Positions 1 to 64,000 of a stretch of DNA of 64,000 nucleotides are shown here, piece after piece. Positions within the stretch are counted from its first letter, which is position 1. Every line of letters starts with the position of its first letter. Origin of the DNA: Pelosinus propionicus DSM 13327. GTDB taxonomy: Bacteria > Bacillota > Negativicutes > DSM-13327. The notes beneath the pieces are model-generated. The model made no database searches. It was not told where the DNA came from and saw nothing but the letters and a program-made list of their open reading frames with translations. The stretch lies in NCBI RefSeq assembly GCF_900114615.1, contig NZ_FOTS01000028.1, forward strand, positions 1-64,000, given 5' to 3'. The position numbers were made by a program, and so were the translations under genes.

Positions 1-234
1 TGAATAGATGCCGTTCATGTACCCATAGACAAGAATTTTAAATAGACGCTTCGGTGATCTCTCGATTCTCCCCATTCGGGAGTACGTAGTGTACAGTTTG
101 CTATAATCCAGCCTTTCTAACACTGCGCTGAGTAACCGTACCGAGTCATCTTCTGGGATCATCTCGCCGATGTCCATCGGCAAGACTAGTTGATATATAT
201 TTGTGTCTGTTATATAATTTGCTTGTATTTTCAT
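1..234 (-). CDS. IS1182-family transposase, N-terminal fragment cut by the window edge
   Basis: Reading from the ATG at 234 on the minus strand gives 78 codons that stay open to position 1. The protein begins MKIQANYITDTNIYQLVLPM and continues with the conserved N-terminal region of IS1182 transposases (IPEDDSVR, then LYTTYSRMGR and a run ending YGYMNGIYS). The DDE catalytic core would lie beyond the window. The gene points away from the lut operon. Intactness cannot be judged from this fragment. Confidence 0.8.
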   Translation of the reverse strand, partial: MKIQANYITDTNIYQLVLPMDIGEMIPEDDSVRLLSAVLERLDYSKLYTTYSRMGRIERSPKRLFKILVYGYMNGIYS

Positions 235-324
235 GTTCCAACAAACTTGATTTTACACAAAAAAATGGCTCCCGGCTACTGCCGGTTGCCATTTTTGTTT
301 TTTAGGGCTAGTGCGACAGCCCCT
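1..324 (-). mobile_element. Terminal part of an IS1182-family insertion sequence
   Basis: The left edge holds the 5' end of a minus-strand transposase gene followed by a non-coding end. That end has a hairpin (about 266-294, atggc...gccat arms) and an outer palindromic tip at 304-324 (agggct...agcccct). This layout is typical of IS1182-type elements. The other end lies outside the window, so the target duplication cannot be seen. The exact outer boundary near 324 is inferred from where the palindromic tip ends. Confidence 0.7.
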
Positions 325-473
325 TTTTCTTTTGTGACAGAGACTATATCTATAAACGTATATTCTTAGTAAAAAAGGTATGAATCCATCGCATTATGCA
401 AACCATAGGGATAATCAAATTATGTTGTATAAAGTTATTACTAGAAGCAGATAAGGATATGGAGGCTAAAGCT

Positions 474-1202
474 GTGAAAGCATCAATTTTTATCACATGT
501 ATTTGTGACAGTATGTATCCTCGTGTAGGAGAGGCTATGGTTCGTGTATTAAAGCAGCAAGGAGTCAGCCTGGATTTTCCCCCTGGGCAAACCTGCTGTG
601 GGCAGCCCGCATTATCCAGCGGGTATTGGGATGATGCCAGAGAGGTTGCCAAAGGTTTTATCGATTCTTTTCGTGATAGTGAAATCATCGTAACACCAGC
701 AGGATCTTGTTTATCGGCGATTAAAGAATTTTATCCTGTTTTGTTTGAGAAAGATTCCAAATACCTGGAGCGATCGAAAGAGTTGATTCGAAAAACTCAT
801 GAGTTTAGTGAGTTTCTAGTAGAAGTGCTGCAAGTAAGTAATGTGAATGCTTCTTTTCCTTATAAAGTGACCTATCATTCCAGCTGCCATCCCAGGCGAT
901 TTTTAGGAGTTGATAAATATGTTTATGATCTATTAAAAAATGTGGAAAAGCTGGATTTTATTCCACTGGCTCATGAGGAGCAATGTTGTGGATTTGGTGG
1001 AACTTTCTCGGTAAAAATGCCGGAGATTTCGGAGAGTATGGTAAATGCCAAAGTTGCTGACATCATGGCAACTGGGGCGGATGTTGTGGTAGGTACCGAT
1101 TTAAGCTGTTTAATGAATATTGATGGCAGACTTCGTAAGCAGGGGGCAAAAGTACGGGTAATGCATATTGCTGAACTACTGGATGAAGGGATGAGGACAT
1201 GA
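474..1202 (+). CDS. lutA: L-lactate utilization protein LutA (cysteine-rich CCG-domain Fe-S oxidoreductase)
   Basis: LutA is the CCG-domain subunit of the LutABC complex, which oxidises L-lactate to pyruvate in many Firmicutes. Two CCG units are visible: CCGQPALSSGY near residue 42 and CCGFGGTFSVK near residue 170, each with the paired cysteines expected to bind a [4Fe-4S] centre. I chose the GTG at 474 because a GGAGG at 461-465 sits 8 nt upstream and the resulting 242 residues match the family length. An in-frame ATG at 396 would add 26 unconserved residues. The stop overlaps lutB (ATGA-type junction), so translation is probably coupled. First gene of a three-gene operon. Confidence 0.9.
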   Translation: MKASIFITCICDSMYPRVGEAMVRVLKQQGVSLDFPPGQTCCGQPALSSGYWDDAREVAKGFIDSFRDSEIIVTPAGSCLSAIKEFYPVLFEKDSKYLERSKELIRKTHEFSEFLVEVLQVSNVNASFPYKVTYHSSCHPRRFLGVDKYVYDLLKNVEKLDFIPLAHEEQCCGFGGTFSVKMPEISESMVNAKVADIMATGADVVVGTDLSCLMNIDGRLRKQGAKVRVMHIAELLDEGMRT

Positions 1203-2611
1203 GTCATAAACCTAATTTGCATTTACGGGATAGGGCAAGAAAAGCTATAAAAGACGAGCCGATGAGAAAAGCGGTACAAAAGGCTGTTGACCGATTGAGC
1301 GGCAATCGCGAAAAAGCTCAAACTGAATTGCCTAACTGGGATGACTGGCGTGAGCAGGGAAAGCGCATTCGGAAGCATACTGTAGATCATCTGGATTATT
1401 ACTTAGGACAGCTATCAGAAAGCGTACGTAATAAAGGTGGTCACATTCATTTTGCTCAGACAGCAGAAGAGGCAAGAAGAGTCATTATTGATATTTGCAA
1501 AAAGAACAATGGTAAGTTAGTGGCTAAATCAAAATCGATGGTCACAGAAGAAATTCACTTAAACCCAGCGTTAGAGAAGGAAGGCATGGAGGTAATTGAA
1601 ACGGATTTGGCAGAATATATTTTGCAGCTAGCCGGTGAAACACCTTCACATATTATTGTGCCGGCCATTCATAAAAATCGGTATCAGATTGCGGAACTTT
1701 TTTCTAAAGTCGCTGGCAAGACAATTGAACCGGACACACCAGCTTTAACCGCCTTTGCACGGCAGACGTTGCGGCAGAAATTTATGCAAGCCGATATCGG
1801 TATTACAGGATGTAATTTTGCCATTGCGGATACAGGAGCCATTTCCTTAGTGACGAATGAAGGAAATGCCCGCCTGACAGCTTCTTTGCCAAAAGTACTG
1901 ATATCGGTCATGGGTATGGAGAGAGTATTGCCTACTTTTGATGATTTAGAGGTGATTTTATCCCTGCTGCCTCGACATGCTACAGGTCAAAAACTTACCA
2001 GCTATATATCGGTAGTGAATGCGCCTCGTAAGGTGAATGAAAAAGATGGGGCAGAAGAATTTCATTTGGTGATTGTCGATAATGGCCGATCAAGGCTGCT
2101 TGCAGACGAGGAGTTTAGGCAAGCTCTGCATTGTACAAGATGCGGTGCATGTTTTAATGTTTGTCCTGTGTATCGCCAAATTGGCGGACATGCCTATGGT
2201 TCTGTATATGGCGGACCAATTGGGGCCGTGATCACTCCATTTTTGGAAGATGATTTTGATTTTTGGGGAGAGCTTTCCTATGCTACTACATTGTGTGCAG
2301 CTTGCAGCAGTGTATGCTCTGTAAAAATACCTCTTCATGACCTTCTCATTAAAATACGCCGCAAGAGAATCGAACTTGGCTTTACCCATCCTTTGGAAAG
2401 AGTCGGTTTTAACATGTGGCGTCGTTTCTTTAAATTTCCAGGACGATATAAATTTGCCATGAAAATGGCTTCGATTGGTCAAATACCTTTAGTAAAGGAT
2501 GGGTATATCAGATCTGGACCACCACCTTTATCTGGCTGGACGGATTCGCGTTATTTACCGGCAGCCGCTAAGAAGACTTTTAGAGAAATATGGCAGGAAA
2601 AATATGAATAA
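1199..2611 (+). CDS. lutB: L-lactate utilization iron-sulfur protein LutB
   Basis: LutB is the ferredoxin-like subunit of the lactate oxidation complex. An LUD domain occupies roughly residues 60-300 and includes a GCNFAIADTGAI stretch. It is followed by two [4Fe-4S] ligand motifs, CTRCGACFNVCP near residue 311 and CAACSSVC near residue 368, and a C-terminal LutB-specific tail. Length (470 aa) agrees with the Bacillus homologue. The start overlaps the lutA stop by 4 nt and lutC follows after 14 nt, so the three genes form one transcription unit. Electrons probably pass to the quinone pool, but the sequence does not show the acceptor. Confidence 0.92.
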   Translation: MSHKPNLHLRDRARKAIKDEPMRKAVQKAVDRLSGNREKAQTELPNWDDWREQGKRIRKHTVDHLDYYLGQLSESVRNKGGHIHFAQTAEEARRVIIDICKKNNGKLVAKSKSMVTEEIHLNPALEKEGMEVIETDLAEYILQLAGETPSHIIVPAIHKNRYQIAELFSKVAGKTIEPDTPALTAFARQTLRQKFMQADIGITGCNFAIADTGAISLVTNEGNARLTASLPKVLISVMGMERVLPTFDDLEVILSLLPRHATGQKLTSYISVVNAPRKVNEKDGAEEFHLVIVDNGRSRLLADEEFRQALHCTRCGACFNVCPVYRQIGGHAYGSVYGGPIGAVITPFLEDDFDFWGELSYATTLCAACSSVCSVKIPLHDLLIKIRRKRIELGFTHPLERVGFNMWRRFFKFPGRYKFAMKMASIGQIPLVKDGYIRSGPPPLSGWTDSRYLPAAAKKTFREIWQEKYE

Positions 2612-2625
2612 TAAGGAGGAAAGAT

Positions 2626-3387
2626 ATGCAAGGCAGTGAGCAAAGCTTCTTAAGTCATATCGCGAAAATATTAGGCAGAGATAAACCTTTAACTTCAGCA
2701 CCGAATCGGGATGAAGTAGGTCCTCCTGTATTTTGGAAGGAACAAAAGTTTGATATAAATCAGCCATTAGCATTTTTTAAGACCAACTTAGAAAATTTAA
2801 CAGGTAAAGTCTATCTTGCAAAAGATGATCAAGATGCTAGTCAGCAAATTAGGATTTGGTTAGAGGAATTAGAAGCGAAAAGGGTTATTATGTGGGATCA
2901 TGAAGAATTAAGAAAAATTGTACATTTGGAGGATGCCAATGTACAGTTGGATTATTGGTCTCAAGGTCGTCCGCAAGCGGAGCTCATTATTGCAGCAGAA
3001 AAGGCAGATGTAGGTATTACCTGGGCAGATTATGCAATCGGCTATACGGGAACCTTAGCCCTATTTTCAAGTCCTACTCAGGGGAGATCTGTTAGTTCAC
3101 TGCCAACCGTTCATATTGCTGTGTTTCGAAAGGAAAATTTGGTTCCTACCATGAGTACGGTCATGGAAAACCTTATGGAACGACGTAGTACACAAAACGT
3201 TCCTGCTGCGATTGATTTTATAACCGGTCCTAGTCGAACTTCTGATATCGAGATGGATTTATCCATTGGGGTGCATGGACCCGTTAAGGTGTGGACCATT
3301 GTTATTGAGCAAGGTGGGAACGTCCAGTATCAGAATGGAATGAGGGAAGAGGTACCTATGGAGAAAGATGAGGTACTGTATACGTAG
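2626..3387 (+). CDS. lutC: L-lactate utilization protein LutC (LUD domain)
   Basis: Third subunit of the LutABC system: a single LUD domain without Fe-S motifs. The conserved segment VGITWADYAIGYTGTLAL (about residues 127-145) parallels the LutB LUD motif. A strong AAGGAGG ends about 7 nt before the ATG. At 253 aa it is slightly longer than the Bacillus protein. A perfect 19-bp hairpin directly follows the stop, marking the end of the operon. No LutP permease or LutR repressor is visible in the window. Confidence 0.9.
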   Translation: MQGSEQSFLSHIAKILGRDKPLTSAPNRDEVGPPVFWKEQKFDINQPLAFFKTNLENLTGKVYLAKDDQDASQQIRIWLEELEAKRVIMWDHEELRKIVHLEDANVQLDYWSQGRPQAELIIAAEKADVGITWADYAIGYTGTLALFSSPTQGRSVSSLPTVHIAVFRKENLVPTMSTVMENLMERRSTQNVPAAIDFITGPSRTSDIEMDLSIGVHGPVKVWTIVIEQGGNVQYQNGMREEVPMEKDEVLYT

Positions 3388-3430
3388 GAATAAAATGAAG
3401 CTTGGCTTAGACCAAGCTTCATTTTATTCC
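3387..3430. terminator. Bidirectional terminator between lutC and menG
   Basis: Perfect 19-bp inverted repeat (3387-3405 with 3412-3430) and a 6-nt loop. Its A/T-rich outer ends give a T-tract in both directions. The menG stop codon (3419-3421) lies inside the right arm, so the structure also covers the 3' end of that gene. Confidence 0.9.
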
Positions 3431-4138
3431 TAGATGCACTGCAGCGATCCCGCCTGTTAATTGATAAGAAGTAACCTGCTTTAGACCAACTTGCAGGAAG
3501 AGCTTTTGAATTTCAGAATGATCGGGGAGGGTTCTAAGGGAGGCGGGCAGATTGTAGTAAGGCTGGTTTTTCTTAAAACCCAGATTGCCGATTAAGGGGA
3601 GTAGGTGTTCAAAGTACAGAAAATAAAGTTGTTTTAACATTGGTGCGCTGGGTTTGGATAACTCCACAGATAATACGGTACCGCCGGATTTTGTTACCCT
3701 GTACATTTCTGACAGGGCTTTTGCTATGTCTGCTACGTTTCGTAAGCCAAAGCCGATAGTTGTACAGTCAAAGGATTGATCGGAGAAGGGTAAGTGTAAG
3801 GCATTGCCTTGTAAAAGCGTTATTCGTTGGGAATAAGGAGTCTTCCTTATATTTTCTTTGGCTTGCTGCAGCATCGTTTCAGAGAAGTCAAGGCCGACAA
3901 TTTGTCCTTGACGCCCTGCTTTTTCTGCTAGCGCAATGGATAGCTTTCCGGTACCGCAGCATACATCCAGTATGGATTGTCCAGTTTTTATGTATGCTTT
4001 ATTAACGGCGAAGCTGCGCCAGTAGGAATCTTGGTTCAGGGTGAGGACAGCATTAAACAAATCATAGCGCTTTGCAATGCTGTCGAATAATTCTTGGACA
4101 AAGTCTTCTCGTCGATGTTTATCCATTTGCTCCATCAT
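3419..4138 (-). CDS. menG: Demethylmenaquinone methyltransferase (UbiE/MenG)
   Basis: SAM-dependent C-methyltransferase for the last step of menaquinone synthesis, converting demethylmenaquinone to menaquinone. The SAM-binding motif LDVCCGTGKLS lies near residue 58. UbiE-family signatures include FDSIAKRYDLFN near the N-terminus and FGLRNVAD near residue 131. Start ATG at 4138 has AGGAG 5 nt upstream. Length 239 aa is normal. The gene is convergent with lutC and monocistronic. It implies a menaquinone respiratory chain that could accept electrons from LutABC; that link is inference. Confidence 0.9.
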   Translation of the reverse strand: MMEQMDKHRREDFVQELFDSIAKRYDLFNAVLTLNQDSYWRSFAVNKAYIKTGQSILDVCCGTGKLSIALAEKAGRQGQIVGLDFSETMLQQAKENIRKTPYSQRITLLQGNALHLPFSDQSFDCTTIGFGLRNVADIAKALSEMYRVTKSGGTVLSVELSKPSAPMLKQLYFLYFEHLLPLIGNLGFKKNQPYYNLPASLRTLPDHSEIQKLFLQVGLKQVTSYQLTGGIAAVHLGIK

Positions 4139-4337
4139 GGTTTCTCCTGCCTTTACAAAATAAAGATTGATTATATCATCATTATACTATAACTTTTAAC
4201 CACGGAATGTTAGTTAGAAGGCCGTGAACCACAGAGATCATGCAAAGAATATGGAGAGTTTTTTTATTTTGTGATACAAATCATAGTACAAGAGTAAATG
4301 AATCGTTTATAATGAGAAGCAAAAGAGATAAAAGAGG

Positions 4338-4571
4338 GTGACAGCTTTGAAACTGTGGAATTGGTTTTGTAAGATCGGTGAGAATAAGGTCGGATATCGA
4401 GTAAAGGCTGGACAGCCGGCTCTTCCAGTCAAACAGGTTTCGGAGCGCGTTAGCCGATCGGGAGTTGATACGGTTTGCTCTCGGATCTGTGGTCATGAGA
4501 ATTGTCAGTGTGGCGGGACCATAAGAGGTTTGCATTGTGTTTGGTCTTATTATCGTTTGGATAATCAATAG
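4338..4571 (+). CDS. Small cysteine-containing protein of unknown function
   Basis: 77 codons from a GTG at 4338. A TTG at 4347 (LKLWNWF) has better spacing from GAGGG at 4334-4338 and may be the real start. The C-terminal half has clustered cysteines (VCSRICGHENCQCGG, then HC about nine residues on), which could bind a metal or form disulfides. I do not recognise a family. It is upstream of and co-directional with the deacetylase gene, 160 bp away. Coding status is uncertain. Confidence 0.35.
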   Translation: MTALKLWNWFCKIGENKVGYRVKAGQPALPVKQVSERVSRSGVDTVCSRICGHENCQCGGTIRGLHCVWSYYRLDNQ

Positions 4572-4731
4572 AGGTAAATATCAAAGTCTAATCAAAACAT
4601 ATGAAAATATAATAAAAATATAATAAAAAAACAAGTGCAAAGCAAGCAGATAGTGCTACAATAATGATGAGAAGTGTGTATACAGTATTATTCGATAATG
4701 AAGTGTTCTTACAGTGAAGAGAGGTCATTGC

Positions 4732-5496
4732 ATGATATCGCGGCGTAGATTTATCAAAGGATGCATTAGTACTATTATTGCTATTAGTAGTTCTCAATTT
4801 TTACTTCAGGCTCCTACCAGCAGTGGGGCAGGTAATCGGAAAATTCCTGTTTTAGTATATCATCGTGTAGGATATACTACAGATGCTCTTACAGTTACTC
4901 CCGAGAGATTTTCTAATGATTTGGACAGCTTGCAAGAACGAGGTTATTGTAGTATTTCTTTAGAACAATTTCAAAATTTTTTGGATGATCGCAATGTAGA
5001 AATGCCGGAGAGGCCCATTCTAATTACTTTTGACGATGGATATTTGGATAATTTTGAACATGCATATCCAATATTGCGCAAGCATGGCATGGTTGGGAGC
5101 TTTTTTGTGATAACAGATATGCTATGGACTCAAGATCGTCTTACTCCTGAAAATATTGTCGAAATGTCCCAAGGTGGTATGTCTTTCGGATCTCATACTG
5201 TAACCCATAGAGATTTAGGATCATTAGATGCCGAATCAATTCGTGATGAACTGGTTAATTCCAAAGCAGTATTAGAAAGTGTTTTAGGGAAAACAGTAAA
5301 TGGGATTGCGTATCCTCGGGGTAGTTATAATGATGTTGTGGTAAATATTGCCAAAGAGGTAGGTTATGTAACTGGATTAACGGTTCGGGAAGGTATCTGC
5401 ATCAAAGAGTCTCCAGATTTTGAATTGCGGCGTATTCCTATTTTTAAGTATGATAGCGGTATTATTCATGTAATTGCAAATCGCGGGCATATGTAA
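4732..5496 (+). CDS. Tat-exported polysaccharide deacetylase (CE4/NodB fold)
   Basis: Predicted carbohydrate esterase family 4 enzyme removing N- or O-acetyl groups from an envelope or extracellular polysaccharide. The NodB motifs are visible: LITFDDGYLDN (metal-binding Asp pair) near residue 102 and SHTVTHRDL (metal-binding His pair) near residue 153, with AYPRGSYND further on. The start ATG at 4732 has AGAGAGG 7 nt upstream; an in-frame ATG at 4714 lacks one. From 4732 the protein opens with SRRRFIKG, a twin-arginine signal matching S-R-R-x-F-x-K, followed by a hydrophobic stretch. Substrate cannot be told from sequence. Confidence 0.85.
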   Translation: MISRRRFIKGCISTIIAISSSQFLLQAPTSSGAGNRKIPVLVYHRVGYTTDALTVTPERFSNDLDSLQERGYCSISLEQFQNFLDDRNVEMPERPILITFDDGYLDNFEHAYPILRKHGMVGSFFVITDMLWTQDRLTPENIVEMSQGGMSFGSHTVTHRDLGSLDAESIRDELVNSKAVLESVLGKTVNGIAYPRGSYNDVVVNIAKEVGYVTGLTVREGICIKESPDFELRRIPIFKYDSGIIHVIANRGHM

Positions 5497-5548
5497 ACAT
5501 GGATTCATGAACTTATAAAATATAGTATAATTTTTATATTGACTCATG

Positions 5549-5577
5549 TTGACAAAAAAAAAGAATACTGGTATACT
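5549..5577 (+). promoter_or_regulatory. Sigma-A promoter for the tRNA-Ser pair
   Basis: TTGACA at 5549-5554, 17-bp spacer, TATACT at 5572-5577. It starts 64 bp before the first tRNA-Ser and is a near-consensus strong promoter, as expected for stable RNA. Confidence 0.8.
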
Positions 5578-5612
5578 AGTAAATGTGTCATCGGGAACGT
5601 GTCTACCGACAC

Positions 5613-5702
5613 GGAGGGGTGTCCGAGCGGTTCAAGGAACTGGTCTTGAAAACCAGCGATCTCGAAAGGGGTCCGTGGGTTCGAATCCCACCCCCTCCGC
5701 CA
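5613..5702 (+). tRNA. tRNA-Ser (anticodon TGA)
   Basis: Acceptor arms GGAGGGG and CCCCTCC with encoded GCCA end. The anticodon stem CTGGT/ACCAG encloses loop CTTGAAA (anticodon TGA). A long variable arm of class II and a GGTTCGAATCC T-arm are present. Confidence 0.95.
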
Positions 5703-5714
5703 TAATTTTAATAT

Positions 5715-5805
5715 GGAGCGATACTCAAGCGGCTCAAGAGGACGGTTTGCTAAATCGTTAGAGGTCGTAAGGCCTGCCAGGGTTCGAATCCCTGTCGCTC
5801 CGCCA
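5715..5805 (+). tRNA. tRNA-Ser (anticodon GCT)
   Basis: Acceptor arms GGAGCGA and TCGCTCC with encoded GCCA. The anticodon stem encloses loop TTGCTAA (anticodon GCT). A long variable arm is present. It lies 12 nt after the TGA tRNA-Ser and is co-transcribed. Confidence 0.95.
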
Positions 5806-5820
5806 CTTATTTTAAATTTT

Positions 5821-5853
5821 ACGCCTTCATCTTCTAAAAGATGAAGGCGTTTG
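5821..5853 (+). terminator. Terminator of the tRNA-Ser operon
   Basis: Perfect 13-bp stem (5821-5833 with 5838-5850), loop CTAA, followed by a short T-rich stretch. Confidence 0.85.
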
Positions 5854-5903
5854 TTGTATAATAAGATGTGACCGGAACAAATGGGAAAGTTAGGTGAAAA
5901 TGC

Positions 5904-7067
5904 ATGCAACGATGGATTATACATATTGATATGGATGCTTTTTTTGCTGCTGTGGAACAACGTGATAATGAGGCATTAAGAGGAAAACCTCTTATTGTTG
6001 GGGGCATTGGCAATCGAGGTGTAGTTGCGACGGCTTCTTATGAAGCTCGCCGATTTGGAGTGCACTCTGCCATGTCTATGGTAGAGGCGAGACGCCGTTG
6101 TCCAGAAGGAAACTTTATACCCTGCGACCACGCAAAATACAGCAGAGTTTCTGCACAATTACAGCGCATTTTTTCTGAGTTTTCACCAATTGTGGAACCG
6201 CTGTCTTTGGATGAAGCGTTTCTGGACGTTACAGGAATGGAGCAATTGTATAGCAGTCCCAAAAAGATTGCTGTCTGCATAAAGGAGCGTATCCAAAGTG
6301 AGCTGCATCTTACTGCTTCGGCTGGAGTAGCTCCGAACAAGTTTTTAGCAAAGTTGGCTTCTGAGATGAAAAAGCCCAATGGTCTATTTGTGATCTATCC
6401 AGGTGAGGAAGAAGCAATGCTGCGGGATCTGCCGATTGCTTCTATGTGGGGAGTTGGTAAATCTATGGGTCAAGTTTTGAAAAACCTAGGCATTTTTACC
6501 ATTGGCCAATTGGCTCAAGCCGACGTTGCATTATTAGTAAAGCATTGCGGACAAATTGCTTATAAGATCCATGCATTAGCACATGGTCAGGATGATCGAC
6601 CGGTAGTAGCGGATCTTGAGCCTAAGTCCATAGGTAATGAACTTACCTTTCCGCTTGACATAAGTACGCGATCTCAAATCGAAGCTGAACTCTTAGCCTT
6701 GGCGGAAAAAGTCGGCTGGCGGCTTAGACGGTATGAGTATAGCGGAAAAACCATTACGATTAAAGTACGTTTTGCTTCTTTTAAAACCATTACTCGTAGT
6801 AAGACGTTGTTAGATTATACCCAGTTTGACGATGTTCTTTACGATGTTGCTATTGAAATCTGCCGCGGAATACCGATCAGAGAAGGGATACGACTGTTGG
6901 GACTTACCGTATCAAATCTCCAGTCTGGCGGTGGTCAGCTGTCTTTATTTGAACCTCAGCAAGATAAACGTGCTGCTATGTATGAAACTATTGATAAATT
7001 GAGGAATCGATTTGGGGCAGGTATTGTAACCAAAGGACGATTGATTAATGGAAAGGAGCCAAATTAA
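5904..7067 (+). CDS. dinB: DNA polymerase IV (Y-family translesion polymerase)
   Basis: Error-prone Y-family polymerase for bypass of DNA lesions. The catalytic N-terminus reads IIHIDMDAFFAAVEQRDN, with the metal-binding Asp. The second acidic motif SLDEAFLDVT lies near residue 101. A little-finger domain fills the C-terminal third. A QxxLxLF-type beta-clamp-binding peptide is suggested by GGQLSLFEPQ near residue 351. Length 387 aa is normal. AGGTG precedes the ATG. Transcription is isolated from the upstream tRNA operon by its terminator. No LexA box was obvious to me in the short upstream gap. Confidence 0.93.
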   Translation: MQRWIIHIDMDAFFAAVEQRDNEALRGKPLIVGGIGNRGVVATASYEARRFGVHSAMSMVEARRRCPEGNFIPCDHAKYSRVSAQLQRIFSEFSPIVEPLSLDEAFLDVTGMEQLYSSPKKIAVCIKERIQSELHLTASAGVAPNKFLAKLASEMKKPNGLFVIYPGEEEAMLRDLPIASMWGVGKSMGQVLKNLGIFTIGQLAQADVALLVKHCGQIAYKIHALAHGQDDRPVVADLEPKSIGNELTFPLDISTRSQIEAELLALAEKVGWRLRRYEYSGKTITIKVRFASFKTITRSKTLLDYTQFDDVLYDVAIEICRGIPIREGIRLLGLTVSNLQSGGGQLSLFEPQQDKRAAMYETIDKLRNRFGAGIVTKGRLINGKEPN

Positions 7068-7082
7068 AAACACGCGCTGTTT

Positions 7083-7388
7083 CTAACGAGATTCCAGCTG
7101 TCGTTCTAATGTGAGGAGTAACTGCTTATGTGTTAAATCGGTAATATTCAGCATAAGAGTGCTGGCAAATGGAGCAGGTTCCCTTTCTGAATCCAGCATA
7201 CTATTTTCTGGCTGGGCTACACTATAATAAGCAGTTAGAGCAGAAGGATGATAAGTTGTATATAAATATGCATCGACTACATCTCGCTGCAGGTGAGCTT
7301 GATACATGTCGATGACAATATAGCCCTGCTTTTGCAGCAGGTCGGCTATTTCTTGGTTATATCCTTGCAATGCGATGATTTTAGCCAT
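7083..7388 (-). CDS. YkuS/UPF0180-like small protein
   Basis: 101-residue protein that resembles the UPF0180 (YkuS) family in its first half: MAKI start, then IADLLQKQGYIVIDMY and DAYLYTTYHPS. This pattern suggests a small alpha/beta fold. It has a longer, less similar C-terminus (residues 60-101) than YkuS. No catalytic motif is visible and the family has no settled function. It converges on dinB with only 15 nt between stops. Assignment rests on overall pattern and is moderate. Confidence 0.6.
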   Translation of the reverse strand: MAKIIALQGYNQEIADLLQKQGYIVIDMYQAHLQRDVVDAYLYTTYHPSALTAYYSVAQPENSMLDSEREPAPFASTLMLNITDLTHKQLLLTLERQLESR

Positions 7389-7570
7389 GTGAAGATCTTC
7401 CTTTAATTTTTTCTTAGTCTAGTATGTGTACTGCTATTATAGATTATAGGGAAGATATTTTTTTATTTCTTTAAAGCAGGAATACAATTACAGAGTAAGA
7501 ATTAGATTAGAGTATGATGAAATGTTTTATGGATACAATATTTTTTAGCTAAATTGTAGGGGGTTCGGTG

Positions 7571-8698
7571 ATGATTAATAAAGAACGTGTATTAACGGAA
7601 TTTTTTGAACTGGTTAGGATTAAGTGTTCGACTCGGGAAGAACGTGAAGTTGCTGATGTCCTGAAGACTCGTTTAGCAGAATTAGGATTAGAGGTAACAG
7701 AAGATCAGGTTGGAGAAGTCATTGGCGGTAATTGTGGTAACGTGATTGCTTATAAGCCAGGAAGCGTACAAGAAGCACCTACTTTGATGCTCAGCGCTCA
7801 TATGGACTGTGTAGAACCTTGTGGCGGGATAGAACCTCAACTGAAGGATGGGGTGATAACATCCGTTGGAGATACGATTCTTGGAGCCGATGATAAAGCT
7901 GGCGTTGTAGCAATTTTAGAAGCGTTGCGCATTGTGAATGAAGAAAATATACCTCATGGTCCCATTCAGGTTGTGTTTACCGTGGCAGAAGAAGGCGGTT
8001 TGAATGGTGCAAAGGCAATTGATCCGACCGCATTGAAAGCAGATTTTGGATATGCACTTGATTCTGGCGGCACACCTGGTGAAATTATTACGATGGCTCC
8101 TGGCCAAAATAGTATTACTGCGTTGATTCATGGCAGAAAGGCACATGCGGGAGTAGCGCCAGAAGAAGGAATTAATGCGATTGTAGTAGCAGGTAAAGCG
8201 CTGGCCCAGATGAAGATTGGACGTATTGACTTTGAAACCACTTCAAATGCAGGTATTATTAGTGGTGGTATCGCCACAAATATCGTACCTGATTTGGTAG
8301 AAGTAAAATGTGAAGCTCGCAGCCGCAATATGGAAAAGTTAGAAGTGCAGACTCTCCATATGAAGGAAACTTTTGAGCAGGTAGCAGCAGCTAACGGAGC
8401 GCAAGCCGAGGTTAAGGTAGCGACTGCTTATGGGCCTTATGTTTTATCAGAAAAAGATCCTGTCGTAACGTTAGCAGTAAAGGCTGCTGAAAGTATTAGT
8501 CTCATTCCAGAAATTAAAGCTACTGGTGGCGGCAGTGATGCCAACTTCTTTAATAACTATGGTGTACCCACAGCTGTATTAGGAGTAGGCATGAGCAAGG
8601 TACATACCAAGGATGAATATATAAAAGAAATCGACTTGTATAATAGCGCAGAATTAGTAACCGCTCTAATCAAAACGGCAGCCAATATGAAAAAATAA
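7571..8698 (+). CDS. M20-family metallopeptidase (PepT/YqjE-like)
   Basis: Zinc-dependent exopeptidase of the M20 family, most like the peptidase-T-like YqjE group. Visible metal-site motifs are SAHMDCVEP near residue 77, GADDKAGVVA near 108, the catalytic/metal pair VAEEGGLNG near 142, and GGGSDANFF towards the C-terminus. The ATG at 7571 is preferred to the GTG at 7568 because AGGGGG at 7558-7563 gives a 7-nt spacer. It is a cytoplasmic enzyme without a signal peptide, probably hydrolysing small peptides. It is monocistronic, ending at its own terminator. Confidence 0.88.
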   Translation: MINKERVLTEFFELVRIKCSTREEREVADVLKTRLAELGLEVTEDQVGEVIGGNCGNVIAYKPGSVQEAPTLMLSAHMDCVEPCGGIEPQLKDGVITSVGDTILGADDKAGVVAILEALRIVNEENIPHGPIQVVFTVAEEGGLNGAKAIDPTALKADFGYALDSGGTPGEIITMAPGQNSITALIHGRKAHAGVAPEEGINAIVVAGKALAQMKIGRIDFETTSNAGIISGGIATNIVPDLVEVKCEARSRNMEKLEVQTLHMKETFEQVAAANGAQAEVKVATAYGPYVLSEKDPVVTLAVKAAESISLIPEIKATGGGSDANFFNNYGVPTAVLGVGMSKVHTKDEYIKEIDLYNSAELVTALIKTAANMKK

Positions 8699-8745
8699 AG
8701 TAAAGCGTCCTGTAAGTTACATTACTGGACGCTTTACTTTATTTT
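8698..8745 (+). terminator. Terminator after the M20 peptidase gene
   Basis: 13-bp stem (8698-8710 with 8727-8739), 16-nt loop, followed by a T-rich run. Confidence 0.85.
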
Positions 8746-8880
8746 TTGGAACGATGGTTAAAATAGCTGTGATGATCATAATCGATCCTATATGCAATCA
8801 AGATAATGCTTTACTTTAGAAGTAAAGTGCTTGCCGCTTCAGTGATTTACTAAGTGTAAGTTCATATTCAACCTGTATTT

Positions 8881-9948
8881 TTATAATTTGTTTTTGAATC
8901 GTAGAAATTTACATAAAAGATAAAGAAATCTAGTAGTATTGCCCGCTGTTTTTAACAAAGCATTTCTAATACTATGTTCTTTAAACTGATTGGTTTTTGA
9001 GTCAGAAAGATACAGAGCAAGCAGACCTTGAACGATTAGTTTATGAAAAGTTGGGTTAGGTAGAGTACCGGCTTGAATAAAAGCTTGTTCAATAAATAAT
9101 GTAAGACGGGATATTACTTGGGATGAGTCAGTGTAATAGGCGACAAAATTGAGGTCCCCGCTTTTCTGGTCTTCATCAGCATCAATGAAATAGTCTAATA
9201 GAATATGTAAGCCGCTAATCCAAGGAAAGTAAGCGGAATCAATTTTAGAGACTGTGCAAGAGGTGAGATTCTTATCGCTGGCAGCAGCACAGAGCATAAA
9301 CATACCTAAAGTAGAGCCTGTAGCTGCGGCAAATTCCCAAGGCGTAAGCAGCGGGTAGTGTTCGTGATTTTTGTGAATCCAAGTTAGCATTTTTTCTTCG
9401 CGAACGCTAGGACGAAGGTGTTTATAGGTCTGTAATTCGCTGTAGAGGCGGGCTAAATTCTGGATATTTGGTTTTACCAGCTCATAAGAAGGCAATGCAT
9501 GTATCTTTTGCTGACAAGTCAGTACAAGCTCTTTTAAATACCCCCCGTCTTCTTTATAAGGATAAAAAGCATAATAATCCTTAAGGACAGCGCTGGGGTC
9601 AAGAGCATCTGTCATTGCATAATGCAGTTGGCGAAAGGCTTGTTCATCTGTTATTCCAGCGTTATCGCACAGGTTATCTAAATAATCACTGATGGTTTGT
9701 AGTGCAACGATGAGAGAAATAAAATCTGCTTTATGTACTGTAGGGTAGAGGCTGTAAATGCTTCCTCCCTGACAATGAAATTTTTTCTTTGTAATGCTGT
9801 CAGAAGCCTGTTTTTTAAGCTCGGGGCAGGCATGGACGATTCCATCCGTAGACCAATGTTGCAGTTCTCTATCAACTAATGGAAAGACCCTTCTGACAAA
9901 AGGAATAACCAAAGAAAGTATTCTATAGAACTTAGCAAAGAAATTCAT
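8881..9948 (-). CDS. DUF2600 protein, tetraprenyl-beta-curcumene-synthase-like (YtpB family)
   Basis: 355-residue, all-helical protein matching the DUF2600/YtpB family. The Bacillus member cyclises tetraprenyl diphosphate to a sesquarterpene precursor. Two acidic clusters suit a class-IB terpene synthase metal site: DYLDNLCD near residue 88 and DYFIDADED near residue 252. The N-terminus carries the conserved VFPLVDRELQHW segment. AAGGAGG ends 6 nt before the ATG. It is a lone gene facing away from the M20 gene. No squalene-hopene-type cyclase or prenyltransferase is in the window, so product and substrate are unknown here. Confidence 0.8.
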   Translation of the reverse strand: MNFFAKFYRILSLVIPFVRRVFPLVDRELQHWSTDGIVHACPELKKQASDSITKKKFHCQGGSIYSLYPTVHKADFISLIVALQTISDYLDNLCDNAGITDEQAFRQLHYAMTDALDPSAVLKDYYAFYPYKEDGGYLKELVLTCQQKIHALPSYELVKPNIQNLARLYSELQTYKHLRPSVREEKMLTWIHKNHEHYPLLTPWEFAAATGSTLGMFMLCAAASDKNLTSCTVSKIDSAYFPWISGLHILLDYFIDADEDQKSGDLNFVAYYTDSSQVISRLTLFIEQAFIQAGTLPNPTFHKLIVQGLLALYLSDSKTNQFKEHSIRNALLKTAGNTTRFLYLLCKFLRFKNKL

Positions 9949-10097
9949 AACGGCCTCCTTATTGAGAACGGGTATATTTCATTTTAATATTATTTTGATT
10001 TAAAAGTAAAGATTCAACCCCCCATGTTATAAAAATATTATTAAAAAACTTGCACTCTGAAAGCCTGTCTAGTTTTGCATTTGGTCATCGAAAGAAA

Positions 10098-10143
10098 TAA
10101 AGAAGAAAAGGCATCGCGAAAATGAAGTGCCTTTTCTTCTTTA
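10098..10143 (-). terminator. Terminator of the ppx/gppA gene
   Basis: Perfect stem of about 16 bp (10098-10113 with 10128-10143) just after the minus-strand stop at 10146, with T-rich sequence beyond it in the minus direction. Confidence 0.75.
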
Positions 10144-10145
10144 TT

Positions 10146-11669
10146 CTAGAAAGGGGCAATTGAGACCGTTAATTCTAGACCTGTTTCACGTTTAAACCAT
10201 TTGCTGTGCTTCTTTACTGCCTGCAACTCTAATAATAATTCTTGTTTTGTTGTTACAATCAGCTGAGCTTGTTTTTTGGAGATACTGGTTGTGATTTTTT
10301 CTGCCAGGCTCATTTGCGTAGTATCTAAGCTTTCGGCCAAGGCTAACAGTAATGCAAGTTTTCGGGCAGTTTGCCAGTTAGCTGCATCTAGGAATTCGTT
10401 ATAAATTCTATTATAAGAATATTTTACAGAAGGACTATGGTGCCAGCCCGCAATGATTGCCGCCATGATTTGTTCACGATGGGAAAGACCAAATAACCGA
10501 GCATTTTCAATTAAATACGCACTATGTCGTGCATGGTCATAATAACTCACTGCAATACCAATGTCATGCAGTAAAGCGGCTACTTGCAAGAGTGTTCTAC
10601 TGCGCGGCTGTAAGCCAAGTACTTCCTGCCAATCATCAAATAAGCCATTGGCTAGCTTTGCTACTTGATTCGAGTGCTTGGTATTGCCTCGATAAAATGA
10701 CAACATATTGTCGGTACTATGGGAAAGCGGATCTAACAGCTCTGCTTGCCCAGTTTGGGAAAGATAATATTGGAGAAATAAGCCTTCCCTAACACCGCAG
10801 CTGCTAATAATTAATTGTGTACTATCAATTTTTTCAAATAAGTGTTTAACAATGGCTAAACCTGAAATAATAATATCAGCACGTTCGCTGCTGAGACCAG
10901 CTATTTTCCGGCGTTGAGCACAGGACATTTTTATGACGTCTTCCCATAGAGAATGGAATGAGTAGGAACTAGTACGGTAGTTATGCAGCTTTAGCAAGGG
11001 GTAATGGTTTCTTTTTTGCTCCATTTTTCCAATGCTGCGTGCGGTTCCGCCAATACCAATTAAAGGGAGATTAAGGGTTCTCAACCAGGGGACTTTAGCA
11101 AGTTCCTGGGATAAAAACTCGTTAAGTGCCGTTAATTGAGCTTCAGTTGCTTTGTTTTCGAGTTTAAAGCGCTCTGTTAATGTAACGGCTCCAAAGGGTA
11201 AACTAGTTACTTTTATAGCCTTACGTTCTTTGATCAAGGTTAATTCTGTACTTCCGCCTCCTAAATCAAATAATATGGCGTCTGCAACATCTAGAGTATT
11301 GATCGCCCCTAAATAACCTAATTTAGCTTCTACCTCTCCACTAATAATAGTAATGGAAATACCAGTCTCTTCTTGAATTTTCTTTACAAATTCTGAGCCG
11401 TTGGCTGCATTGCGAAGTGCTGCTGTTCCTACGCCTAGAATTTTTTCGGTATGAAAGATTTGGCACATATGAGCGAAGCTTTTTAGTAAGTTCATTGTAC
11501 GAATCATAGCCTCTGGCTGCAGCTGGCGGTTTTTATCTGCCTCTTGTCCCAAACGGACCGCATCTTTTTGATGGTAGATCAGGTTGTAGGAGCGGTTAGG
11601 ATAAATTTCGACGATGATAAGGCGAGCAGAGTTAGATCCTAAATCGATAATCGCAATACGTTGGTTCAT
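10146..11669 (-). CDS. ppx: Exopolyphosphatase / guanosine pentaphosphatase (Ppx/GppA) with HD domain
   Basis: Hydrolyses terminal phosphates of polyphosphate and/or pppGpp. The ASKHA-type phosphatase domain starts IAIIDLGSNSARL (phosphate-1 loop), with FDLGGGSTELT near residue 143 (phosphate-2). A C-terminal HD domain follows (LLHDIGIAVSYYDHARHSAY near residue 360). Start ATG 11669 is used because AAGGAG lies 9 nt upstream; ATG-like codons further up add only 10 unconserved residues. It is divergently arranged with ppk across 210 bp, so polyphosphate making and breaking share one control region. Which of Ppx or GppA activity dominates cannot be told. Confidence 0.88.
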   Translation of the reverse strand: MNQRIAIIDLGSNSARLIIVEIYPNRSYNLIYHQKDAVRLGQEADKNRQLQPEAMIRTMNLLKSFAHMCQIFHTEKILGVGTAALRNAANGSEFVKKIQEETGISITIISGEVEAKLGYLGAINTLDVADAILFDLGGGSTELTLIKERKAIKVTSLPFGAVTLTERFKLENKATEAQLTALNEFLSQELAKVPWLRTLNLPLIGIGGTARSIGKMEQKRNHYPLLKLHNYRTSSYSFHSLWEDVIKMSCAQRRKIAGLSSERADIIISGLAIVKHLFEKIDSTQLIISSCGVREGLFLQYYLSQTGQAELLDPLSHSTDNMLSFYRGNTKHSNQVAKLANGLFDDWQEVLGLQPRSRTLLQVAALLHDIGIAVSYYDHARHSAYLIENARLFGLSHREQIMAAIIAGWHHSPSVKYSYNRIYNEFLDAANWQTARKLALLLALAESLDTTQMSLAEKITTSISKKQAQLIVTTKQELLLELQAVKKHSKWFKRETGLELTVSIAPF

Positions 11670-11879
11670 AAAGTCATTTCTCCTTTGTACAGGGTACAAA
11701 TTCTTTTATAAAATATGTATTAGCAATATTTTATAAAAATCCTCTGCCTTAATAGTAATTTGTGAATATTATTATGGTGAAATTGCTATTCGAAAATTTA
11801 GATAATTAGGAAAATAGTAGATTGGTTGAACTTGTAATGAATTGTTAAGTTATTGTAAATTTATTCAAATACGACTCTT

Positions 11880-14036
11880 ATGATAGGAGAAACAGCAGGT
11901 AATATAAGGAATTCTGTCGAAAGAAAATTACATATAATGAGTAAGCCTAGTTTCAAATTCTGTGATAGGCAGGTTAAAGCCATGTTTGATAAGGAAGAGA
12001 ATTTTGTAAATCGGGAGTTAAGCTGGCTGAAGTTTAATCATCGGGTGCTGGAAGAAGCAAATGACCCTGAAAAACCTTTGCTGGAACGACTAAAATTTGT
12101 GGCAATTGCCAGTTCTAATTTAGATGAGTTTTTTATGATTCGTGTTGCTGGATTAAAACAGCAAGTTGAAAGTGGAATTGATAAAAAGGATCCTGCAGGC
12201 TTTAATGCGGTCAAGCAGCTTCAATTAGTTAATCAGGCGGTTCGCGAAATGGTACGGCTGCAGTATTGGTATTTAAAGAAGATCCTTGGTGCCATGCAGA
12301 ATCATGACATTTATGTAAGTGATGTTGATAAGTTATCGGTTAGTGGGCGACAGTGGGTAGAAGAGTATTTTTATAGCACGATTTATCCTTTACTTACCCC
12401 GCTAGCAGTAAATGCCAGTCATCCCTTTCCTTTATTGACCAATCGAAGTTTAAATATGGCGGTGCTGTTGAGCAAAGGTAAAGAGGAGCTGCAGACTGCA
12501 ATTCTTCCGGTCCCGAAAGCGTTGCCAAGAGTTATTGAAGTGCCGGATCAAAGTGTAGGCAAACAATTTGTATTATTAGAAGATATTATAAAGAAACATT
12601 GTTCTGAGCTGTTTTGCGGCTACATAATTAAAGATATTGTACCCTTTAGTATTACACGTAATTCTGATTTGTTAGTTGATGGTGAAGGCGCTGAAGACTT
12701 GCTGGCTGAAGTAGAGAAATCCTTGCGTCAGCGTAAAAGGGGTGAAGCAGTGCGGCTGGAAATGGCCAGAACCAATAAATCTTTTTTAAAAGAGTTTTTG
12801 CTAGATACATTTAAGATGGTTGAACAGGATTTGTATGAGGTTGCAGGTCCCATTGATATTTCCTGTTTCATGAAAGTGATAGAACTTCAAGGCTTTGATA
12901 ACCTGCGCTATGAGGCAATTATTCCACAAATTCCATTAGGATTAAAGGATGCAGAGAATTTATTTGATGTGATTCGCGAAAACGATATTTTACTGCATCA
13001 TCCCTATGAATCTTTTATGCCAGTAGTGAACTTTATACGTCAGGCGGCAGTTGATCCTAAGGTATTAGCAATTAAACAAACCTTATACAGGGTAAGCGGT
13101 AATTCTTCCATTGTGCGGGCTTTGGCGCAAGCAGCAGAAAATGGGAAGCAAGTTACTGTTGTAGTAGAGGTGCGAGCTCGCTTTGATGAGGAAAATAATA
13201 TTTTATGGGCTAGGAGATTAGAAGAATCGGGATGTCATGTGATTTATGGACTGCTGGGTTTCAAAGTTCATGGAAAAATGGCATTAATCATTCGTCAGGA
13301 AGAATCTCGTATTAAGAGATATGTACATATGGGAACGGGAAACTATAATGACATTACCGCTCGCATATACTCGGATATGAGCTTGTTTACTGCCAATGAA
13401 AAAATAGGAGCGGATGCTTCGGACTTTTTTAATATGTTATTGGGCTATTCAGAACCTTTATCGTTGAGGAAATTGGTAGTAGCACCTGTTGGCTTACGAG
13501 AAAAAATAAAAGAGCTGATTGATCGGGAAATTGATTTTGCTCAAGAGGGAAAAGGCGGTTATATTATCGCCAAAATGAATTCTTTGCTGGATAAAGAGAT
13601 TATACTTAAACTCTATGAAGCTTCTAGCAAAGGCGTTAAAATTGATCTTATTATTCGTGGAATTTGTGCTCTTAAGCCAGGTATTGAGCACGTGAGTCAA
13701 AATATTAAGGTGCGAAGCATTGTAGGACGATTTTTGGAGCATCATCGTATTTTGTATTTTGCAAATGGAGGCAAGGAGAAGATTTACTTATCTAGTGCAG
13801 ATTGGATGAATCGTAATTTAAGTGAAAGGATTGAATTATTATTTCCGATTGAGAATTCGGAAATAATAGCTCGATTAAAAAATATTCTGCACATTATGCT
13901 GAAAGATAATCGTAAAGCTTATATGATGAAAGGTGATGGCACCTATCGCCGGGTATATCGCCGAGGTAAGATTGTTAATAGTCAGCAGAAATTATATCAA
14001 GAAGCGCAAGAGCGAGCTGGTGATGCAGATTTTTAA
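11880..14036 (+). CDS. ppk: Polyphosphate kinase 1
   Basis: Reversibly polymerises ATP gamma-phosphate into polyphosphate. The N-terminal region begins at FVNRELSWLKFN, followed by the head domain and two PLD-like catalytic domains. The autophosphorylated histidine motif is likely HGKMALI near residue 462, and the second His region YVHMGTGNYND lies near 482. At 718 aa the length is typical. The start is uncertain: ATG 11880 has no clear ribosome-binding site, and in-frame ATGs at 11937 and 11982 are alternatives, the latter closer to conserved sequence. A strong terminator follows directly. It pairs with the divergent ppx. Confidence 0.92.
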   Translation: MIGETAGNIRNSVERKLHIMSKPSFKFCDRQVKAMFDKEENFVNRELSWLKFNHRVLEEANDPEKPLLERLKFVAIASSNLDEFFMIRVAGLKQQVESGIDKKDPAGFNAVKQLQLVNQAVREMVRLQYWYLKKILGAMQNHDIYVSDVDKLSVSGRQWVEEYFYSTIYPLLTPLAVNASHPFPLLTNRSLNMAVLLSKGKEELQTAILPVPKALPRVIEVPDQSVGKQFVLLEDIIKKHCSELFCGYIIKDIVPFSITRNSDLLVDGEGAEDLLAEVEKSLRQRKRGEAVRLEMARTNKSFLKEFLLDTFKMVEQDLYEVAGPIDISCFMKVIELQGFDNLRYEAIIPQIPLGLKDAENLFDVIRENDILLHHPYESFMPVVNFIRQAAVDPKVLAIKQTLYRVSGNSSIVRALAQAAENGKQVTVVVEVRARFDEENNILWARRLEESGCHVIYGLLGFKVHGKMALIIRQEESRIKRYVHMGTGNYNDITARIYSDMSLFTANEKIGADASDFFNMLLGYSEPLSLRKLVVAPVGLREKIKELIDREIDFAQEGKGGYIIAKMNSLLDKEIILKLYEASSKGVKIDLIIRGICALKPGIEHVSQNIKVRSIVGRFLEHHRILYFANGGKEKIYLSSADWMNRNLSERIELLFPIENSEIIARLKNILHIMLKDNRKAYMMKGDGTYRRVYRRGKIVNSQQKLYQEAQERAGDADF

Positions 14037-14074
14037 AAAATAAGGCTTATACTTTCGTATAAGCCTTATTTTCT
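14037..14074 (+). terminator. Terminator of ppk
   Basis: Perfect 16-bp stem (14037-14052 with 14057-14072), tetraloop TTTC, T-tract TTTT. Confidence 0.9.
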
Positions 14075-14088
14075 CTCGATTTTAATAG

Positions 14089-14246
14089 TTATCCCCATAG
14101 TTATGCACAAAAAGATAACAAATGTGGATAACTATGGGGACATTTGTTGATTTTTATTTTCCAATAAGGGCATTTTGTAGCATCACGAGAAATTATCATG
14201 TGGATAAAAGGATGTGGATAAAGTTATCCACATCCTTTTATCCACA
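14089..14246. promoter_or_regulatory. DnaA-box cluster with nested inverted repeats
   Basis: Seven sites match or nearly match the DnaA box TTATCCACA. Perfect boxes: 14123-14131 (minus), 14199-14207 and 14213-14221 (minus), 14224-14232 and 14238-14246 (plus). Near boxes: 14089-14097 (TTATCCCCA) and 14101-14109 (TTATGCACA). The last four perfect boxes form an exact palindrome: 23-bp arms 14199-14221 and 14224-14246 around AG, with boxes 5 nt apart in each arm. A second inverted repeat, 14092-14109 with 14123-14140, has one mismatch in 18. The cluster ends 25 bp before the promoter of the tRNA-Arg/tadA operon. No dnaA or dnaN is in the window, so a replication origin is not established. Confidence 0.85.
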
Positions 14247-14271
14247 AATGAAAACCGAATTTGAAAAGATC

Positions 14272-14301
14272 TTGACTTTATGTATATAACTGTGGTAAGA
14301 T
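14272..14301 (+). promoter_or_regulatory. Sigma-A promoter of the tRNA-Arg/tadA unit
   Basis: TTGACT at 14272-14277, 18-bp spacer, TAAGAT at 14296-14301, about 38 bp before the first tRNA-Arg. Confidence 0.7.
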
Positions 14302-14339
14302 ATTTTTTGTCGACGGGACAAGAGTTCCATTGAAGGACT

Positions 14340-14416
14340 GACTCCGTAGCCCAGCTGGATAGAGCGCTTGACTACGAATCAAGAGGTCGCAGGTTCGAAT
14401 CCTGCCGGGGTCACCA
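14340..14416 (+). tRNA. tRNA-Arg (anticodon ACG)
   Basis: Acceptor arms GACTCCG and CGGGGTC (one G-T pair) with encoded ACCA. Anticodon stem CTTGA/TCAAG with loop CTACGAA (ACG). A34 of this tRNA is the classical substrate of TadA, whose gene follows downstream. Confidence 0.95.
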
Positions 14417-14439
14417 TTTTTTGTTGCTAACTATATTTT

Positions 14440-14516
14440 GCGCCCGTAGCTCAGGCGGATAGAGCAACGGTTTCCTAAACCGTGTGCCGGTGGTTCGAGT
14501 CCTCCCGGGCGCACCA
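14440..14516 (+). tRNA. tRNA-Arg (anticodon CCT)
   Basis: Acceptor arms GCGCCCG and CGGGCGC with encoded ACCA. Anticodon stem ACGGT/ACCGT with loop TTCCTAA (CCT). It is spaced 23 nt from the ACG tRNA and 11 nt from tadA. Confidence 0.95.
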
Positions 14517-14527
14517 TTGTATTTTGT

Positions 14528-15019
14528 GTGGTGAACCGGATATTGGATGATCATTATTATATGGGATTAGCATTAGAGGAAGCCCAAAAAGCATATATGA
14601 TTGGTGAAGTGCCAATTGGAGCGGTACTTGTTCTGGATGGTCAGGTAGTGGCAGCAGGACACAATATGCGAGAAAGCTGGTATGATGCTACGGCTCATGC
14701 TGAAATGATTGCAATTCGGGAAGCTTGTCAAAAGCTTAAGCGATGGCGTTTGACGGGACTTACATTATATGTTACGATAGAACCTTGCCCTATGTGTGCT
14801 GGTGCGTTGGTCATGAGCCGTATTGACCGTTTGGTTTATGGTAGTGCAGATGTAAAAGCAGGGGCAATTGAATCGATTTTTAATATAGCGCAAAATGATG
14901 CATTAAATCATTCCATGGTGGTTACATCAGGGATACGAGCTAATGAGTGTGCGCAAATTATGAAAGATTTTTTTAAGCAACGTCGAAAAAAGAATAAAAA
15001 TTCCAATATAGATATCTGA
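14528..15019 (+). CDS. tadA: tRNA-specific adenosine deaminase TadA
   Basis: Deaminates A34 to inosine in tRNA-Arg(ACG), allowing CGN decoding. Zinc-site motifs are visible: AHAEMIAI (His and catalytic Glu) near residue 57 and EPCPMCAGAL (two Cys) near residue 84. It has the extended RNA-binding C-terminus of TadA. Length 163 aa is usual. Start is GTG 14528 or GTG 14531 (TTG 14543 also possible). None has a Shine-Dalgarno sequence, and 14528 begins only 11 nt after the tRNA-Arg 3' CCA, so processing of the tRNA would leave a nearly leaderless mRNA. Co-transcription with the tRNAs is inferred from the absence of an intervening terminator. Confidence 0.92.
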   Translation: MVNRILDDHYYMGLALEEAQKAYMIGEVPIGAVLVLDGQVVAAGHNMRESWYDATAHAEMIAIREACQKLKRWRLTGLTLYVTIEPCPMCAGALVMSRIDRLVYGSADVKAGAIESIFNIAQNDALNHSMVVTSGIRANECAQIMKDFFKQRRKKNKNSNIDI

Positions 15020-15048
15020 GACATGAACAATGAAGTAGATCAGGTCAC

Positions 15049-15139
15049 GGAGAGGTGGCTGAGCTGGTCGAAGGCGCTCGACTCGAAATCGAGTAGGCGG
15101 GAAACTGTCTCGTGGGTTCGAATCCCACCCTCTCCGCCA
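15049..15139 (+). tRNA. tRNA-Ser (anticodon CGA)
   Basis: Acceptor arms GGAGAGG and CCTCTCC with encoded GCCA. Anticodon stem CTCGA/TCGAG with loop CTCGAAA (CGA). Long class II variable arm. It follows tadA by 29 nt, probably in the same transcript. Confidence 0.95.
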
Positions 15140-15150
15140 TGAAGTCAATC

Positions 15151-15200
15151 ATACCAAAAGTTGTAGCTGCTTGCAGTTAAGACTTTTGGTTTTTTATTTT
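15151..15200 (+). terminator. Terminator of the tRNA/tadA unit, first copy of a repeated terminator
   Basis: Outer stem ACCAAAAGT (15153-15161) with ACTTTTGGT (15182-15190), and an inner CTGC-TT-GCAG hairpin, then a long T-tract. About 44 nt are repeated at 15898-15942 with four differences. Confidence 0.85.
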
Positions 15201-15270
15201 TATAAAGATATTCTGATAGTTAGCTGCGTCATTTTAGCAGATCGTATTTTATGTATAACAGGAGTATAGT

Positions 15271-15313
15271 AAAGACTAGCGTTAGTGTCTAGAGGACCAA
15301 CGCTAGTCTTTTG
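15271..15313 (+). terminator. Orphan terminator-like hairpin
   Basis: Perfect 13-bp stem AAAGACTAGCGTT (15271-15283) with AACGCTAGTCTTT (15299-15311) and a 15-nt loop, followed by TTTG. No gene lies between it and the preceding terminator 70 bp upstream, so it may end a small RNA. The rest of 15200-15541 shows no convincing gene; a 25-codon reading frame at 15431-15508 is weak. Confidence 0.5.
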
Positions 15314-15541
15314 CATTAACAAAATCTAGCGAAATTTTTAAATATACACCTTTTAGGAGAGGTAACGATTTTCAAAATGGTTTATGCTAATAGTAAGGAT
15401 AAATAAAAGAGAAAAAAATTTTGGTAGTGTATGATGAGTAAAGAAGCAGTAATTGAAGTAATAAGTAGTATGCAAGATGAAATCATCTCAGGACAAGATA
15501 GCAGATAAAAAGAATAAAGATGGAATTAGGAGGGAAAAAGC

Positions 15542-15832
15542 GTGATTGTTTTTAATGAGGCTACTATAAAAAAAATACTGTTAAATGAAGGGTATTCAGA
15601 TGAGGGGGAGATTGACATGATATTTAATGAATTAAATATCATAGATGCAAGCCTGCAAATCGTGCTTGATGCTTATCTAGCAGATCGAACAATCCTAGAT
15701 AAATTTAAGGTAGAAGGTCTAACGATGCATATAATCATGACAAAGTTTAAATGTGATTTTTGGAAGGCATTAGGCTTCATGAATACAAGCATTTCAAACC
15801 ATCATTTGGCGAAGGAACTATATGATATGTAG
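15542..15832 (+). CDS. Small protein of unknown function
   Basis: 96 residues from a GTG start with GGAGGG about 8 nt upstream, giving good translational support. The protein is acidic in its N-terminal half (GYSDEGEIDMIFNELN) and predicted mostly helical, with no signal peptide, membrane segment or cysteine pair. I do not recognise a family. It is monocistronic, ended by the second copy of the repeated terminator about 70 bp after the stop. Confidence 0.6.
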   Translation: MIVFNEATIKKILLNEGYSDEGEIDMIFNELNIIDASLQIVLDAYLADRTILDKFKVEGLTMHIIMTKFKCDFWKALGFMNTSISNHHLAKELYDM

Positions 15833-15897
15833 CCAATGGAATAAATCTATTATGGCATAGAAAGAGCACCCTAGAGGCTGGATAATATATACACATA

Positions 15898-15942
15898 CTA
15901 CCAGAAGTTGTAGCTGCTTGCAGTGAAGACATCTGGTTTTTT
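15898..15942 (+). terminator. Second copy of the repeated terminator
   Basis: Outer stem ACCAGA with TCTGGT, and the same GTAGCTGCTTGCAGT core as the copy at 15151. Relative to that copy one outer A-T pair has become G-C, which preserves the stem. T-tract follows. Confidence 0.75.
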
Positions 15943-16096
15943 CATCGGGCTAAACACTAATTCTGGGGTTATGGGTCAAATGAATTGTATCAGATGAGAA
16001 TTATTAAAGAATCCTATTGTCATGCAGGATTTTGTATCGTGTTGGCAAATAAAAAGAATATAGGATTGTAGATAATAAAGATAGAGGTGCATATAG

Positions 16097-17086
16097 ATGA
16101 ATAAACCAAAGGTAGTGCTAATTGGTGCATTGATGGATCCAGCTTTAGAAAAATTGCAGAATTTTTGTAGTGTTAAGCAATGGGACGAACAACAGAGCAT
16201 TCCCCAAGAGATATTAATGGAATGGGTTGCCGATGCTGAAGGTCTGATTGTGAATAATAGCGTCACTGTTAATGAAGAACTGCTGCAGCATGCGCCAAGA
16301 CTCAAAGTGATCGCGCAGGTTAGCGTCGGATATGATAATGTTGATATTGAAGCTTGCTCAAAATATAAGATACCTTTTGGTAATACGCCGGGAGTTCTTG
16401 TTGATGCTACTGCTAATCTGGCATTTTCTCTTTTGTTATGCTCAACGAGGAGAATTCATGAAGGATGGGATTTCATCAGGTCAAATTCTTGGGCACTCGG
16501 TCATAGATTAGCTTTGGGTACTGATATTGCTGGTAAGACTCTTGGGATTGTCGGCATGGGGCAAATTGGAGCTGCGGTTGCTCAAAGAGCAAATGCTTTT
16601 GGCATGAATGTAATATATTATAATCGGAATCGCCGCCAGGATGATGAGAAAATTGGTGCAGCCTATCAATCTTTTGAGTTTTTATTAAAAGAGTCTGATG
16701 CGATCATCGTATTGACTCCTCTCTCCCAAGAGACAAGAGGTTTATTTGGTCCGGCAGAGTTTCGTAAAATGAAATCTACAGCCTGCTTTATTAATGTATC
16801 AAGAGGTTCTGTAGTGGATACAGATGCATTAGTAGAAGCTCTGCAAACAGGAGAGATTGCTTATGCCGCTCTTGATGTTACTGATCCAGAGCCATTGGCT
16901 CAAGATCATCCTATACTGAAACTCTCTAATATTCTCATTACGCCTCATATTGGCAGTGCAACGTTAGAGACGCGTACTGCAATGGCACAGCTTACGGTTG
17001 ATAATATTCTTGCGGGGCTGGCAGATAGGCCTATGGCAGCATGTGTGAATGCAAGCAAGATTACTGAGAAGAATGAGAAGCCATGA
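16097..17086 (+). CDS. D-isomer-specific 2-hydroxyacid dehydrogenase (glyoxylate/hydroxypyruvate reductase type)
   Basis: NAD(P)H-dependent reduction of a 2-keto acid to the D-2-hydroxy acid, or the reverse. It has a split catalytic domain with a Rossmann insert: GIVGMGQIGAAVA near residue 150, the substrate-binding Arg in NVSRGSVVDTDAL near 235, the catalytic Glu region DVTDPEPL near 262 and the catalytic His in ITPHIGSAT near 281. Length 329 aa is normal. AGAGGTG precedes the ATG. The sequence is closest in feel to GyaR-type glyoxylate reductases, but the substrate cannot be fixed by motif. It is followed 96 bp on by an unrelated membrane protein gene. Confidence 0.85.
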   Translation: MNKPKVVLIGALMDPALEKLQNFCSVKQWDEQQSIPQEILMEWVADAEGLIVNNSVTVNEELLQHAPRLKVIAQVSVGYDNVDIEACSKYKIPFGNTPGVLVDATANLAFSLLLCSTRRIHEGWDFIRSNSWALGHRLALGTDIAGKTLGIVGMGQIGAAVAQRANAFGMNVIYYNRNRRQDDEKIGAAYQSFEFLLKESDAIIVLTPLSQETRGLFGPAEFRKMKSTACFINVSRGSVVDTDALVEALQTGEIAYAALDVTDPEPLAQDHPILKLSNILITPHIGSATLETRTAMAQLTVDNILAGLADRPMAACVNASKITEKNEKP

Positions 17087-17182
17087 AGTATGGTAAGCTA
17101 GTCTTTTCCTGTTTAATTTAATCGGAATTAGGTAATAGTATCAATAATTGCATAGCGATATTATTGAAGGTGAGGAGATTGA

Positions 17183-18025
17183 ATGCTGCCTTCTGCTTAT
17201 TGGTATTATGGACTAATGATTATAAGCCTAATTCTTATTGTCGTGTCACTCATTTATAAAAAGGACTTGAGATTGCTGGCATTGCATTTGCAGATAAGCG
17301 CAGTGATTTATCCCTTTGAGATTATTGTCCTAATCCTATTAAATGGATATTATTATCTGCCTGGTATTTTGCAGGATGCAAGGTTGGATAATTACTTAGG
17401 ATCTTATGTGTCGAATTTTTTTATTATTCCGGCCTCAGCTGTTGTAATTAATGCTTTTTCAATGTCTTGGAATTATGTAATTGGTATTGCGGCTATTTTT
17501 ATGGGAATAGACTGGTATTTTACAGAGCTGGGCATCTATCGGCACTTTTGGTGGAAATCCTTATATACTGGAATTGGGCTTTGTATTCTTTATGAAATTA
17601 GTAAATGGATTTGGAGAGGACTGCATACTAAAGAACCATCTTTATGGTTTAGGGTTTTTACTATTTATATGACTTACGCATCCCTTCATAATATAATTGT
17701 TTTTAGTCTGAATCGGGGAGGAGAATTATTCAGATTTCAAATTAACTGGTTTTTAGATCCAGAAAAAGGCCATCAGTTTTTCTCCTTTCTGCATTTAATG
17801 TTTACGAGCATTATTATAACGATATGTCTTGGCTTACGATTTCGGTATCGGCTAATAAGCATAGTAATTTTGACTATGCTTAATTGTTTTCTTGAGCAGC
17901 ATTATATTTTTATTCCCTTAATGGAAAATATTTCAGCAATATATTTTATCTTAGTTTCCATGATAGTAGTACTCCTTATCATTGTTCTTTTTACTCTAGC
18001 CAAATTAAAATATTTATTTCCTTAG
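17183..18025 (+). CDS. Multi-spanning membrane protein of unknown function
   Basis: 280 residues with about seven or eight hydrophobic segments, starting YYGLMIISLILIVVSLIY and ending with two adjacent spans (ISAIYFILVSMIVVLLIIVL). Aromatic residues are abundant. GTGAGGAG precedes the ATG. I see no transporter or enzyme motif and do not assign a family. It lies upstream of the cblTS pair, separated by about 50 bp without a terminator, so it could be co-transcribed with it. Confidence 0.7.
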   Translation: MLPSAYWYYGLMIISLILIVVSLIYKKDLRLLALHLQISAVIYPFEIIVLILLNGYYYLPGILQDARLDNYLGSYVSNFFIIPASAVVINAFSMSWNYVIGIAAIFMGIDWYFTELGIYRHFWWKSLYTGIGLCILYEISKWIWRGLHTKEPSLWFRVFTIYMTYASLHNIIVFSLNRGGELFRFQINWFLDPEKGHQFFSFLHLMFTSIIITICLGLRFRYRLISIVILTMLNCFLEQHYIFIPLMENISAIYFILVSMIVVLLIIVLFTLAKLKYLFP

Positions 18026-18079
18026 TAAAAGAAATATAGACTCGTCTTATTTCAGTATATGAAAGTGGGAGAGGAAATT

Positions 18080-18595
18080 TTGAAGACAAAAGAAATCGTC
18101 TTAACGGCTCTTTTTATTGCATTGAGTTTTATTGGAGCTTCTGTCAAAGTTATGGGGAGTATTGCTTTTGATTCTATGCCAGGATTTTTGGGAGCTCTGC
18201 TGCTTGGACCGACCTACGGTGCTTTCATTGGAATGACGGGACATTTATTGACAGCGATGCTGTCCGGATTTCCACTGTCTTTTCCTGTTCACATGATTAT
18301 CATGATTGATATGGGATTAACAATGGCAGTTTTTAGTCTGGTCTATCAAAAGATCGCAAAGAAAGATGATTTCTCCCTTAAAGGAGTTATCGTAGCGGGA
18401 ATCTTGGGGGTTATCATGAATGGACCCATCTCGCTGATTATGTTAATCCCATTCTTGCTTCCTGCAATCGGGTTCGCAGGAATGATTGCTTTTTTGCCAG
18501 TGCTGTCAGGTATAGCTGCGCTTAATATTATCCTTGCGTGCTTTGTATATAAGTTGTTGCCTTATAGAATAGAAAAGGTCAGGAAGAAAATATGA
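18080..18595 (+). CDS. cblT: ECF-type S component, probable alpha-ribazole transporter CblT
   Basis: Small hydrophobic protein with about six membrane spans and the ECF S-component N-terminal pattern TKEIVLTALFIALSF. It is directly overlapped by a cblS-like kinase gene, the arrangement known for alpha-ribazole salvage. By that context it probably imports alpha-ribazole, the cobamide lower-ligand nucleoside. I prefer the TTG at 18080 because GGGAGAGG ends 5 nt upstream; the in-frame ATG at 18059 has no ribosome-binding site and adds seven residues. No ECF ATPase or T subunit is nearby, so a shared energising module or solitary function is implied. Confidence 0.75.
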   Translation: MKTKEIVLTALFIALSFIGASVKVMGSIAFDSMPGFLGALLLGPTYGAFIGMTGHLLTAMLSGFPLSFPVHMIIMIDMGLTMAVFSLVYQKIAKKDDFSLKGVIVAGILGVIMNGPISLIMLIPFLLPAIGFAGMIAFLPVLSGIAALNIILACFVYKLLPYRIEKVRKKI

Positions 18596-19335
18596 AGATA
18601 CAAAAAATAAGAGACTTGACGCTGATTGATTTGGGGCAAGAAAAAACCGTAGTTGTTGCTTGTGACAGCTGTGGTGGAATTGGGTTAAAGGAACATGATG
18701 TTCTTAAGGTTTCTCCTTTTATCACGGGCAAATATACAGCAAGAGTTGCCATCTTCGAAATTATATGTTCAGGCGCTGAGGTAGTTTGTTTAGCCAATAC
18801 TATTTGCAACGAGATGGAAGTTACAGGTAAAAAAATTATAGCAGGTATTGAAGAAGAATTAGAAGAGGCTGGTATAGGAAAAATTGTATTAACGGGAAGC
18901 ACAGAAGAAAATTTTGCGACATTTGCTACTGGGTTTGGAGTTACAGCAGTGGGAATTGTCGAAAATAAAAATTTAAAAGTAAATAATGTAAAAACGGAAG
19001 CTCTCTTAATTTCCATTGGCCAGCCCAAAGTAGGGGAGGAAGTAATAACAAGCGTAAAAGGTGACATCGCGAGTTATGACGTATTAAAGGGGTTACTTTG
19101 CTACGACAAAGTTTATGAGCTAGTTCCTGTTGGTTCAAAAGGTATATTGTACGAGGCGCAGCAATTAGCTTTAAATAATAATATGCAGCTCATTTTAAAT
19201 CATAATGCTCAAATTGATATTCAGAAATCTGCGGGACCGAGCACGGTGGTTATTGCAGCGATCGAAGAGTGCTTTTTTCAGCACATCAATATTCCGGGAA
19301 ATGTAGAAGTGCTTGGTAGGCTGAAAGTAAAGTAG
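18592..19335 (+). CDS. cblS: AIR-synthase-related ATP-binding protein, probable alpha-ribazole kinase CblS
   Basis: PurM/AIR-synthase-like protein of 247 aa. The N-terminal ACDSCGGIGLKEHDVLKV stretch and the glycine-rich FATFATGFGVTAVGIV segment fit the CblS group, which phosphorylates alpha-ribazole to alpha-ribazole phosphate for nucleotide-loop assembly of cobamides. The ATG overlaps the cblT stop by 4 nt, so the two are translationally coupled. No other cobamide gene and no cobalamin riboswitch is visible near them. Assignment comes from fold plus neighbour and would be weaker on sequence alone. A strong terminator follows. Confidence 0.75.
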   Translation: MKIQKIRDLTLIDLGQEKTVVVACDSCGGIGLKEHDVLKVSPFITGKYTARVAIFEIICSGAEVVCLANTICNEMEVTGKKIIAGIEEELEEAGIGKIVLTGSTEENFATFATGFGVTAVGIVENKNLKVNNVKTEALLISIGQPKVGEEVITSVKGDIASYDVLKGLLCYDKVYELVPVGSKGILYEAQQLALNNNMQLILNHNAQIDIQKSAGPSTVVIAAIEECFFQHINIPGNVEVLGRLKVK

Positions 19336-19377
19336 AAAAACTGCTGCAAAGTAAATTTATTTTGCAGCAGTTTTTTA
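19336..19377 (+). terminator. Terminator after cblS
   Basis: Perfect 15-bp stem AAAAACTGCTGCAAA (19336-19350) with its complement (19361-19375), 10-nt loop, T-tract. Confidence 0.9.
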
Positions 19378-19444
19378 GTAATAGTTTCTTGATTAATGGA
19401 TAAATTCCAATTCGAGTTGGTGCCTGGTTCAACTTAATTGGAAT

Positions 19445-20296
19445 TTATTTGTTATCTGAGCTTAAATTATCTGCCATTGCATTAAGTTGGTGTACCAGGT
19501 CGCCCGTTTCCTGGGCAGCGCTGGCTACATTTATTATAGCTGCAGCGATTTGGGATACTGCTTCCTTTATCCGAGTCAAATTGTGGTAGATACGATCACT
19601 GTCAGTCTGAACCATATTGATGATCGTGTCAATCTCTTTTATGGAAGCTGTGCTGTTTGTTGATAGTTTTCGGATTTCTTCCGCGACTACACTAAAACCT
19701 CGTCCGAGATCGCCTACGCGAGCTGCTTCTATAGCAGCATTCAGTCCTAATAGATTCGTTTGGGCGGCAACATTCTTAATCATTCCAATGACCTGGCTGG
19801 TATTTTTGACTTGTACTTGTGAATTAAGAGAGTCTTCTGCCAAGGTGCTGATAAGAACAGAAATTTCTTCAGATTGAGCAGATATCTCCTCGGTGGTACT
19901 GGCTAGCATGGTGATGTTGTCTGATAGACTTGATGCCATTCCCTTTATCGTATCTTGTAGTTTTGCTGATTCGCTAATGACTGCACAGCCTATTACATCA
20001 CCTGATTTTCCAAAGACCGGACAAGCTACAGCAATATAGGGCATACCAAAGAGTGTCTTGTCGCCTCTAACTACTATGCGACGTTTTTCCTCCATGGCTT
20101 GAACAACAGCAGATCCTGGCTTTATTAACGTCCCTGGAGAAACGTTCATATCGAGCTCCTTACCAGGTTTATAAAGCAGATATTTTTCACGATCTGTCAA
20201 ACCTACACCAATATCTTTCACTGATAATTCATTAAGAAAAGGCAATACATATAAAAAGTGCTCCAAAAAAGTATTTTTTTCTTCTGCGTTCATCAT
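19445..20296 (-). CDS. Soluble methyl-accepting chemotaxis-type receptor
   Basis: 283-residue cytoplasmic chemoreceptor without transmembrane segments. Residues 1-125 form a small sensor region (PYIAVACPVFGKSGDVIGCAVIS suggests a PAS/GAF-like core). The rest is an MCP signalling helix with the conserved hairpin tip region AAQTNLLGLNAAIEAAR near residue 185 and GRGFSVVAEEIRKL following. It would couple to CheA/CheW. The ATG at 20296 is chosen because GAGGGG lies 7 nt upstream; codons further up lack support. Ligand unknown. It is divergent from the sigma-54 activator gene. Confidence 0.85.
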   Translation of the reverse strand: MMNAEEKNTFLEHFLYVLPFLNELSVKDIGVGLTDREKYLLYKPGKELDMNVSPGTLIKPGSAVVQAMEEKRRIVVRGDKTLFGMPYIAVACPVFGKSGDVIGCAVISESAKLQDTIKGMASSLSDNITMLASTTEEISAQSEEISVLISTLAEDSLNSQVQVKNTSQVIGMIKNVAAQTNLLGLNAAIEAARVGDLGRGFSVVAEEIRKLSTNSTASIKEIDTIINMVQTDSDRIYHNLTRIKEAVSQIAAAIINVASAAQETGDLVHQLNAMADNLSSDNK

Positions 20297-20508
20297 ACAA
20301 CATCCCCTCAAATCTTTATTATAAGATCAAATTCATCATGTAGTACTGCAAGTCTTGTGCCAAAATGACATAGGGAATGTTTTCACAAAAATTGTATTCG
20401 ACGGATTTTTCAGATATGATTAGTAGCAGATCATCGATATGCAGAAGTGTTTTAGAAGCTATTTGATCGGTTTAAAAATATAAAAAGACTGTTATAAGGA
20501 GCGATGCT

Positions 20509-22059
20509 ATGGATCACGGGAACCAATTTTCCTCAATGATATTTTTAGAAAATTTGATTAAAAAGTTTAGCGATAATACTCATGATAGTACCATGACAAA
20601 AGAGGAAATCATAGATGGACTAAAGTGGATAAGAGAAGAATTTAGGCAGTTAAAGGAACTTGATTTTAGAGAGATCGGAGATCATCTTTATGATGGATTA
20701 TACATAGCAGACGGTAATGGAAAGACCCTTTACGTGAATAAAGCGTATACAAGAATAACAGGTTTAAAAGCGGAGGAAGTAGTAGATAAATATGTGAATG
20801 ATATTATTAAAGAAGGCTTATATAAGAATGCAGTAACTCCTGAGGTGATAAAACAAAAGAAACAAGTGAATTCAATGGGGACAAGTACACGAAATGGAAT
20901 CAAGATGCTAATTACGGGTAATCCGATTTTAGACCAGGAGGGCAACGTTAAAAAGGTAGTCGTTATTGACAGGGAAATTACTGATCTTTTGGCAATGCAA
21001 GCCGAAGTAGAGGCGACGCAACAAAAAATGAAGGCAGTCGAAAAAGATGAACGTAAACGTAAGCAGGAGATTCAGCATTTAAGAAAGATACAGCTGAATC
21101 AGAACCTAATAGGGAAAAGTATAGGAACTCAACAAGTAACGGAGAAGATACATCAGATCGCTAATTTGGATGTTACGGTTTTAATTATGGGAGAAACAGG
21201 TACTGGAAAAGAGGTTGTAGCAGATGAGATTTATTTAAATAGCATGAGGAAGGAAGCTCCTTTTATAAAAGTGAATTGCGCCGCGATTCCTGCTACTTTA
21301 TTGGAGGCGGAACTTTTTGGATATGAAAAAGGTTCTTTTACTGGTGCGTCCATTTCAGGGAAAATGGGTATGTTTGAATTGGCTGATAAAGGTACACTGC
21401 TGCTGGATGAAATCGGAGAAATGACAATGGAACTGCAGTCGAAATTACTGCGGGTTATTCAGCATAAAGAAGTTACAAGAATTGGAGGCAGAAGGCCTGT
21501 TAAACTTGATGTGCGAATTCTTGCAGCAACAAACTGCGAATTAAGAGAGATGGTACAGAAGGGCAAATTCCGAGAGGATTTATATTATCGGTTAAATGTA
21601 TTTCCTATTCATATTCCCCCGCTCCGTTTAAGAGGTGAGGATATTATTTTGTTAACACAGCATTTTCTTAGTATCTATAATGGCAAATATGGTAAATTCA
21701 CGATAATCGAAGCATTAGGTATGGAAGTCTTGATGCAATATTTTTGGCCAGGTAATATAAGGGAATTAAAAAATATTATTGAAAGGTTAGTAATTGTTTC
21801 AGATCATAGTGCAGTTATTAGCGGGGAACAGATTGCAATTTTATTAAATCTTGAACCTTATTATGCTGAATTTATGAATAAGGAAATAGGACTTAAAGAG
21901 ATTGTTGCGAATGTTGAAAAAAAGACGATAGAAAAAGCGTTAGCAACTTACGGAAGTACTAGAAAAGTGGCAAAAGTGTTGAAAATAGATCAATCTACAG
22001 TAGTGAAGAAGGCAAAGAAATTAGGGATTGGTATAGGTGATGAAAAAGAGAATCGGTAA
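20509..22059 (+). CDS. Sigma-54-dependent PAS-domain activator of the downstream beta-keto-acid operon
   Basis: 516-residue bacterial enhancer-binding protein. A PAS domain covers about residues 55-165 (DGLYIADGNGKTLYVNKAYTRITG), followed by a charged coiled-coil linker. The AAA+ domain spans about 200-430: Walker A GETGTGKE near 227, sigma-54 contact loop GSFTGA near 275 (variant of GAFTGA), Walker B LLLDEIGE near 301. A TyrR-like C-terminal HTH (STRKVAKVLKIDQSTVVKKAKK) ends the protein. GGAG precedes the ATG. A sigma-54 promoter at 22195-22212 heads the operon immediately downstream, so it very probably controls that operon in response to a small ligand of the PAS domain. Confidence 0.9.
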   Translation: MDHGNQFSSMIFLENLIKKFSDNTHDSTMTKEEIIDGLKWIREEFRQLKELDFREIGDHLYDGLYIADGNGKTLYVNKAYTRITGLKAEEVVDKYVNDIIKEGLYKNAVTPEVIKQKKQVNSMGTSTRNGIKMLITGNPILDQEGNVKKVVVIDREITDLLAMQAEVEATQQKMKAVEKDERKRKQEIQHLRKIQLNQNLIGKSIGTQQVTEKIHQIANLDVTVLIMGETGTGKEVVADEIYLNSMRKEAPFIKVNCAAIPATLLEAELFGYEKGSFTGASISGKMGMFELADKGTLLLDEIGEMTMELQSKLLRVIQHKEVTRIGGRRPVKLDVRILAATNCELREMVQKGKFREDLYYRLNVFPIHIPPLRLRGEDIILLTQHFLSIYNGKYGKFTIIEALGMEVLMQYFWPGNIRELKNIIERLVIVSDHSAVISGEQIAILLNLEPYYAEFMNKEIGLKEIVANVEKKTIEKALATYGSTRKVAKVLKIDQSTVVKKAKKLGIGIGDEKENR

Positions 22060-22070
22060 TGATGCAATTT

Positions 22071-22154
22071 TTCATCGGATAAAAGAATAATAAATTAAGT
22101 GACTTTTCTGTTTTTTATGCGATAAGTTGATGAATTATTTCATCGGCTTATCGC
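22071..22154. promoter_or_regulatory. Inverted repeat and repeated half-site between activator and sigma-54 promoter
   Basis: A 16-bp inverted repeat (22119-22134 with 22139-22154, loop TTAT, two T-G positions) reads GCGATAAGTTGATGAA on its left arm. The half-site TTCATCGG within its right arm (22139-22146) also occurs at 22071-22078. It is 41 bp or more upstream of the -24 element and could be the enhancer site of the activator, a terminator for its gene (TTTTAT follows), or both. Confidence 0.55.
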
Positions 22155-22194
22155 TTTTATATTGGAGTTTATAGTAGAATCCTCTCAAATTCAT

Positions 22195-22212
22195 TTGGCA
22201 CGATAGTTGCAA
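22195..22212 (+). promoter_or_regulatory. Sigma-54 (-24/-12) promoter of the beta-keto-acid operon
   Basis: TTGGCAC-GATAG-TTGCAA: TGGCAC at 22196-22201 and TTGCA at 22207-22211, an exact match to the TGGCAC-N5-TTGCA consensus. It lies about 70 bp before the thiolase start and directly after a sigma-54 activator gene. Confidence 0.92.
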
Positions 22213-22280
22213 TAATCATGGACGTAGGATACGGCAAGCAGTCGGTAACTAGTATATAAGGCTAACAGGAGTGTGAGAGT

Positions 22281-23465
22281 ATGAAAGAAGTGGTTATTGT
22301 AAGTGCAGCTCGAACTGCGATAGGAACATTCAATGGTTCACTGTCCTCTTTTTCTGCCCAGGAATTGGGAAGCATCATCATCAAAGCTGCTCTAGAACGT
22401 GCACATTTGGTGGGAGACACTGTAGATGAGGTCATAATGGGAAATGTGCTGCAAGCTGGTTTAGGTCAGAATCCAGCACGACAGGCAGCAATCAAAGCTG
22501 GAGTTGCTGTTGAAGTGCCATCCTTCACCATTAATAAGGTTTGTGGTTCAGGTCTTAAGGCTGTAAATTTGGCAGCTCAGTCTATTATGACTGGTGATGC
22601 TGATATTGTCGTCGCTGGAGGTATGGAGAGTATGACAAATGCTCCTTATCTTTTAGACAGCAAGGCACGCTGGGGGTATCGAATGGGAAATAGCAAGCTC
22701 ACAGATGTTATGATTCAAGATGGTCTGTGGTGTGCATTTCATGATTATCATATGGGTGTTACTGCAGAAAACGTAGCAGCTAAATATGGCATCACCCGAG
22801 AAGAACAAGATCGTCTAGCTTTTGAATCCCAGTCTAAAGCCATTAAAGCGATTGACAGAGGTGCCTTTAAAGAGGAAATCGTGCCAGTAACTATCAGAGG
22901 GAAAAAGGGAAATACCGTTTTCGATACAGATGAATTTCCTAAAAGGGAGACCACTGCAGATGCCCTCTCGGGTTTACGTACAGCGTTCAAAAAAGAAGGC
23001 GGTACTGTAACTGCCGGCAATGCTTCCGGTATCAATGATGGTGCTGCGGCCCTAGTGGTAATGAGCGCTGACAAGGCTAAGGCACTGGGGATTAAACCCT
23101 TAGCACGAATTATCGGCTATGGATCAGGCGGAGTTGATCCATCTATCATGGGGATGGGGCCTGTACCAGCAGTCCACAAGGCCTTGTCAAAGACAGGTTT
23201 ATCAATTAAAGATATTGATCTTTTTGAAGCGAATGAGGCATTTGCCGCCCAATTCCTAGCAGTAGGGAAAGAACTCGGTTTACCAAAAGAGAAAATTAAT
23301 GTTCATGGTGGTGCCGTTGCTCTTGGACATCCTATCGGCGCCAGTGGTGCCCGTATACTTGTTACGCTGCTTCATGGCATGCAGCAACGTGGTGCGAAGC
23401 GTGGTCTGGCAACCCTTTGCATTGGCGGCGGGCAAGGCGTTGCTACAATTATAGAATTAGTTTAA
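22281..23465 (+). CDS. atoB: Acetyl-CoA C-acetyltransferase (thiolase)
   Basis: Condenses two acetyl-CoA to acetoacetyl-CoA, or cleaves acetoacetyl-CoA thiolytically. The nucleophilic Cys is in [11 protein letters not shown] near residue 88. The active-site His lies in [17 protein letters not shown] near 348 and the second Cys in TLCIGGGQG near 378. Length 394 aa is standard. AGGAGTG precedes the ATG. It is first in the sigma-54 operon, 23 nt before the BKACE gene. With AtoDA and AtoE it would turn acetoacetate into acetyl-CoA; the catabolic direction is inferred from that context. Confidence 0.92.
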
Positions 23466-23488
23466 GAAACTACAAGGAGAGATAAATT

Positions 23489-24313
23489 ATGGGAAAAACG
23501 ATTATTACAGTTGCAACCACCGGTGCTTGGCCTAAGAAAGAGAATAATCCTAATGTGCCAATGACTCCAAAAGAAATTGCTGAAGATGTGTACCAATGCT
23601 GGCAGGCCGGTGCATCAGTGGCTCATCTGCATATGCGGGATGATGAGGGAAACGGTACCATGAGTACTGAGAAATTCATCGAAACAGTCACTCGTATTAA
23701 AGAGAAAAATTGTCCAATTGTCCTGAATCTCACCACTTCCGGGGATCTGCATGCTACAGAGGAAACAAGGATGGCTCACCTCATTGCTCTTAAACCTGAA
23801 ATGTGCTCTTATGATGCTGGGTCCATGAACTGGATGCATACAGGTTTATTCTTGAATCCTCCAGCTTTTTTGGAAAAATTGGGATTAGTCGCACAAGAAA
23901 ATGGTATTAAGCCTGAGGTCGAAGTGTTTGATGCCAGCTTTATATACAATGCTTTATACTATCAAAGAAAAGGTATCTTAAAAGGTCCGATTCACTTTCA
24001 ATTTTGTATGGGGGCGGCAGGCGGTACAGCCGCTACGGTAGAAAATCTTGTTTACCTGAAAAGTCTTATTCCAAAGGACTCCACGTGGTCGGCATTCGGG
24101 ATTGGTGCTGGACATGTGCCAATTCAGCTGGCTACGATCGCTTTAGGTGGACATATTCGTCTTGGTATGGAAGATAATGTGATGTACGCTAAGAATCGTT
24201 TGGCTAAGTCAAATGTTGAATTTGTTGAAAGAGCGGTTAGACTTGTTAAAGAGGCAAATGGTACTGTCGCTACCACAGAGGATGCCAGAGAAATTTTAGG
24301 ATTGAGAAAATAG
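23489..24313 (+). CDS. Beta-keto acid cleavage enzyme (BKACE, DUF849 family)
   Basis: Zinc-dependent enzyme of the BKACE family. These condense a 3-keto acid with acetyl-CoA (or similar) and release acetoacetate plus a new acyl-CoA; 3-keto-5-aminohexanoate cleavage enzyme of lysine fermentation is a characterised member. The zinc ligands HLHMRD lie near residue 47. The conserved Glu appears in KPEVEVFDASF near 150, and GAGHVPIQLATIALGGHIRLGMED near 206 is a family signature. Length 274 aa is usual. It lies 26 nt ahead of a hydroxyacyl-dehydrogenase homologue that may form its keto-acid substrate. The true substrate is unknown. Confidence 0.88.
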   Translation: MGKTIITVATTGAWPKKENNPNVPMTPKEIAEDVYQCWQAGASVAHLHMRDDEGNGTMSTEKFIETVTRIKEKNCPIVLNLTTSGDLHATEETRMAHLIALKPEMCSYDAGSMNWMHTGLFLNPPAFLEKLGLVAQENGIKPEVEVFDASFIYNALYYQRKGILKGPIHFQFCMGAAGGTAATVENLVYLKSLIPKDSTWSAFGIGAGHVPIQLATIALGGHIRLGMEDNVMYAKNRLAKSNVEFVERAVRLVKEANGTVATTEDAREILGLRK

Positions 24314-24339
24314 ATTGGCAAGGGATAAGAGGGAGAGTT

Positions 24340-25287
24340 ATGATGATTAAAAAAATAGCAGTTTTGGGTTCAGGTACTATGGGACATGGGATCGCCGAAG
24401 CCTTTGCCATGTATGGATATGAGGTCAATTTGTATGATACGGATGTAGTCAGACTACAGGCTGCTAAGAAAGAAATTAAAGAAGAACTGGAATTATTAGT
24501 TGAGGAAGGTTTTATTGCAACTGAAACAATCCAGCCTACACTTGATCGCATTAATTTATTAAGTGATTTAAAGCAAACAGTGGCTGATCGTGACTATGTC
24601 ATCGAAGCAGTGCCTGAAGTTATAAAACTTAAACAGGACTTATTTAAGCAATTAGATGAATATTGTCCAGAGCATACAATTTTGACAAGCAATACATCCA
24701 GCCTATCTTTGGTTGAGATGATGGCACTTGTCAGTGACGAACGTAAGCAAAAAATGATGGTAAGTCATTGGTATAATCCAGGTCATTTGATGCCTCTTGT
24801 CGAGTTATCCTATTTTGGCAACATGCCAGAGAAGGGTTATAAAGAGGTTGAGGAGTTGTATGCTTCCATCAAAAAGCAAACGGTTAAGGTATTGAAAGAT
24901 GTTCCAGGGCTCGTGGCTAATCGAATTCAGCAAGGGGTGGCAAGAGAAGCATTCTCTATTATTGAATTGGGCATTGCAGCTCCAGAGGATGTTGATAAAG
25001 CATTGAAATTTGGACCAGCCTTTCGATATGCTACAACGGGGCAGCTGGAAGTGGCAGATTTTGGCGGTCTCGATATTTGGTGTATTGTAGGAGATAACTT
25101 GCTTAAAGTAATCGATAATTCTCAGTCAGCCAACAATCTCTTAAGGCAGAAGGTAGCGGAGGGGAAACTAGGCATAAAATCTGGAGAAGGTTTTTTTAAG
25201 TACAATCAAGCAGAAATCCCTAGTATTAAGAAAAAATTTATGAAAAAATTGATTCATCAATTAAAAGCGTCACATTATTATATCTAA
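24340..25287 (+). CDS. 3-hydroxyacyl-CoA dehydrogenase family NAD-dependent dehydrogenase
   Basis: Rossmann N-terminus IAVLGSGTMGHGIAEAFAMYGY and SNTSSLSLVEM near residue 117 mark the 3-hydroxyacyl-CoA dehydrogenase superfamily. The catalytic-His segment reads VSHWYNPGHLMPLVELS instead of the usual H-F-F-N-P-x-x-x-M-x-L-V-E of butyryl-CoA enzymes. This makes a free 3-hydroxy acid, as in carnitine or gulonate dehydrogenases, a possible substrate. Length 315 aa is about 30 residues longer than typical Hbd. GGGAGAG precedes tandem ATGs. It sits between BKACE and the transporter, so it may supply the beta-keto acid that BKACE cleaves; this is inference. Confidence 0.82.
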   Translation: MMIKKIAVLGSGTMGHGIAEAFAMYGYEVNLYDTDVVRLQAAKKEIKEELELLVEEGFIATETIQPTLDRINLLSDLKQTVADRDYVIEAVPEVIKLKQDLFKQLDEYCPEHTILTSNTSSLSLVEMMALVSDERKQKMMVSHWYNPGHLMPLVELSYFGNMPEKGYKEVEELYASIKKQTVKVLKDVPGLVANRIQQGVAREAFSIIELGIAAPEDVDKALKFGPAFRYATTGQLEVADFGGLDIWCIVGDNLLKVIDNSQSANNLLRQKVAEGKLGIKSGEGFFKYNQAEIPSIKKKFMKKLIHQLKASHYYI

Positions 25288-25325
25288 GATTCAAGAGGAA
25301 AATAAAAGAGAATGGGCGTGTAACT

Positions 25326-26645
25326 ATGATTAATAGACTTCTCATGTTTTTTGTAAATTTGATGCAAAAATATCTTCCCGATCCGTTTACTATCGCTTGG
25401 ATGATCTCTCTGGTTGTCGTGGCTATGGCCTTAGGTATTACTCATACGCCAATCATGAAAATTGTAGATGACTGGGGGAAAGGATTCTTCGGTATCTTGG
25501 CTTTTGCCATGCAAATGACTCTAGTGATCGTGAGTGGCTATGCGTTAGCTGCATCTCCCATCGTTCGCAGGTTTCTTCGATCCGTAGCTGGGGTACCGCG
25601 TACCCCTGTACAGACCATACTATTCATTGGATTTATCTCCATGGTATTATACTATCTGAATTGGGGTTTAGGGTTGATTGCGGGTGGACTGCTTGCCCGT
25701 GAAGCAGCTAAACTCCATCCAGACGTGGACTTTCGTTTGTTAGTTGCAGCCGCCTTTTCGGGGATTATCATTACTCACGGTGGTATGTCAGCATCGGTAC
25801 CTCTATTGATCAATACTAAGGGGCATTTTTTGGAAAAGCAAATTGGGCTTATTCCCTTGTCCCAAACCATTTTTCATCCACAAGCCCTATTTATTACGAT
25901 TACGTTAGCTATTGTAATTCCACTAGTTCTTGTATTGATGATTCCTAAAAAGGAAGATATGGTTTTGGCCGACCCTAGCCTGTTTGAGGATGAGCAGGCT
26001 TCAGTCCTAGCACCAGCAGAAAAACAGTTGGCTGACCATATAGACTCTAACCCTATCTTGAATTATTCTTTAGGGTTAATGGGAGTCGCTTATGTTGTTA
26101 ATTTTTTTCTAACAGGTGGAACCTTGAATTTAAACATATTGATATTCAGCTTTATAATTTTAGGCATATTAGCCCATGGTTCGCTGATTAATTATACGAA
26201 AGCTATGTCAAAAGGTGCTGGTACGGCGGCAGGAATTATCCTTCAATACCCCTTTTATGCAGGAATTATGTCAATTATGGATGGAAGTGGGCTGGTAATT
26301 TGGATCTCCGACTTGCTTTTAAAAGCGGCAAGTTACCAAACATTCGAGTTGTATTGTTACTTCTCATCCCTGATTATCAGTATCTTTGTTCCATCAGCCG
26401 GAGGCCATTGGGTTGTACAGGCACCGTTTATGCTGCCGGCAGCAGCGCAATTGGGCGTTGAGCCTTGGAAAGTGGCTATGGGTGCCGCCTGGGGTGAAAG
26501 TATCTGGAATGTGGTTTGCCCTTTTTGGGCTTTGCCCTTACTTGCAATCGCCAATATTAGTATCCGTGATCTGATCGGTTTTTCTGTGTTGTTGTTCTTT
26601 ATTGGTAACGTAGTTGCCATAACTGGTATTATGTTGTTTCAGTAA
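25326..26645 (+). CDS. atoE: Short-chain fatty acid transporter AtoE
   Basis: 439-residue integral membrane protein with about 11-12 spans, matching the AtoE family that takes up short-chain fatty acids or acetoacetate. Family features include the N-terminal YLPDPFTIAWM and the conserved IFVPSAGGHWVVQAPFMLPAA near residue 354. It is the fourth gene of the sigma-54 operon, 38 nt after the dehydrogenase. A hairpin with a T-tract follows, separating it from the CoA-transferase genes. The specific substrate may differ from butyrate or acetoacetate, given the BKACE gene alongside. Confidence 0.9.
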   Translation: MINRLLMFFVNLMQKYLPDPFTIAWMISLVVVAMALGITHTPIMKIVDDWGKGFFGILAFAMQMTLVIVSGYALAASPIVRRFLRSVAGVPRTPVQTILFIGFISMVLYYLNWGLGLIAGGLLAREAAKLHPDVDFRLLVAAAFSGIIITHGGMSASVPLLINTKGHFLEKQIGLIPLSQTIFHPQALFITITLAIVIPLVLVLMIPKKEDMVLADPSLFEDEQASVLAPAEKQLADHIDSNPILNYSLGLMGVAYVVNFFLTGGTLNLNILIFSFIILGILAHGSLINYTKAMSKGAGTAAGIILQYPFYAGIMSIMDGSGLVIWISDLLLKAASYQTFELYCYFSSLIISIFVPSAGGHWVVQAPFMLPAAAQLGVEPWKVAMGAAWGESIWNVVCPFWALPLLAIANISIRDLIGFSVLLFFIGNVVAITGIMLFQ

Positions 26646-26660
26646 AATGTAAGCTATTAA

Positions 26661-26704
26661 AAAAGTAAAGGCTACCAACAAAACGGGTAGCTTTTACTTT
26701 AGCC
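26661..26704 (+). terminator. Hairpin terminator between atoE and atoD
   Basis: Stem of about 16 bp AAAAGTAAAGGCTACC (26661-26676) with GGGTAGCTTTTACTTT (26685-26700), including one wobble pair and an 8-nt loop. It may reduce rather than abolish expression of atoDA, whose start lies 90 bp on. Confidence 0.75.
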
Positions 26705-26790
26705 CAAATATGCTAGCTATATTTAGAATTAAGCTTTATATGCAATGATATAAGTGTCTTAACGTATTATTCAAAAGGAGATTTAATAAG

Positions 26791-27447
26791 GTGAGTAAAT
26801 TAATCTGTATTGAACAAGTGGCAGAATTTCTGTATGATGGCATGGTTGCCATGTTTGGTGGTTTTCTAGGGGTAGGAACTCCAGAGGAAATCATACAGGT
26901 TATGATTGATAATAGTGTGAGTAACATCACGTTAATTGCTAATGATACGTCATTTGTGGATAAAGGGGTTGGAAAGCTGATAGCGAATCGCCAGGTAACA
27001 AAGGCCATCGTTTCTCATATTGGCACGAATCCATCTACTGGAAAGCAAATGATTGCGAATGAAATAGAAGTGGAATTAGTTCCTCAAGGAACTCTGATAG
27101 AACGGATTCGTTGCGGTGGGTCTGGATTAGGTGGTTTTCTTACACCAACAGGAATCGGCACCATGGTGGAAAAAGGTAAACAAAAACTAGTTGTTGATGA
27201 AAAGGAGTATCTATTAGAAACACCATTGCGGGCAAATATTGCGTTTATTAAAGCAAAAGCAGCGGATAGAGCAGGTAATCTAATTTATGATAAAACTGCA
27301 AGGAATTTTAATCCGCTTATAGCAATGGCTGCTGATATGGTTATAGCTGAAGTAGACGAAATAGTTGAAATTGGTGCTATTGACCCTGATCAAGTGATAA
27401 CTCCAGGGATTTTGGTGGACAAAATCATCTGTAAGAGAGGATGTTAA
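26791..27447 (+). CDS. atoD: Acetate/butyrate-acetoacetate CoA-transferase, alpha subunit
   Basis: Family I CoA-transferase alpha subunit. The FGGFLGVGTPEEII motif near residue 27 fits the GGFGxxGxPxxLI pattern, and IRCGGSGLGGFLTPTG near 108 is typical. With the beta subunit it moves CoA from an acyl-CoA to acetoacetate or a short-chain acid. The GTG start has AAGGAG upstream. The stop at 27447 is 2 nt before the beta start. The alpha and beta chains together complete activation of acetoacetate released by BKACE. Confidence 0.9.
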   Translation: MSKLICIEQVAEFLYDGMVAMFGGFLGVGTPEEIIQVMIDNSVSNITLIANDTSFVDKGVGKLIANRQVTKAIVSHIGTNPSTGKQMIANEIEVELVPQGTLIERIRCGGSGLGGFLTPTGIGTMVEKGKQKLVVDEKEYLLETPLRANIAFIKAKAADRAGNLIYDKTARNFNPLIAMAADMVIAEVDEIVEIGAIDPDQVITPGILVDKIICKRGC

Positions 27448-27449
27448 GA

Positions 27450-28109
27450 ATGAAGTCATTAGATGCAAAAGCAATCATTGCCAGGCGTGTGGCGCTGGAA
27501 TTAAGGGATGGCGATGTTGTTAATCTCGGAATCGGACTGCCGACCATGGTTGCCGGTTATTTACCGCAAGAAGTCCATGTGGTCTTCCATTCGGAGAATG
27601 GTTTCGTTGGCCTCGGTCCCGCCGACGGTACTATAAATCCTAATCTCGTGAATGCTGGTGGTCAGCCAGCAGGAGCAATTCCGGGTGCAGCGATGTTTGA
27701 TAGTGCGATGTCATTTGCCTTAATCCGCGGGGGGCATGTAGATGTTACTGTACTTGGAGGGTTACAGGTAGACAGTGATGGCAACCTGTCAAATTGGATG
27801 GTTCCCGGAAAAATGGTTCCAGGCATGGGAGGAGCTATGGATTTAGTTGTTGGTGCAAAAAAAGTCATTATTGCTATGGAGCATTGTGCGAAAGATGGAT
27901 CAGCAAAAATTCTTAATAAATGTACGCTGCCCTTGACGGGTAAGGCAGTAGTAACAATGATTGTCACTGAACTTGCAGTATTCAAGATAAGTAAAGATGG
28001 GCTTATCTTAGAAGAAATTGCCGAAGGAGTTTGTATCGAGGCACTTCGCAGTATAACGGAAGCAGGCTTTAACGTTAGCCCAACTATTCAAACTATGCAG
28101 GGTTTTTAG
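27450..28109 (+). CDS. atoA: Acetate/butyrate-acetoacetate CoA-transferase, beta subunit
   Basis: Beta subunit carrying the catalytic glutamate in FHSENGFVGLGP near residue 48, preceded by NLGIGLPTMVAGYLP. The ATG at 27450 has AGAGAGG 9 nt upstream; the in-frame ATG at 27441 would abut that sequence and is unlikely. Length 219 aa is normal. It is the last gene before a long hairpin that ends transcription from both sides. It belongs functionally with atoD, atoE and the thiolase. Confidence 0.9.
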   Translation: MKSLDAKAIIARRVALELRDGDVVNLGIGLPTMVAGYLPQEVHVVFHSENGFVGLGPADGTINPNLVNAGGQPAGAIPGAAMFDSAMSFALIRGGHVDVTVLGGLQVDSDGNLSNWMVPGKMVPGMGGAMDLVVGAKKVIIAMEHCAKDGSAKILNKCTLPLTGKAVVTMIVTELAVFKISKDGLILEEIAEGVCIEALRSITEAGFNVSPTIQTMQGF

Positions 28110-28130
28110 AGAAGGCAGATATGAAGAAGA

Positions 28131-28182
28131 AAGAAGACTTGATTCTTAGGAGTAAAACTCCGCCGAATCAAGTCTTCCTTTA
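28131..28182. terminator. Bidirectional terminator between atoA and the M20 amidohydrolase
   Basis: 13-bp stem GAAGACTTGATTC (28133-28145) with GAATCAAGTCTTC (28165-28177) and an inner GGAG/CTCC pairing. It lies between two convergent stop codons. Confidence 0.85.
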
Positions 28183-28186
28183 TGAT

Positions 28187-29311
28187 TTAGAAATCGAGCA
28201 GATCAATCGCTGTCATGGCCATCGCTTTCGCCCCTATTAAGAGCCGCTCCTGCGCATAGGGGGATCCTGCTGCTGTGGCAAATTCCGGTGTGTGTGCTGA
28301 AAGGTGGCTTCCAATGAAAATATCGGGATGGATGGTAGGTGCCGCATGACTGACATTACCGACATCGGTAGAGCCATCTGCATCGTTTGGCTCCAGCAAG
28401 GTGACTTTTTCTCCTAGAAATGTCATATTCTCTTGAAATAATTCCATTAGCTCAGGATCATTTAGCAGTTCTTTAAATAAAGGTTCATAATGCACAGCCT
28501 CAACTCTTGTATTTGTGGCAAGTGCGATACCATCTGCCAGCCTTCTTACGGCGGGAATGACGGTTTCCTCTAAATAATGAGATGATAAAGCCCGAATGGT
28601 AAATTTCCCTTCTGCCTCATCGGTTACAATGTTTGGAGCTGTTCCTCCTTTGGTGATAATTCCTGCTAAGATGGTTTCTTGTGTAAAAGTTTGCTGTAAA
28701 GGTTTAATGCCTTGATAAAACATAACAAGGGCATCTAAAGCGTTGACCCCTTTATTTGTTTTGCTGGCTACGTGGGCAGGGTGTCCGCGAAAGGTTACTT
28801 TTAAGGGATGAGTGGCGTAAGACGTGCCACCTATGTTGTTGCTGTCGCCAGGATGAATAATTAGGGCTGCCCTTAAATCATCATAAATGCCGTCGGCAGC
28901 CATGGCGACTTTGGCACCGCTGGTCTCTTCTGCAGGACAGCCAATTAAATAGGAAACGGCTCGATCTTTTGTTACGGCTGCAAATGCTGCTGCTGCACCC
29001 CAGCTCATAGCGGCAATAAGATTGTGTCCGCATGCATGGCCTAGTCCTGGCAATGCATCATATTCAGCGAGAAAAGCAATTTTAGGTCCGCTGGTTCCAT
29101 AATGGGCAATAAAGGCTGTTTCATAACCGCTAATGTTCTTTTTAACAAGAAAACCTCGTTTTTCAGCTGCGTTAATCAATCGTTGAGCTGCTTGATATTC
29201 CTGACCGCTCAGTTCAGGATGCTCGTGTAAGAACAGACTCATATTGATAAGCTCCGGCGCCATTGCATCTACTGCGGCAATTACTTGTTCTTTCCATGCT
29301 TTTTTGTCCAT
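28187..29311 (-). CDS. M20 family amidohydrolase (AbgB/N-acyl-amino-acid hydrolase type)
   Basis: 374-residue metal-dependent amidohydrolase of the M20D branch. The signature GLGHACGHNLIAAMSWGAA near residue 90 has the metal-binding Cys/His. PAEETSGAKVAMA near 127 has the catalytic Glu pair, and GHPAHVASKTNKGVNALDAL lies in the dimerisation region. Such enzymes cleave aminoacyl or acyl amide bonds, for example in p-aminobenzoyl-glutamate or N-acyl amino acids. GAGGTG precedes the ATG. It is last in an eight-gene minus-strand peptide operon, so a peptide or amino-acid amide substrate is likely. Confidence 0.87.
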   Translation of the reverse strand: MDKKAWKEQVIAAVDAMAPELINMSLFLHEHPELSGQEYQAAQRLINAAEKRGFLVKKNISGYETAFIAHYGTSGPKIAFLAEYDALPGLGHACGHNLIAAMSWGAAAAFAAVTKDRAVSYLIGCPAEETSGAKVAMAADGIYDDLRAALIIHPGDSNNIGGTSYATHPLKVTFRGHPAHVASKTNKGVNALDALVMFYQGIKPLQQTFTQETILAGIITKGGTAPNIVTDEAEGKFTIRALSSHYLEETVIPAVRRLADGIALATNTRVEAVHYEPLFKELLNDPELMELFQENMTFLGEKVTLLEPNDADGSTDVGNVSHAAPTIHPDIFIGSHLSAHTPEFATAAGSPYAQERLLIGAKAMAMTAIDLLDF

Positions 29312-29340
29312 GATTATCTTTCACCTCAGTTCTCCAGTCT

Positions 29341-30291
29341 TTAATTGATAGTAGCAGCTTCAATGATTTCGAAGTTGTTTAAAAAAGAATTCAGTACCCC
29401 TGTGACTCCTAGGGGAAGTGTTGCTTTATCGGTAGTATGCCCGAAGTGTAAATGATAGAGGACGGGTTTTTGTAAATTTCCTAAACGATCTCGCAAGACT
29501 TCTTCCACAGTGAAGTCAGGTGGTTCTAACTCTAATTCACAGTTGGCGCATACATCAAATACAATTCCTGCTGTATCTTGCAGTTTACCAGCTAATAATA
29601 ATTGGGTCAGCATTCGGTCTATGCGGTAGGGGGCTTCTGCGACTTCTTCTAAGCACAGAATTTTCTCCCTGGTATCAATTTCATAAGGGGTTCCAAGAGT
29701 GGCGGTAATGAGGCTTAAGTTTCCTCCTGTCAGTTGTCCGTGAGCCTCTCCCTGGGCGATAAAGCTGGCAGGCAATGAATCAGCAGGGTTTAAAATGGAA
29801 CCGAGAGGCGCAGAAACCGTAATCGCTCGTGATAAATAGTCCCAAGTATAATCGGTTAGACCTTTTCCCATATCAGATCCCACCATGGGACCGTGAAAGG
29901 TAACGAGGCCGGTTCTTTGCCTAATACTTATGTGTAGAGCGGTTATATCACTATAGCCAACAAATATTTTAGGATTGGCGCGTATTTTGTCATAGTCTAA
30001 TAACTCCAATAGCCGCATGGTACCATAGCCACCTCGCAAGCAAAAAATGCCATCAATATCAGGTGACGTAAACATTGTATTGATATCTGCCGCTCGCAAG
30101 TCATCTGATCCGGCTAAATATCCAAAGGTTTGATCGACTGTTTTACCTAGATGAACGTGAAATCCTTGGTTTTTTAACCACGCTATGCCTGCGAGGGTAG
30201 ACTCTTCATCCCCGGGACTGGCGGGAGCAACCACACCGATCGTGTCTCCAGGCAAGAGGCGCTTTGGTTTAATTTGAGGAATCGAAAAAAT
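29341..30291 (-). CDS. LD-carboxypeptidase (peptidase S66), probable ATT start
   Basis: S66 serine peptidase that typically removes D-Ala from murein tetrapeptides (LdcA/MccF/YkfA family). Visible parts: GDTIGVVAPASPGD at the N-terminus, FVGYSDITALH near residue 110, nucleophile region GPMVGSDMG near 131, catalytic Glu in LCLEEVAEAPYRIDRM and His in HLHFGHTTDKATLPLG. The first canonical start, TTG at 30255, has no Shine-Dalgarno and would cut off the conserved KPKRLLPGD. Upstream the only suitable codon is ATT at 30291, placed 7 nt after AGGAGG. I therefore extend the gene to it. It belongs to the opp operon, 29 bp ahead of the M20 gene. Confidence 0.85.
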   Translation of the reverse strand: MFSIPQIKPKRLLPGDTIGVVAPASPGDEESTLAGIAWLKNQGFHVHLGKTVDQTFGYLAGSDDLRAADINTMFTSPDIDGIFCLRGGYGTMRLLELLDYDKIRANPKIFVGYSDITALHISIRQRTGLVTFHGPMVGSDMGKGLTDYTWDYLSRAITVSAPLGSILNPADSLPASFIAQGEAHGQLTGGNLSLITATLGTPYEIDTREKILCLEEVAEAPYRIDRMLTQLLLAGKLQDTAGIVFDVCANCELELEPPDFTVEEVLRDRLGNLQKPVLYHLHFGHTTDKATLPLGVTGVLNSFLNNFEIIEAATIN

Positions 30292-30327
30292 AAGATCACC
30301 TCCTATATATTTTTTTGAGCAAAAATA

Positions 30328-30413
30328 CGAAACGCGAAGGCGTGAAGAGGCGAAGTTAATAGGTCGAGTATGTTTGCTCGTGTTCTTCCTCGTTCTTCGT
30401 GTCTTCGCGTTTC
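30328..30413. repeat. Dispersed palindromic repeat, GAAACGCGAAG type
   Basis: Arms GAAACGCGAAG (30329-30339) and CTTCGCGTTTC (30403-30413), with further CGAAG/CTTCG-like pairings inside. A related element is at 45012-45099 and a degenerate half at about 4225-4255. It lies between the S66 peptidase and oppA genes and would form a long hairpin in the operon mRNA. Confidence 0.7.
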
Positions 30414-30450
30414 AAAAGATCTTATTTTTTAAAAAATGCGCAGTATTTTC

Positions 30451-32043
30451 TTACTTCTCTATATAGGCAGTTTTGAAATCAGCAAGACCAAGTACGGACC
30501 AGAAGTAGCCTTTTACAGAAGATCTTGCGACAAATGGCTGGGTTGTATAATAAATGGGAAGGATCACTGCATCATCAAAAAGAACTTTTTCTCCATCATG
30601 CATGGCTTGCATACGAACACTTTGATCCATTGTGGATTGGGCAGTTTCAATCAGGTTATTATATGCTGAGTTCTTATATTTAGCATCATTGCTGGGATCT
30701 TTAAATACATCCATAAAAGTCATTGGGTCTGCATAGTCACCGACCCAGGACGCCCGTGCAACTTGAAATTCACCTTGAGTTCGTGATTCTAAAAATACTT
30801 TTGATTCTTGATTTGTTAAAGTGGCGGTTACACCCAAGTTTTGTTTCCACATTTCTTGAATTGCTTCAGCAATGGATTTATGCATTTCGCCAGTATTAAA
30901 TAGAATTGTAATAGGAGGCAATCCTTGTCCGCCGGGATAGCCAGCCTCTGTTAACAGCTTTTTAGCTAGCTCGGTATCTTCAATGGCATAATTTCCGCCT
31001 TCATCTCGAAAATCTTTACCTGTAGCTGGATTTGTAAGACCTGGTGCCACCCATGCATACGCTGGCTTCTTTCCGCCTTTGATTACATTTTTGACGAGTG
31101 CATCGCGATTAATGCCCAAGGTAAGAGCTTTACGTACTTTAGGGTTGTCAAAGGGAGCTTTTTGGGTATTAAATACATAGTAATAGGTGCCTAAGTAAGG
31201 GGATATTTGGAGAAGCCCTTCTTTATTCAGACGGTCATGCTCTACAACAGGCGGTTCCACCATCATATCAACTTGTTTATTTTCGAGCAGCGACAATCGG
31301 GTTGATTGAGAATCACTTATTGGCCATTCCATTTTTGTGAGTTTCACAGCTGCTGTATCCCAGTATTGATCATTCTTTGCAAAATGAATTTGACCACTGT
31401 GAACCCAATGGGTTATTTTGAAAGGGCCATTGCCAACTAAGGTATTCACTTCATTGGCCCATTTGTCAGGACTGGCAGTAACTGTTTTTGGATGAACTGG
31501 ATAAAAGGAATGAAAGGCTGCTAAGCTTAAGAAATAAGCTGTAGGTTTTTCTAAAGTCACTTCTAGAGTATGCTCATTTAAGGCTTTTACTCCTACAGCG
31601 TCAGCTGCAGCTTTTTTTTCATTATATGCTTGCGCGTTTTTTATAGAGAATAACATATAGGCATTTTCAGAAGCAAACTCAGGATTTAAGACGCGCTTCC
31701 AGGCAAACTCAAAATCCCCTGCAGTTACAGGATCGCCATTAGACCATTTTGCATTCTGTCGTAAATAAAAAACATACTTGAGACCGTCAGGAGTAACCTC
31801 CCAGCGTTCTGCCACGCCGGGAGCAGGCTGGTCTTTTGCATCCAGGCGGGTCAAACCTTCAAAGATCTGCAATTCGACTAAGGATTCTGGAATGGCTGTG
31901 GACTTAGCAGGATCTAAGGTTGCCGGTTCCGCCTCTAAGGCATAACGCAGCAGCTGCTCGTTGTTATCTGATTTACTGCAGCCTACTGTTAGGCCAAGGA
32001 TCATTATTAGCATCATCATGACTAGAAGGACTTTTTTACACAT
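30451..32043 (-). CDS. oppA: Oligopeptide ABC transporter substrate-binding lipoprotein
   Basis: 530-residue SBP of the OppA/DppA type that captures peptides outside the cytoplasmic membrane. A lipoprotein signal ends LTVGC (lipobox Cys near residue 22). The SBP_bac_5 body carries LDPAKSTAIPES near 43, VFYLRQNAKWSNGDPVTAGDF near 89 and a C-terminal region ending in the ILPIYYTTQPFVA segment. It is the sixth gene of the operon, after the serine hydrolase. In Opp systems the SBP fixes ligand choice; neighbouring LD-carboxypeptidase suggests murein peptides. Confidence 0.92.
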   Translation of the reverse strand: MCKKVLLVMMMLIMILGLTVGCSKSDNNEQLLRYALEAEPATLDPAKSTAIPESLVELQIFEGLTRLDAKDQPAPGVAERWEVTPDGLKYVFYLRQNAKWSNGDPVTAGDFEFAWKRVLNPEFASENAYMLFSIKNAQAYNEKKAAADAVGVKALNEHTLEVTLEKPTAYFLSLAAFHSFYPVHPKTVTASPDKWANEVNTLVGNGPFKITHWVHSGQIHFAKNDQYWDTAAVKLTKMEWPISDSQSTRLSLLENKQVDMMVEPPVVEHDRLNKEGLLQISPYLGTYYYVFNTQKAPFDNPKVRKALTLGINRDALVKNVIKGGKKPAYAWVAPGLTNPATGKDFRDEGGNYAIEDTELAKKLLTEAGYPGGQGLPPITILFNTGEMHKSIAEAIQEMWKQNLGVTATLTNQESKVFLESRTQGEFQVARASWVGDYADPMTFMDVFKDPSNDAKYKNSAYNNLIETAQSTMDQSVRMQAMHDGEKVLFDDAVILPIYYTTQPFVARSSVKGYFWSVLGLADFKTAYIEK

Positions 32044-32189
32044 TGTTTTTCCCCCTTAATAGTGAAATGAACTCGGAAATATTCATATATAGCCTAAAGC
32101 ATAATAGCATAACTTAAGACTAAATAAATTGAGCTTCATTATGCTCGTTATTTGTGTTTTATCTAAATAGACTTTCTTGTTAGGGCATC

Positions 32190-32975
32190 TTACTTGAACT
32201 GTCCAAAATGTTCGTAAATTACCTTGCCAAGGGCAGCGACTAGCTGAAGTCCTTCTACATTAGCGGGAAGATCAGCAGTCATAATGCAAACAATATAAGG
32301 ACCGCCGGGTAAGAAGAGGATTCCTCCATCGTGCTCTACTCCCGGGAGAGTTCCTGTTTTATGAGCAATTGCTATTTCTTCTGGTAAGAAGAAGGGTAAT
32401 TTATCTCTAACTTGCTGCCTGGATAAAATATCAATCATTAGTTTGCCATAATCAGCAGGAAGATTGGTATGATCGTAAATTTTTGTTAATAAACATATGA
32501 TATCTGCTGAAGAGGTTTCGTTTTCCAGACCTGCTGCAGCGGCAGCAAAATCCATCATTTGGCGGCGTAGTACCGTTGATTTTAATCCCAGATGCTCCAT
32601 GGTTTGGTTTACTGTGCTCATACCAATAAAATCGATAATCATATTGGTTGCGGTATTGTCACTGAGGATAATCATTAAGGTTACAAGTTCTCGAATCGTC
32701 ATAGCGATACCTGGCCGTAGTTCTTTTAGAATACCAGCCCCGTCTACGCGTAATTCATCCTTTACAATCAGAAGCTGTTCAAGGTCGATTTTGCCAGCTG
32801 CTGCTTGGCGCATTACTTCATACATGATCGGGATTTTAATCATACTCGCTGCAGGGAAGACCATGTCGGGATTTAATGCGAAATGCTGGCCATTGGAATG
32901 ATTCTGAATCACCATTCCCCAGCGGCCTGTATATGCTGCTAAGGTATCTTCGATTTTTTTTTGCAATTCTTTCAT
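32190..32975 (-). CDS. Class A beta-lactamase-fold serine hydrolase, no signal peptide
   Basis: 261-residue serine hydrolase with the three penicillin-recognising motifs: SMIK (SxxK) near residue 44, SDN near 106 and KTG near 213. No signal peptide precedes them, so the protein is predicted cytoplasmic. The Glu166 motif of true class A beta-lactamases (ExxLN) is not clearly present; GLENETSS is the nearest segment. That and its place inside an oligopeptide operon beside an LD-carboxypeptidase argue for a peptidase or amidase role on D-amino-acid-containing peptides rather than resistance. This function is inferred. Confidence 0.82.
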   Translation of the reverse strand: MKELQKKIEDTLAAYTGRWGMVIQNHSNGQHFALNPDMVFPAASMIKIPIMYEVMRQAAAGKIDLEQLLIVKDELRVDGAGILKELRPGIAMTIRELVTLMIILSDNTATNMIIDFIGMSTVNQTMEHLGLKSTVLRRQMMDFAAAAAGLENETSSADIICLLTKIYDHTNLPADYGKLMIDILSRQQVRDKLPFFLPEEIAIAHKTGTLPGVEHDGGILFLPGGPYIVCIMTADLPANVEGLQLVAALGKVIYEHFGQFK

Positions 32976-33017
32976 AGGTTTCTCCTAACTATTATGTGGT
33001 AATTTAAATTATGCGCA

Positions 33018-33995
33018 TTACCTTTTTTGAATGAGATGGCATGCTGCCAGGTGACCAGCACCTATATCTTGCAGTAATGGTTCCTGCTCAGAACATATAT
33101 CCATGACATGAGGACAGCGAGAGGAAAATCGGCAGCCAGCAGGAGGATTAAGAGGGCTTGGAACATCGCCTGTTAAGGGAATACGTTGTCGTTTGACCTC
33201 TGCTAATGGATCTGGAATGGGTATAGCCGATAGCAGTGCCTTCGTATAAGGGTGCTGAGGTCTGCGGTATAGTTCAATGCTATCGGCCAGTTCCACGATT
33301 TTGCCCAAATACATGACTGCAACCCTATCGCTGATATGTTTTACCATGGCCAGATCGTGAGCAATAAACAAATAAGTCAATTCTAGTTCGTCCTGCAAGC
33401 GTTCTAATAAATTAACTACTTGGGCTTGAATTGAAACATCCAGGGCAGAAATAGGCTCATCACAAATGAGAAAGCTCGGCTCTACCGCCAATGCACGGGC
33501 AATGCCGATTCGCTGCTGCTGTCCGCCGCTAAACTCATGAGGAAATCGGCTCATATGTTCTGCATTGAGTCCTACCATTTGCAAGAGAGTTAGAATTCTC
33601 TCTTTTCGTTCCCCATAGGAGGCTAACTTGTGAATGTCTAGGGGTTCACCGACGATATCACTCACCGTCATGCGAGGATTTAGCGATGCATAGGGGTCTT
33701 GAAAAATCATTTGCATTTCACGGCGCAATTTCTTTTCTTCCATTAGATGATTGATATTTTTTCCATGAAAGAGAATTTCTCCAGCGGTAGGTTTATACAA
33801 TTGAAGAATTGTTTTTCCTGTGGTAGATTTGCCGCAGCCGCTTTCGCCCACGAGGCCGAGGGTCTTACCCTTTTCAATGGAAAAACTCACGTCATCTACC
33901 GCCTTTAGGTAAGAGGCAGGGCGTCCAAAAAAATCGGTGTCAGTAATGAAATACTTTTTAAGATTGCGTACTTCTAATAGCGCTGTCTGTTCCAT
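33018..33995 (-). CDS. oppF: Oligopeptide ABC transporter ATP-binding protein OppF
   Basis: 325-residue ABC ATPase of the Opp/Dpp type. Walker [10 protein letters not shown] lies near residue 45, signature SGGQQQRIGIARAL near 155 and Walker B FLICDEPISALD near 175. The C-terminal oligo_HPY extension has a cysteine set (CRFSSRCPHVMDIC), probably an Fe-S or zinc site as in other family members. Its ATG overlaps the oppD stop by one base (TAATG). It forms the ATPase heterodimer with OppD. Confidence 0.93.
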   Translation of the reverse strand: MEQTALLEVRNLKKYFITDTDFFGRPASYLKAVDDVSFSIEKGKTLGLVGESGCGKSTTGKTILQLYKPTAGEILFHGKNINHLMEEKKLRREMQMIFQDPYASLNPRMTVSDIVGEPLDIHKLASYGERKERILTLLQMVGLNAEHMSRFPHEFSGGQQQRIGIARALAVEPSFLICDEPISALDVSIQAQVVNLLERLQDELELTYLFIAHDLAMVKHISDRVAVMYLGKIVELADSIELYRRPQHPYTKALLSAIPIPDPLAEVKRQRIPLTGDVPSPLNPPAGCRFSSRCPHVMDICSEQEPLLQDIGAGHLAACHLIQKR

Positions 33996-35005
33996 TAGGC
34001 TGTGACCTCCCGGTTTGGCTTAGGTGCATCGGGATGCTGCAACCAACAGTGTACCATATGCCCTTTCGTCAGTACTGTTGTTTCAGGATAATGCTCCTGA
34101 CAGATAGACATGGCGTGAGGGCAACGGGGATGAAAAGGGCATCCGGTTGGTGGTGACAAAAGATCAGGAGGCTGACCTGGAATGATCGCGAGTTTTTGTT
34201 TTTGCATCATATCGATGCGAGGTAAGGATTGCAAGAGTCCCCAAGTATATGGATGCTGGGGCTGATGAAATATGTCGATTGCCGTACCTGCTTCTGCAAT
34301 TTTACCTGCATACATTACAATGACACGGCTGCACAGACTGGCAATGGCACCAAGATCGTGAGAAATTAAAATAATGGCAGTATTTAGTTTTCCCTGAAGA
34401 TCTTTCATTAAATCTAAAATTTGTGCTTGTATTGTAACATCCAGGGCCGTGGTGGGCTCGTCAGCAATCAATAGTTTCGGATTACAGGATAGAGCCATGG
34501 CAATCATGACTCGCTGGCGCATACCGCCGCTGAATTGATGGGGATATTCTTTAATCCTCTCTTCGGGAGAGGGTATGCCGACCAGGCGCAGCATTTCTAC
34601 TGCCCGTGCATAGGCATCCTGCTTATTCATATGCTGATGCAGCTGCAGGGATTCTCCAATCTGCATTCCAATCGTAAGGACTGGGTTTAAAGACGTCATA
34701 GCATCTTGAAAAATAATACTGATATCATTTCCACGAATTTTTGCCATATCTGCCTCTGATTTCTGTAATAGATCATCTTTTCCAAAAAGGATTTTGCCTT
34801 TGGCATAGCGTCCAGGAGGCGTAGGAATAAGCTGCATAATGGAATGGGCAGTAACACTTTTGCCGCAGCCTGATTCGCCAACGATGCCGATAGCTTCTCC
34901 TGGGTAAACCTGAAAACTGATAGTATCCACGGCCTTTACTTCGCCTGCAAAGGTATCAAAGCACACCGTTAATTCTTCTACTGAAAGCAAAGGATTGCTA
35001 TTCAT
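33995..35005 (-). CDS. oppD: Oligopeptide ABC transporter ATP-binding protein OppD
   Basis: 336-residue ABC ATPase. Walker [10 protein letters not shown] lies near residue 39, signature [15 protein letters not shown] near 158, Walker [13 protein letters not shown] near 178. The C-terminal extension contains [20 protein letters not shown] precedes the ATG. It partners OppF at the inner face of the membrane, driving uptake through OppB/OppC. Confidence 0.93.
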
Positions 35006-35017
35006 TCTATATACCTC

Positions 35018-35929
35018 CTAACGCCGTACGCGAGGATCTAAGGCATCCCGCAGCCCATCCCCTAAAAAATTAAATGCCAGCATGGTGATGCTGATTGCCA
35101 TAGCAGGGAAGAATAGTTGGAAAGGATAGGAGCGCAAGCTAGTAATTCCCTCAGAGGCCAGCACTCCCCAACTGGCCATAGGGGCAGCAACTCCCAAGCC
35201 AATAAAACTTAAGAAGGCTTCGGTAAAGATGGCTTCGGGAATCGCCAGTGTCATGGTGATAATAATGGGACCCATACTGTTAGGAATTAGATGGCGAAAT
35301 AAAATTCGCCAGCTGCCTGCTCCAAGAGTCCTTGCTGCAAGCACATAGTCTTGTTCTTTAAGACCCAAAATCTGACCGCGGACAATCCGTGCCATACGCA
35401 GCCAGTAGGCAATGCCCAATGCGATAAAAATATTGATTAAGCCAGGCTCTAAGACTACCATTAGTAATATTACATACAGCAGGACGGGTATGCCATATAA
35501 GATGTCAACGACATTCATCATAACCTTGTCAGTACGACCGCCGAAAAATCCGGCGATGCCTCCATAAATTACACCGATGGTAAGATTTAGTATGCTGGCG
35601 ACAATACCGATGGACAGGGAAATTCGTGCACCATACAGAACACGGATAAACAAATCACGACCAAGATTATCCGTACCAAACCAATGCTCAGCACTGGGAG
35701 ATTGGTTGGTTGCCGTAAGATCTTGGTCAGAGTAAGATAAGGTAGACAGCCAGGGACCTGCAAGGGCAATGAGAAGAATGAGCAGGATGATATAGAGTCC
35801 GATCATGGCAAGTTTATTCTTTTTCAAACGTCGCCAGGCATCTTGCCAATAGGTCATACTAGGACGGATATGATTTGCGGCAGCATCCTTTTTCAGGATG
35901 GGTTCAAATGAGTGACTAGTTAGATGCAT
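35018..35929 (-). CDS. oppC: Oligopeptide ABC transporter permease OppC
   Basis: 303-residue inner-membrane permease with an N-terminal extension and about six spans. The ATPase-coupling EAA loop is represented by YVLAARTLGAGSWRILFRHL near residue 190. AGGGGG lies 7 nt before the ATG. It is separated from oppB by 5 nt and from oppD by 12 nt, in one operon. Confidence 0.92.
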   Translation of the reverse strand: MHLTSHSFEPILKKDAAANHIRPSMTYWQDAWRRLKKNKLAMIGLYIILLILLIALAGPWLSTLSYSDQDLTATNQSPSAEHWFGTDNLGRDLFIRVLYGARISLSIGIVASILNLTIGVIYGGIAGFFGGRTDKVMMNVVDILYGIPVLLYVILLMVVLEPGLINIFIALGIAYWLRMARIVRGQILGLKEQDYVLAARTLGAGSWRILFRHLIPNSMGPIIITMTLAIPEAIFTEAFLSFIGLGVAAPMASWGVLASEGITSLRSYPFQLFFPAMAISITMLAFNFLGDGLRDALDPRVRR

Positions 35930-35934
35930 TGCTG

Positions 35935-36867
35935 TTATTCCCCCTGTTTCCCGGTTAGTTTAATACGGGGATTGAGCAGCGGATAGATCAGATCCACGAT
36001 TAAATTTAAACCAATAATCAAAACACTGTAAAATATAGTCACACCCAGGATTACAGTATAGTCCCGGTTGTAGATACTGGTAACGAAATGCCGTCCTAAG
36101 CCAGGAATGGCAAAGATATTTTCAATAATAAAACTTCCCGTCAAAATTCCTGCAGCCATTGGTCCGATATAGGTTATGATAGGGATTAAAGCATTTTTCA
36201 ATGCATGACGATAGAGAATAAGGGCAGGGGATAAGCCTTTTGCTCGGGCGGTTTTAATATAATCCTGGGCAAGAACTTCCAGCATACTGGAACGGGTAAG
36301 TCGTGCGATAAATGCTGTCGGCTGACCTGCCAGAGTTAATGCTGGTAAAATCATGTAAGTAATACCGCCCCACATAGCAGCAGGTAATAAGGAAAGCTTG
36401 ATTGCAAAAATATAGATGAGCAGGGTAGCAAGAACAAAACTAGGTACGGAAACACCCAAGGTAGCTAAAAACATAGTAGCATAATCCTGCCACTTATTTT
36501 GGCGCAGAGCTGCTATGGCACCAGCAGGAATTCCTAACAAAATAGATAAAGCAATGCTCACCATACCCAACTGCAAAGAGACAGGAAAGCTTTCACGAAT
36601 AAGATCGTTAACCGTGCGACCTGCGTACTTAAAGGAAGGTCCTAAGTCAAAGTGAGTTAAATTGCCCAGATAGTCAATGTATTGTTTCCATAATGGGTCA
36701 TGCAGGCGATAATGTTCTTCGATATTTTTCAAAACAGCAGCAGGAATGTTCTTTTCGCTAGTAAAAGGTCCGCCGGGGATGGCGTGCATTAAGAAAAATG
36801 TAATCGTAATGATGGCGAGCAGGACTAACAGAGAATTAAAGATGCGGATTAGCATGTAGCGTAGCAA
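35935..36867 (-). CDS. oppB: Oligopeptide ABC transporter permease OppB
   Basis: Permease partner of OppC with six predicted spans and the EAA-type loop YIKTARAKGLSPALILYRHALKNA split across the loop near residue 200. I place the start at TTG 36867: the protein then opens (M)LRYMLIRIFNSLL, the usual family N-terminus, and GGAAGGAG lies about 10 nt upstream. ATG 36855 is a fallback. First gene of the eight-gene operon; a terminator-like hairpin lies just upstream in its leader. Confidence 0.9.
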   Translation of the reverse strand: MLRYMLIRIFNSLLVLLAIITITFFLMHAIPGGPFTSEKNIPAAVLKNIEEHYRLHDPLWKQYIDYLGNLTHFDLGPSFKYAGRTVNDLIRESFPVSLQLGMVSIALSILLGIPAGAIAALRQNKWQDYATMFLATLGVSVPSFVLATLLIYIFAIKLSLLPAAMWGGITYMILPALTLAGQPTAFIARLTRSSMLEVLAQDYIKTARAKGLSPALILYRHALKNALIPIITYIGPMAAGILTGSFIIENIFAIPGLGRHFVTSIYNRDYTVILGVTIFYSVLIIGLNLIVDLIYPLLNPRIKLTGKQGE

Positions 36868-36892
36868 ATAAGGGACTCTCCTTCCTGAATAC

Positions 36893-36924
36893 AATAAAAA
36901 GGCATACTTACTGTATACCTTTTT
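36893..36924 (-). promoter_or_regulatory. Leader hairpin ahead of the opp operon
   Basis: On the minus strand a stem TAAAAAGGTATAC/GTATGCCTTTTTA (13 bp with one wobble) is followed by TTG and then the oppB ribosome-binding site. It resembles a terminator placed in the leader, so attenuation is possible. The remaining 36925-37286 (about 360 bp) holds the divergent promoter area, with no gene I can support. Confidence 0.45.
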
Positions 36925-37286
36925 ATGAATTAATGATTTCTAACTATAGGCTTTCTTAGATGTGTTGGACTTATGTAGTATTTTTTATTGATACAGCTTT
37001 AAAGATATGATACTGATTCTATAAAAATGTTTTAAAGTCCTTCTAATGTGCCAAGTGGAATCTTAAATTAGGGATATAAAGTCAAAAACGCCTTTCAAGA
37101 TCGATGCTTACTCTTGTTCTAGTATCCTTATTCTAGATTTTTTAATACCAATAGTGATAAATAGATGGTATATGAGGGATTTGCATTTTTTTTGATTTTA
37201 TAGTATTTTGTAAAAGAGGAATTATTTTCTAATTTATAAGAGCCATTATCTCGAGAAGTGGATGAAGTTATCTTAAACAAAGGGAT

Positions 37287-37952
37287 GTGATCACTGTAAG
37301 ACGTTTTACTTTGCTATTATGTTTGTTTCTGTTTATCACTGGGCATGTATTAGGAGCGCAAGCTCTCCAAGAAAATGAGAGTAGTTTATCAAAGGATATT
37401 GCAACTGGAAATGCTTATATACCAAAGGGAACTATATTGCGAGGTGCTCTGCAAAATACAATCGATTCTGCCACCTGCAATATAGGTGATACATTCTCAT
37501 TCAAATTGCTGCATAATGTCATTATTGGGAATGTAATGATTATCCCTAAAGACACAATTGGCCAGGGGATCGTAAAGTCGATTAAACGGGCTGGTGCATT
37601 TGGCAAAGGGGGGAAGATTGAATTAGAAGCTGTAAATATTCAAACGTTAAATGGAATTAACGTTCCTTTAAGCTTAAATTTTCAGCAAAAAGGTGGCGGC
37701 CACCAGGCAGATCTTTCATGGTATGATTCCAATACATCAAGTGCAACTCCATCACTGACGATTGGGGCGATGAGCGGCTTGGCAAATGGCACAAATGTAC
37801 AATTAGGTGCGGGTACCAAAATTACGATTACAATTCCGGAAAATGTAGACCTGCAAGCTACACTAACGGAGTTATCAAAAACTAAATGTGAAGATAGCAG
37901 AAAGCAAGAAGTCAGAGAATTTGCTGTATCATTAAATAGTGACAAGCCTTAA
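37287..37952 (+). CDS. Exported protein of unknown function, first of a tandem paralogous pair
   Basis: 221 residues with a Sec-type signal (RRFTLLLCLFLFITGHVLGA). The mature part carries GNAYIPKGTILRGAL and then a block with IGDTFSFKLL, MIIPKDTIGQGIVKSIKRAG and FGKGGKIELEA. The same block recurs in the next gene, so the two arose by duplication. It is predicted mainly beta-strand. Start GTG 37287 has a poorly spaced AAAGGG, so the exact start is uncertain. No known domain recognised; in a diderm it would be periplasmic or on the outer membrane. Confidence 0.75.
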   Translation: MITVRRFTLLLCLFLFITGHVLGAQALQENESSLSKDIATGNAYIPKGTILRGALQNTIDSATCNIGDTFSFKLLHNVIIGNVMIIPKDTIGQGIVKSIKRAGAFGKGGKIELEAVNIQTLNGINVPLSLNFQQKGGGHQADLSWYDSNTSSATPSLTIGAMSGLANGTNVQLGAGTKITITIPENVDLQATLTELSKTKCEDSRKQEVREFAVSLNSDKP

Positions 37953-38002
37953 TTCTTATACTATTTACTTTAAACAATATCACAAATAAAAGGAGCAATT
38001 AT

Positions 38003-38944
38003 ATGAAACGCAGTATTTTAGTTGTAATGATGTTAGTACTATTCATACCTGCAGTGTTTGCTGCTAATCCTGTTCCTGCAGTATCCCAGGATATGTTGGT
38101 TACAGAAGTTATGCAAGGGAATGCATATCTTCCTAAAGGAACGATGATCCGGGCTGAATTGCTTACAGAAGTTAATTCAGGGAAAAACAAGGTAGGCGAC
38201 CCTATTTCTTTCAAGGTATTAGAAGATGTAGCCATAGCAGATGTAATTATTATTCCCAAAGGAACAATTGGAAACGGTTATGTCAAAATTGCTAAAAAGG
38301 CTGGAATGTTTGGAAAAGGAGGCGGCATAGAATTAGATGCGTCGTCTCTTGACACATCAACAGGAATTGAAATTCCTGTAACGATGGATTTTAGCAAGTA
38401 CGGAGGAGAGCGTCATATTGAAATGAATTATAATAATTCTGTTGGCGGCGCGCTTATTTCCGGATTACTTCCAGGTAGTAATCAAACCATTAAAGCTGGA
38501 AGTACATTAATCATTTTAGCACCTTTAAATGTGGACTTACAGACTACGTTGAACCATTTAAAGCCAGCATTAACTTCCCAAGGCAATGAAGCGATGGAAC
38601 ATTTTGTTCAGGAGCAACCAACAACACAAAGCCCATATGAGGAAGGAAATGAATGGACCTGCTCTAACGATAAGGGAACTGTTGATTTTATCATAACAAA
38701 AGTAGATAAAAAGACGATTAAAGGGAAATTAACAAGTCAGGGGCACGATATACTTACGTTCAATCAGGAATGTCAGGCAGACAAAGGACAAATGTATATA
38801 ACTCTTAAGGCTAAAGATAAAGAACGTGGAAAAATATATTCGATACAAATGTTTTTCCGATCAGATGGAACTATACAATATATTGTCCCTAATTCACCGA
38901 AAGAAGATAAAAATTCCGTTATTCTAAAGAAAGTACATAAGTGA
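38003..38944 (+). CDS. Exported protein of unknown function, second paralogue with extra C-terminal domain
   Basis: 313 residues with a signal peptide ending VFAANPVPA. Residues 30-185 repeat the block of the preceding gene (GNAYLPKGTMIRAEL, VGDPISFKVLED, IIIPKGTIGNGYVKIAKKAGMFGKGGGIELDA). An additional C-terminal region of about 100 residues (EWTCSNDKGTVDF onward, rich in K and D) is absent from its neighbour. AAAGGAG precedes the ATG. It sits 50 bp downstream of its paralogue in the same direction, so they are probably one operon. Function unknown. Confidence 0.78.
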   Translation: MKRSILVVMMLVLFIPAVFAANPVPAVSQDMLVTEVMQGNAYLPKGTMIRAELLTEVNSGKNKVGDPISFKVLEDVAIADVIIIPKGTIGNGYVKIAKKAGMFGKGGGIELDASSLDTSTGIEIPVTMDFSKYGGERHIEMNYNNSVGGALISGLLPGSNQTIKAGSTLIILAPLNVDLQTTLNHLKPALTSQGNEAMEHFVQEQPTTQSPYEEGNEWTCSNDKGTVDFIITKVDKKTIKGKLTSQGHDILTFNQECQADKGQMYITLKAKDKERGKIYSIQMFFRSDGTIQYIVPNSPKEDKNSVILKKVHK

Positions 38945-38969
38945 ATCGATATTGATTAACGTATTCTAA

Positions 38970-39026
38970 AGCAATAAACAAGCCATCTGTACATTACAAT
39001 TACAGATGGCTTGTTTATTGCTGTTT
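38970..39026 (+). terminator. Terminator after the paralogous pair
   Basis: Perfect 22-bp stem (38970-38991 with 39001-39022) and a 9-nt loop, one of the longest in the window. Confidence 0.85.
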
Positions 39027-39151
39027 GAGATTTACCGTCAGCGTGATTAACAATCAATATAGATTCATAAAAGGTTTAATTTTTCCTGAAAAATCGAATA
39101 CTAAAATACAAGAAATTATAAAAACGTTTAAAAACAATTGAGGAAAAAGAG

Positions 39152-40849
39152 ATGCAAATTGCTATAGCTACTATAAACTGGCCAGCCTTACTATTCTTTG
39201 TAATAGTTCTTGGGTTAATATCAGCTCTAATTTTAGTAAAACCAATTATGCGTTATATCATTAAAGTTATCACAAATGATGCAGTGAAAAGGCTGCTAAC
39301 AGATGATTATACGCAAAATGTTGCTGAGACGTTGTCTTCATTAAAACGTTTTTCAGTAATTAATTTTATTGAAATGAGTCTGAGGGCGCAAAGTGGTAAA
39401 GTTCTAACACGTCCATTAGGATCTCCTAAGCATTTTCTAGGGTATGACCAGCTAATGTTTTCTCCCCGTCAGATGACACAATTATCACTTCCTGAAAGTG
39501 CGCAGATTGATATGAGTGTAACCATTGGCAGTAATGCAGAAAAACCGCTGAAGATAAAGATTCCTCTTATGATTGGTGCTATGGCTTATGGGTTAGCACT
39601 TAGCGAAGAAGCAAAGCTCGCTTTGGCTAGAGCATCAAAGAAGCTGCAGACTGCCACAAACTCTGGCGAAGGTCCCTTTTTGCCCGAGGAACCAGGTGAA
39701 GCGGGTAAGTTTGTATTACAGATTTGTCGATGGTCATGGGGTGGGAGAACAAATGAGCAAATTACTTCTGCTGATATGTTAGAAGTACAAATGGGGCAAG
39801 GATCAGATACGGGGGTTGCCACCATAGAGGCTTCTGAGATTGTGGGCAGGGCACGCATCCTTGGCGGTTTAGAACCCGGTGAGCTTGCTGTAGCACTGAA
39901 TGCCCCTCCAGGAGTTCAGAAGCCAGAAGATTGGCCCGCTTTTATGAAAAAGCTGCGTCAAAGAGCAAAAGGAATCCCTATCGCCTTAAAGATTATGGCT
40001 ACAGGTCGTCTTGAAGAAGAGCTGTCTACTGCCAGAGATTTAGGCTTTGATGTCATTGTAATTGATGGGGTTGAGGGAGGATCTCATGCAACAGCTCCAA
40101 TTAAACAGGATGATTTTGGAATACCCAGCCTGCTTGCATTAATAAAAGCAAAGCGCTTTTTGCAGGGAAGCTCCATTAGTATTGTTATAGCTGGTGGCTA
40201 CTTTACACCTGGCCAGTGCCTCAAAGCATTGGCTTTAGGAGCAGATGCTATTTATTTAGCGACAGTTCCTCTTTTTGCTCTAGGGCATAATCAACTTGAA
40301 AAAGTAATTCCATGGGAGCCGCCTACCACATTGGTCTATTATAACTCTCCAACAAAGACACAACTTAATATTAATCAAGCTGCAACCAGCGTGGAAAATG
40401 TGATGACATCGATGGTTTTGGAAATGGAAGAAGCAATGCGCGCATTAGGCAAGGCATCATTAAAGGAGCTTAGTGCTGATGATCTTATAGCATTGGATTC
40501 TCTCTCAGCTGAAATTACAGGAGTAAGGAGTGTATTGCAAGAGCCTGTGCCGCCCATATCAAATCAAACTCTTCAGAAATTAAAAAAACAGCTGAGCCAA
40601 AGTGAAAGCAGGATTACTTTAAAAGATCTGGCAGTAGCAAGGAACGAAGCAGTGAACCATGAATCTAATACCGTCTTAGATGAAAGTCTGATTAAAGAGC
40701 ATTTACAATTAATTAGGGAATTAAAGGAAGAAAATAAACTAATGTGGAAAGTTATCGATACTTATATAAAGTCTCCTCATAACAAAAAGATTGGATCTGC
40801 TGTGCAGAAGAAAAAACATTTAATTGCTAAATATAAAAATTGTAAGTGA
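39152..40849 (+). CDS. Membrane-anchored FMN-binding glutamate-synthase-like protein
   Basis: 565 residues. An N-terminal membrane span (WPALLFFVIVLGLISALILV) is followed by a GltB-type FMN-binding barrel. Recognisable parts are IPLMIGAMAYGLALSEEAK near residue 133, the TNSGEGPFLPEE segment near 170, IVIDGVEGGSHATAPI near 300 and IVIAGGYFTPGQCLKALALGADAIYLAT near 350. The C-terminal 100 residues are charged and helical. It lacks the glutaminase domain and partner subunit, so it may be an FMN oxidoreductase of the stand-alone GltB-like group, not a complete glutamate synthase. GAGGAAAAAGAG precedes the ATG. Confidence 0.82.
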   Translation: MQIAIATINWPALLFFVIVLGLISALILVKPIMRYIIKVITNDAVKRLLTDDYTQNVAETLSSLKRFSVINFIEMSLRAQSGKVLTRPLGSPKHFLGYDQLMFSPRQMTQLSLPESAQIDMSVTIGSNAEKPLKIKIPLMIGAMAYGLALSEEAKLALARASKKLQTATNSGEGPFLPEEPGEAGKFVLQICRWSWGGRTNEQITSADMLEVQMGQGSDTGVATIEASEIVGRARILGGLEPGELAVALNAPPGVQKPEDWPAFMKKLRQRAKGIPIALKIMATGRLEEELSTARDLGFDVIVIDGVEGGSHATAPIKQDDFGIPSLLALIKAKRFLQGSSISIVIAGGYFTPGQCLKALALGADAIYLATVPLFALGHNQLEKVIPWEPPTTLVYYNSPTKTQLNINQAATSVENVMTSMVLEMEEAMRALGKASLKELSADDLIALDSLSAEITGVRSVLQEPVPPISNQTLQKLKKQLSQSESRITLKDLAVARNEAVNHESNTVLDESLIKEHLQLIRELKEENKLMWKVIDTYIKSPHNKKIGSAVQKKKHLIAKYKNCK

Positions 40850-40887
40850 ATTAGTTTCCTAAGGATTACTATTTAAGATTCCCCCCC

Positions 40888-40934
40888 AAATAGTCTGTAT
40901 CTCTTCTTATATTGAGTTGCAGACTATTTTTTTG
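40888..40934 (+). terminator. Terminator after the glutamate-synthase-like gene
   Basis: Stem AAATAGTCTG (40888-40897) with CAGACTATTT (40920-40929), followed by TTTT. Confidence 0.75.
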
Positions 40935-41052
40935 TGATCTATAGGTCATATATACCGTTACAAATTCGTTAGGCAAATATTACATAATAGAATTATAATT
41001 TGGATTAGGCATTATATAGTTCACCTGCATATGTTATAGAGGAGGTGATAAA

Positions 41053-41388
41053 TTGGCGTATTCAATTACTGTAAATTTGTCAGCCAAACGACTTATCCTC
41101 TATCGGGATGGTTCACAAGTCCGAGTTTTCCCTGTTGGTGTTGGTAAGACAAATACTCCAACACCAATCGGTAACTATTATATCGCCAGTAAAATGGCGA
41201 ATCCAGGTGGAGCATTTGGTGTTATGTGGATGGGACTAAATATCCCTCATTATGGAATCCATGGTACCAATAATCCATCATCAATTGGTAAGACGGTATC
41301 TCATGGCTGCATTCGTATGCATAATAATGATGTTCTTGTATTATCTCGCTTAGTATCTATTGGTACTCCAGTAAGAATTCAATATTAA
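41053..41388 (+). CDS. Small L,D-transpeptidase (YkuD domain)
   Basis: 111-residue protein consisting almost only of a YkuD catalytic domain. The active-site motif SHGCIRMHNNDV is near residue 82, and the upstream His is in HYGIHGTNNPSSIG. L,D-transpeptidases make 3-3 murein crosslinks or attach proteins to murein. There is no signal peptide or LysM domain, so export is unexplained. Start is TTG at 41053, supported by a strong GGAGGTGA at 41041-41048. Confidence 0.85.
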   Translation: MAYSITVNLSAKRLILYRDGSQVRVFPVGVGKTNTPTPIGNYYIASKMANPGGAFGVMWMGLNIPHYGIHGTNNPSSIGKTVSHGCIRMHNNDVLVLSRLVSIGTPVRIQY

Positions 41389-41440
41389 TTTTTAGCATTT
41401 TCTTACTATATTGAGACACTATAAATTTAAGAGTAACGTT

Positions 41441-41483
41441 GGACACAGAGAGCAGGGTGTATTTCATGACCTCTCTCTCTTTT
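41441..41483 (+). terminator. Probable terminator after the YkuD gene
   Basis: GAGAGCAGG pairs imperfectly with CCTCTCTC around a loop of about 13 nt, followed by a TTTT run. Confidence 0.5.
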
Positions 41484-41696
41484 CAATGTTATTTGAACAT
41501 CTATTCATTTCTGTTTTATATACTTTTAAAAATGTGCTTTTTAAAAATTGAGCACAGATCTGTTTTTTGCTTTCTCAATAAATATTTGTAATTGCCTAAG
41601 TTAATACACTATGTGATATAAGGGACTAAAAAAGGATGAAAAGAATACACATCTAATTTTAAAAAAATACACTCATCATTTGGAGAAGATCATTTC

Positions 41697-41734
41697 AAGC
41701 TGCCAATGCATATTTTGGCAGCTTTTTTATTTTA
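41697..41734 (+). terminator. Orphan terminator in the 735-bp gap before the porin gene
   Basis: Perfect 10-bp stem AAGCTGCCAA (41697-41706) with TTGGCAGCTT (41715-41724) and a long T-tract. No gene is visible between 41389 and this point, so it may end a small RNA or insulate the sigma-54 promoter downstream. The gap 41484-41696 shows nothing else I can support. Confidence 0.75.
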
Positions 41735-41820
41735 TAAAAAACTCGCTAAGGCTTGTATCCTTTATAGGGAAGAGCTAGTAGTAAGCTTTTTTTCAAGATG
41801 ACAGAATTTTTTAAAAAATA

Positions 41821-41838
41821 TTGGCATAGTACTTGCAA
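41821..41838 (+). promoter_or_regulatory. Sigma-54 promoter of the SLH porin gene
   Basis: TTGGCAT-AGTAC-TTGCAA: TGGCAT at 41822-41827 and TTGCA at 41833-41837, differing from consensus only at the last base of the -24 block. The likely activator is the LevR/CelR-type protein encoded at 50598-53408. The predicted transcript start near 41849 gives a 5' leader of about 275 nt. Confidence 0.85.
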
Positions 41839-41950
41839 AAAGTAAGAGTGAATGTAAAAACGATTTTCAAGAGACTGATTGATTTCACAAAATAGGGTAA
41901 TACCAGAGCTTCTTATGAAGATCATTGATTGCATCATGCTGATCTAAGAA

Positions 41951-41969
41951 AGGAGGCATAATGAGTTAA
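41951..41969 (+). promoter_or_regulatory. Strong Shine-Dalgarno with a two-codon reading frame in the porin leader
   Basis: GAAAGGAGG at about 41948-41956 is followed by ATA and then ATG-AGT-TAA at 41961-41969. It is 155 nt upstream of the porin ATG. The motif matches the STAB-SD type of 5' mRNA stabiliser known from Bacillus cry3A; ribosome binding to a minimal frame could serve the same purpose here. Confidence 0.5.
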
Positions 41970-42123
41970 AGTTGTAAGATCAGTATATGAGGTAATGGTA
42001 GATATGAGCTTGTTGGTTAGGGGATATGTAAGGAAATGTAGAAACTTAGATACATCCCTCTCCAATAAAGGTCAGTCGTACAAGCAATGAACAGGTAAAT
42101 TAAATTCTAAGGAGAGATTGTAA

Positions 42124-43389
42124 ATGAAAAAAAAGTTAGTCGCTTCCCTGGCAGCTGCAATGATACTTGGTGTAGCTGGTACGTCCTTCGCAGCGGTAGT
42201 AAATCCTTTCTCTGATGTGCCTGCAAAACACTGGTCCTATGACGCTGTTACAAAGCTGGCCCATGATGGTATTTTAGAAGGATATGGAGATGGAACATTT
42301 CGTGGTGATAAAACCATTAGTCGTTATGAAATGGCAATTATCGTAGCAAAGGCTATGTCAAAGGTTGATCAAGCTGATGCAGGCAACAAAGTTCTTATTG
42401 AAAAATTATCCAATGAATATGCTAGCGAACTTGATAAATTAGGTGCTCGCATGACTACTGTGGAAAATAAAGTGGATAATGTAAAATGGAGCGGTTTTGT
42501 TCGCGGGAAATATGACAGCGATACCAGTGATGGTCATAATATTAGCGGTGGTAACAAGCATTATTTCTTGGCATTGGAAGGAACCGCCAAAATTAATGAT
42601 CGGTGGGAAGGACATTTCGCAAGTGAAACAAGACACGACTACACGACTAGCGGCTGGGGCGGCGTAATTCCTCCCGACACGAATAATGGAGATGGTACCT
42701 GGTTTAGAATCTGGGCTTCTGGTTCTGTTGGTGAAGTAGGTGTCGCAGCCGGTAGAAAATGGTTCGGATATGGGGATAATATGGTGTGGGGTCATGAAGC
42801 AACAGGTATTTGGCTGGATATTCCTACAGGGACATTTAAAACTAGTTTGTTTGCTGCGAAACCTACCCAAGGAAATGGTGCTGTAAGTCTTAAGGATGCT
42901 TATGATACTAATATTTACGGCGCGAACTTTAACGGAGACATAGCGAAGAATGTAAATGTTAATTTACTCTTAGGCGGTAATAAAGATGATGGCGAACAAC
43001 AAATGAGTCGCTGGGGCGGTTTAACCGTTACTTCTAAAATCGCAAAAGATTTGAAATTGACAGGAACATATGCAAAAACGAATGCGGATGATTTCAATAA
43101 GACTCATCACATCAGGCTAGATTACAAGGGAACCGATTTGAATAAAACGGGATCTTATGGAGTGTATGCCAGATTCTTCAAATTTGGTGTGAATGGCGAT
43201 CCATCTCATGATGATGAGTGGGATTCATTGAAAAGTGATTCAAGAGGTTGGATGGTAGGTGTGGATTATGTGGTTGGAAAAAATATTCAGTGGACCAATA
43301 TTTACTCTGATCAAAAAGTAAATATTTCTGATTCTGCAACAGAATATAATAGAAAACTGTTCCGTACTCAATTTGACCTTCACTTCTAA
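42124..43389 (+). CDS. SLH-domain outer-membrane porin (OmpM-like)
   Basis: 421 residues. A signal peptide ends SFAA near residue 24. One SLH domain follows (FSDVPAKHWSYDAVTKLAHDGILEGYGDG...ISRYEMAIIVAKAM, about 28-85), which in Negativicutes tethers outer-membrane proteins to cell-wall polymer. A short coiled-coil (LIEKLSNEYASELDKLGARM) leads to a beta-barrel of alternating aromatic strands ending FRTQFDLHF, with the terminal Phe typical of outer-membrane barrels. AAGGAGAG precedes the ATG. A sigma-54 promoter and location next to beta-glucoside genes suggest a sugar porin that is made on demand. Confidence 0.9.
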   Translation: MKKKLVASLAAAMILGVAGTSFAAVVNPFSDVPAKHWSYDAVTKLAHDGILEGYGDGTFRGDKTISRYEMAIIVAKAMSKVDQADAGNKVLIEKLSNEYASELDKLGARMTTVENKVDNVKWSGFVRGKYDSDTSDGHNISGGNKHYFLALEGTAKINDRWEGHFASETRHDYTTSGWGGVIPPDTNNGDGTWFRIWASGSVGEVGVAAGRKWFGYGDNMVWGHEATGIWLDIPTGTFKTSLFAAKPTQGNGAVSLKDAYDTNIYGANFNGDIAKNVNVNLLLGGNKDDGEQQMSRWGGLTVTSKIAKDLKLTGTYAKTNADDFNKTHHIRLDYKGTDLNKTGSYGVYARFFKFGVNGDPSHDDEWDSLKSDSRGWMVGVDYVVGKNIQWTNIYSDQKVNISDSATEYNRKLFRTQFDLHF

Positions 43390-43400
43390 TTTACATATGC

Positions 43401-43435
43401 AAAAGACCGCTAACAAGTTGTTAACGGTCTTTTCA
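43401..43435 (+). terminator. Terminator between the porin and GH1 genes
   Basis: 14-bp stem (43401-43414 with 43420-43433, one mismatch), loop AAGTT, T-rich 3' side. Partial readthrough would set porin expression above the enzyme. Confidence 0.75.
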
Positions 43436-43442
43436 GACTTAA

Positions 43443-44900
<1,458 letters not shown>

Positions 44901-44916
44901 AAAGTCGCAAATATTG

Positions 44917-44977
44917 ATAAAAGCCGAGAGTACCTGCCAAATGATAATTCTGGCAGGTACTCTCGGCTTTTATATTA
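44917..44977 (+). terminator. Terminator after the GH1 gene
   Basis: Perfect 23-bp stem (44917-44939 with 44951-44973) around an 11-nt loop. Confidence 0.9.
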
Positions 44978-45011
44978 AGTAGAAAAATGTACGTAGTATA
45001 TAAAACAGTAA

Positions 45012-45099
45012 TGAACCGCGAAGATCACGAAGACATGCAAAGAACGCGAAAGTACATGATTAATGCTTTATCTTCATATCCTCGTGTCTTCGCGGTTCA
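45012..45099. repeat. Dispersed palindromic repeat, GAACCGCGAAG type
   Basis: Perfect 13-bp outer arms TGAACCGCGAAGA (45012-45024) and TCTTCGCGGTTCA (45087-45099), plus inner CACGA/TCGTG. Related to the element at 30328-30413. It lies in the 520-bp gap 44901-45422; the rest of that gap holds only the terminator before it and the sigma-54 promoter after it. Confidence 0.75.
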
Positions 45100-45364
45100 A
45101 ATGTTTTATTTCTTTAAGGACGAGTCAAAAAGTTTCTTTAGGCAGTTACAGACTTCACCAATGAAAAATAATACACGTTACTTGAAAAATAACTTAATGC
45201 CTGTAAATGCAATACAGATGGTCCTAGACATAAATACACATCGTAAGTAAGGTGATAGGATTGTACCATGGCGCTAAGTGAATAAGGGATGGATAAGCTA
45301 TCAAGGCCTTACTTTCTTCATATAGAATCATGCAATGGCCCCTTTTTTATAGACTTATTGCGTA

Positions 45365-45382
45365 TTGGCATGTATCTTGCAA
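45365..45382 (+). promoter_or_regulatory. Sigma-54 promoter of the first PTS operon
   Basis: TTGGCAT-GTATC-TTGCAA: TGGCAT at 45366-45371 and TTGCA at 45377-45381. It shares the same -24 variant as the porin promoter. The EIIC start follows 42 bp after the -12 block. Confidence 0.88.
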
Positions 45383-45422
45383 AACATAATACCGAGTAAG
45401 ATAAAAAAAGGAGTGTTGCTTT

Positions 45423-46712
45423 ATGGAGAAATTTATCAAATGGCTTGAAGAGTACTATGCACCTGTTGCAACTCGCATTGGTGAGCAACGGCACTTAAGA
45501 GCAATCAGAGACGGTATCGTATCCTTAATACCATTGCTCTTAATGGGATCGTTATTTTTAATTATCGCCTTTCCTCCCATCCCTGCACTGGCGAAAATGG
45601 TTGAACCTTACGTAGCAAGTTTATGTTCCGTTAATAATGCTACCATGGGACTTATGGGATTAATGGCATCATTTTCTATTGCGTATTCATTGGCTAATTC
45701 ATATAAAATGGATCCATTAGGAAACGGATTAATCAGTGTTGCTACCTTTATGCTAGCTACGCCATTTACCAAAGATGGTAATATCACAGCTGGATGGATG
45801 GGAAGCAAGGGCTTGTTTGTAGCCATGATTATCGCTATTTTCGCAGTAGAAGTACAACGTTTTATGATTCGAAAAAATTTGGTTATCAGAATGCCAGAGG
45901 GCGTGCCGCCAGCAGTTGCTCGTTCCTTTATGTCATTGATTCCTGGTTTTATTACGGTCACAGTTGTTTGGTTTATTAACAGTATATTATCTCTTAGTGC
46001 AACCAATGTACAAGATGTTATCTACAAAATATTGGCAGCACCGCTTCTGAGTCTCGGTGGCAGTTTGCCAGCCTTCTTACTTGCCATATTTTTTGCGCAA
46101 TTATTGTGGTGTATCGGTATTCATGGAGCAGCTTTAGTAACTGGCGTTATGAGTCCAGTCTATTTAACATTCGCTCAGCAAAATGCTGCAGCGAAGGCCG
46201 CAGGATTGCCTGTACCCAACATTGTTTGCCAGCAATTATGGGACGTATATGGAAATATTGGCGGTTCAGGTGCCACCTTTGCTTTGGTGCTCATGCTCAT
46301 CTTTGCGGCAAGGTCGACACAATTAAAAGCTCTTGGCAAATCAGGGATAGGACCTGCATTCTTTGCCATAAATGAACCTATTCTTTTTGGTATGCCGATT
46401 GTCATGAATCCTGTATTAATGATTCCTTTTATCTTTGCTCCTCTTGTCTCGATAACGATTGCTTATTTTGCAATGGATGCCGGCCTGGTAGATAAATTGT
46501 TTGCCATGGCGCCATGGACAACACCTCCGATCATTAATGCTTTCTTAGATTCAGGCGATATGAGGTCAGTAATATTACAATTATTCTGCTTTGGTGTTAC
46601 TGGTGTTATTTATTATCCATTCTTTAAGATGTGGGATGATGCTAAATTCAAAGAAGAATCGGGTGCAAAACAAAATAAAAAAAGTGACCCTAATATCATT
46701 ATTGGAGCCTAA
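45423..46712 (+). CDS. celB: PTS lactose/cellobiose-family EIIC permease (first set)
   Basis: 429-residue EIIC of the Lac/Cel PTS family: a membrane protein that imports and phosphorylates a beta-glucoside. The conserved ISLIPLLLMGS-like N-terminal span and the substrate-site motif FAINEPILFGMPIVMNP near residue 315 are clear. AAAAGGAGTG precedes the ATG. EIIB and EIIA follow. It is about two-thirds identical by eye to the EIIC at 53496. Probably specific for cellobiose or another aryl/beta-glucoside, judging from adjacent 6-phospho-beta-glucosidases. Confidence 0.92.
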   Translation: MEKFIKWLEEYYAPVATRIGEQRHLRAIRDGIVSLIPLLLMGSLFLIIAFPPIPALAKMVEPYVASLCSVNNATMGLMGLMASFSIAYSLANSYKMDPLGNGLISVATFMLATPFTKDGNITAGWMGSKGLFVAMIIAIFAVEVQRFMIRKNLVIRMPEGVPPAVARSFMSLIPGFITVTVVWFINSILSLSATNVQDVIYKILAAPLLSLGGSLPAFLLAIFFAQLLWCIGIHGAALVTGVMSPVYLTFAQQNAAAKAAGLPVPNIVCQQLWDVYGNIGGSGATFALVLMLIFAARSTQLKALGKSGIGPAFFAINEPILFGMPIVMNPVLMIPFIFAPLVSITIAYFAMDAGLVDKLFAMAPWTTPPIINAFLDSGDMRSVILQLFCFGVTGVIYYPFFKMWDDAKFKEESGAKQNKKSDPNIIIGA

Positions 46713-46719
46713 ATAAAGT

Positions 46720-46775
46720 GTCGCGATGCTATGTTCGGGAATGTTTTATAGATAAAACGCTCATAGCATCGTGAC
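46720..46775 (+). other. mRNA hairpin between EIIC and EIIB genes
   Basis: GTCGCGATGCTATG (46720-46733) pairs with CATAGCATCGTGAC (46762-46775) with one wobble pair. No T-tract follows, so it is more likely a processing or stability element than a terminator. Confidence 0.6.
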
Positions 46776-46822
46776 AACATATTTAATCGGAGTTTTATAT
46801 TAAGAGAGAGAGGTATATTTTT

Positions 46823-47125
46823 ATGAAAATACTATTAGTGTGTGCATCAGGGATGTCTACGAGTCTATTGGTCACTAAAATGCAAAAGGCAAGTAGCGAT
46901 AATGGGAGTAATGATGAAATTTTTGCTTGTTCTGTAGATCAGCTGGATGAATTCATTGATACTTGTGAAGTGGTTTTAATCGGTCCTCAAATCAGATATA
47001 AGGCAAAGTCCATTGGCGAAATTGCTGCTGGGAAGAATAAAGGCTTTGCGATCATTGATTCTGTGAGTTATGGTATGGTAGATGGCAAAAAAGTTCTTGA
47101 ACAAGCATATGCATTAAAACAATAG
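46823..47125 (+). CDS. celA: PTS lactose/cellobiose-family EIIB (first set)
   Basis: 100-residue cytoplasmic phosphocarrier. The phosphorylated Cys is in LLVCASGMSTSLLV near residue 8, followed by the P-loop-like GMSTS. It receives phosphate from EIIA and passes it to the sugar at EIIC. AGAGAGAGG precedes the ATG. It is 24 nt upstream of EIIA. Confidence 0.92.
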   Translation: MKILLVCASGMSTSLLVTKMQKASSDNGSNDEIFACSVDQLDEFIDTCEVVLIGPQIRYKAKSIGEIAAGKNKGFAIIDSVSYGMVDGKKVLEQAYALKQ

Positions 47126-47149
47126 TAATTTTTACTAAAGGAGATAAAC

Positions 47150-47449
47150 ATGGAGAAGGAACAAGTCGCTTTTACAATTATATTGCATGCGGGGGATGCA
47201 CGGAGTCATGCATTAGAAGCATTGAAATATGCTCGGGAAAAGAATTTTGCTGCAGCAAATGAAAGTATTGCCGAGGCAAAGAAACAGTTAATAGCAGCCC
47301 ATCAAATTCAGACAGAGTTGTTGCAGTCTGAAGCTCGAGGCGAAAAACAAGAAATAAATCTTTTGTTAATTCATGCTCAAGATCATTTAATGACGGCCAT
47401 TTTAGCAAAAGACTTAATTGAAGAGATGATCTTAATGTTTAAAGAGTAG
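47150..47449 (+). CDS. celC: PTS lactose/cellobiose-family EIIA (first set)
   Basis: 99-residue helical EIIA. The phosphorylated His is in LLLIHAQDHLMTA near residue 76, and the N-terminal TIILHAGDARSHALEALKYA is family-typical. It accepts phosphate from HPr and trimerises as in LacA/ChbA. AAGGAG precedes the ATG. Last gene of the first PTS operon, followed by a terminator shared with the convergent GH4 gene. Confidence 0.92.
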   Translation: MEKEQVAFTIILHAGDARSHALEALKYAREKNFAAANESIAEAKKQLIAAHQIQTELLQSEARGEKQEINLLLIHAQDHLMTAILAKDLIEEMILMFKE

Positions 47450-47551
47450 CATATAAATGAAGAGTTTTTCATATAAACAGCTCTTTTATAGATACTGCTA
47501 AGCAGCAGCGGGATTATGAAATTAAAATTATACACTTGATGTATGATCTTC

Positions 47552-47603
47552 CATATAAAATAACGTCAGATCCATGGAGAGATCTGACGTTATTTTATAT
47601 GAG
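47552..47603. terminator. Bidirectional terminator between celC and the GH4 gene
   Basis: Perfect 21-bp stem (47552-47572 with 47581-47601) and 8-nt loop, A/T-rich at its base on both sides. Confidence 0.9.
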
Positions 47604-47611
47604 TAACGGAC

Positions 47612-48943
47612 TTATCCTTTTGAGGCAAAATAATCAGAGAATTGGGGTAGGTCTTTTTGATGCGCTGCTAGCATCTCATCTAATAAGACTTTTGCCATTG
47701 TGTCTGAAGAGACGAGAGGATTGATTGTCATTGCCAGCAGTGCTTTTTTATAGTCACCTGTAACGGCAGCATCGATTACGACTCTTTCAAAAGATTTGAT
47801 TTGCTGTACGAGTCCGTTTATTTCAATCGGGAGTTCACCCATAGTAAGCGGGCGGGGGCCATTCTTGGTAATTACACAGCTTACTTCAACAACAGAATCA
47901 GGAGAAATGACAGCAAGAGCACCATTGTTCAATGTATCCACCGGCTGGATATCACCTTTGTCGTTGTAGATTGAGCTGATTAGCCGACAGGCAGCATCGC
48001 TGTAATATGCTCCGCCACGCTGCTCTAACTGGGATGGCTTAGAGTCTAATTCGGGATCCTTGTATAATTGAAAAAGCTCATCTTCCAGCTTTTTAACAAT
48101 TTCGGCTCTCGTCTCCCCTTTCGAGAATTCTTCTAATTCTTTCTCTAGTAGTTCTTGCCGTTTGAAATAATACCGATGATAAGGGCAGGGGATGATCGAT
48201 AGACCCGTTACAAATTCTGGAACCCAATCAATGTTCATAACGTTTTTTACCGTGCTTCCCATCTTGCCATCAGCAATTTTGTCGATGACAGATTTTGTAA
48301 TGTCGTTGCCATCCAGATAGGCAGACAAACCAAATACCATATGATTCAAACCAGCAAAATCAATCCGGATTCTACTGCTGTCAACAGAAAAGAGTTTCGC
48401 CACCGCCATTTCCATTCCAATAGGCACATTGCATAAGCCGATAATTTTTTTTGTTTTGCCATAGCGGAGTACTCCTTCTGTTACGATTCCTGAAGGATTT
48501 GTAAAATTAATGAGCCAAGCATCAGGACACAGTTCTGCCATGTCATGGTCAATTTCCAGCATGACAGGAATGGTCCGCAGTGCCTTGAACATTCCGCCAG
48601 CTCCATTGGTTTCTTGTCCGATATAACCATGACGCAGCGGAATTCTTTCATCTTTTATTCTGGCATCTAACGACCCTACTCGAAACTGGGTTGTGACGAA
48701 GTCTGCATTTGGCAGAGCTTCTCTTCTATTTAAAGTTGTGTAGATGGTAATCGGTACCCCAGCTTTTTTTACCATTCTCTTGGCAAGATTACCGATAATC
48801 TCTAATTTTTCCTTGCCTGTTTCAATATCCACCAGCCATAGTTCGCGAACTGGCAACTCTTCATATCGTCTAATAAAGCCTTCAATAATTTCTGGTGTAT
48901 AGCTGGAACCACCGCCGATAGTCACAATTTTTAATCCGCTCAT
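47612..48943 (-). CDS. licH: 6-phospho-beta-glucosidase, glycoside hydrolase family 4
   Basis: 443-residue NAD+- and metal-dependent GH4 enzyme, mechanistically unrelated to the GH1 enzyme nearby. The Rossmann start reads LKIVTIGGGSSYTPEII. The metal-binding Cys is in GLCNVPIGME near residue 168, and NFTNPSGIVTEG and GLNHMVFG are family motifs. The ATG at 48943 has AGGGGG 7 nt upstream; an upstream in-frame ATG adds 23 unconserved residues. It is divergent from the MocR-type regulator across 112 bp. Presumed substrate is a 6-phospho-beta-glucoside. Confidence 0.9.
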   Translation of the reverse strand: MSGLKIVTIGGGSSYTPEIIEGFIRRYEELPVRELWLVDIETGKEKLEIIGNLAKRMVKKAGVPITIYTTLNRREALPNADFVTTQFRVGSLDARIKDERIPLRHGYIGQETNGAGGMFKALRTIPVMLEIDHDMAELCPDAWLINFTNPSGIVTEGVLRYGKTKKIIGLCNVPIGMEMAVAKLFSVDSSRIRIDFAGLNHMVFGLSAYLDGNDITKSVIDKIADGKMGSTVKNVMNIDWVPEFVTGLSIIPCPYHRYYFKRQELLEKELEEFSKGETRAEIVKKLEDELFQLYKDPELDSKPSQLEQRGGAYYSDAACRLISSIYNDKGDIQPVDTLNNGALAVISPDSVVEVSCVITKNGPRPLTMGELPIEINGLVQQIKSFERVVIDAAVTGDYKKALLAMTINPLVSSDTMAKVLLDEMLAAHQKDLPQFSDYFASKG

Positions 48944-49026
48944 CAAGATTCCCCCTACCGATTGAATATATTTCCTATAAATAATCATATCCCCATACCA
49001 GAGGTGCTGCAATCAGCATTGTACGC

Positions 49027-49044
49027 AACTGTACTAGTACAGTT
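49027..49044. promoter_or_regulatory. Perfect 18-bp palindrome, candidate operator
   Basis: AACTGTACTAGTACAGTT is an exact palindrome at 49027-49044 in the short divergent region between the GH4 and MocR genes. It abuts the ribosome-binding site of the regulator. Position and symmetry suit an autoregulatory site for the GntR-type DNA-binding domain encoded next to it. Confidence 0.65.
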
Positions 49045-49055
49045 TGGAGGTTATA

Positions 49056-50405
49056 ATGAAGGATATTTATCAAATTATCATAGAAGATCTAGAAGAAAAT
49101 ATAAGGTTGGGACGTTATAAGGGAAGAAAAAAAATGCCTTCGATTAGGGCTTTATCACAAGTTTATCATTGTAGTCAGAGTACAGTGGTGAAAGCCTATG
49201 AGATAGTAAAGAGCAGGCATTTGGTTTACTCTGTGCCGCAAAGCGGCTACTATATTGTGGAGAATCTACCCAGAATGGAGAAAAACGACACGTTTGTCAT
49301 TGATTTTTCAACAGGAAATCCTATTATTGGTGAAATGCAGATACCTGATCTTAAGCATTGCCTTGATCGAGCAGTTGATAGCAGCAATCAATACTCCATT
49401 CACCGTCATTTGCATGGTACGGATTCTCTCCGTAATATGATTCCAAAATATCTTGCTGATTTTCAAGTTTTTACTAGGGCAAAGAACATCTACATCAACT
49501 TAGGAGTACAGCAAGCATTAAGCATACTGACTCAGATGCCTTTTCCGAATCGGAAGAATGTGATTTTAATTGAGCAGCCGACCTATGGATTTTGTATTCG
49601 ATTTTTAGAACATTGGGGAGCTGATGTAAAATGGATTAAAAGATCAAAACAGGGTATTGATTTAGATGAGCTTGAAACTCTATTTAAAACAGAGAAAATA
49701 AAGTTTTTTTATACCGTACCTCGCAATCATAATCCATTAGGAACCGCATACAGTATCAACCAGCGAAAAACGATTGCAGCATTGGCTAATAAGTATAATG
49801 TATACATTGTTGAAGATGACTACTGCAGCGATATTTCCTTAGATCATAAATACGATCCGATTTATGCTTACGGTGATCATTTTCACCATATTTATTTAAA
49901 AAGTTTTTCTAAGATTATTCCTTGGTTTCGCATTGGGATTGCAGTACTTCCTACGCATTTAATTTCGATTTTTGAACGCTATGCAATGTATTCTTATTAC
50001 CATTCTTATTTTTCAGCATCCCTAGTTTCTCAGGCGACGCTGGAGATCTACATACGTAATAAATTATTAGAAAAATATGTGACTGCCATCAAAAAAGAGT
50101 TAACTCAGCGCTTAGGATGTTTAGCAAGTAATCTGAAGAAAATGAAGGAATATGACGTGCAATATAGCGGCGGCGAGAGTGGTTTTTATGCTTATTTAAA
50201 ATTACCTCAGTATATTAACGAAAGGAGTTTTATTGCTGATTTACAGAAACATCACGTTCTTGTAACTTCAGGGAATTTATACTATTTGGAGAACTCCTAC
50301 GGGGAAAAAGGGGTACGCTTAAGCATTTCCCGCACAAATACTCATGAGATTCAACAAGGGTTTGAAATTATTTATAAAAGACTCGCACAATATGTAAAAT
50401 CATGA
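49056..50405 (+). CDS. MocR-type regulator (GntR HTH fused to aminotransferase-like domain)
   Basis: 449 residues. An N-terminal winged HTH of the GntR family (MPSIRALSQVYHCSQSTVVKAYEIV, about 30-55) is joined to a fold-type I PLP domain. The PLP Lys is expected in LKSFSKIIPWFRIG near residue 290, with the Asp of VEDDYCSDIS near 254 and RNHNPLGTAY near 225. GGAGG is 5 nt before the ATG at 49056. MocR proteins usually respond to PLP or amino compounds, so its position beside a GH4 sugar gene is unusual. Target genes are unknown; the adjacent palindrome is a candidate site. Confidence 0.88.
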   Translation: MKDIYQIIIEDLEENIRLGRYKGRKKMPSIRALSQVYHCSQSTVVKAYEIVKSRHLVYSVPQSGYYIVENLPRMEKNDTFVIDFSTGNPIIGEMQIPDLKHCLDRAVDSSNQYSIHRHLHGTDSLRNMIPKYLADFQVFTRAKNIYINLGVQQALSILTQMPFPNRKNVILIEQPTYGFCIRFLEHWGADVKWIKRSKQGIDLDELETLFKTEKIKFFYTVPRNHNPLGTAYSINQRKTIAALANKYNVYIVEDDYCSDISLDHKYDPIYAYGDHFHHIYLKSFSKIIPWFRIGIAVLPTHLISIFERYAMYSYYHSYFSASLVSQATLEIYIRNKLLEKYVTAIKKELTQRLGCLASNLKKMKEYDVQYSGGESGFYAYLKLPQYINERSFIADLQKHHVLVTSGNLYYLENSYGEKGVRLSISRTNTHEIQQGFEIIYKRLAQYVKS

Positions 50406-50597
50406 TGTACTTAAGTAGGAAGGTATACTATTGGGTTGCAGGATTTCTGACAGAAACCACGAAGTAAAATGGGAATATTTAGATAAATCTTAATATCGTC
50501 CAGATCGTGCTGCCCTCACTCGTAGAATGTAGCCCTTAGCTAATCAAATGCATTCAACATAATATAAATTTCAATTAGTGAAAGGCTGGAGGTAGGA

Positions 50598-53408
50598 ATG
50601 AAACGAATTGAAAGTGTATTAATGGTTGTAAAAACATTATGTGAAGAACAATATCGCATAGATGGAATGGTATCGGGGGTTTCTACTGACCAAGTAGCTA
50701 TGGAGCTTAGTATTTTAAGACCAAACGCTTCTGGTGACTTAAACGCATTGGTAAAAGCAGGAAAGTTAGAGAAAATGGAAGGTAAACCAGTGCTATATAA
50801 AACTCTAGATTGTGAAGTCAGTGAAGAGGATGCAGCAGATAAATCTGTACTAGATGCTATTATTGGTGCAGATAAAAGTCTTAAGAATGCGGTTAAGCAA
50901 GCAAAAGCGGCTGTGAGATATCCGCCATTAGGACTGCATACCTTATTATTAGGTGAAACTGGTGTTGGTAAGTCTATGTTTGCCGAGACTATTTTTCGTT
51001 ATGCCCAGGATATAGGCCGATTAGAAGATAGTGCTCCCTTCGTTGCGTTTAATTGTGCTGATTATGCTCATAATCCCCAACTATTATTGGCTCAGTTATT
51101 TGGAGCAAAGAAGGGAAGCTATACAGGGGCAGAACGGGATCGGGTAGGTTTAGTAGAAAAAGCAAATGGTGGTATTTTATTTTTGGACGAGGTTCATCGA
51201 TTGTCGCCAGAGGGGCAGGAAATGTTGTTTTATCTGATTGATAAAGGACTATTTCGCAGCATGGGAGAGGTTGAGGAATATAGAAAAGTAGAAGTACTCA
51301 TTATTTGTGCTACTACAGAAAATGTCGATTCTACTTTGCTCAGAACCTTTACTCGGAGGATTCCCATGATTATTAAACTTCCAGTCATCAGGGAACGAAC
51401 GATCGGAGAGCGGTGGGAATTAATTAAAACCTTTTTTAAACAAGAGGTCCAATGCATTCAGGTTCCCATTCGGGTATCGCCAAATGCATTAAAAGCCTTT
51501 CTCCTATATGATTGTCCTAATAACATCGGACAATTAAAAAGTGATATAAAACTTAGCTGTGCCAGAGCTTTTTTAGATTATGTAGGAAATAAGGATGAAA
51601 ATTTGAAGGTCAGCAGTGAGGAGCTGCCGGAATATATTCTTAAAGGGTTTGTAAAATACAAGGAGCATCGCGATGATCTTGATATTCTTGGTTTAACAGA
51701 AGATATTATTTTTCAAGTCACGAATGGAAAGCAAATTAATGTCAAATACAAAGATACTGTAAGTATTTATGAAGTCTTAGAGCAAAAAATTCAAAACCTT
51801 CGAATGAAGGGAATGAGCGAAAAAAATATTCAGTTGATTATGGGGTTGGATATTGATACTTATATTAAGCAGTATATGGCTAAGTTCCGCAAAGATAATT
51901 TAGAAGCATTATATAAGATTGTTGATAAAAAAGTAGTAGATATAACCCAGAAATTTTTGCGATATGCGAGTAATAAAATAGGTAAGAAATTTAATGATAA
52001 AATTTTATTTGGCATGTCGATACATATCTCCAGTACCCTGGAAAGAATCCGGGAAGGAAAGGAAATTTCTAATCCTAATCTTGCAGAAATCCAAAAATCC
52101 TATAGTAAAGAGTTTGCGGCTGCCATGCACTTTAGCATTTTATTAAAGAACAGCTTTGATATACAAATACCTCTTGACGAAATTGGCTTTATCACGATGT
52201 TTATTGTATTAGATGAATATGTGGGCAAAGAATATCCTGGCAGGGTTGGTGTGATTGTTGCCATGCATGGTGCTAGCACCGCAACTTCTATGGTAGAAGT
52301 TGCCAACCGACTGCTAGGGGAAAGTCATGCGGTAGGATACGATATGCCCTTAGAAAAAAAGACAGAAACTGCTTTGGCGGAAATTACCCAGTTGGTGGAG
52401 GACAATAATGAAGGACAAGGTGTCATCATGCTGGTTGATATGGGATCGTTAGTAATGTTTGGTCATATGATTTATGAAAACACTGCCATTCCCATAAAAA
52501 CCATTGAGATGGCAAGTACGCCAATGGTGCTGGAAGCAGCCCGGAAGTCTTTAATGCGCGTTCCTTTAGATGACATCTATTATGCCGTGACCAATCTTAG
52601 TCCCTATATTGGGCGTATATACGGGAATACTTCGGATTTTAATAATTATTTTAAAGATAATGTAATTGTTGTAGCTTGTATTACGGGGAAAGGTACTGCT
52701 ATTAAATTAAAAGAAATTATTGAAGGCTTACTATTGGGAAAAGACAGAAAAATCGATATTATTCCCCTGGAAATTGTAAGTATGAATGATTTTACAGCAA
52801 AAATAAAAAAAATAAAGAGAGAGAAAAATTTAATAGCAGTCGTAAGCAGCATTAAACCCCAAGACAGTACAGTGCAGTATCTTTCTCCCAAACAATTACT
52901 GGAAGGTAAGCTAGATATTGTGTTATCAGAAACATTTCCTAATGTGATATTAGAGGTTCCTTGTGCTAGCTGCTCTGATGAAAGCAAAATCTGTAATTCT
53001 GTTGATGTGGAATCGGCTATGGAAAACGCTGCTGATAACTTAGCAGCACCCTTTACATTAGATCGATTAGCCTTTATGAAGAATGTTATAAATGAACATA
53101 CCAGTCTTGATGGCGAAGAATTTATGGAAGTCTTTGCATTGTTTTATTCAGAATTGGCAAAAAACAAATTTATTATAAGTGAAGATGCCAGTATTGGTTT
53201 GATTTTACATCTTGCCTGTACAATTGAAAAATTATTATCAGGGGAAGTGATTAAAGTATCTAATCACTGTAATCGAGCAGAGCAGCATAACTTTGGGGAG
53301 AGTCATGCTATTGTCGGGAATGCTTTGCGCTCAATTGAAGAAAGGCTGCATGTTACATTGCCTGAAAGTGAATATTATAACATCGTTGATCTTATGCACT
53401 ATATGTAA
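50598..53408 (+). CDS. LevR/CelR-type sigma-54 activator with PTS regulatory domains
   Basis: 936 residues. A short N-terminal region resembling a winged helix (1-75) is followed by a sigma-54 AAA+ domain: Walker A GETGVGKS near 119, sigma-54 contact loop SYTGAE near 174, Walker B LFLDEVHRL near 195. Next come PRD1 (His in FGMSIHISSTLERI near 475), an EIIA-Man-like domain (VIVAMHGAST near 554), an EIIB-like region (VVACITGKGTA near 690) and PRD2 (LILHLACTIEKLL near 870). Phosphorylation by HPr and EIIB normally controls such proteins. It probably activates the sigma-54 promoters before the porin and first PTS operon, and may be co-transcribed with the second PTS set. Confidence 0.92.
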   Translation: MKRIESVLMVVKTLCEEQYRIDGMVSGVSTDQVAMELSILRPNASGDLNALVKAGKLEKMEGKPVLYKTLDCEVSEEDAADKSVLDAIIGADKSLKNAVKQAKAAVRYPPLGLHTLLLGETGVGKSMFAETIFRYAQDIGRLEDSAPFVAFNCADYAHNPQLLLAQLFGAKKGSYTGAERDRVGLVEKANGGILFLDEVHRLSPEGQEMLFYLIDKGLFRSMGEVEEYRKVEVLIICATTENVDSTLLRTFTRRIPMIIKLPVIRERTIGERWELIKTFFKQEVQCIQVPIRVSPNALKAFLLYDCPNNIGQLKSDIKLSCARAFLDYVGNKDENLKVSSEELPEYILKGFVKYKEHRDDLDILGLTEDIIFQVTNGKQINVKYKDTVSIYEVLEQKIQNLRMKGMSEKNIQLIMGLDIDTYIKQYMAKFRKDNLEALYKIVDKKVVDITQKFLRYASNKIGKKFNDKILFGMSIHISSTLERIREGKEISNPNLAEIQKSYSKEFAAAMHFSILLKNSFDIQIPLDEIGFITMFIVLDEYVGKEYPGRVGVIVAMHGASTATSMVEVANRLLGESHAVGYDMPLEKKTETALAEITQLVEDNNEGQGVIMLVDMGSLVMFGHMIYENTAIPIKTIEMASTPMVLEAARKSLMRVPLDDIYYAVTNLSPYIGRIYGNTSDFNNYFKDNVIVVACITGKGTAIKLKEIIEGLLLGKDRKIDIIPLEIVSMNDFTAKIKKIKREKNLIAVVSSIKPQDSTVQYLSPKQLLEGKLDIVLSETFPNVILEVPCASCSDESKICNSVDVESAMENAADNLAAPFTLDRLAFMKNVINEHTSLDGEEFMEVFALFYSELAKNKFIISEDASIGLILHLACTIEKLLSGEVIKVSNHCNRAEQHNFGESHAIVGNALRSIEERLHVTLPESEYYNIVDLMHYM

Positions 53409-53495
53409 ACATTGATGAACAAAACAAAATGTTGTGGTTGGGTCTAATGGATAGCAAGATACATAAGGCTGATCAGAAATAAAAAGGAGTGTTAT

Positions 53496-54839
53496 TTGTT
53501 GGAAAGAGTTATTCAATTTCTCGAAAGACATCTCCTTCCAATTGTAGGAGTCATTGCGGAACAGCGACATTTGCAAGCCTTACGAGATGGAATTATATCC
53601 ACGGTTCCCCTGTTATTGATTGGATCAACTTTTTTAATTTGTGCATTTCCCCCCATACCGTATCTTGCCGGATTAGTAGAGCCTTACATTAGTGCTTTAC
53701 TGGCTGTTGTGAATGCTACTTTTGGCATTATGGGGTTAGTAGCCTCTTTTGCAATCGCCTATGCCTTGGCAAATTCGTATGCTATTGATGCACTATCTTC
53801 TGGATTGCTGAGTGTTTCAGCATTTCTTCTTGCTTCGCCATTCACGAAGGAAGGACATATTGATTCGGCATTAATGGGAAGTAAAGGTTTATTTGTTGCC
53901 ATGATTATCGGACTTTTAGTTGTAGAAGTGCAGCGTTTCATGATTAAGAAGAATATCATTATTAAAATGCCCGAAGGTGTCCCTCTCTCGGTAGGGCGTT
54001 CTTTTGCAGTATTGCTGCCAGGTATTGTGATTCTAGTTAGTATTTTTATGATCAATATCCTGTTAGCCGAGATGGGGGGAGGATCGATCCCGGAAGTGAT
54101 TAATCGAGTGGTTACAGCCCCTCTTTTACATCTTGGAGGTACATTGCCTGCTGTATTAATCGCGGTGTTTGCCATTCAACTGTTATGGTGCTTTGGCATT
54201 CATGGACAAGCTTTGGTAGGAACAGGGGTTATGGCTCCGATCTGGTTAGCCTTTACACAGCAAAATGCGGTGGCAAAAATGGCCGGAGAAGTCATTCCCA
54301 ATATTATTTGCCAGCAATTTATTGATGTTTTCATCTTAATTGGTGGTTCTGGTACCACTCTTGCATTAGCAGTATTATTATTTACGACAGTAAAATCCAA
54401 TCAACTGAAAGCATTGGGGAGAACGTCTCTACTACCAGGCATTTTCAACATTAATGAACCGATTATTTTTGGCATGCCAATTGTAATGAATCCAATTATG
54501 ATTATTCCTTTTATTGTTGCTCCATTACTATGTATCATAACAACCTATTTATTTATGACCTTAGGATTTGTTCATAAGCCGTATGCCCTAGCGCCTTGGA
54601 CGACACCTGCCTTTATCAGTGGTTTTTTAGTTACTGGGGACTGGAAAGGAACGGCATTGCAAGTGCTGAATTTTATGATTTCTGGTATCATTTATTATCC
54701 ATTCTTAAAAATATGGGATGAAGATAAGGTAAAAGAAGAATTAGAGCAAATCAGAACGGAGCAAATGAATATTCCGCTTTCTCAGGGAGTAGAACCGCTT
54801 TTAAAGGCAAAGTTATCTCATAGCAATAGAGATACGTAA
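53496..54839 (+). CDS. PTS lactose/cellobiose-family EIIC permease (second set)
   Basis: 447-residue EIIC paralogous to the one at 45423. The same order of segments occurs, including FNINEPIIFGMPIVMNP near residue 320, with a longer hydrophilic C-terminus. Starts with tandem TTG codons (53496, 53499) after AAGGAG; no ATG is available near. It follows the activator gene by 87 bp, without a sigma-54 promoter or clear terminator between, so its expression may depend on readthrough from the activator. Substrate may differ from that of the first set. Confidence 0.9.
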   Translation: MLERVIQFLERHLLPIVGVIAEQRHLQALRDGIISTVPLLLIGSTFLICAFPPIPYLAGLVEPYISALLAVVNATFGIMGLVASFAIAYALANSYAIDALSSGLLSVSAFLLASPFTKEGHIDSALMGSKGLFVAMIIGLLVVEVQRFMIKKNIIIKMPEGVPLSVGRSFAVLLPGIVILVSIFMINILLAEMGGGSIPEVINRVVTAPLLHLGGTLPAVLIAVFAIQLLWCFGIHGQALVGTGVMAPIWLAFTQQNAVAKMAGEVIPNIICQQFIDVFILIGGSGTTLALAVLLFTTVKSNQLKALGRTSLLPGIFNINEPIIFGMPIVMNPIMIIPFIVAPLLCIITTYLFMTLGFVHKPYALAPWTTPAFISGFLVTGDWKGTALQVLNFMISGIIYYPFLKIWDEDKVKEELEQIRTEQMNIPLSQGVEPLLKAKLSHSNRDT

Positions 54840-54864
54840 ACTAAGCAATATTAAGGAGGACGAG

Positions 54865-55173
54865 ATGAATATCTTACTGGTTTGTTCGTCTGGCATGTCG
54901 ACGGGTCTCTTAGTAGATAAGATGCTTATGGAGGGAGAAAAGCGCAACATTCAAGATCTAAAGATTTTTGCTTGTTCCGTTGATGAAATAGAAAAATATA
55001 TCAGCAACTACGATGTAGTACTGGTTGCGCCGCAAATTCGTTATAAAGAGAAATATATTTATACGTTAGCAATGTCAAGGAATAAAGGGTATGCCATTAT
55101 TGAAGGAGTACATTACGGGCTGGTAGATGGGAATAAAATCTTGGATCAAGCCTTTGGACTGATGAGGAAGTAA
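54865..55173 (+). CDS. PTS lactose/cellobiose-family EIIB (second set)
   Basis: 102-residue EIIB with active Cys in LLVCSSGMSTGLLV near residue 7. AAGGAGG precedes the ATG. Flanked by the paralogous EIIC (25 nt upstream) and EIIA (21 nt downstream). The order C-B-A is identical to the first set, which supports whole-operon duplication. Confidence 0.92.
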   Translation: MNILLVCSSGMSTGLLVDKMLMEGEKRNIQDLKIFACSVDEIEKYISNYDVVLVAPQIRYKEKYIYTLAMSRNKGYAIIEGVHYGLVDGNKILDQAFGLMRK

Positions 55174-55194
55174 TGGGATTTTGAGAGGTGTAAT

Positions 55195-55530
55195 GTGGAC
55201 AAAGAGCAAATTGTATTTACAATCATTCTACATGCAGGCAATGCACGCAGTTATTGCTTTGAGGCTCTAGCGTTAGCTCGAGAGGGAAAACATTCTGAAG
55301 CTTCAGCTCGACTTGGTAAGGCTGCTCAAGAACTAAAAAAAGCACATAGTATGCAATTTGATTTATTACAAGCCGAAGCAAATGGAGAAAAACAAGAAAT
55401 GAGCTTATTATTAATTCATGCTCAGGATCACTTGATGAATGCATCTTTAGCAAAAGATTTAATTAAAGAGTTAATTAGCATGCTGCAAGATAAACAACTT
55501 CATTCTATCGGGCTGTATAATATGGAGTAA
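55195..55530 (+). CDS. PTS lactose/cellobiose-family EIIA (second set)
   Basis: 111-residue EIIA with phosphorylatable His in LLLIHAQDHLMNA near residue 76. The start is GTG with GAGAGG upstream. The C-terminus is 12 residues longer than its paralogue (DKQLHSIGLYNME). It ends the beta-glucoside region; about 100 bp later the promoter of the GABA cluster begins. Confidence 0.92.
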   Translation: MDKEQIVFTIILHAGNARSYCFEALALAREGKHSEASARLGKAAQELKKAHSMQFDLLQAEANGEKQEMSLLLIHAQDHLMNASLAKDLIKELISMLQDKQLHSIGLYNME

Positions 55531-55631
55531 GAGCCTCAATAGTGAATTTTTATAGATAATTGAATTTAACATGTGTGATAAGTGCCTAACTATAACCGCT
55601 ATTATTATGAGTATCTCACAATGGTTTTCTG

Positions 55632-55660
55632 TTGACTGACCTGTAAGAGTCTGTTATTCT
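55632..55660 (+). promoter_or_regulatory. Sigma-A promoter of the GABA/aldehyde cluster
   Basis: TTGACT (55632-55637), 17-bp spacer, TATTCT (55655-55660). A transcript from here would have a leader of about 190 nt before the aldehyde dehydrogenase. Confidence 0.65.
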
Positions 55661-55669
55661 AAGAAAAAC

Positions 55670-55845
55670 AATAAGATTCCTGCAAGGAATTGGTAGTCAA
55701 TGGAGACTGAAACATCATGTACTAGGAAGGCATGATGTTCAGTCTCTTTTGTACGATTAAAGGATATCGTATTTTACCTGTAGCGAGGAATTAGGGGGGG
55801 CGCCACTTCTGCCGCCGGGTAAGACTCCAATTTTCTAATGTGGAT
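55670..55845 (+). promoter_or_regulatory. Structured leader with terminator hairpin and G-rich domain, candidate cis-regulatory RNA
   Basis: After the promoter come a small hairpin ATTCC-TGCAA-GGAAT (55676-55690) and a strong terminator-like stem GAGACTGAAACATCATG (55703-55719) with CATGATGTTCAGTCTC (55731-55746) plus TTTT. A G/C-rich segment (55780-55818) contains seven consecutive G and GCCGCC, framed by TTACC and GGTAA, in otherwise AT-rich DNA. I could not match it to a riboswitch class that I know. It may be an attenuator of the downstream dehydrogenase gene. Confidence 0.5.
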
Positions 55846-55858
55846 AAGGAGGACTAAA

Positions 55859-57277
55859 GTGAAAGAGTATGGCTTATTTATTAATGGAGAATGGAAAGTA
55901 ACAGGTGAAAAAATTGGTGTCGTAAATAAAGCAACAGGTAATGAGGTCGCCTTGATATCCGTAGCTGGTGAGGCAGAGGTAAAACGCGCGGTGGATGCTG
56001 CTGAAAAGGCATTTAAAACAATACCGATAGAGCCGTATCGGCGTTATGAAATATTGATGAATGCTAGCCGAATTCTCATGGAGAAGCAGAAAGAAATGGC
56101 AAATTTTCTTGTACAAGAAGTGGGAAAGCCTATAAAAGAAGCAATGGCTGAAGTAGCGCGGGCAGAGCAGACACTTATTCTTTCTGCAGAAGAAGCAAAA
56201 AGGATGACTGGTGAAATGGTGCCTTTGGAGGGAGCGCCGGGCTGCGGAGACCGCTGGGCTTTTACAATGCGTATTCCTGTAGGAGTTGTTTGTGCAATTA
56301 CACCTTTTAATTTTCCTCTTAATTTGGCTTGTCATAAAATAGGTCCGGCTCTTGCCGCTGGAAATTCTGTGGTCTATAAACCAGCTACCGTGACTCCTTT
56401 ATCGGCAGTGCTGCTATGCGAAATTTTTGCAGAAGCAGGGTTGCCTGATGGCTATCTCAATCTGTTGACAGGGGCGGGTTCTAAACTTGGTAAATTGTTG
56501 ACCGAAGAACAGCGAATTGGTTTTTATAGTTTTACTGGCAGTCCTGCTGTAGGGAAGACTTTGTTGCAAAATGCAGGGTTTCGCCGTGTTGCTCTTGAAT
56601 TAGGCTCAAACTCGGCAAATATTGTTCATCACGATGCAGATATTAAAATGACGGCAGGATTGTGTGTCAAACATGCCTTTGCGAATGCAGGACAAGTTTG
56701 CATATCCTGCCAGAGAGTATATGTTCATCGCAGCGTCTATGAGGAATTTTGTGATGAGACAGCAAAATGTGCTCAAAAACTAGTCTTAGGCGACCCCTTT
56801 GATCCTGCCACAGATATTGGTCCCATGATCAGTGAGGCTGAGGCTATCAGAGCGGAAGAATGGGTAAATGAGGCGATCTCTCAAGGAGCCAGAGTACTGG
56901 CAGGCGGCAAGCGTCGTGGAACTTGGTTTGAGCCTACGATTTTGATCGACGTACAGCACGATATGAATATTATGAGCATGGAAGCCTTCGCACCTGTGTT
57001 TTCCATTGTACCCTATGATGAAATTGAAGAAGCTATTGCGTTGGTTAATGCTTCTATATACGGATTGCAAGCAGGGGTATTTACTAATTCCTTGGAGATT
57101 GCAAGGCTGTGTGCTATGAAAATTGAAACAGGTGGAGTTATTTTCAATGATGGTGCGACCTTTAGAACTGATAATATGCCTTATGGCGGCATTAAGGAAA
57201 GTGGTATCGGTCGTGAAGGCCCGCAGTATGCAGTCAAAGAAATGACAGAGGAGAAATTAATTGTTTTCAAATTTTAA
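55859..57277 (+). CDS. NAD(P)-dependent aldehyde dehydrogenase, probably succinate-semialdehyde type
   Basis: 472 residues of the ALDH superfamily. The coenzyme-binding region reads ITPFNFPLNLACHKIGPALAAGNSVVYKPA near residue 148. The general-base Glu is in VALELGSNSANIV near 250 and the catalytic Cys in NAGQVCISCQRV near 286. GTG 55859 is used because AAGGAGG lies 6 nt upstream; earlier in-frame codons lack support. With the GABA-type aminotransferase and permease nearby it probably oxidises succinate semialdehyde or a similar omega-oxo acid; other aldehydes are possible. Confidence 0.85.
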   Translation: MKEYGLFINGEWKVTGEKIGVVNKATGNEVALISVAGEAEVKRAVDAAEKAFKTIPIEPYRRYEILMNASRILMEKQKEMANFLVQEVGKPIKEAMAEVARAEQTLILSAEEAKRMTGEMVPLEGAPGCGDRWAFTMRIPVGVVCAITPFNFPLNLACHKIGPALAAGNSVVYKPATVTPLSAVLLCEIFAEAGLPDGYLNLLTGAGSKLGKLLTEEQRIGFYSFTGSPAVGKTLLQNAGFRRVALELGSNSANIVHHDADIKMTAGLCVKHAFANAGQVCISCQRVYVHRSVYEEFCDETAKCAQKLVLGDPFDPATDIGPMISEAEAIRAEEWVNEAISQGARVLAGGKRRGTWFEPTILIDVQHDMNIMSMEAFAPVFSIVPYDEIEEAIALVNASIYGLQAGVFTNSLEIARLCAMKIETGGVIFNDGATFRTDNMPYGGIKESGIGREGPQYAVKEMTEEKLIVFKF

Positions 57278-57314
57278 TAATTAAAGGTTTCAACTTGATT
57301 GGAGGGTGCCAGTT

Positions 57315-58553
57315 ATGATCAGTTGTCGGGAAATAATGAATTTACCTTCCCTGACTAAGCTTGCTATTGTGGCTGGAAAGCCAGGTTTAGACCGATTGGT
57401 GCGTTGGGTACATTTTATTGATTTGCCTGATGTAATTCCCTGGGTGCAGGGAGGAGAACTTCTGATTATCACTGGCATCGGTTTGAATGGTGATGAAAAT
57501 AAGCTTAAAGAGATCGTGCAAGGAATTATAAAGAAAAAACTGGCGGGGTTAATTATTAACATTGGCCCTTATATTAAGTCTGTTCCTGCCGAAGTTATTG
57601 CTTTAGCAGATCAAGCAGACTTTCCCATTTTTGAACTTCCCTGGGAGGTAAAACTCATCGAGGTAACGCGGGAAATTTGCAGTCATATTGTCATGAAGCA
57701 AACGGAGCAGCGATCCATAAAAGATTTTTTAGAACAGTTGCTGCTTTGTCCCTTGGAGAATCCTGAGGTATTAATTCAGCGGGCGGCTTATTATGGCTAT
57801 GACTTGGCAAAACCTCATCAAGTAGCGATTTTAAGCCCAGACTGTTTGACTGCGTTTTTGCAGACACAAAAGGCAAAGGATGAAAAAGCCCTAGTGGCTC
57901 TTAAAGTGCGTCTTGAACAAATTGTTCAAGAGGTTTTGATGACACAAGGCAGAAAAATCCTGCAAATGCTATGGGCAGATGATATTGTTCTTTTAGTGCC
58001 CTATGAAAATGAAAGTATAGGAGGACATCAGAATATTACAATTTTAACTGAAATATTGGAGAAAATTTCAGCTAAAATACCAGGCTTAGGAGTTACTGTT
58101 GGTCTAGGTGGCAGATTTGAAAGCTTACAGGCTGCTAGACAAGGTTACCTCCAGGCTATGAAGGTTCTGCGCTTTGCGAAGTTGAAGAAAGCTTCTCGCT
58201 CTATTTATGCCTATGAGCAGCTGGGGATCTATAAATTGCTGTTTGAGATTGAGCCAGAAAAATTGGCAATGTACCATCAGGATGTAATTGAACCTCTTAA
58301 TCTATATGATAATAAGCATCATATGGATATGGTCTCTAGCTTGTTTGTATATTTTGAAGAAAACTGTAATGCAGTGAAAACGGCCAAACGGCTGTATGTG
58401 CACCGCAATACTCTTGATTATCGTTTGAAAAAAATTGAGGAGATTACCGGAAGAAGTTTAGATAATCCCTATGATCGTCTGACGTTGCAGCTAGGCGTTA
58501 TTGTTGGAAGGCTGCTAACGAGTGAAATTTTTCCTAATACGCTACGAGAATAA
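57315..58553 (+). CDS. PucR-family transcriptional regulator
   Basis: 412 residues. The N-terminal PucR domain (SLTKLAIVAGKPGLDRLVRWVHFIDLPD, about 10-125) precedes a GGDEF-like middle domain and a C-terminal HTH_30 (NAVKTAKRLYVHRNTLDYRLKKIEEITG, about 350-380). PucR proteins often activate amine and amino-acid degradation. The ATG at 57315 has GGAGGG 8 nt upstream, better than GTG 57306. It lies between the aldehyde dehydrogenase and aminotransferase genes and is their likely regulator. Confidence 0.88.
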   Translation: MISCREIMNLPSLTKLAIVAGKPGLDRLVRWVHFIDLPDVIPWVQGGELLIITGIGLNGDENKLKEIVQGIIKKKLAGLIINIGPYIKSVPAEVIALADQADFPIFELPWEVKLIEVTREICSHIVMKQTEQRSIKDFLEQLLLCPLENPEVLIQRAAYYGYDLAKPHQVAILSPDCLTAFLQTQKAKDEKALVALKVRLEQIVQEVLMTQGRKILQMLWADDIVLLVPYENESIGGHQNITILTEILEKISAKIPGLGVTVGLGGRFESLQAARQGYLQAMKVLRFAKLKKASRSIYAYEQLGIYKLLFEIEPEKLAMYHQDVIEPLNLYDNKHHMDMVSSLFVYFEENCNAVKTAKRLYVHRNTLDYRLKKIEEITGRSLDNPYDRLTLQLGVIVGRLLTSEIFPNTLRE

Positions 58554-58607
58554 AAAAAGAACTAAGGTTTAGGCAGTGTTTTACCTGATCCTTAGTTCTT
58601 TTTTTAT
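58552..58607 (+). terminator. Terminator after the pucR-type gene
   Basis: 16-bp stem (58552-58567 with 58590-58605), 22-nt loop, long T-tract. Confidence 0.88.
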
Positions 58608-58730
58608 TTTCGTAACGTGAACATATCACAAAGGAGCATTTGATATTCTGTGATCTCTTCACATAGACGCGGATTGTGTCTGATGTTACTATTTATACAT
58701 AACTTAAATGTGAGTGATGTATTTAGCAAT

Positions 58731-58778
58731 GGCGCTGAATGTATATCTGATGAGATATATTCAGTGCCTTAATTTTTA
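58731..58778 (+). promoter_or_regulatory. Leader hairpin upstream of the aminotransferase gene
   Basis: GGCGCTGAATGTATATCT pairs, with a two-base bulge, with AGATATATTCAGTGCC (58731-58768), followed by TTAATTTTTA. It lies 20-60 nt before the gabT start and could act as an attenuator or processed leader. The rest of 58608-58796 shows nothing else certain. Confidence 0.45.
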
Positions 58779-58796
58779 ATGCTAGGGGGCTTTACA

Positions 58797-60116
58797 ATGA
58801 GTATTGCAGAAACCAAAACAGAAAAATTGATTCAAAGAAAAAACAATGCCGTTGCAAGAGGAATCGCGAATTCTACAGGTATTTTTGTAGAGAAAGCCAG
58901 CGGAGCAGTGATTACCGACGTTGAGGGTAGAGAATTTCTTGATTTTTACGCAGGTGTAGGGGTTCTAAATATTGGACATTGCCCTGAACCTGTCGTCAAG
59001 GCCATACAAAAACAAGCAGATCAATTACTCCATTCTTTCTTTGCTATTGGCATGTATGAACCTTATGTTGAGTTGGCAGAAAAAATGAATTCTTTAATGC
59101 CAGGTGGGTCTATGAAAAAGACAATGTTTGCCAACAGTGGTGCGGAAGCCGTAGAAAATGCAGTAAAAATTGCTCGCCATGCTACGAAACGAACAGGAAT
59201 TATTTCTTTTGAAGGCGCATTCCATGGGCGTACCTTTATGACCATGAGTCTTACTAGCAAGGTGAAGCCTTATAAATATGGTTTTGGACCTTTTGCTCCA
59301 GAAACTTACAAGGTACCTTCTGCTTACTGCTATCGCTGTCATTATCGTTCCAACTATCCAGGCTGTGGCATGCACTGTCTAGAAAATTTTGAGCGATTTT
59401 TTACGGCGGAAATTGATGCAGAGCATATTGCCGCTATGATTATTGAGCCGGTGCAGGGCGAAGGTGGCTTTATTGTACCGCCGCCAGAATTCTTGCCAGG
59501 TCTTAAATCGATTTGTGAAAGTAAAGGAATCTTGTTTATTGCTGATGAGGTACAAACAGGATTTGGCCGCACTGGAAAAATGTTTGCCATTGAAAATTGG
59601 GGTGTGGAACCTGATATCATGACAACTGCAAAATCAATTGCTGCCGGTATGCCTCTTAGTGCTATTACCGGAAAGGCTGAATACATGGATGTACCTGATG
59701 CTGGAAATATTGGAGGGACCTATGGTGGGAATCCATTAGCTTGTGCAGCTGGTTTAGAAACCATAAAGTTTATTGAAGATAATAAACTCTGTAGTCGAGC
59801 TGCACAAATAGGCAGCGTAACAATGAAAAGACTGAAAGCATTGCAGGAAAGGTGTACTGTTGTTGGTGATGTGAGAGGCGTCGGTGCTATGATTGGGATT
59901 GAGCTGGTAAAAGATCGACAAACGAAAGAACCAGCCAAGGAAATTACGAGTAAGGTTGCGAAATATTGCCTAGAACAAGGGGTAATGTTAATCAGCGCCG
60001 GAATTTTTAGTAACGTAATTCGTTTATTGATCCCTCTGGTGGTTACGGATGAACAACTGGATCGTGGACTTACTGTTTTAGAACAAAGTATCTTAAGGGC
60101 CGCTAAAGAAGGCTAG
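58797..60116 (+). CDS. gabT: 4-aminobutyrate aminotransferase-like class III aminotransferase
   Basis: 439-residue PLP enzyme of the class III (omega) aminotransferase group. Features: NSGAEAVENAVKIARHATKR near residue 112, FEGAFHGRTFMTMSLT near 141, IIEPVQGEGGFIVPP near 218, DEVQTGFGRTGKMFA near 250 and the PLP Lys in TTAKSIAAGMPLSA near 280. It would transfer the terminal amino group of GABA or a related omega-amino acid to 2-oxoglutarate. AGGGGG lies 7 nt before the ATG at 58797. A Cys-rich insert (YCYRCHYRSNYPGCGMHC, about 182-199) is seen in some GabT homologues of anaerobes. Confidence 0.9.
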   Translation: MSIAETKTEKLIQRKNNAVARGIANSTGIFVEKASGAVITDVEGREFLDFYAGVGVLNIGHCPEPVVKAIQKQADQLLHSFFAIGMYEPYVELAEKMNSLMPGGSMKKTMFANSGAEAVENAVKIARHATKRTGIISFEGAFHGRTFMTMSLTSKVKPYKYGFGPFAPETYKVPSAYCYRCHYRSNYPGCGMHCLENFERFFTAEIDAEHIAAMIIEPVQGEGGFIVPPPEFLPGLKSICESKGILFIADEVQTGFGRTGKMFAIENWGVEPDIMTTAKSIAAGMPLSAITGKAEYMDVPDAGNIGGTYGGNPLACAAGLETIKFIEDNKLCSRAAQIGSVTMKRLKALQERCTVVGDVRGVGAMIGIELVKDRQTKEPAKEITSKVAKYCLEQGVMLISAGIFSNVIRLLIPLVVTDEQLDRGLTVLEQSILRAAKEG

Positions 60117-60140
60117 TATAACAGCATATTTGCAAGCAAA

Positions 60141-60186
60141 GGCGCTTGTCAACAACCGGTAAGGTTGTTGATGAGCGCCCTTTTAT
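60141..60186 (+). terminator. Terminator between gabT and the permease
   Basis: 17-bp arms (60141-60157 with 60163-60179), loop GGTAA, then CTTTTAT. One internal mismatch. Confidence 0.75.
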
Positions 60187-60208
60187 ATAAAAAAGGAGGC
60201 GAACCGAT

Positions 60209-61618
60209 ATGAAAGAACAGTCCTTATATTTAGAGAAAGAAAACTTGAAAAAGGATCTTAAAAATAGGCACATCCAATTGATTGCCATTGGCGGTGTTAT
60301 TGGTGTTGCGCTATTTATGGGTTCTGCTCAAGCAAGTAAGATGGCAGGTCCAGCTCTCACGTTAGCCTATGCTCTTGGGGGGATCGTCATGTATTTTGTA
60401 CTGCGTGCCCTTGGTGAGGTTGCAGTAGAACATCCTGTTGCTTCATCATTTGCTGGTTACGCACGAGCTTTTTGCGGACCGTTAGTATCTTTTATTACTG
60501 GGTGGACCTACTGGTATCAATGGGTTGTGTTAGCCATGTGTGAAATTTCGGCAGTCGGCATGTATATGAAATATTGGGCACCGGATATACAGCAGTGGAT
60601 TCCGGCACTGATTTGCTTGGCTGTAATTCTTGCCATTAACCTAGTTTCTGTTAAATATTATGGTGAGTTTGAATTCTGGTTTGCCCTGATTAAAGTTGTA
60701 ACGATTATTGCAATGCTGTTTGTTGGCTTCGCAATGATACTTTTTGGATTTGGCAATGATGGTGTGGCAATTGGTTTTTCCAACTTGTGGACTCATGGTG
60801 GCTTTATGCCTTTTGGCTGGACTGGTGTATCCATGGCTTTAGTTATGGTTGTATTTGCTTATTCAGGAGTGGAGCTTATCGGTATCACCGCAGGTGAAGC
60901 CGCTGATCCGGAAGCCTCTCTTAAATCCGCTATTGATAAGGTATTCTGGCGGGTACTAGTGTTCTATGTTGGTTCAATGGTAGCCATATTATCCATATTT
61001 CCCTATGACACGCTGCCCAAAGGCGTGAGTCCTTTTGTTATGATATTTGAGAAAGCAGGTATTCCCTATGCTGCATCCATTATAAACGTTGTTATTATAT
61101 CTTCAGCAGCTTCCTGCTTAAATAGTGGTATGTATGTTTGCGGACGTATGTTATATGGTTTGGCCTTAAGGAATGAAGCTCCCGCATTTTTAGGTAAGCT
61201 TTCTGCTAATCAAGTTCCTGCCAATGGCATCTTAGTCTCCAGTGGCGTTTGTCTAATTGGTGTCTACTTGAACTATGCATCTCCTGACAGTGTATTTTAT
61301 TATATGTCGGCGATCACAACAACGGGTTGTATGTGGACGTGGTCTTTGATCATGTACATTCAGTTTAAATGGCGCAAAAGTCTAAGCGACGAGGCAATTG
61401 CCAATCTGAAATATCCGATGCCGTGCTATCCATATGCCAATTATGCAGTAGGAGCGTTTATGCTTGCAGTAACGTTGGGTATGGGGTATGATCATGATAA
61501 TTTAGTTGGTTTATATGTTGCTCCTATCTGGTATGGTGGTCTTTTTCTTCTATATAAATTATTCAAAATAGGTGAGGCTCAGCAGAAGGCTGATTTGAGT
61601 ATTCAAACAGAGTGGTAA
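60209..61618 (+). CDS. APC-family amino acid permease, probably GABA/omega-amino acid
   Basis: 469 residues, 12 predicted spans, of the AAT branch of the amino acid-polyamine-cation family (GabP/AnsP/ProY). The N-terminal NRHIQLIAIGGVIGVALFMGSA and the GITAGEAADPEASLKSAI loop near residue 228 are diagnostic. AAAGGAGG precedes the ATG. It follows gabT, separated by a hairpin that may lower its expression. GABA or a similar omega-amino acid is the expected cargo by context, not by motif. Confidence 0.87.
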   Translation: MKEQSLYLEKENLKKDLKNRHIQLIAIGGVIGVALFMGSAQASKMAGPALTLAYALGGIVMYFVLRALGEVAVEHPVASSFAGYARAFCGPLVSFITGWTYWYQWVVLAMCEISAVGMYMKYWAPDIQQWIPALICLAVILAINLVSVKYYGEFEFWFALIKVVTIIAMLFVGFAMILFGFGNDGVAIGFSNLWTHGGFMPFGWTGVSMALVMVVFAYSGVELIGITAGEAADPEASLKSAIDKVFWRVLVFYVGSMVAILSIFPYDTLPKGVSPFVMIFEKAGIPYAASIINVVIISSAASCLNSGMYVCGRMLYGLALRNEAPAFLGKLSANQVPANGILVSSGVCLIGVYLNYASPDSVFYYMSAITTTGCMWTWSLIMYIQFKWRKSLSDEAIANLKYPMPCYPYANYAVGAFMLAVTLGMGYDHDNLVGLYVAPIWYGGLFLLYKLFKIGEAQQKADLSIQTEW

Positions 61619-61660
61619 ATTGACAATCTAAGATTACATGAGAAGTTCACTTAAACTGGC

Positions 61661-61708
61661 ATAAATCCTGAGGAAATTCTGATTCGGAATTTCCTCAGGA
61701 TTTATTTA
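61661..61708. terminator. Bidirectional terminator after the permease
   Basis: Perfect 19-bp stem (61661-61679 with 61687-61705) and 7-nt loop. It would also end the minus-strand small-protein transcript that starts near 61860. Confidence 0.88.
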
Positions 61709-61764
61709 TCGGCTTATAAGCAGAGCTGCTGCTTTTATGGAATCATTAAAATTAAAGTGAGCTA

Positions 61765-61848
61765 TTATGGTATTCTGGCAAACATATGCACTAGCACTCC
61801 TAACGTGACTAAACCGATTGCTGCCAAGCCATATAAAATAACTAGCAT
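61765..61848 (-). CDS. 27-residue single-span membrane protein
   Basis: Reading frame ATG...TAA on the minus strand, encoding MLVILYGLAAIGLVTLGVLV followed by HMFARIP. It has one hydrophobic segment and a positive C-terminal end. A textbook GAGGAGG ends 7 nt before the ATG. Codon choice and the shared terminator downstream support a real gene. Its size and composition recall small membrane subunits or regulators, but no family is assigned. It lies in the 500-bp gap between the permease and dapA. Confidence 0.55.
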   Translation of the reverse strand: MLVILYGLAAIGLVTLGVLVHMFARIP

Positions 61849-62120
61849 AATATACCTCCTCAAAGCAACTGGAAATAATAGAATATTCTATGCGATTATT
61901 GTCAAATTGATACACTGAAAAAATCTTCTTGGCATTCGTGACATAATCATAAAGTATTATATTTATATAAACTTTCGAAGAGTGAGAAGAAGTCGTCGTG
62001 AATTGTTTAAATTTTATGGTTAGAAAGAGACTCTTTAATTCCTTTTTACCTAGTAATCGGCTATAATTATACTATTAATGATTTTCATATATTAAATATG
62101 AGTAAAAGGCGGCTAACTTT

Positions 62121-62999
62121 ATGAAAAAACCATTATTTATCGGATCAGCAGTAGCGATTGTAACTCCCTTTACTGAACATGGTGTTAACTATCAAGCTTT
62201 AAAAGAGCTGATTGAGTTCCAGGTTAAAGGTGGATCAGATGCGATTGTAATCTGTGGAACTACAGGAGAGGCTTCTACTATGCCGGATGATGAGCACATT
62301 GCTGTTATCAAATTTGCGGTAGAAGCAACAAATAAGCGTGTTCCTGTAATCGCTGGAACAGGCAGCAATGATACTCGTCATGCTATCGACTTATCGAAGG
62401 CAGCGGAAGAGGTTGGAGCTGATGGAATCTTATCAGTCACTCCATATTACAATAAAGCTACGCAAAAAGGGCTGTATGAGCATTTTAAAGTCATTGCCAA
62501 TAACGTAAAGATCCCCATGATTCTGTATAATGTACCTAGTAGAACCAATTTGAATATTAATCCTGAAACGGTAAAAGCATTATCGCAAATTGATAATATT
62601 ATTGCCATAAAGGAATGTAACCTTGGTCAAGTGGGAGATGTAGTAAATTTATGCGGAGACGAATTTGCAGTGTATTCTGGTGATGACAATACTGTTTTAC
62701 CTATGTTGTCATTAGGTGGCAAAGGCGTCATATCTGTTATGGCCAATATTATTCCTCAGGATACCCACAATATGGTCGAGCGTTTTCTTCAAGGTGACAG
62801 CAAGGGCGCGATTAAACTGCAGCTTCAAACATTAAATCTCATAAAAGCATTATTCAGCGAAGTCAACCCAATTCCTATTAAAGCTGCTGTAAATTTGCTG
62901 GGATTTAAGGCTGGTCCATGTCGGATGCCGTTAACGGAAATCAGCGAGAGCAATCTTGAACTTCTTCGCACTGAAATGAAAGCTTATGGAGTGATATGA
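62121..62999 (+). CDS. dapA: 4-hydroxy-tetrahydrodipicolinate synthase
   Basis: 292-residue TIM-barrel lyase that condenses pyruvate and aspartate semialdehyde in the lysine/diaminopimelate pathway. The family motif GTTGEASTMPDDEH lies near residue 44. The catalytic Tyr is in SVTPYYNKATQKGLYEHF near 133 and the Schiff-base Lys in IIAIKECN near 162. Length is exactly typical. It is a lone gene with a terminator about 40 bp after the stop. No lysine riboswitch could be recognised in the 260 bp upstream. The N-acetylneuraminate lyase subgroup is less likely given these motifs. Confidence 0.93.
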   Translation: MKKPLFIGSAVAIVTPFTEHGVNYQALKELIEFQVKGGSDAIVICGTTGEASTMPDDEHIAVIKFAVEATNKRVPVIAGTGSNDTRHAIDLSKAAEEVGADGILSVTPYYNKATQKGLYEHFKVIANNVKIPMILYNVPSRTNLNINPETVKALSQIDNIIAIKECNLGQVGDVVNLCGDEFAVYSGDDNTVLPMLSLGGKGVISVMANIIPQDTHNMVERFLQGDSKGAIKLQLQTLNLIKALFSEVNPIPIKAAVNLLGFKAGPCRMPLTEISESNLELLRTEMKAYGVI

Positions 63000-63040
63000 T
63001 CGATTGATTTTTGTTGTATAGCTATAAAATTGTCGAATAG

Positions 63041-63094
63041 AAAATGTACCTGAGCAATAGAGCTAGTGTCTCGATGGTTCAGGTACATTTTTTA
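63041..63094 (+). terminator. Terminator of dapA
   Basis: Perfect 13-bp stem AAAATGTACCTGA (63041-63053) with TCAGGTACATTTT (63079-63091), T-tract. Confidence 0.85.
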
Positions 63095-63154
63095 CATATT
63101 TACTGCTTGAGATGTTTTAAGTATTTGGCTTTTTCTTCCGATATAATTAATAGA

Positions 63155-64000
63155 ATGAGCAAGCAACGTGTTTATCGTAGGAGGAGGATTCTTATACAAA
63201 GCGTAACGATAGATGATATTCAGCCAGGCATGTATTTATCCAAACCACTCATGTCAGCTGATGGTACAGTTTTACTCCATGAGGGCATCGTCATGAAGGA
63301 ACGATACATTGAGTATCTTCGCAATAAAGGTTTTACTTCTCTTTTTGTTGGAGAACCACAAATTCAAGAGATCATCGCACTTGAAGAAGATTTTTATGGT
63401 CCTGAATATAAAAAAGAAGCTCTTGGTGCAGCACGAGAAGCAATTCATCACTTTAAGGTAGGCAAAGGTGTTAACCTCAATAAAGTAAAAAGTCTTGTTA
63501 GTGATTGGATTAATCAGCTTGGGGAGAAACCCGAGAACATGATGAACCTGCTCGATATACGCCGGAAAAAGGGGTATATGTTTTCTCATGCCGTCAATAC
63601 TTGCATTTTGTCCATTATGACAGGTATTGCTATGGGATATAATGCTAAGCAATTAGATGAATTGGGACTTGCTGCGATACTGCATGATGTGGGTAAAATT
63701 AAATTTTCAAAGAACGTAGCACGGCAGTTTCCTGGATATTTGACAAGACGCGAAAAAGAAGAGTACAAGCGTCACCCGTTTTATTCTTTGGAAATTCTGC
63801 GAAGAAATAATACAGTATCGGTGAACGTTCTGAACGCTTGTTTTCAGCATCACGAACGTTGGAACGGTAGTGGTTACCCCATGGGCCTTAAAGGAGATTC
63901 CATTTCTGAATATGCTCAGATTATTAGTATTGCTGATGTTTATGAGCGTTTAATTGTGGGAATGCCACATCGCCTGCCGACACCAGTCTATTATGCTGCT
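63155..64000 (+). CDS. HD-GYP domain protein (probable cyclic-di-GMP phosphodiesterase), cut by the window end
   Basis: Open frame from ATG 63155 to the right edge, at least 282 codons. After an N-terminal DUF3391-like segment (VTIDDIQPGMYLSKPLMSADG) comes an HD-GYP domain: FSHAVNTCILSIM near residue 148, LHDVGKIKF (HD) near 175, and HHERWNGSGYP near 230, the HHExxxGxGYP signature. It would degrade cyclic di-GMP. Start is unclear. ATG 63155 lies only 7 nt after TATAAT and has no Shine-Dalgarno. Alternatively ATA at 63194 follows AGGAGGAGG by 6 nt. The C-terminus lies outside the window. Confidence 0.88.
   Translation, partial: MSKQRVYRRRRILIQSVTIDDIQPGMYLSKPLMSADGTVLLHEGIVMKERYIEYLRNKGFTSLFVGEPQIQEIIALEEDFYGPEYKKEALGAAREAIHHFKVGKGVNLNKVKSLVSDWINQLGEKPENMMNLLDIRRKKGYMFSHAVNTCILSIMTGIAMGYNAKQLDELGLAAILHDVGKIKFSKNVARQFPGYLTRREKEEYKRHPFYSLEILRRNNTVSVNVLNACFQHHERWNGSGYPMGLKGDSISEYAQIISIADVYERLIVGMPHRLPTPVYYAA

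Follow-up and report, generated by a model that had tools for sequence, protein, structure and literature searches.

A conserved, origin-proximal DnaA-box cluster outside oriC, upstream of the tRNA-Arg/tadA operon of Pelosinus

The stretch analysed here (the window: 64,000 nucleotides of contig NZ_FOTS01000028.1, from the Pelosinus propionicus DSM 13327 genome, G000) contains seven TTATCCACA-type DnaA boxes within 158 bp (14089-14246), five exact and two with one mismatch. The cluster is real. It is conserved, lies near the origin of replication though outside oriC, and is most likely a high-affinity reservoir for DnaA, a reading to which we give about an even chance. The kind is already known, as an extra-oriC DnaA-box cluster; the palindromic architecture is new to us, and the function is one that we infer.

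Whether chromosomal sites set DnaA availability or nucleotide state outside E. coli is an open question; according to a 2026 review, it is not known whether any regulator of the balance between ATP- and ADP-bound DnaA exists in Bacillus subtilis (PMC13220808). The element described here is single-copy, and two genera, and in part two families, have kept its geometry while its spacers drifted. An element so compact is a target for separating titration from conditioning from promoter control, and its co-varying spacers pose the question of selection for symmetry versus palindrome repair.

Anatomy of the cluster

The features of the region are as follows.

14037-14076, + strand: hairpin after ppk resembling a Rho-independent terminator, with arms of 16 bp, a loop of 4 nt and a T-run
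14089-14097, + strand: DnaA box 1, TTATCCCCA, one mismatch; exact TTATCCACA in G005 and G006
14101-14109, + strand: DnaA box 2, TTATGCACA, one mismatch; tandem with box 1, 3-bp gap
14123-14131, - strand: DnaA box 3, exact; converges on boxes 1-2 across a 13-bp linker
14141-14198, no strand: AT-rich spacer between the modules, 58 bp, ~70% A+T
14199-14246, no strand: perfect palindrome, 48 bp (23+2+23), centre AG
14199-14207, - strand: DnaA box 4, exact; invariant in the genus
14213-14221, - strand: DnaA box 5, exact; invariant in the genus
14224-14232, + strand: DnaA box 6, exact; invariant in the genus
14238-14246, + strand: DnaA box 7, exact in the window; decayed in G002, G005 and G006, absent from the sister genus
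14272-14301, + strand: promoter of the tRNA-Arg operon, TTGACT-18-TAAGAT with extended -10 TG; similar in all species of the window's family (f1)
14340-14416, + strand: tRNA-Arg(ACG)
14440-14516, + strand: tRNA-Arg(CCT)
14528-15019, + strand: tadA, tRNA adenosine deaminase, ORF of 163 aa

Boxes 1-3 form a three-box module with offsets 0/12/34. Beyond it, 67 bp intervene before box 4 (76 bp start to start), and boxes 4-7 make up the palindrome, with gaps of 5, 2 and 5 bp. Boxes 4-5 point left and boxes 6-7 right (<- <- -> ->), giving two diverging pairs whose TTAT ends meet at the centre. An earlier sequence-only reading had described this palindrome, with 23-bp arms and a 2-nt centre, and it is indeed perfect; the box search returned the same five exact and two near matches within 158 bp, and the second, 18-bp inverted repeat with one mismatch that had been noticed is there as well, around a 13-nt loop. 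The pairing of the palindrome boxes also stands, but the label 'head-to-head' depends on convention, as the boxes point apart. No other perfect inverted repeat in the window (loop 0-4 nt) is as long as the palindrome; the runner-up, with 16-nt arms, is the ppk terminator.

That terminator begins just after the ppk stop codon at 14036, so that the cluster occupies a pocket between it and a tRNA promoter reading away from the cluster. Judged from this layout, neither adjacent transcription unit should cross the boxes, and the terminator would shield them against upstream transcription; in the alignment, G005 and G006 carry a different hairpin at its place. As a candidate terminator or RNA element the palindrome itself was rejected: no T-run follows it, and the Rfam matches above threshold were to tRNA only, weaker matches in the region being due to chance.

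The density of boxes had been called far beyond chance, and this was borne out. Counting exact boxes only, the 5.41-Mb genome (134 contigs) holds 94; the cluster is their densest group, and elsewhere there are never more than two within 160 bp. Four simulated 5.4-Mb genomes, generated from an order-3 Markov model of the window, reached a maximum of one exact box per 158 bp, and for 94 exact boxes placed at random the expected number of five-box clusters is ~2e-10. The palindrome is single-copy in each genome of the genus in which it was found, and on this ground a dispersed repeat (REP-like) or a mobile element was rejected.

The three-box module is scarce. In G003, sampled as twenty 20-kb stretches, the tandem pair alone (two mismatches allowed per box) occurs at ~7.5 per million positions, and the full module is absent at all 27 exact-box sites checked in these samples, which split the cluster's own left module in two. 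Across the phylum a three-box pattern was found in 2 of 398 genomes, a figure that shows rarity only: boxes 1-2 were required to end in ACA, a condition under which even the window went unmatched.

Conservation of boxes and spacing

Orthologues of tadA, present in 54 of the 60 genomes searched, were used to locate the orthologous locus in relatives. The 158-bp element aligns without gaps among six species of the genus (G000, G001, G002, G003, G005 and G006); G004, in which only the right end is readable and the rest is N, was left out of this comparison. Boxes 3-6 are identical in every pair of the six (36/36 bases), while the 58-bp spacer, constant in length, averages 61% identity and falls to a minimum of 41%. 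From this disparity the boxes and their spacing are evidently under purifying selection. Box 7 is much less conserved than boxes 3-6. The sequence-only reading had proposed looking for the boxes at the tadA locus of close relatives and comparing their spacing across species; the boxes are present there, and the distances between them are conserved.

In the sister genus (G008 and G009; the G008 locus was found via the palindrome centre, on a contig ending inside tRNA-Arg(ACG)) the three-box module and boxes 4-6 are kept. Boxes 3 and 4 are 76 bp apart in the six species, 75 in G009 and 74 in G008, and the module offsets of 0/12/34 hold in all eight. Further out, in a second Negativicutes family (f26), five of six genomes have the same module upstream of tRNA-Arg(CCT)/tadA; the palindrome is absent from these genomes. 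Box 3 is exact in all 13 species with the module. By this comparison the three-box module is common to two families and the palindrome particular to the window's own. In other Negativicutes families, f23 and f24 included, tadA has its tRNA-Ser neighbour and no box cluster; at the tadA locus of most of these families boxes are lacking, which makes the site dispensable in general.

Elsewhere in the Negativicutes, most genomes of genus g12 in family f11 (e.g. G257, G019, G259-G271) contain a diverging pair of exact boxes 20 nt apart, with unconserved spacers.

Symmetry of the palindrome

The 5-bp spacers between the tandem boxes of the palindrome change in step: they read AAGGA/TCCTT in G000, G001 and G003, AGTGA/TCACT in G002, and AGTAA/TTACT in G005 and G006. 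Among the six species of the genus three of five spacer pairs are altered on both arms and none is broken. When G009 is added, nine cells are double-sided, compared with 3.7 in shuffles, and none of 500 shuffles scored as high; these are seven related sequences with few independent events, a warning that applies to the shuffle figure also.

One way to understand such symmetry is to suppose that the palindrome acts as a folded single strand or cruciform, in which a hairpin of 22-23 bp displays double-stranded boxes and recruits DnaA, on the model of the plasmid A-site and the ABC primosome. The predicted fold is stable (with DNA folding, a 22-bp stem at -23.6 kcal/mol, z = -11), and the spacers co-vary on both arms though binding to the boxes needs no symmetric spacers. 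However, the independent events are few; template switching during replication mends imperfect palindromes and leaves the same pattern without selection; and the symmetry is gone in the sister genus, from both G008 and G009. The ABC primosome, moreover, is known from plasmid systems. We consider a hairpin role highly improbable. Selection for a stem and template-switch repair both explain the co-varying spacers, and since two explanations fit and symmetry was lost in the sister genus, nothing further is built on them here.

Map position and the question of an origin

The cluster lies 272 kb from dnaA in G003 and 293 kb in G006 (one contig in each case), 237 kb in G001 and 362 kb in G005, or 4.7-6.8% of the chromosome in these four genomes of the genus, with G001 and G003 taken as circular. 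In the f26 genome G318, tadA is 380 kb from dnaA. All five genomes have the locus on the arm that lies upstream of dnaA, and in each the direction of tadA transcription is away from oriC. No dnaA, dnaN or dnaX was detected in the window by tblastn, which agrees with the sequence-only reading as to dnaA and dnaN; the single full-length dnaA of G000 is on another contig, C90, with box-rich flanks on both sides.

A cluster as dense in boxes as an origin might itself be a second origin of the chromosome, or one half of the original oriC that has been displaced, and an off-site origin was among the options that the earlier reading had listed. The two kinds of locus can adjoin: a Bacillota MAG (L073) has a dnaA-side box cluster directly upstream of tRNA-Arg(CCT)-tadA. 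Its module, however, has offsets of 0/12/24, which differ from 0/12/34. That reading had also suggested locating dnaA and the GC-skew minimum. In G003 the twelve samples to the left of dnaA, which lie on either side of the cluster, all have negative skew, and to the right of dnaA the skew is positive; in the window it is positive on both sides of the cluster. As the skew keeps its sign across the cluster and switches at dnaA only, the cluster is not an origin that shapes the chromosome. Neither a skew switch nor an association with dnaA/dnaN, the marks of an oriC, was found at the cluster. On the skew and the box-rich dnaA region on C90 a second origin was rejected as a candidate, and the origin reading as a whole is barely credible.

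A proposed reservoir for DnaA

The closest relatives of the element in kind are the clusters of B. subtilis, where six groups of DnaA boxes outside oriC hold back initiation and their removal leads to early initiation (Okumura 2012, as described in PMC5295017 and PMC13220808). The likeness extends to dense consensus boxes in an intergenic promoter region, outside oriC and near it (in four genomes of the genus), in a member of the Bacillota. The Pelosinus element differs in its locus upstream of tRNA-Arg/tadA, in its rigid two-module geometry and in its perfect four-box palindrome, and its function is assigned by analogy. In B. subtilis the regions that bind DnaA most strongly are those with most boxes (PMC4447404). 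E. coli DnaA in vivo prefers close box pairs, with gaps of 2-3 bp (PMC11317965); boxes 1-2, in tandem with a 3-bp gap, resemble these 'double DnaA box' sites, as does the 2-bp gap at the palindrome centre, though the central pair here is diverging rather than tandem. A search of the Pelosinus literature returned no DnaA binding, footprint or replication data.

From the boxes and their conservation we infer that DnaA binds the element and that this affects the timing of initiation. DnaA would assemble on it as a defined nucleoprotein complex with two parts at a fixed distance, one on the three-box module and one on the four-box palindrome with its two diverging pairs; the fixed distance suggests a complex that is more than the sum of independent sites. 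Because it lies close to oriC, at about 5-8% of the chromosome, the element would be duplicated early after initiation, and the new copy would draw DnaA off oriC, delaying the next initiation. A reservoir doubled soon after initiation is the most economical reading, but it leaves something over: plain titration would call neither for modules set at a fixed distance of 76 bp nor for spacers that are symmetric and co-vary.

Comparison with DARS and datA

A second perspective supposes that the site conditions DnaA rather than storing it, in the manner of E. coli DARS or datA: the boxes would force contact between neighbours, and bound DnaA would change its nucleotide, by ADP release or by ATP hydrolysis. 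The left module shares the core topology of DARS1 and DARS2, a tandem pair with a 3-bp gap and a third box that converges on it; in DARS1 the offsets, taken along the reverse strand, are 0/12/26, compared with 0/12/34 here. Both datA and DARS, too, have a fixed geometry and keep their distance from oriC (PMC4585315, PMC5742627), and datA, like this site, adjoins a tRNA operon (PMC10950094).

There are also differences. The spacing common to DARS1 and DARS2 (0/12/26) was not found: in 13 of 13 species the opposing box has offset 34, 8 bp beyond its place in DARS, a shift that is not a whole helical turn. The left module thus resembles a DARS core in its sequence layout but is not classed as DARS. 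The palindrome, which DARS does not have, is diverging, opposite to the orientation of the DARS core (-> -> <-). The element is like datA in being a predicted high-affinity box cluster with conserved spacing, conserved oriC distance and a tRNA operon alongside; its boxes and their orientation differ, and datA sits downstream of its tRNA operon, crossed by read-through, whereas here the operon is transcribed away from the site, not into it. Finally, datA and DARS2 require IHF, and B. subtilis is without IHF (PMC13220808). Conditioning of this type is, in our estimate, distinctly unlikely. Of the datA/DARS-like option put forward by the earlier reading, the general kind stands (an extra-oriC cluster that is conserved, as is its distance from oriC); the particular biochemistry is hypothetical.

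A broader proposal would combine the two parts of the element in a DARS-like or structure-dependent conditioning of DnaA in the Bacillota, in which the module and the co-varying palindrome alter nucleotide state or load DnaA via the hairpin; we hold this very doubtful. To our knowledge, such control by chromosomal sites is confined to E. coli and related bacteria (DARS, datA), and hairpin loading to plasmids.

The tRNA-Arg/tadA operon

A third perspective locates the role of the boxes in the operon they precede. DnaA would regulate transcription of tRNA-Arg(ACG)-tRNA-Arg(CCT)-tadA(-tRNA-Ser), coupling decoding capacity to the replication cycle. The element is always directly upstream of the tRNA-Arg/tadA operon, in two families; the promoter, which begins 25 bp past the last box, is conserved in the species of f1; and several B. 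subtilis clusters, those at ywlC, trmE-noc and ywcI, repress the neighbouring gene (PMC4447404). Moreover, in Paenibacillaceae, which are not close kin, most of seven loci contain a related symmetric array of four boxes that lies 80-180 bp upstream of tadA. On the other side, no box overlaps the promoter, and the boxes do not keep the fixed place from it that a DnaA-regulated promoter would have. Box 3 stands 149/150/150/150, 183/183, 240 and 193 bp from the -35 hexamer in the species of f1, and 87-98 bp from it in those of f26, while the distances between boxes are constant; the geometry is accordingly not fixed to the promoter, and the candidate role of a fixed operator is weakened. The control of the tRNA-Arg/tadA promoter that the earlier reading had raised is possible, then, though less so for this variable distance. 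Since clusters in B. subtilis also repress their neighbours, DnaA may by analogy control the operon, as a main or an additional role; as an explanation of the element it is a real but minor possibility.

In the window, tRNA-Arg(ACG), tRNA-Arg(CCT), tadA and tRNA-Ser(CGA) follow one another in a row (14340-15139), an order conserved in f1 and partly in f26. The A34 deaminase gene thus stands next to the gene for its own substrate tRNA, tRNA-Arg(ACG) being the substrate of TadA.

Other box arrays

Among 80 named tadA loci, the eight densest in TTWTNCACA boxes, seven from Paenibacillaceae and L073, all have boxes 81-391 bp upstream of tadA. In five of the seven Paenibacillaceae loci, four boxes with offsets 0/12/29/41 were found, one mismatch allowed per box:

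L092:4822-4871: Paenibacillaceae array
L096:4822-4871: Paenibacillaceae array
L108:4832-4881: Paenibacillaceae array
L109:4854-4903: Paenibacillaceae array
L110:4873-4922: Paenibacillaceae array

Like the palindrome, this array consists of two diverging tandem pairs directly upstream of tadA; unlike it (0/14/25/39 in Pelosinus), it has the wider offsets just given, more degenerate boxes, no perfect palindrome and no tRNA between array and tadA. The position at tadA may go back to an ancient proximity to oriC, or it may mean that DnaA controls tadA; dnaA was found for four of the Paenibacillaceae loci. The array is followed by a conserved GTTAACAACGAATATTTGTTCG, which resembles a LexA/SOS box. 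In L073 (1685-8970), dnaN-dnaA is divergent from tRNA-Arg(CCT)-tadA-tRNA-Ser-tRNA-Ser-dnaX and an apparent recR. The boxes between dnaA and the tRNA-Arg/tadA operon are most likely its oriC, and L073 was dropped as a third lineage with an extra-oriC cluster, as dnaA adjoins them.

Within the genus, a four-box tandem array, TGTGGATAA-3-TGTGAATAN-2-TGTGGATTN-1-TGTGGATAA, occurs in four copies in G000 (L198, L201-L203):

C25:351-392: four-box tandem array
C41:15132-15173: four-box tandem array
C59:132493-132534: four-box tandem array
C133:7875-7916: four-box tandem array

Single copies of the same design are present in G001, G004, G006 and G007, and the genus seems, from this sequence, to have a second class of DnaA-box cluster. 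A converging pair of exact boxes with a 3-bp gap lies ~52 kb from dnaA in G003 (C1:5328551-5328571) and G001 (C1:109616-109636). Finally, three tandem boxes with 3-bp gaps (TTATCCACA GGG TTATCAACA GAT TTATCCACA) stand beside repeated short motifs at C70:31800-31832 of G000, possibly a plasmid-type replication origin.
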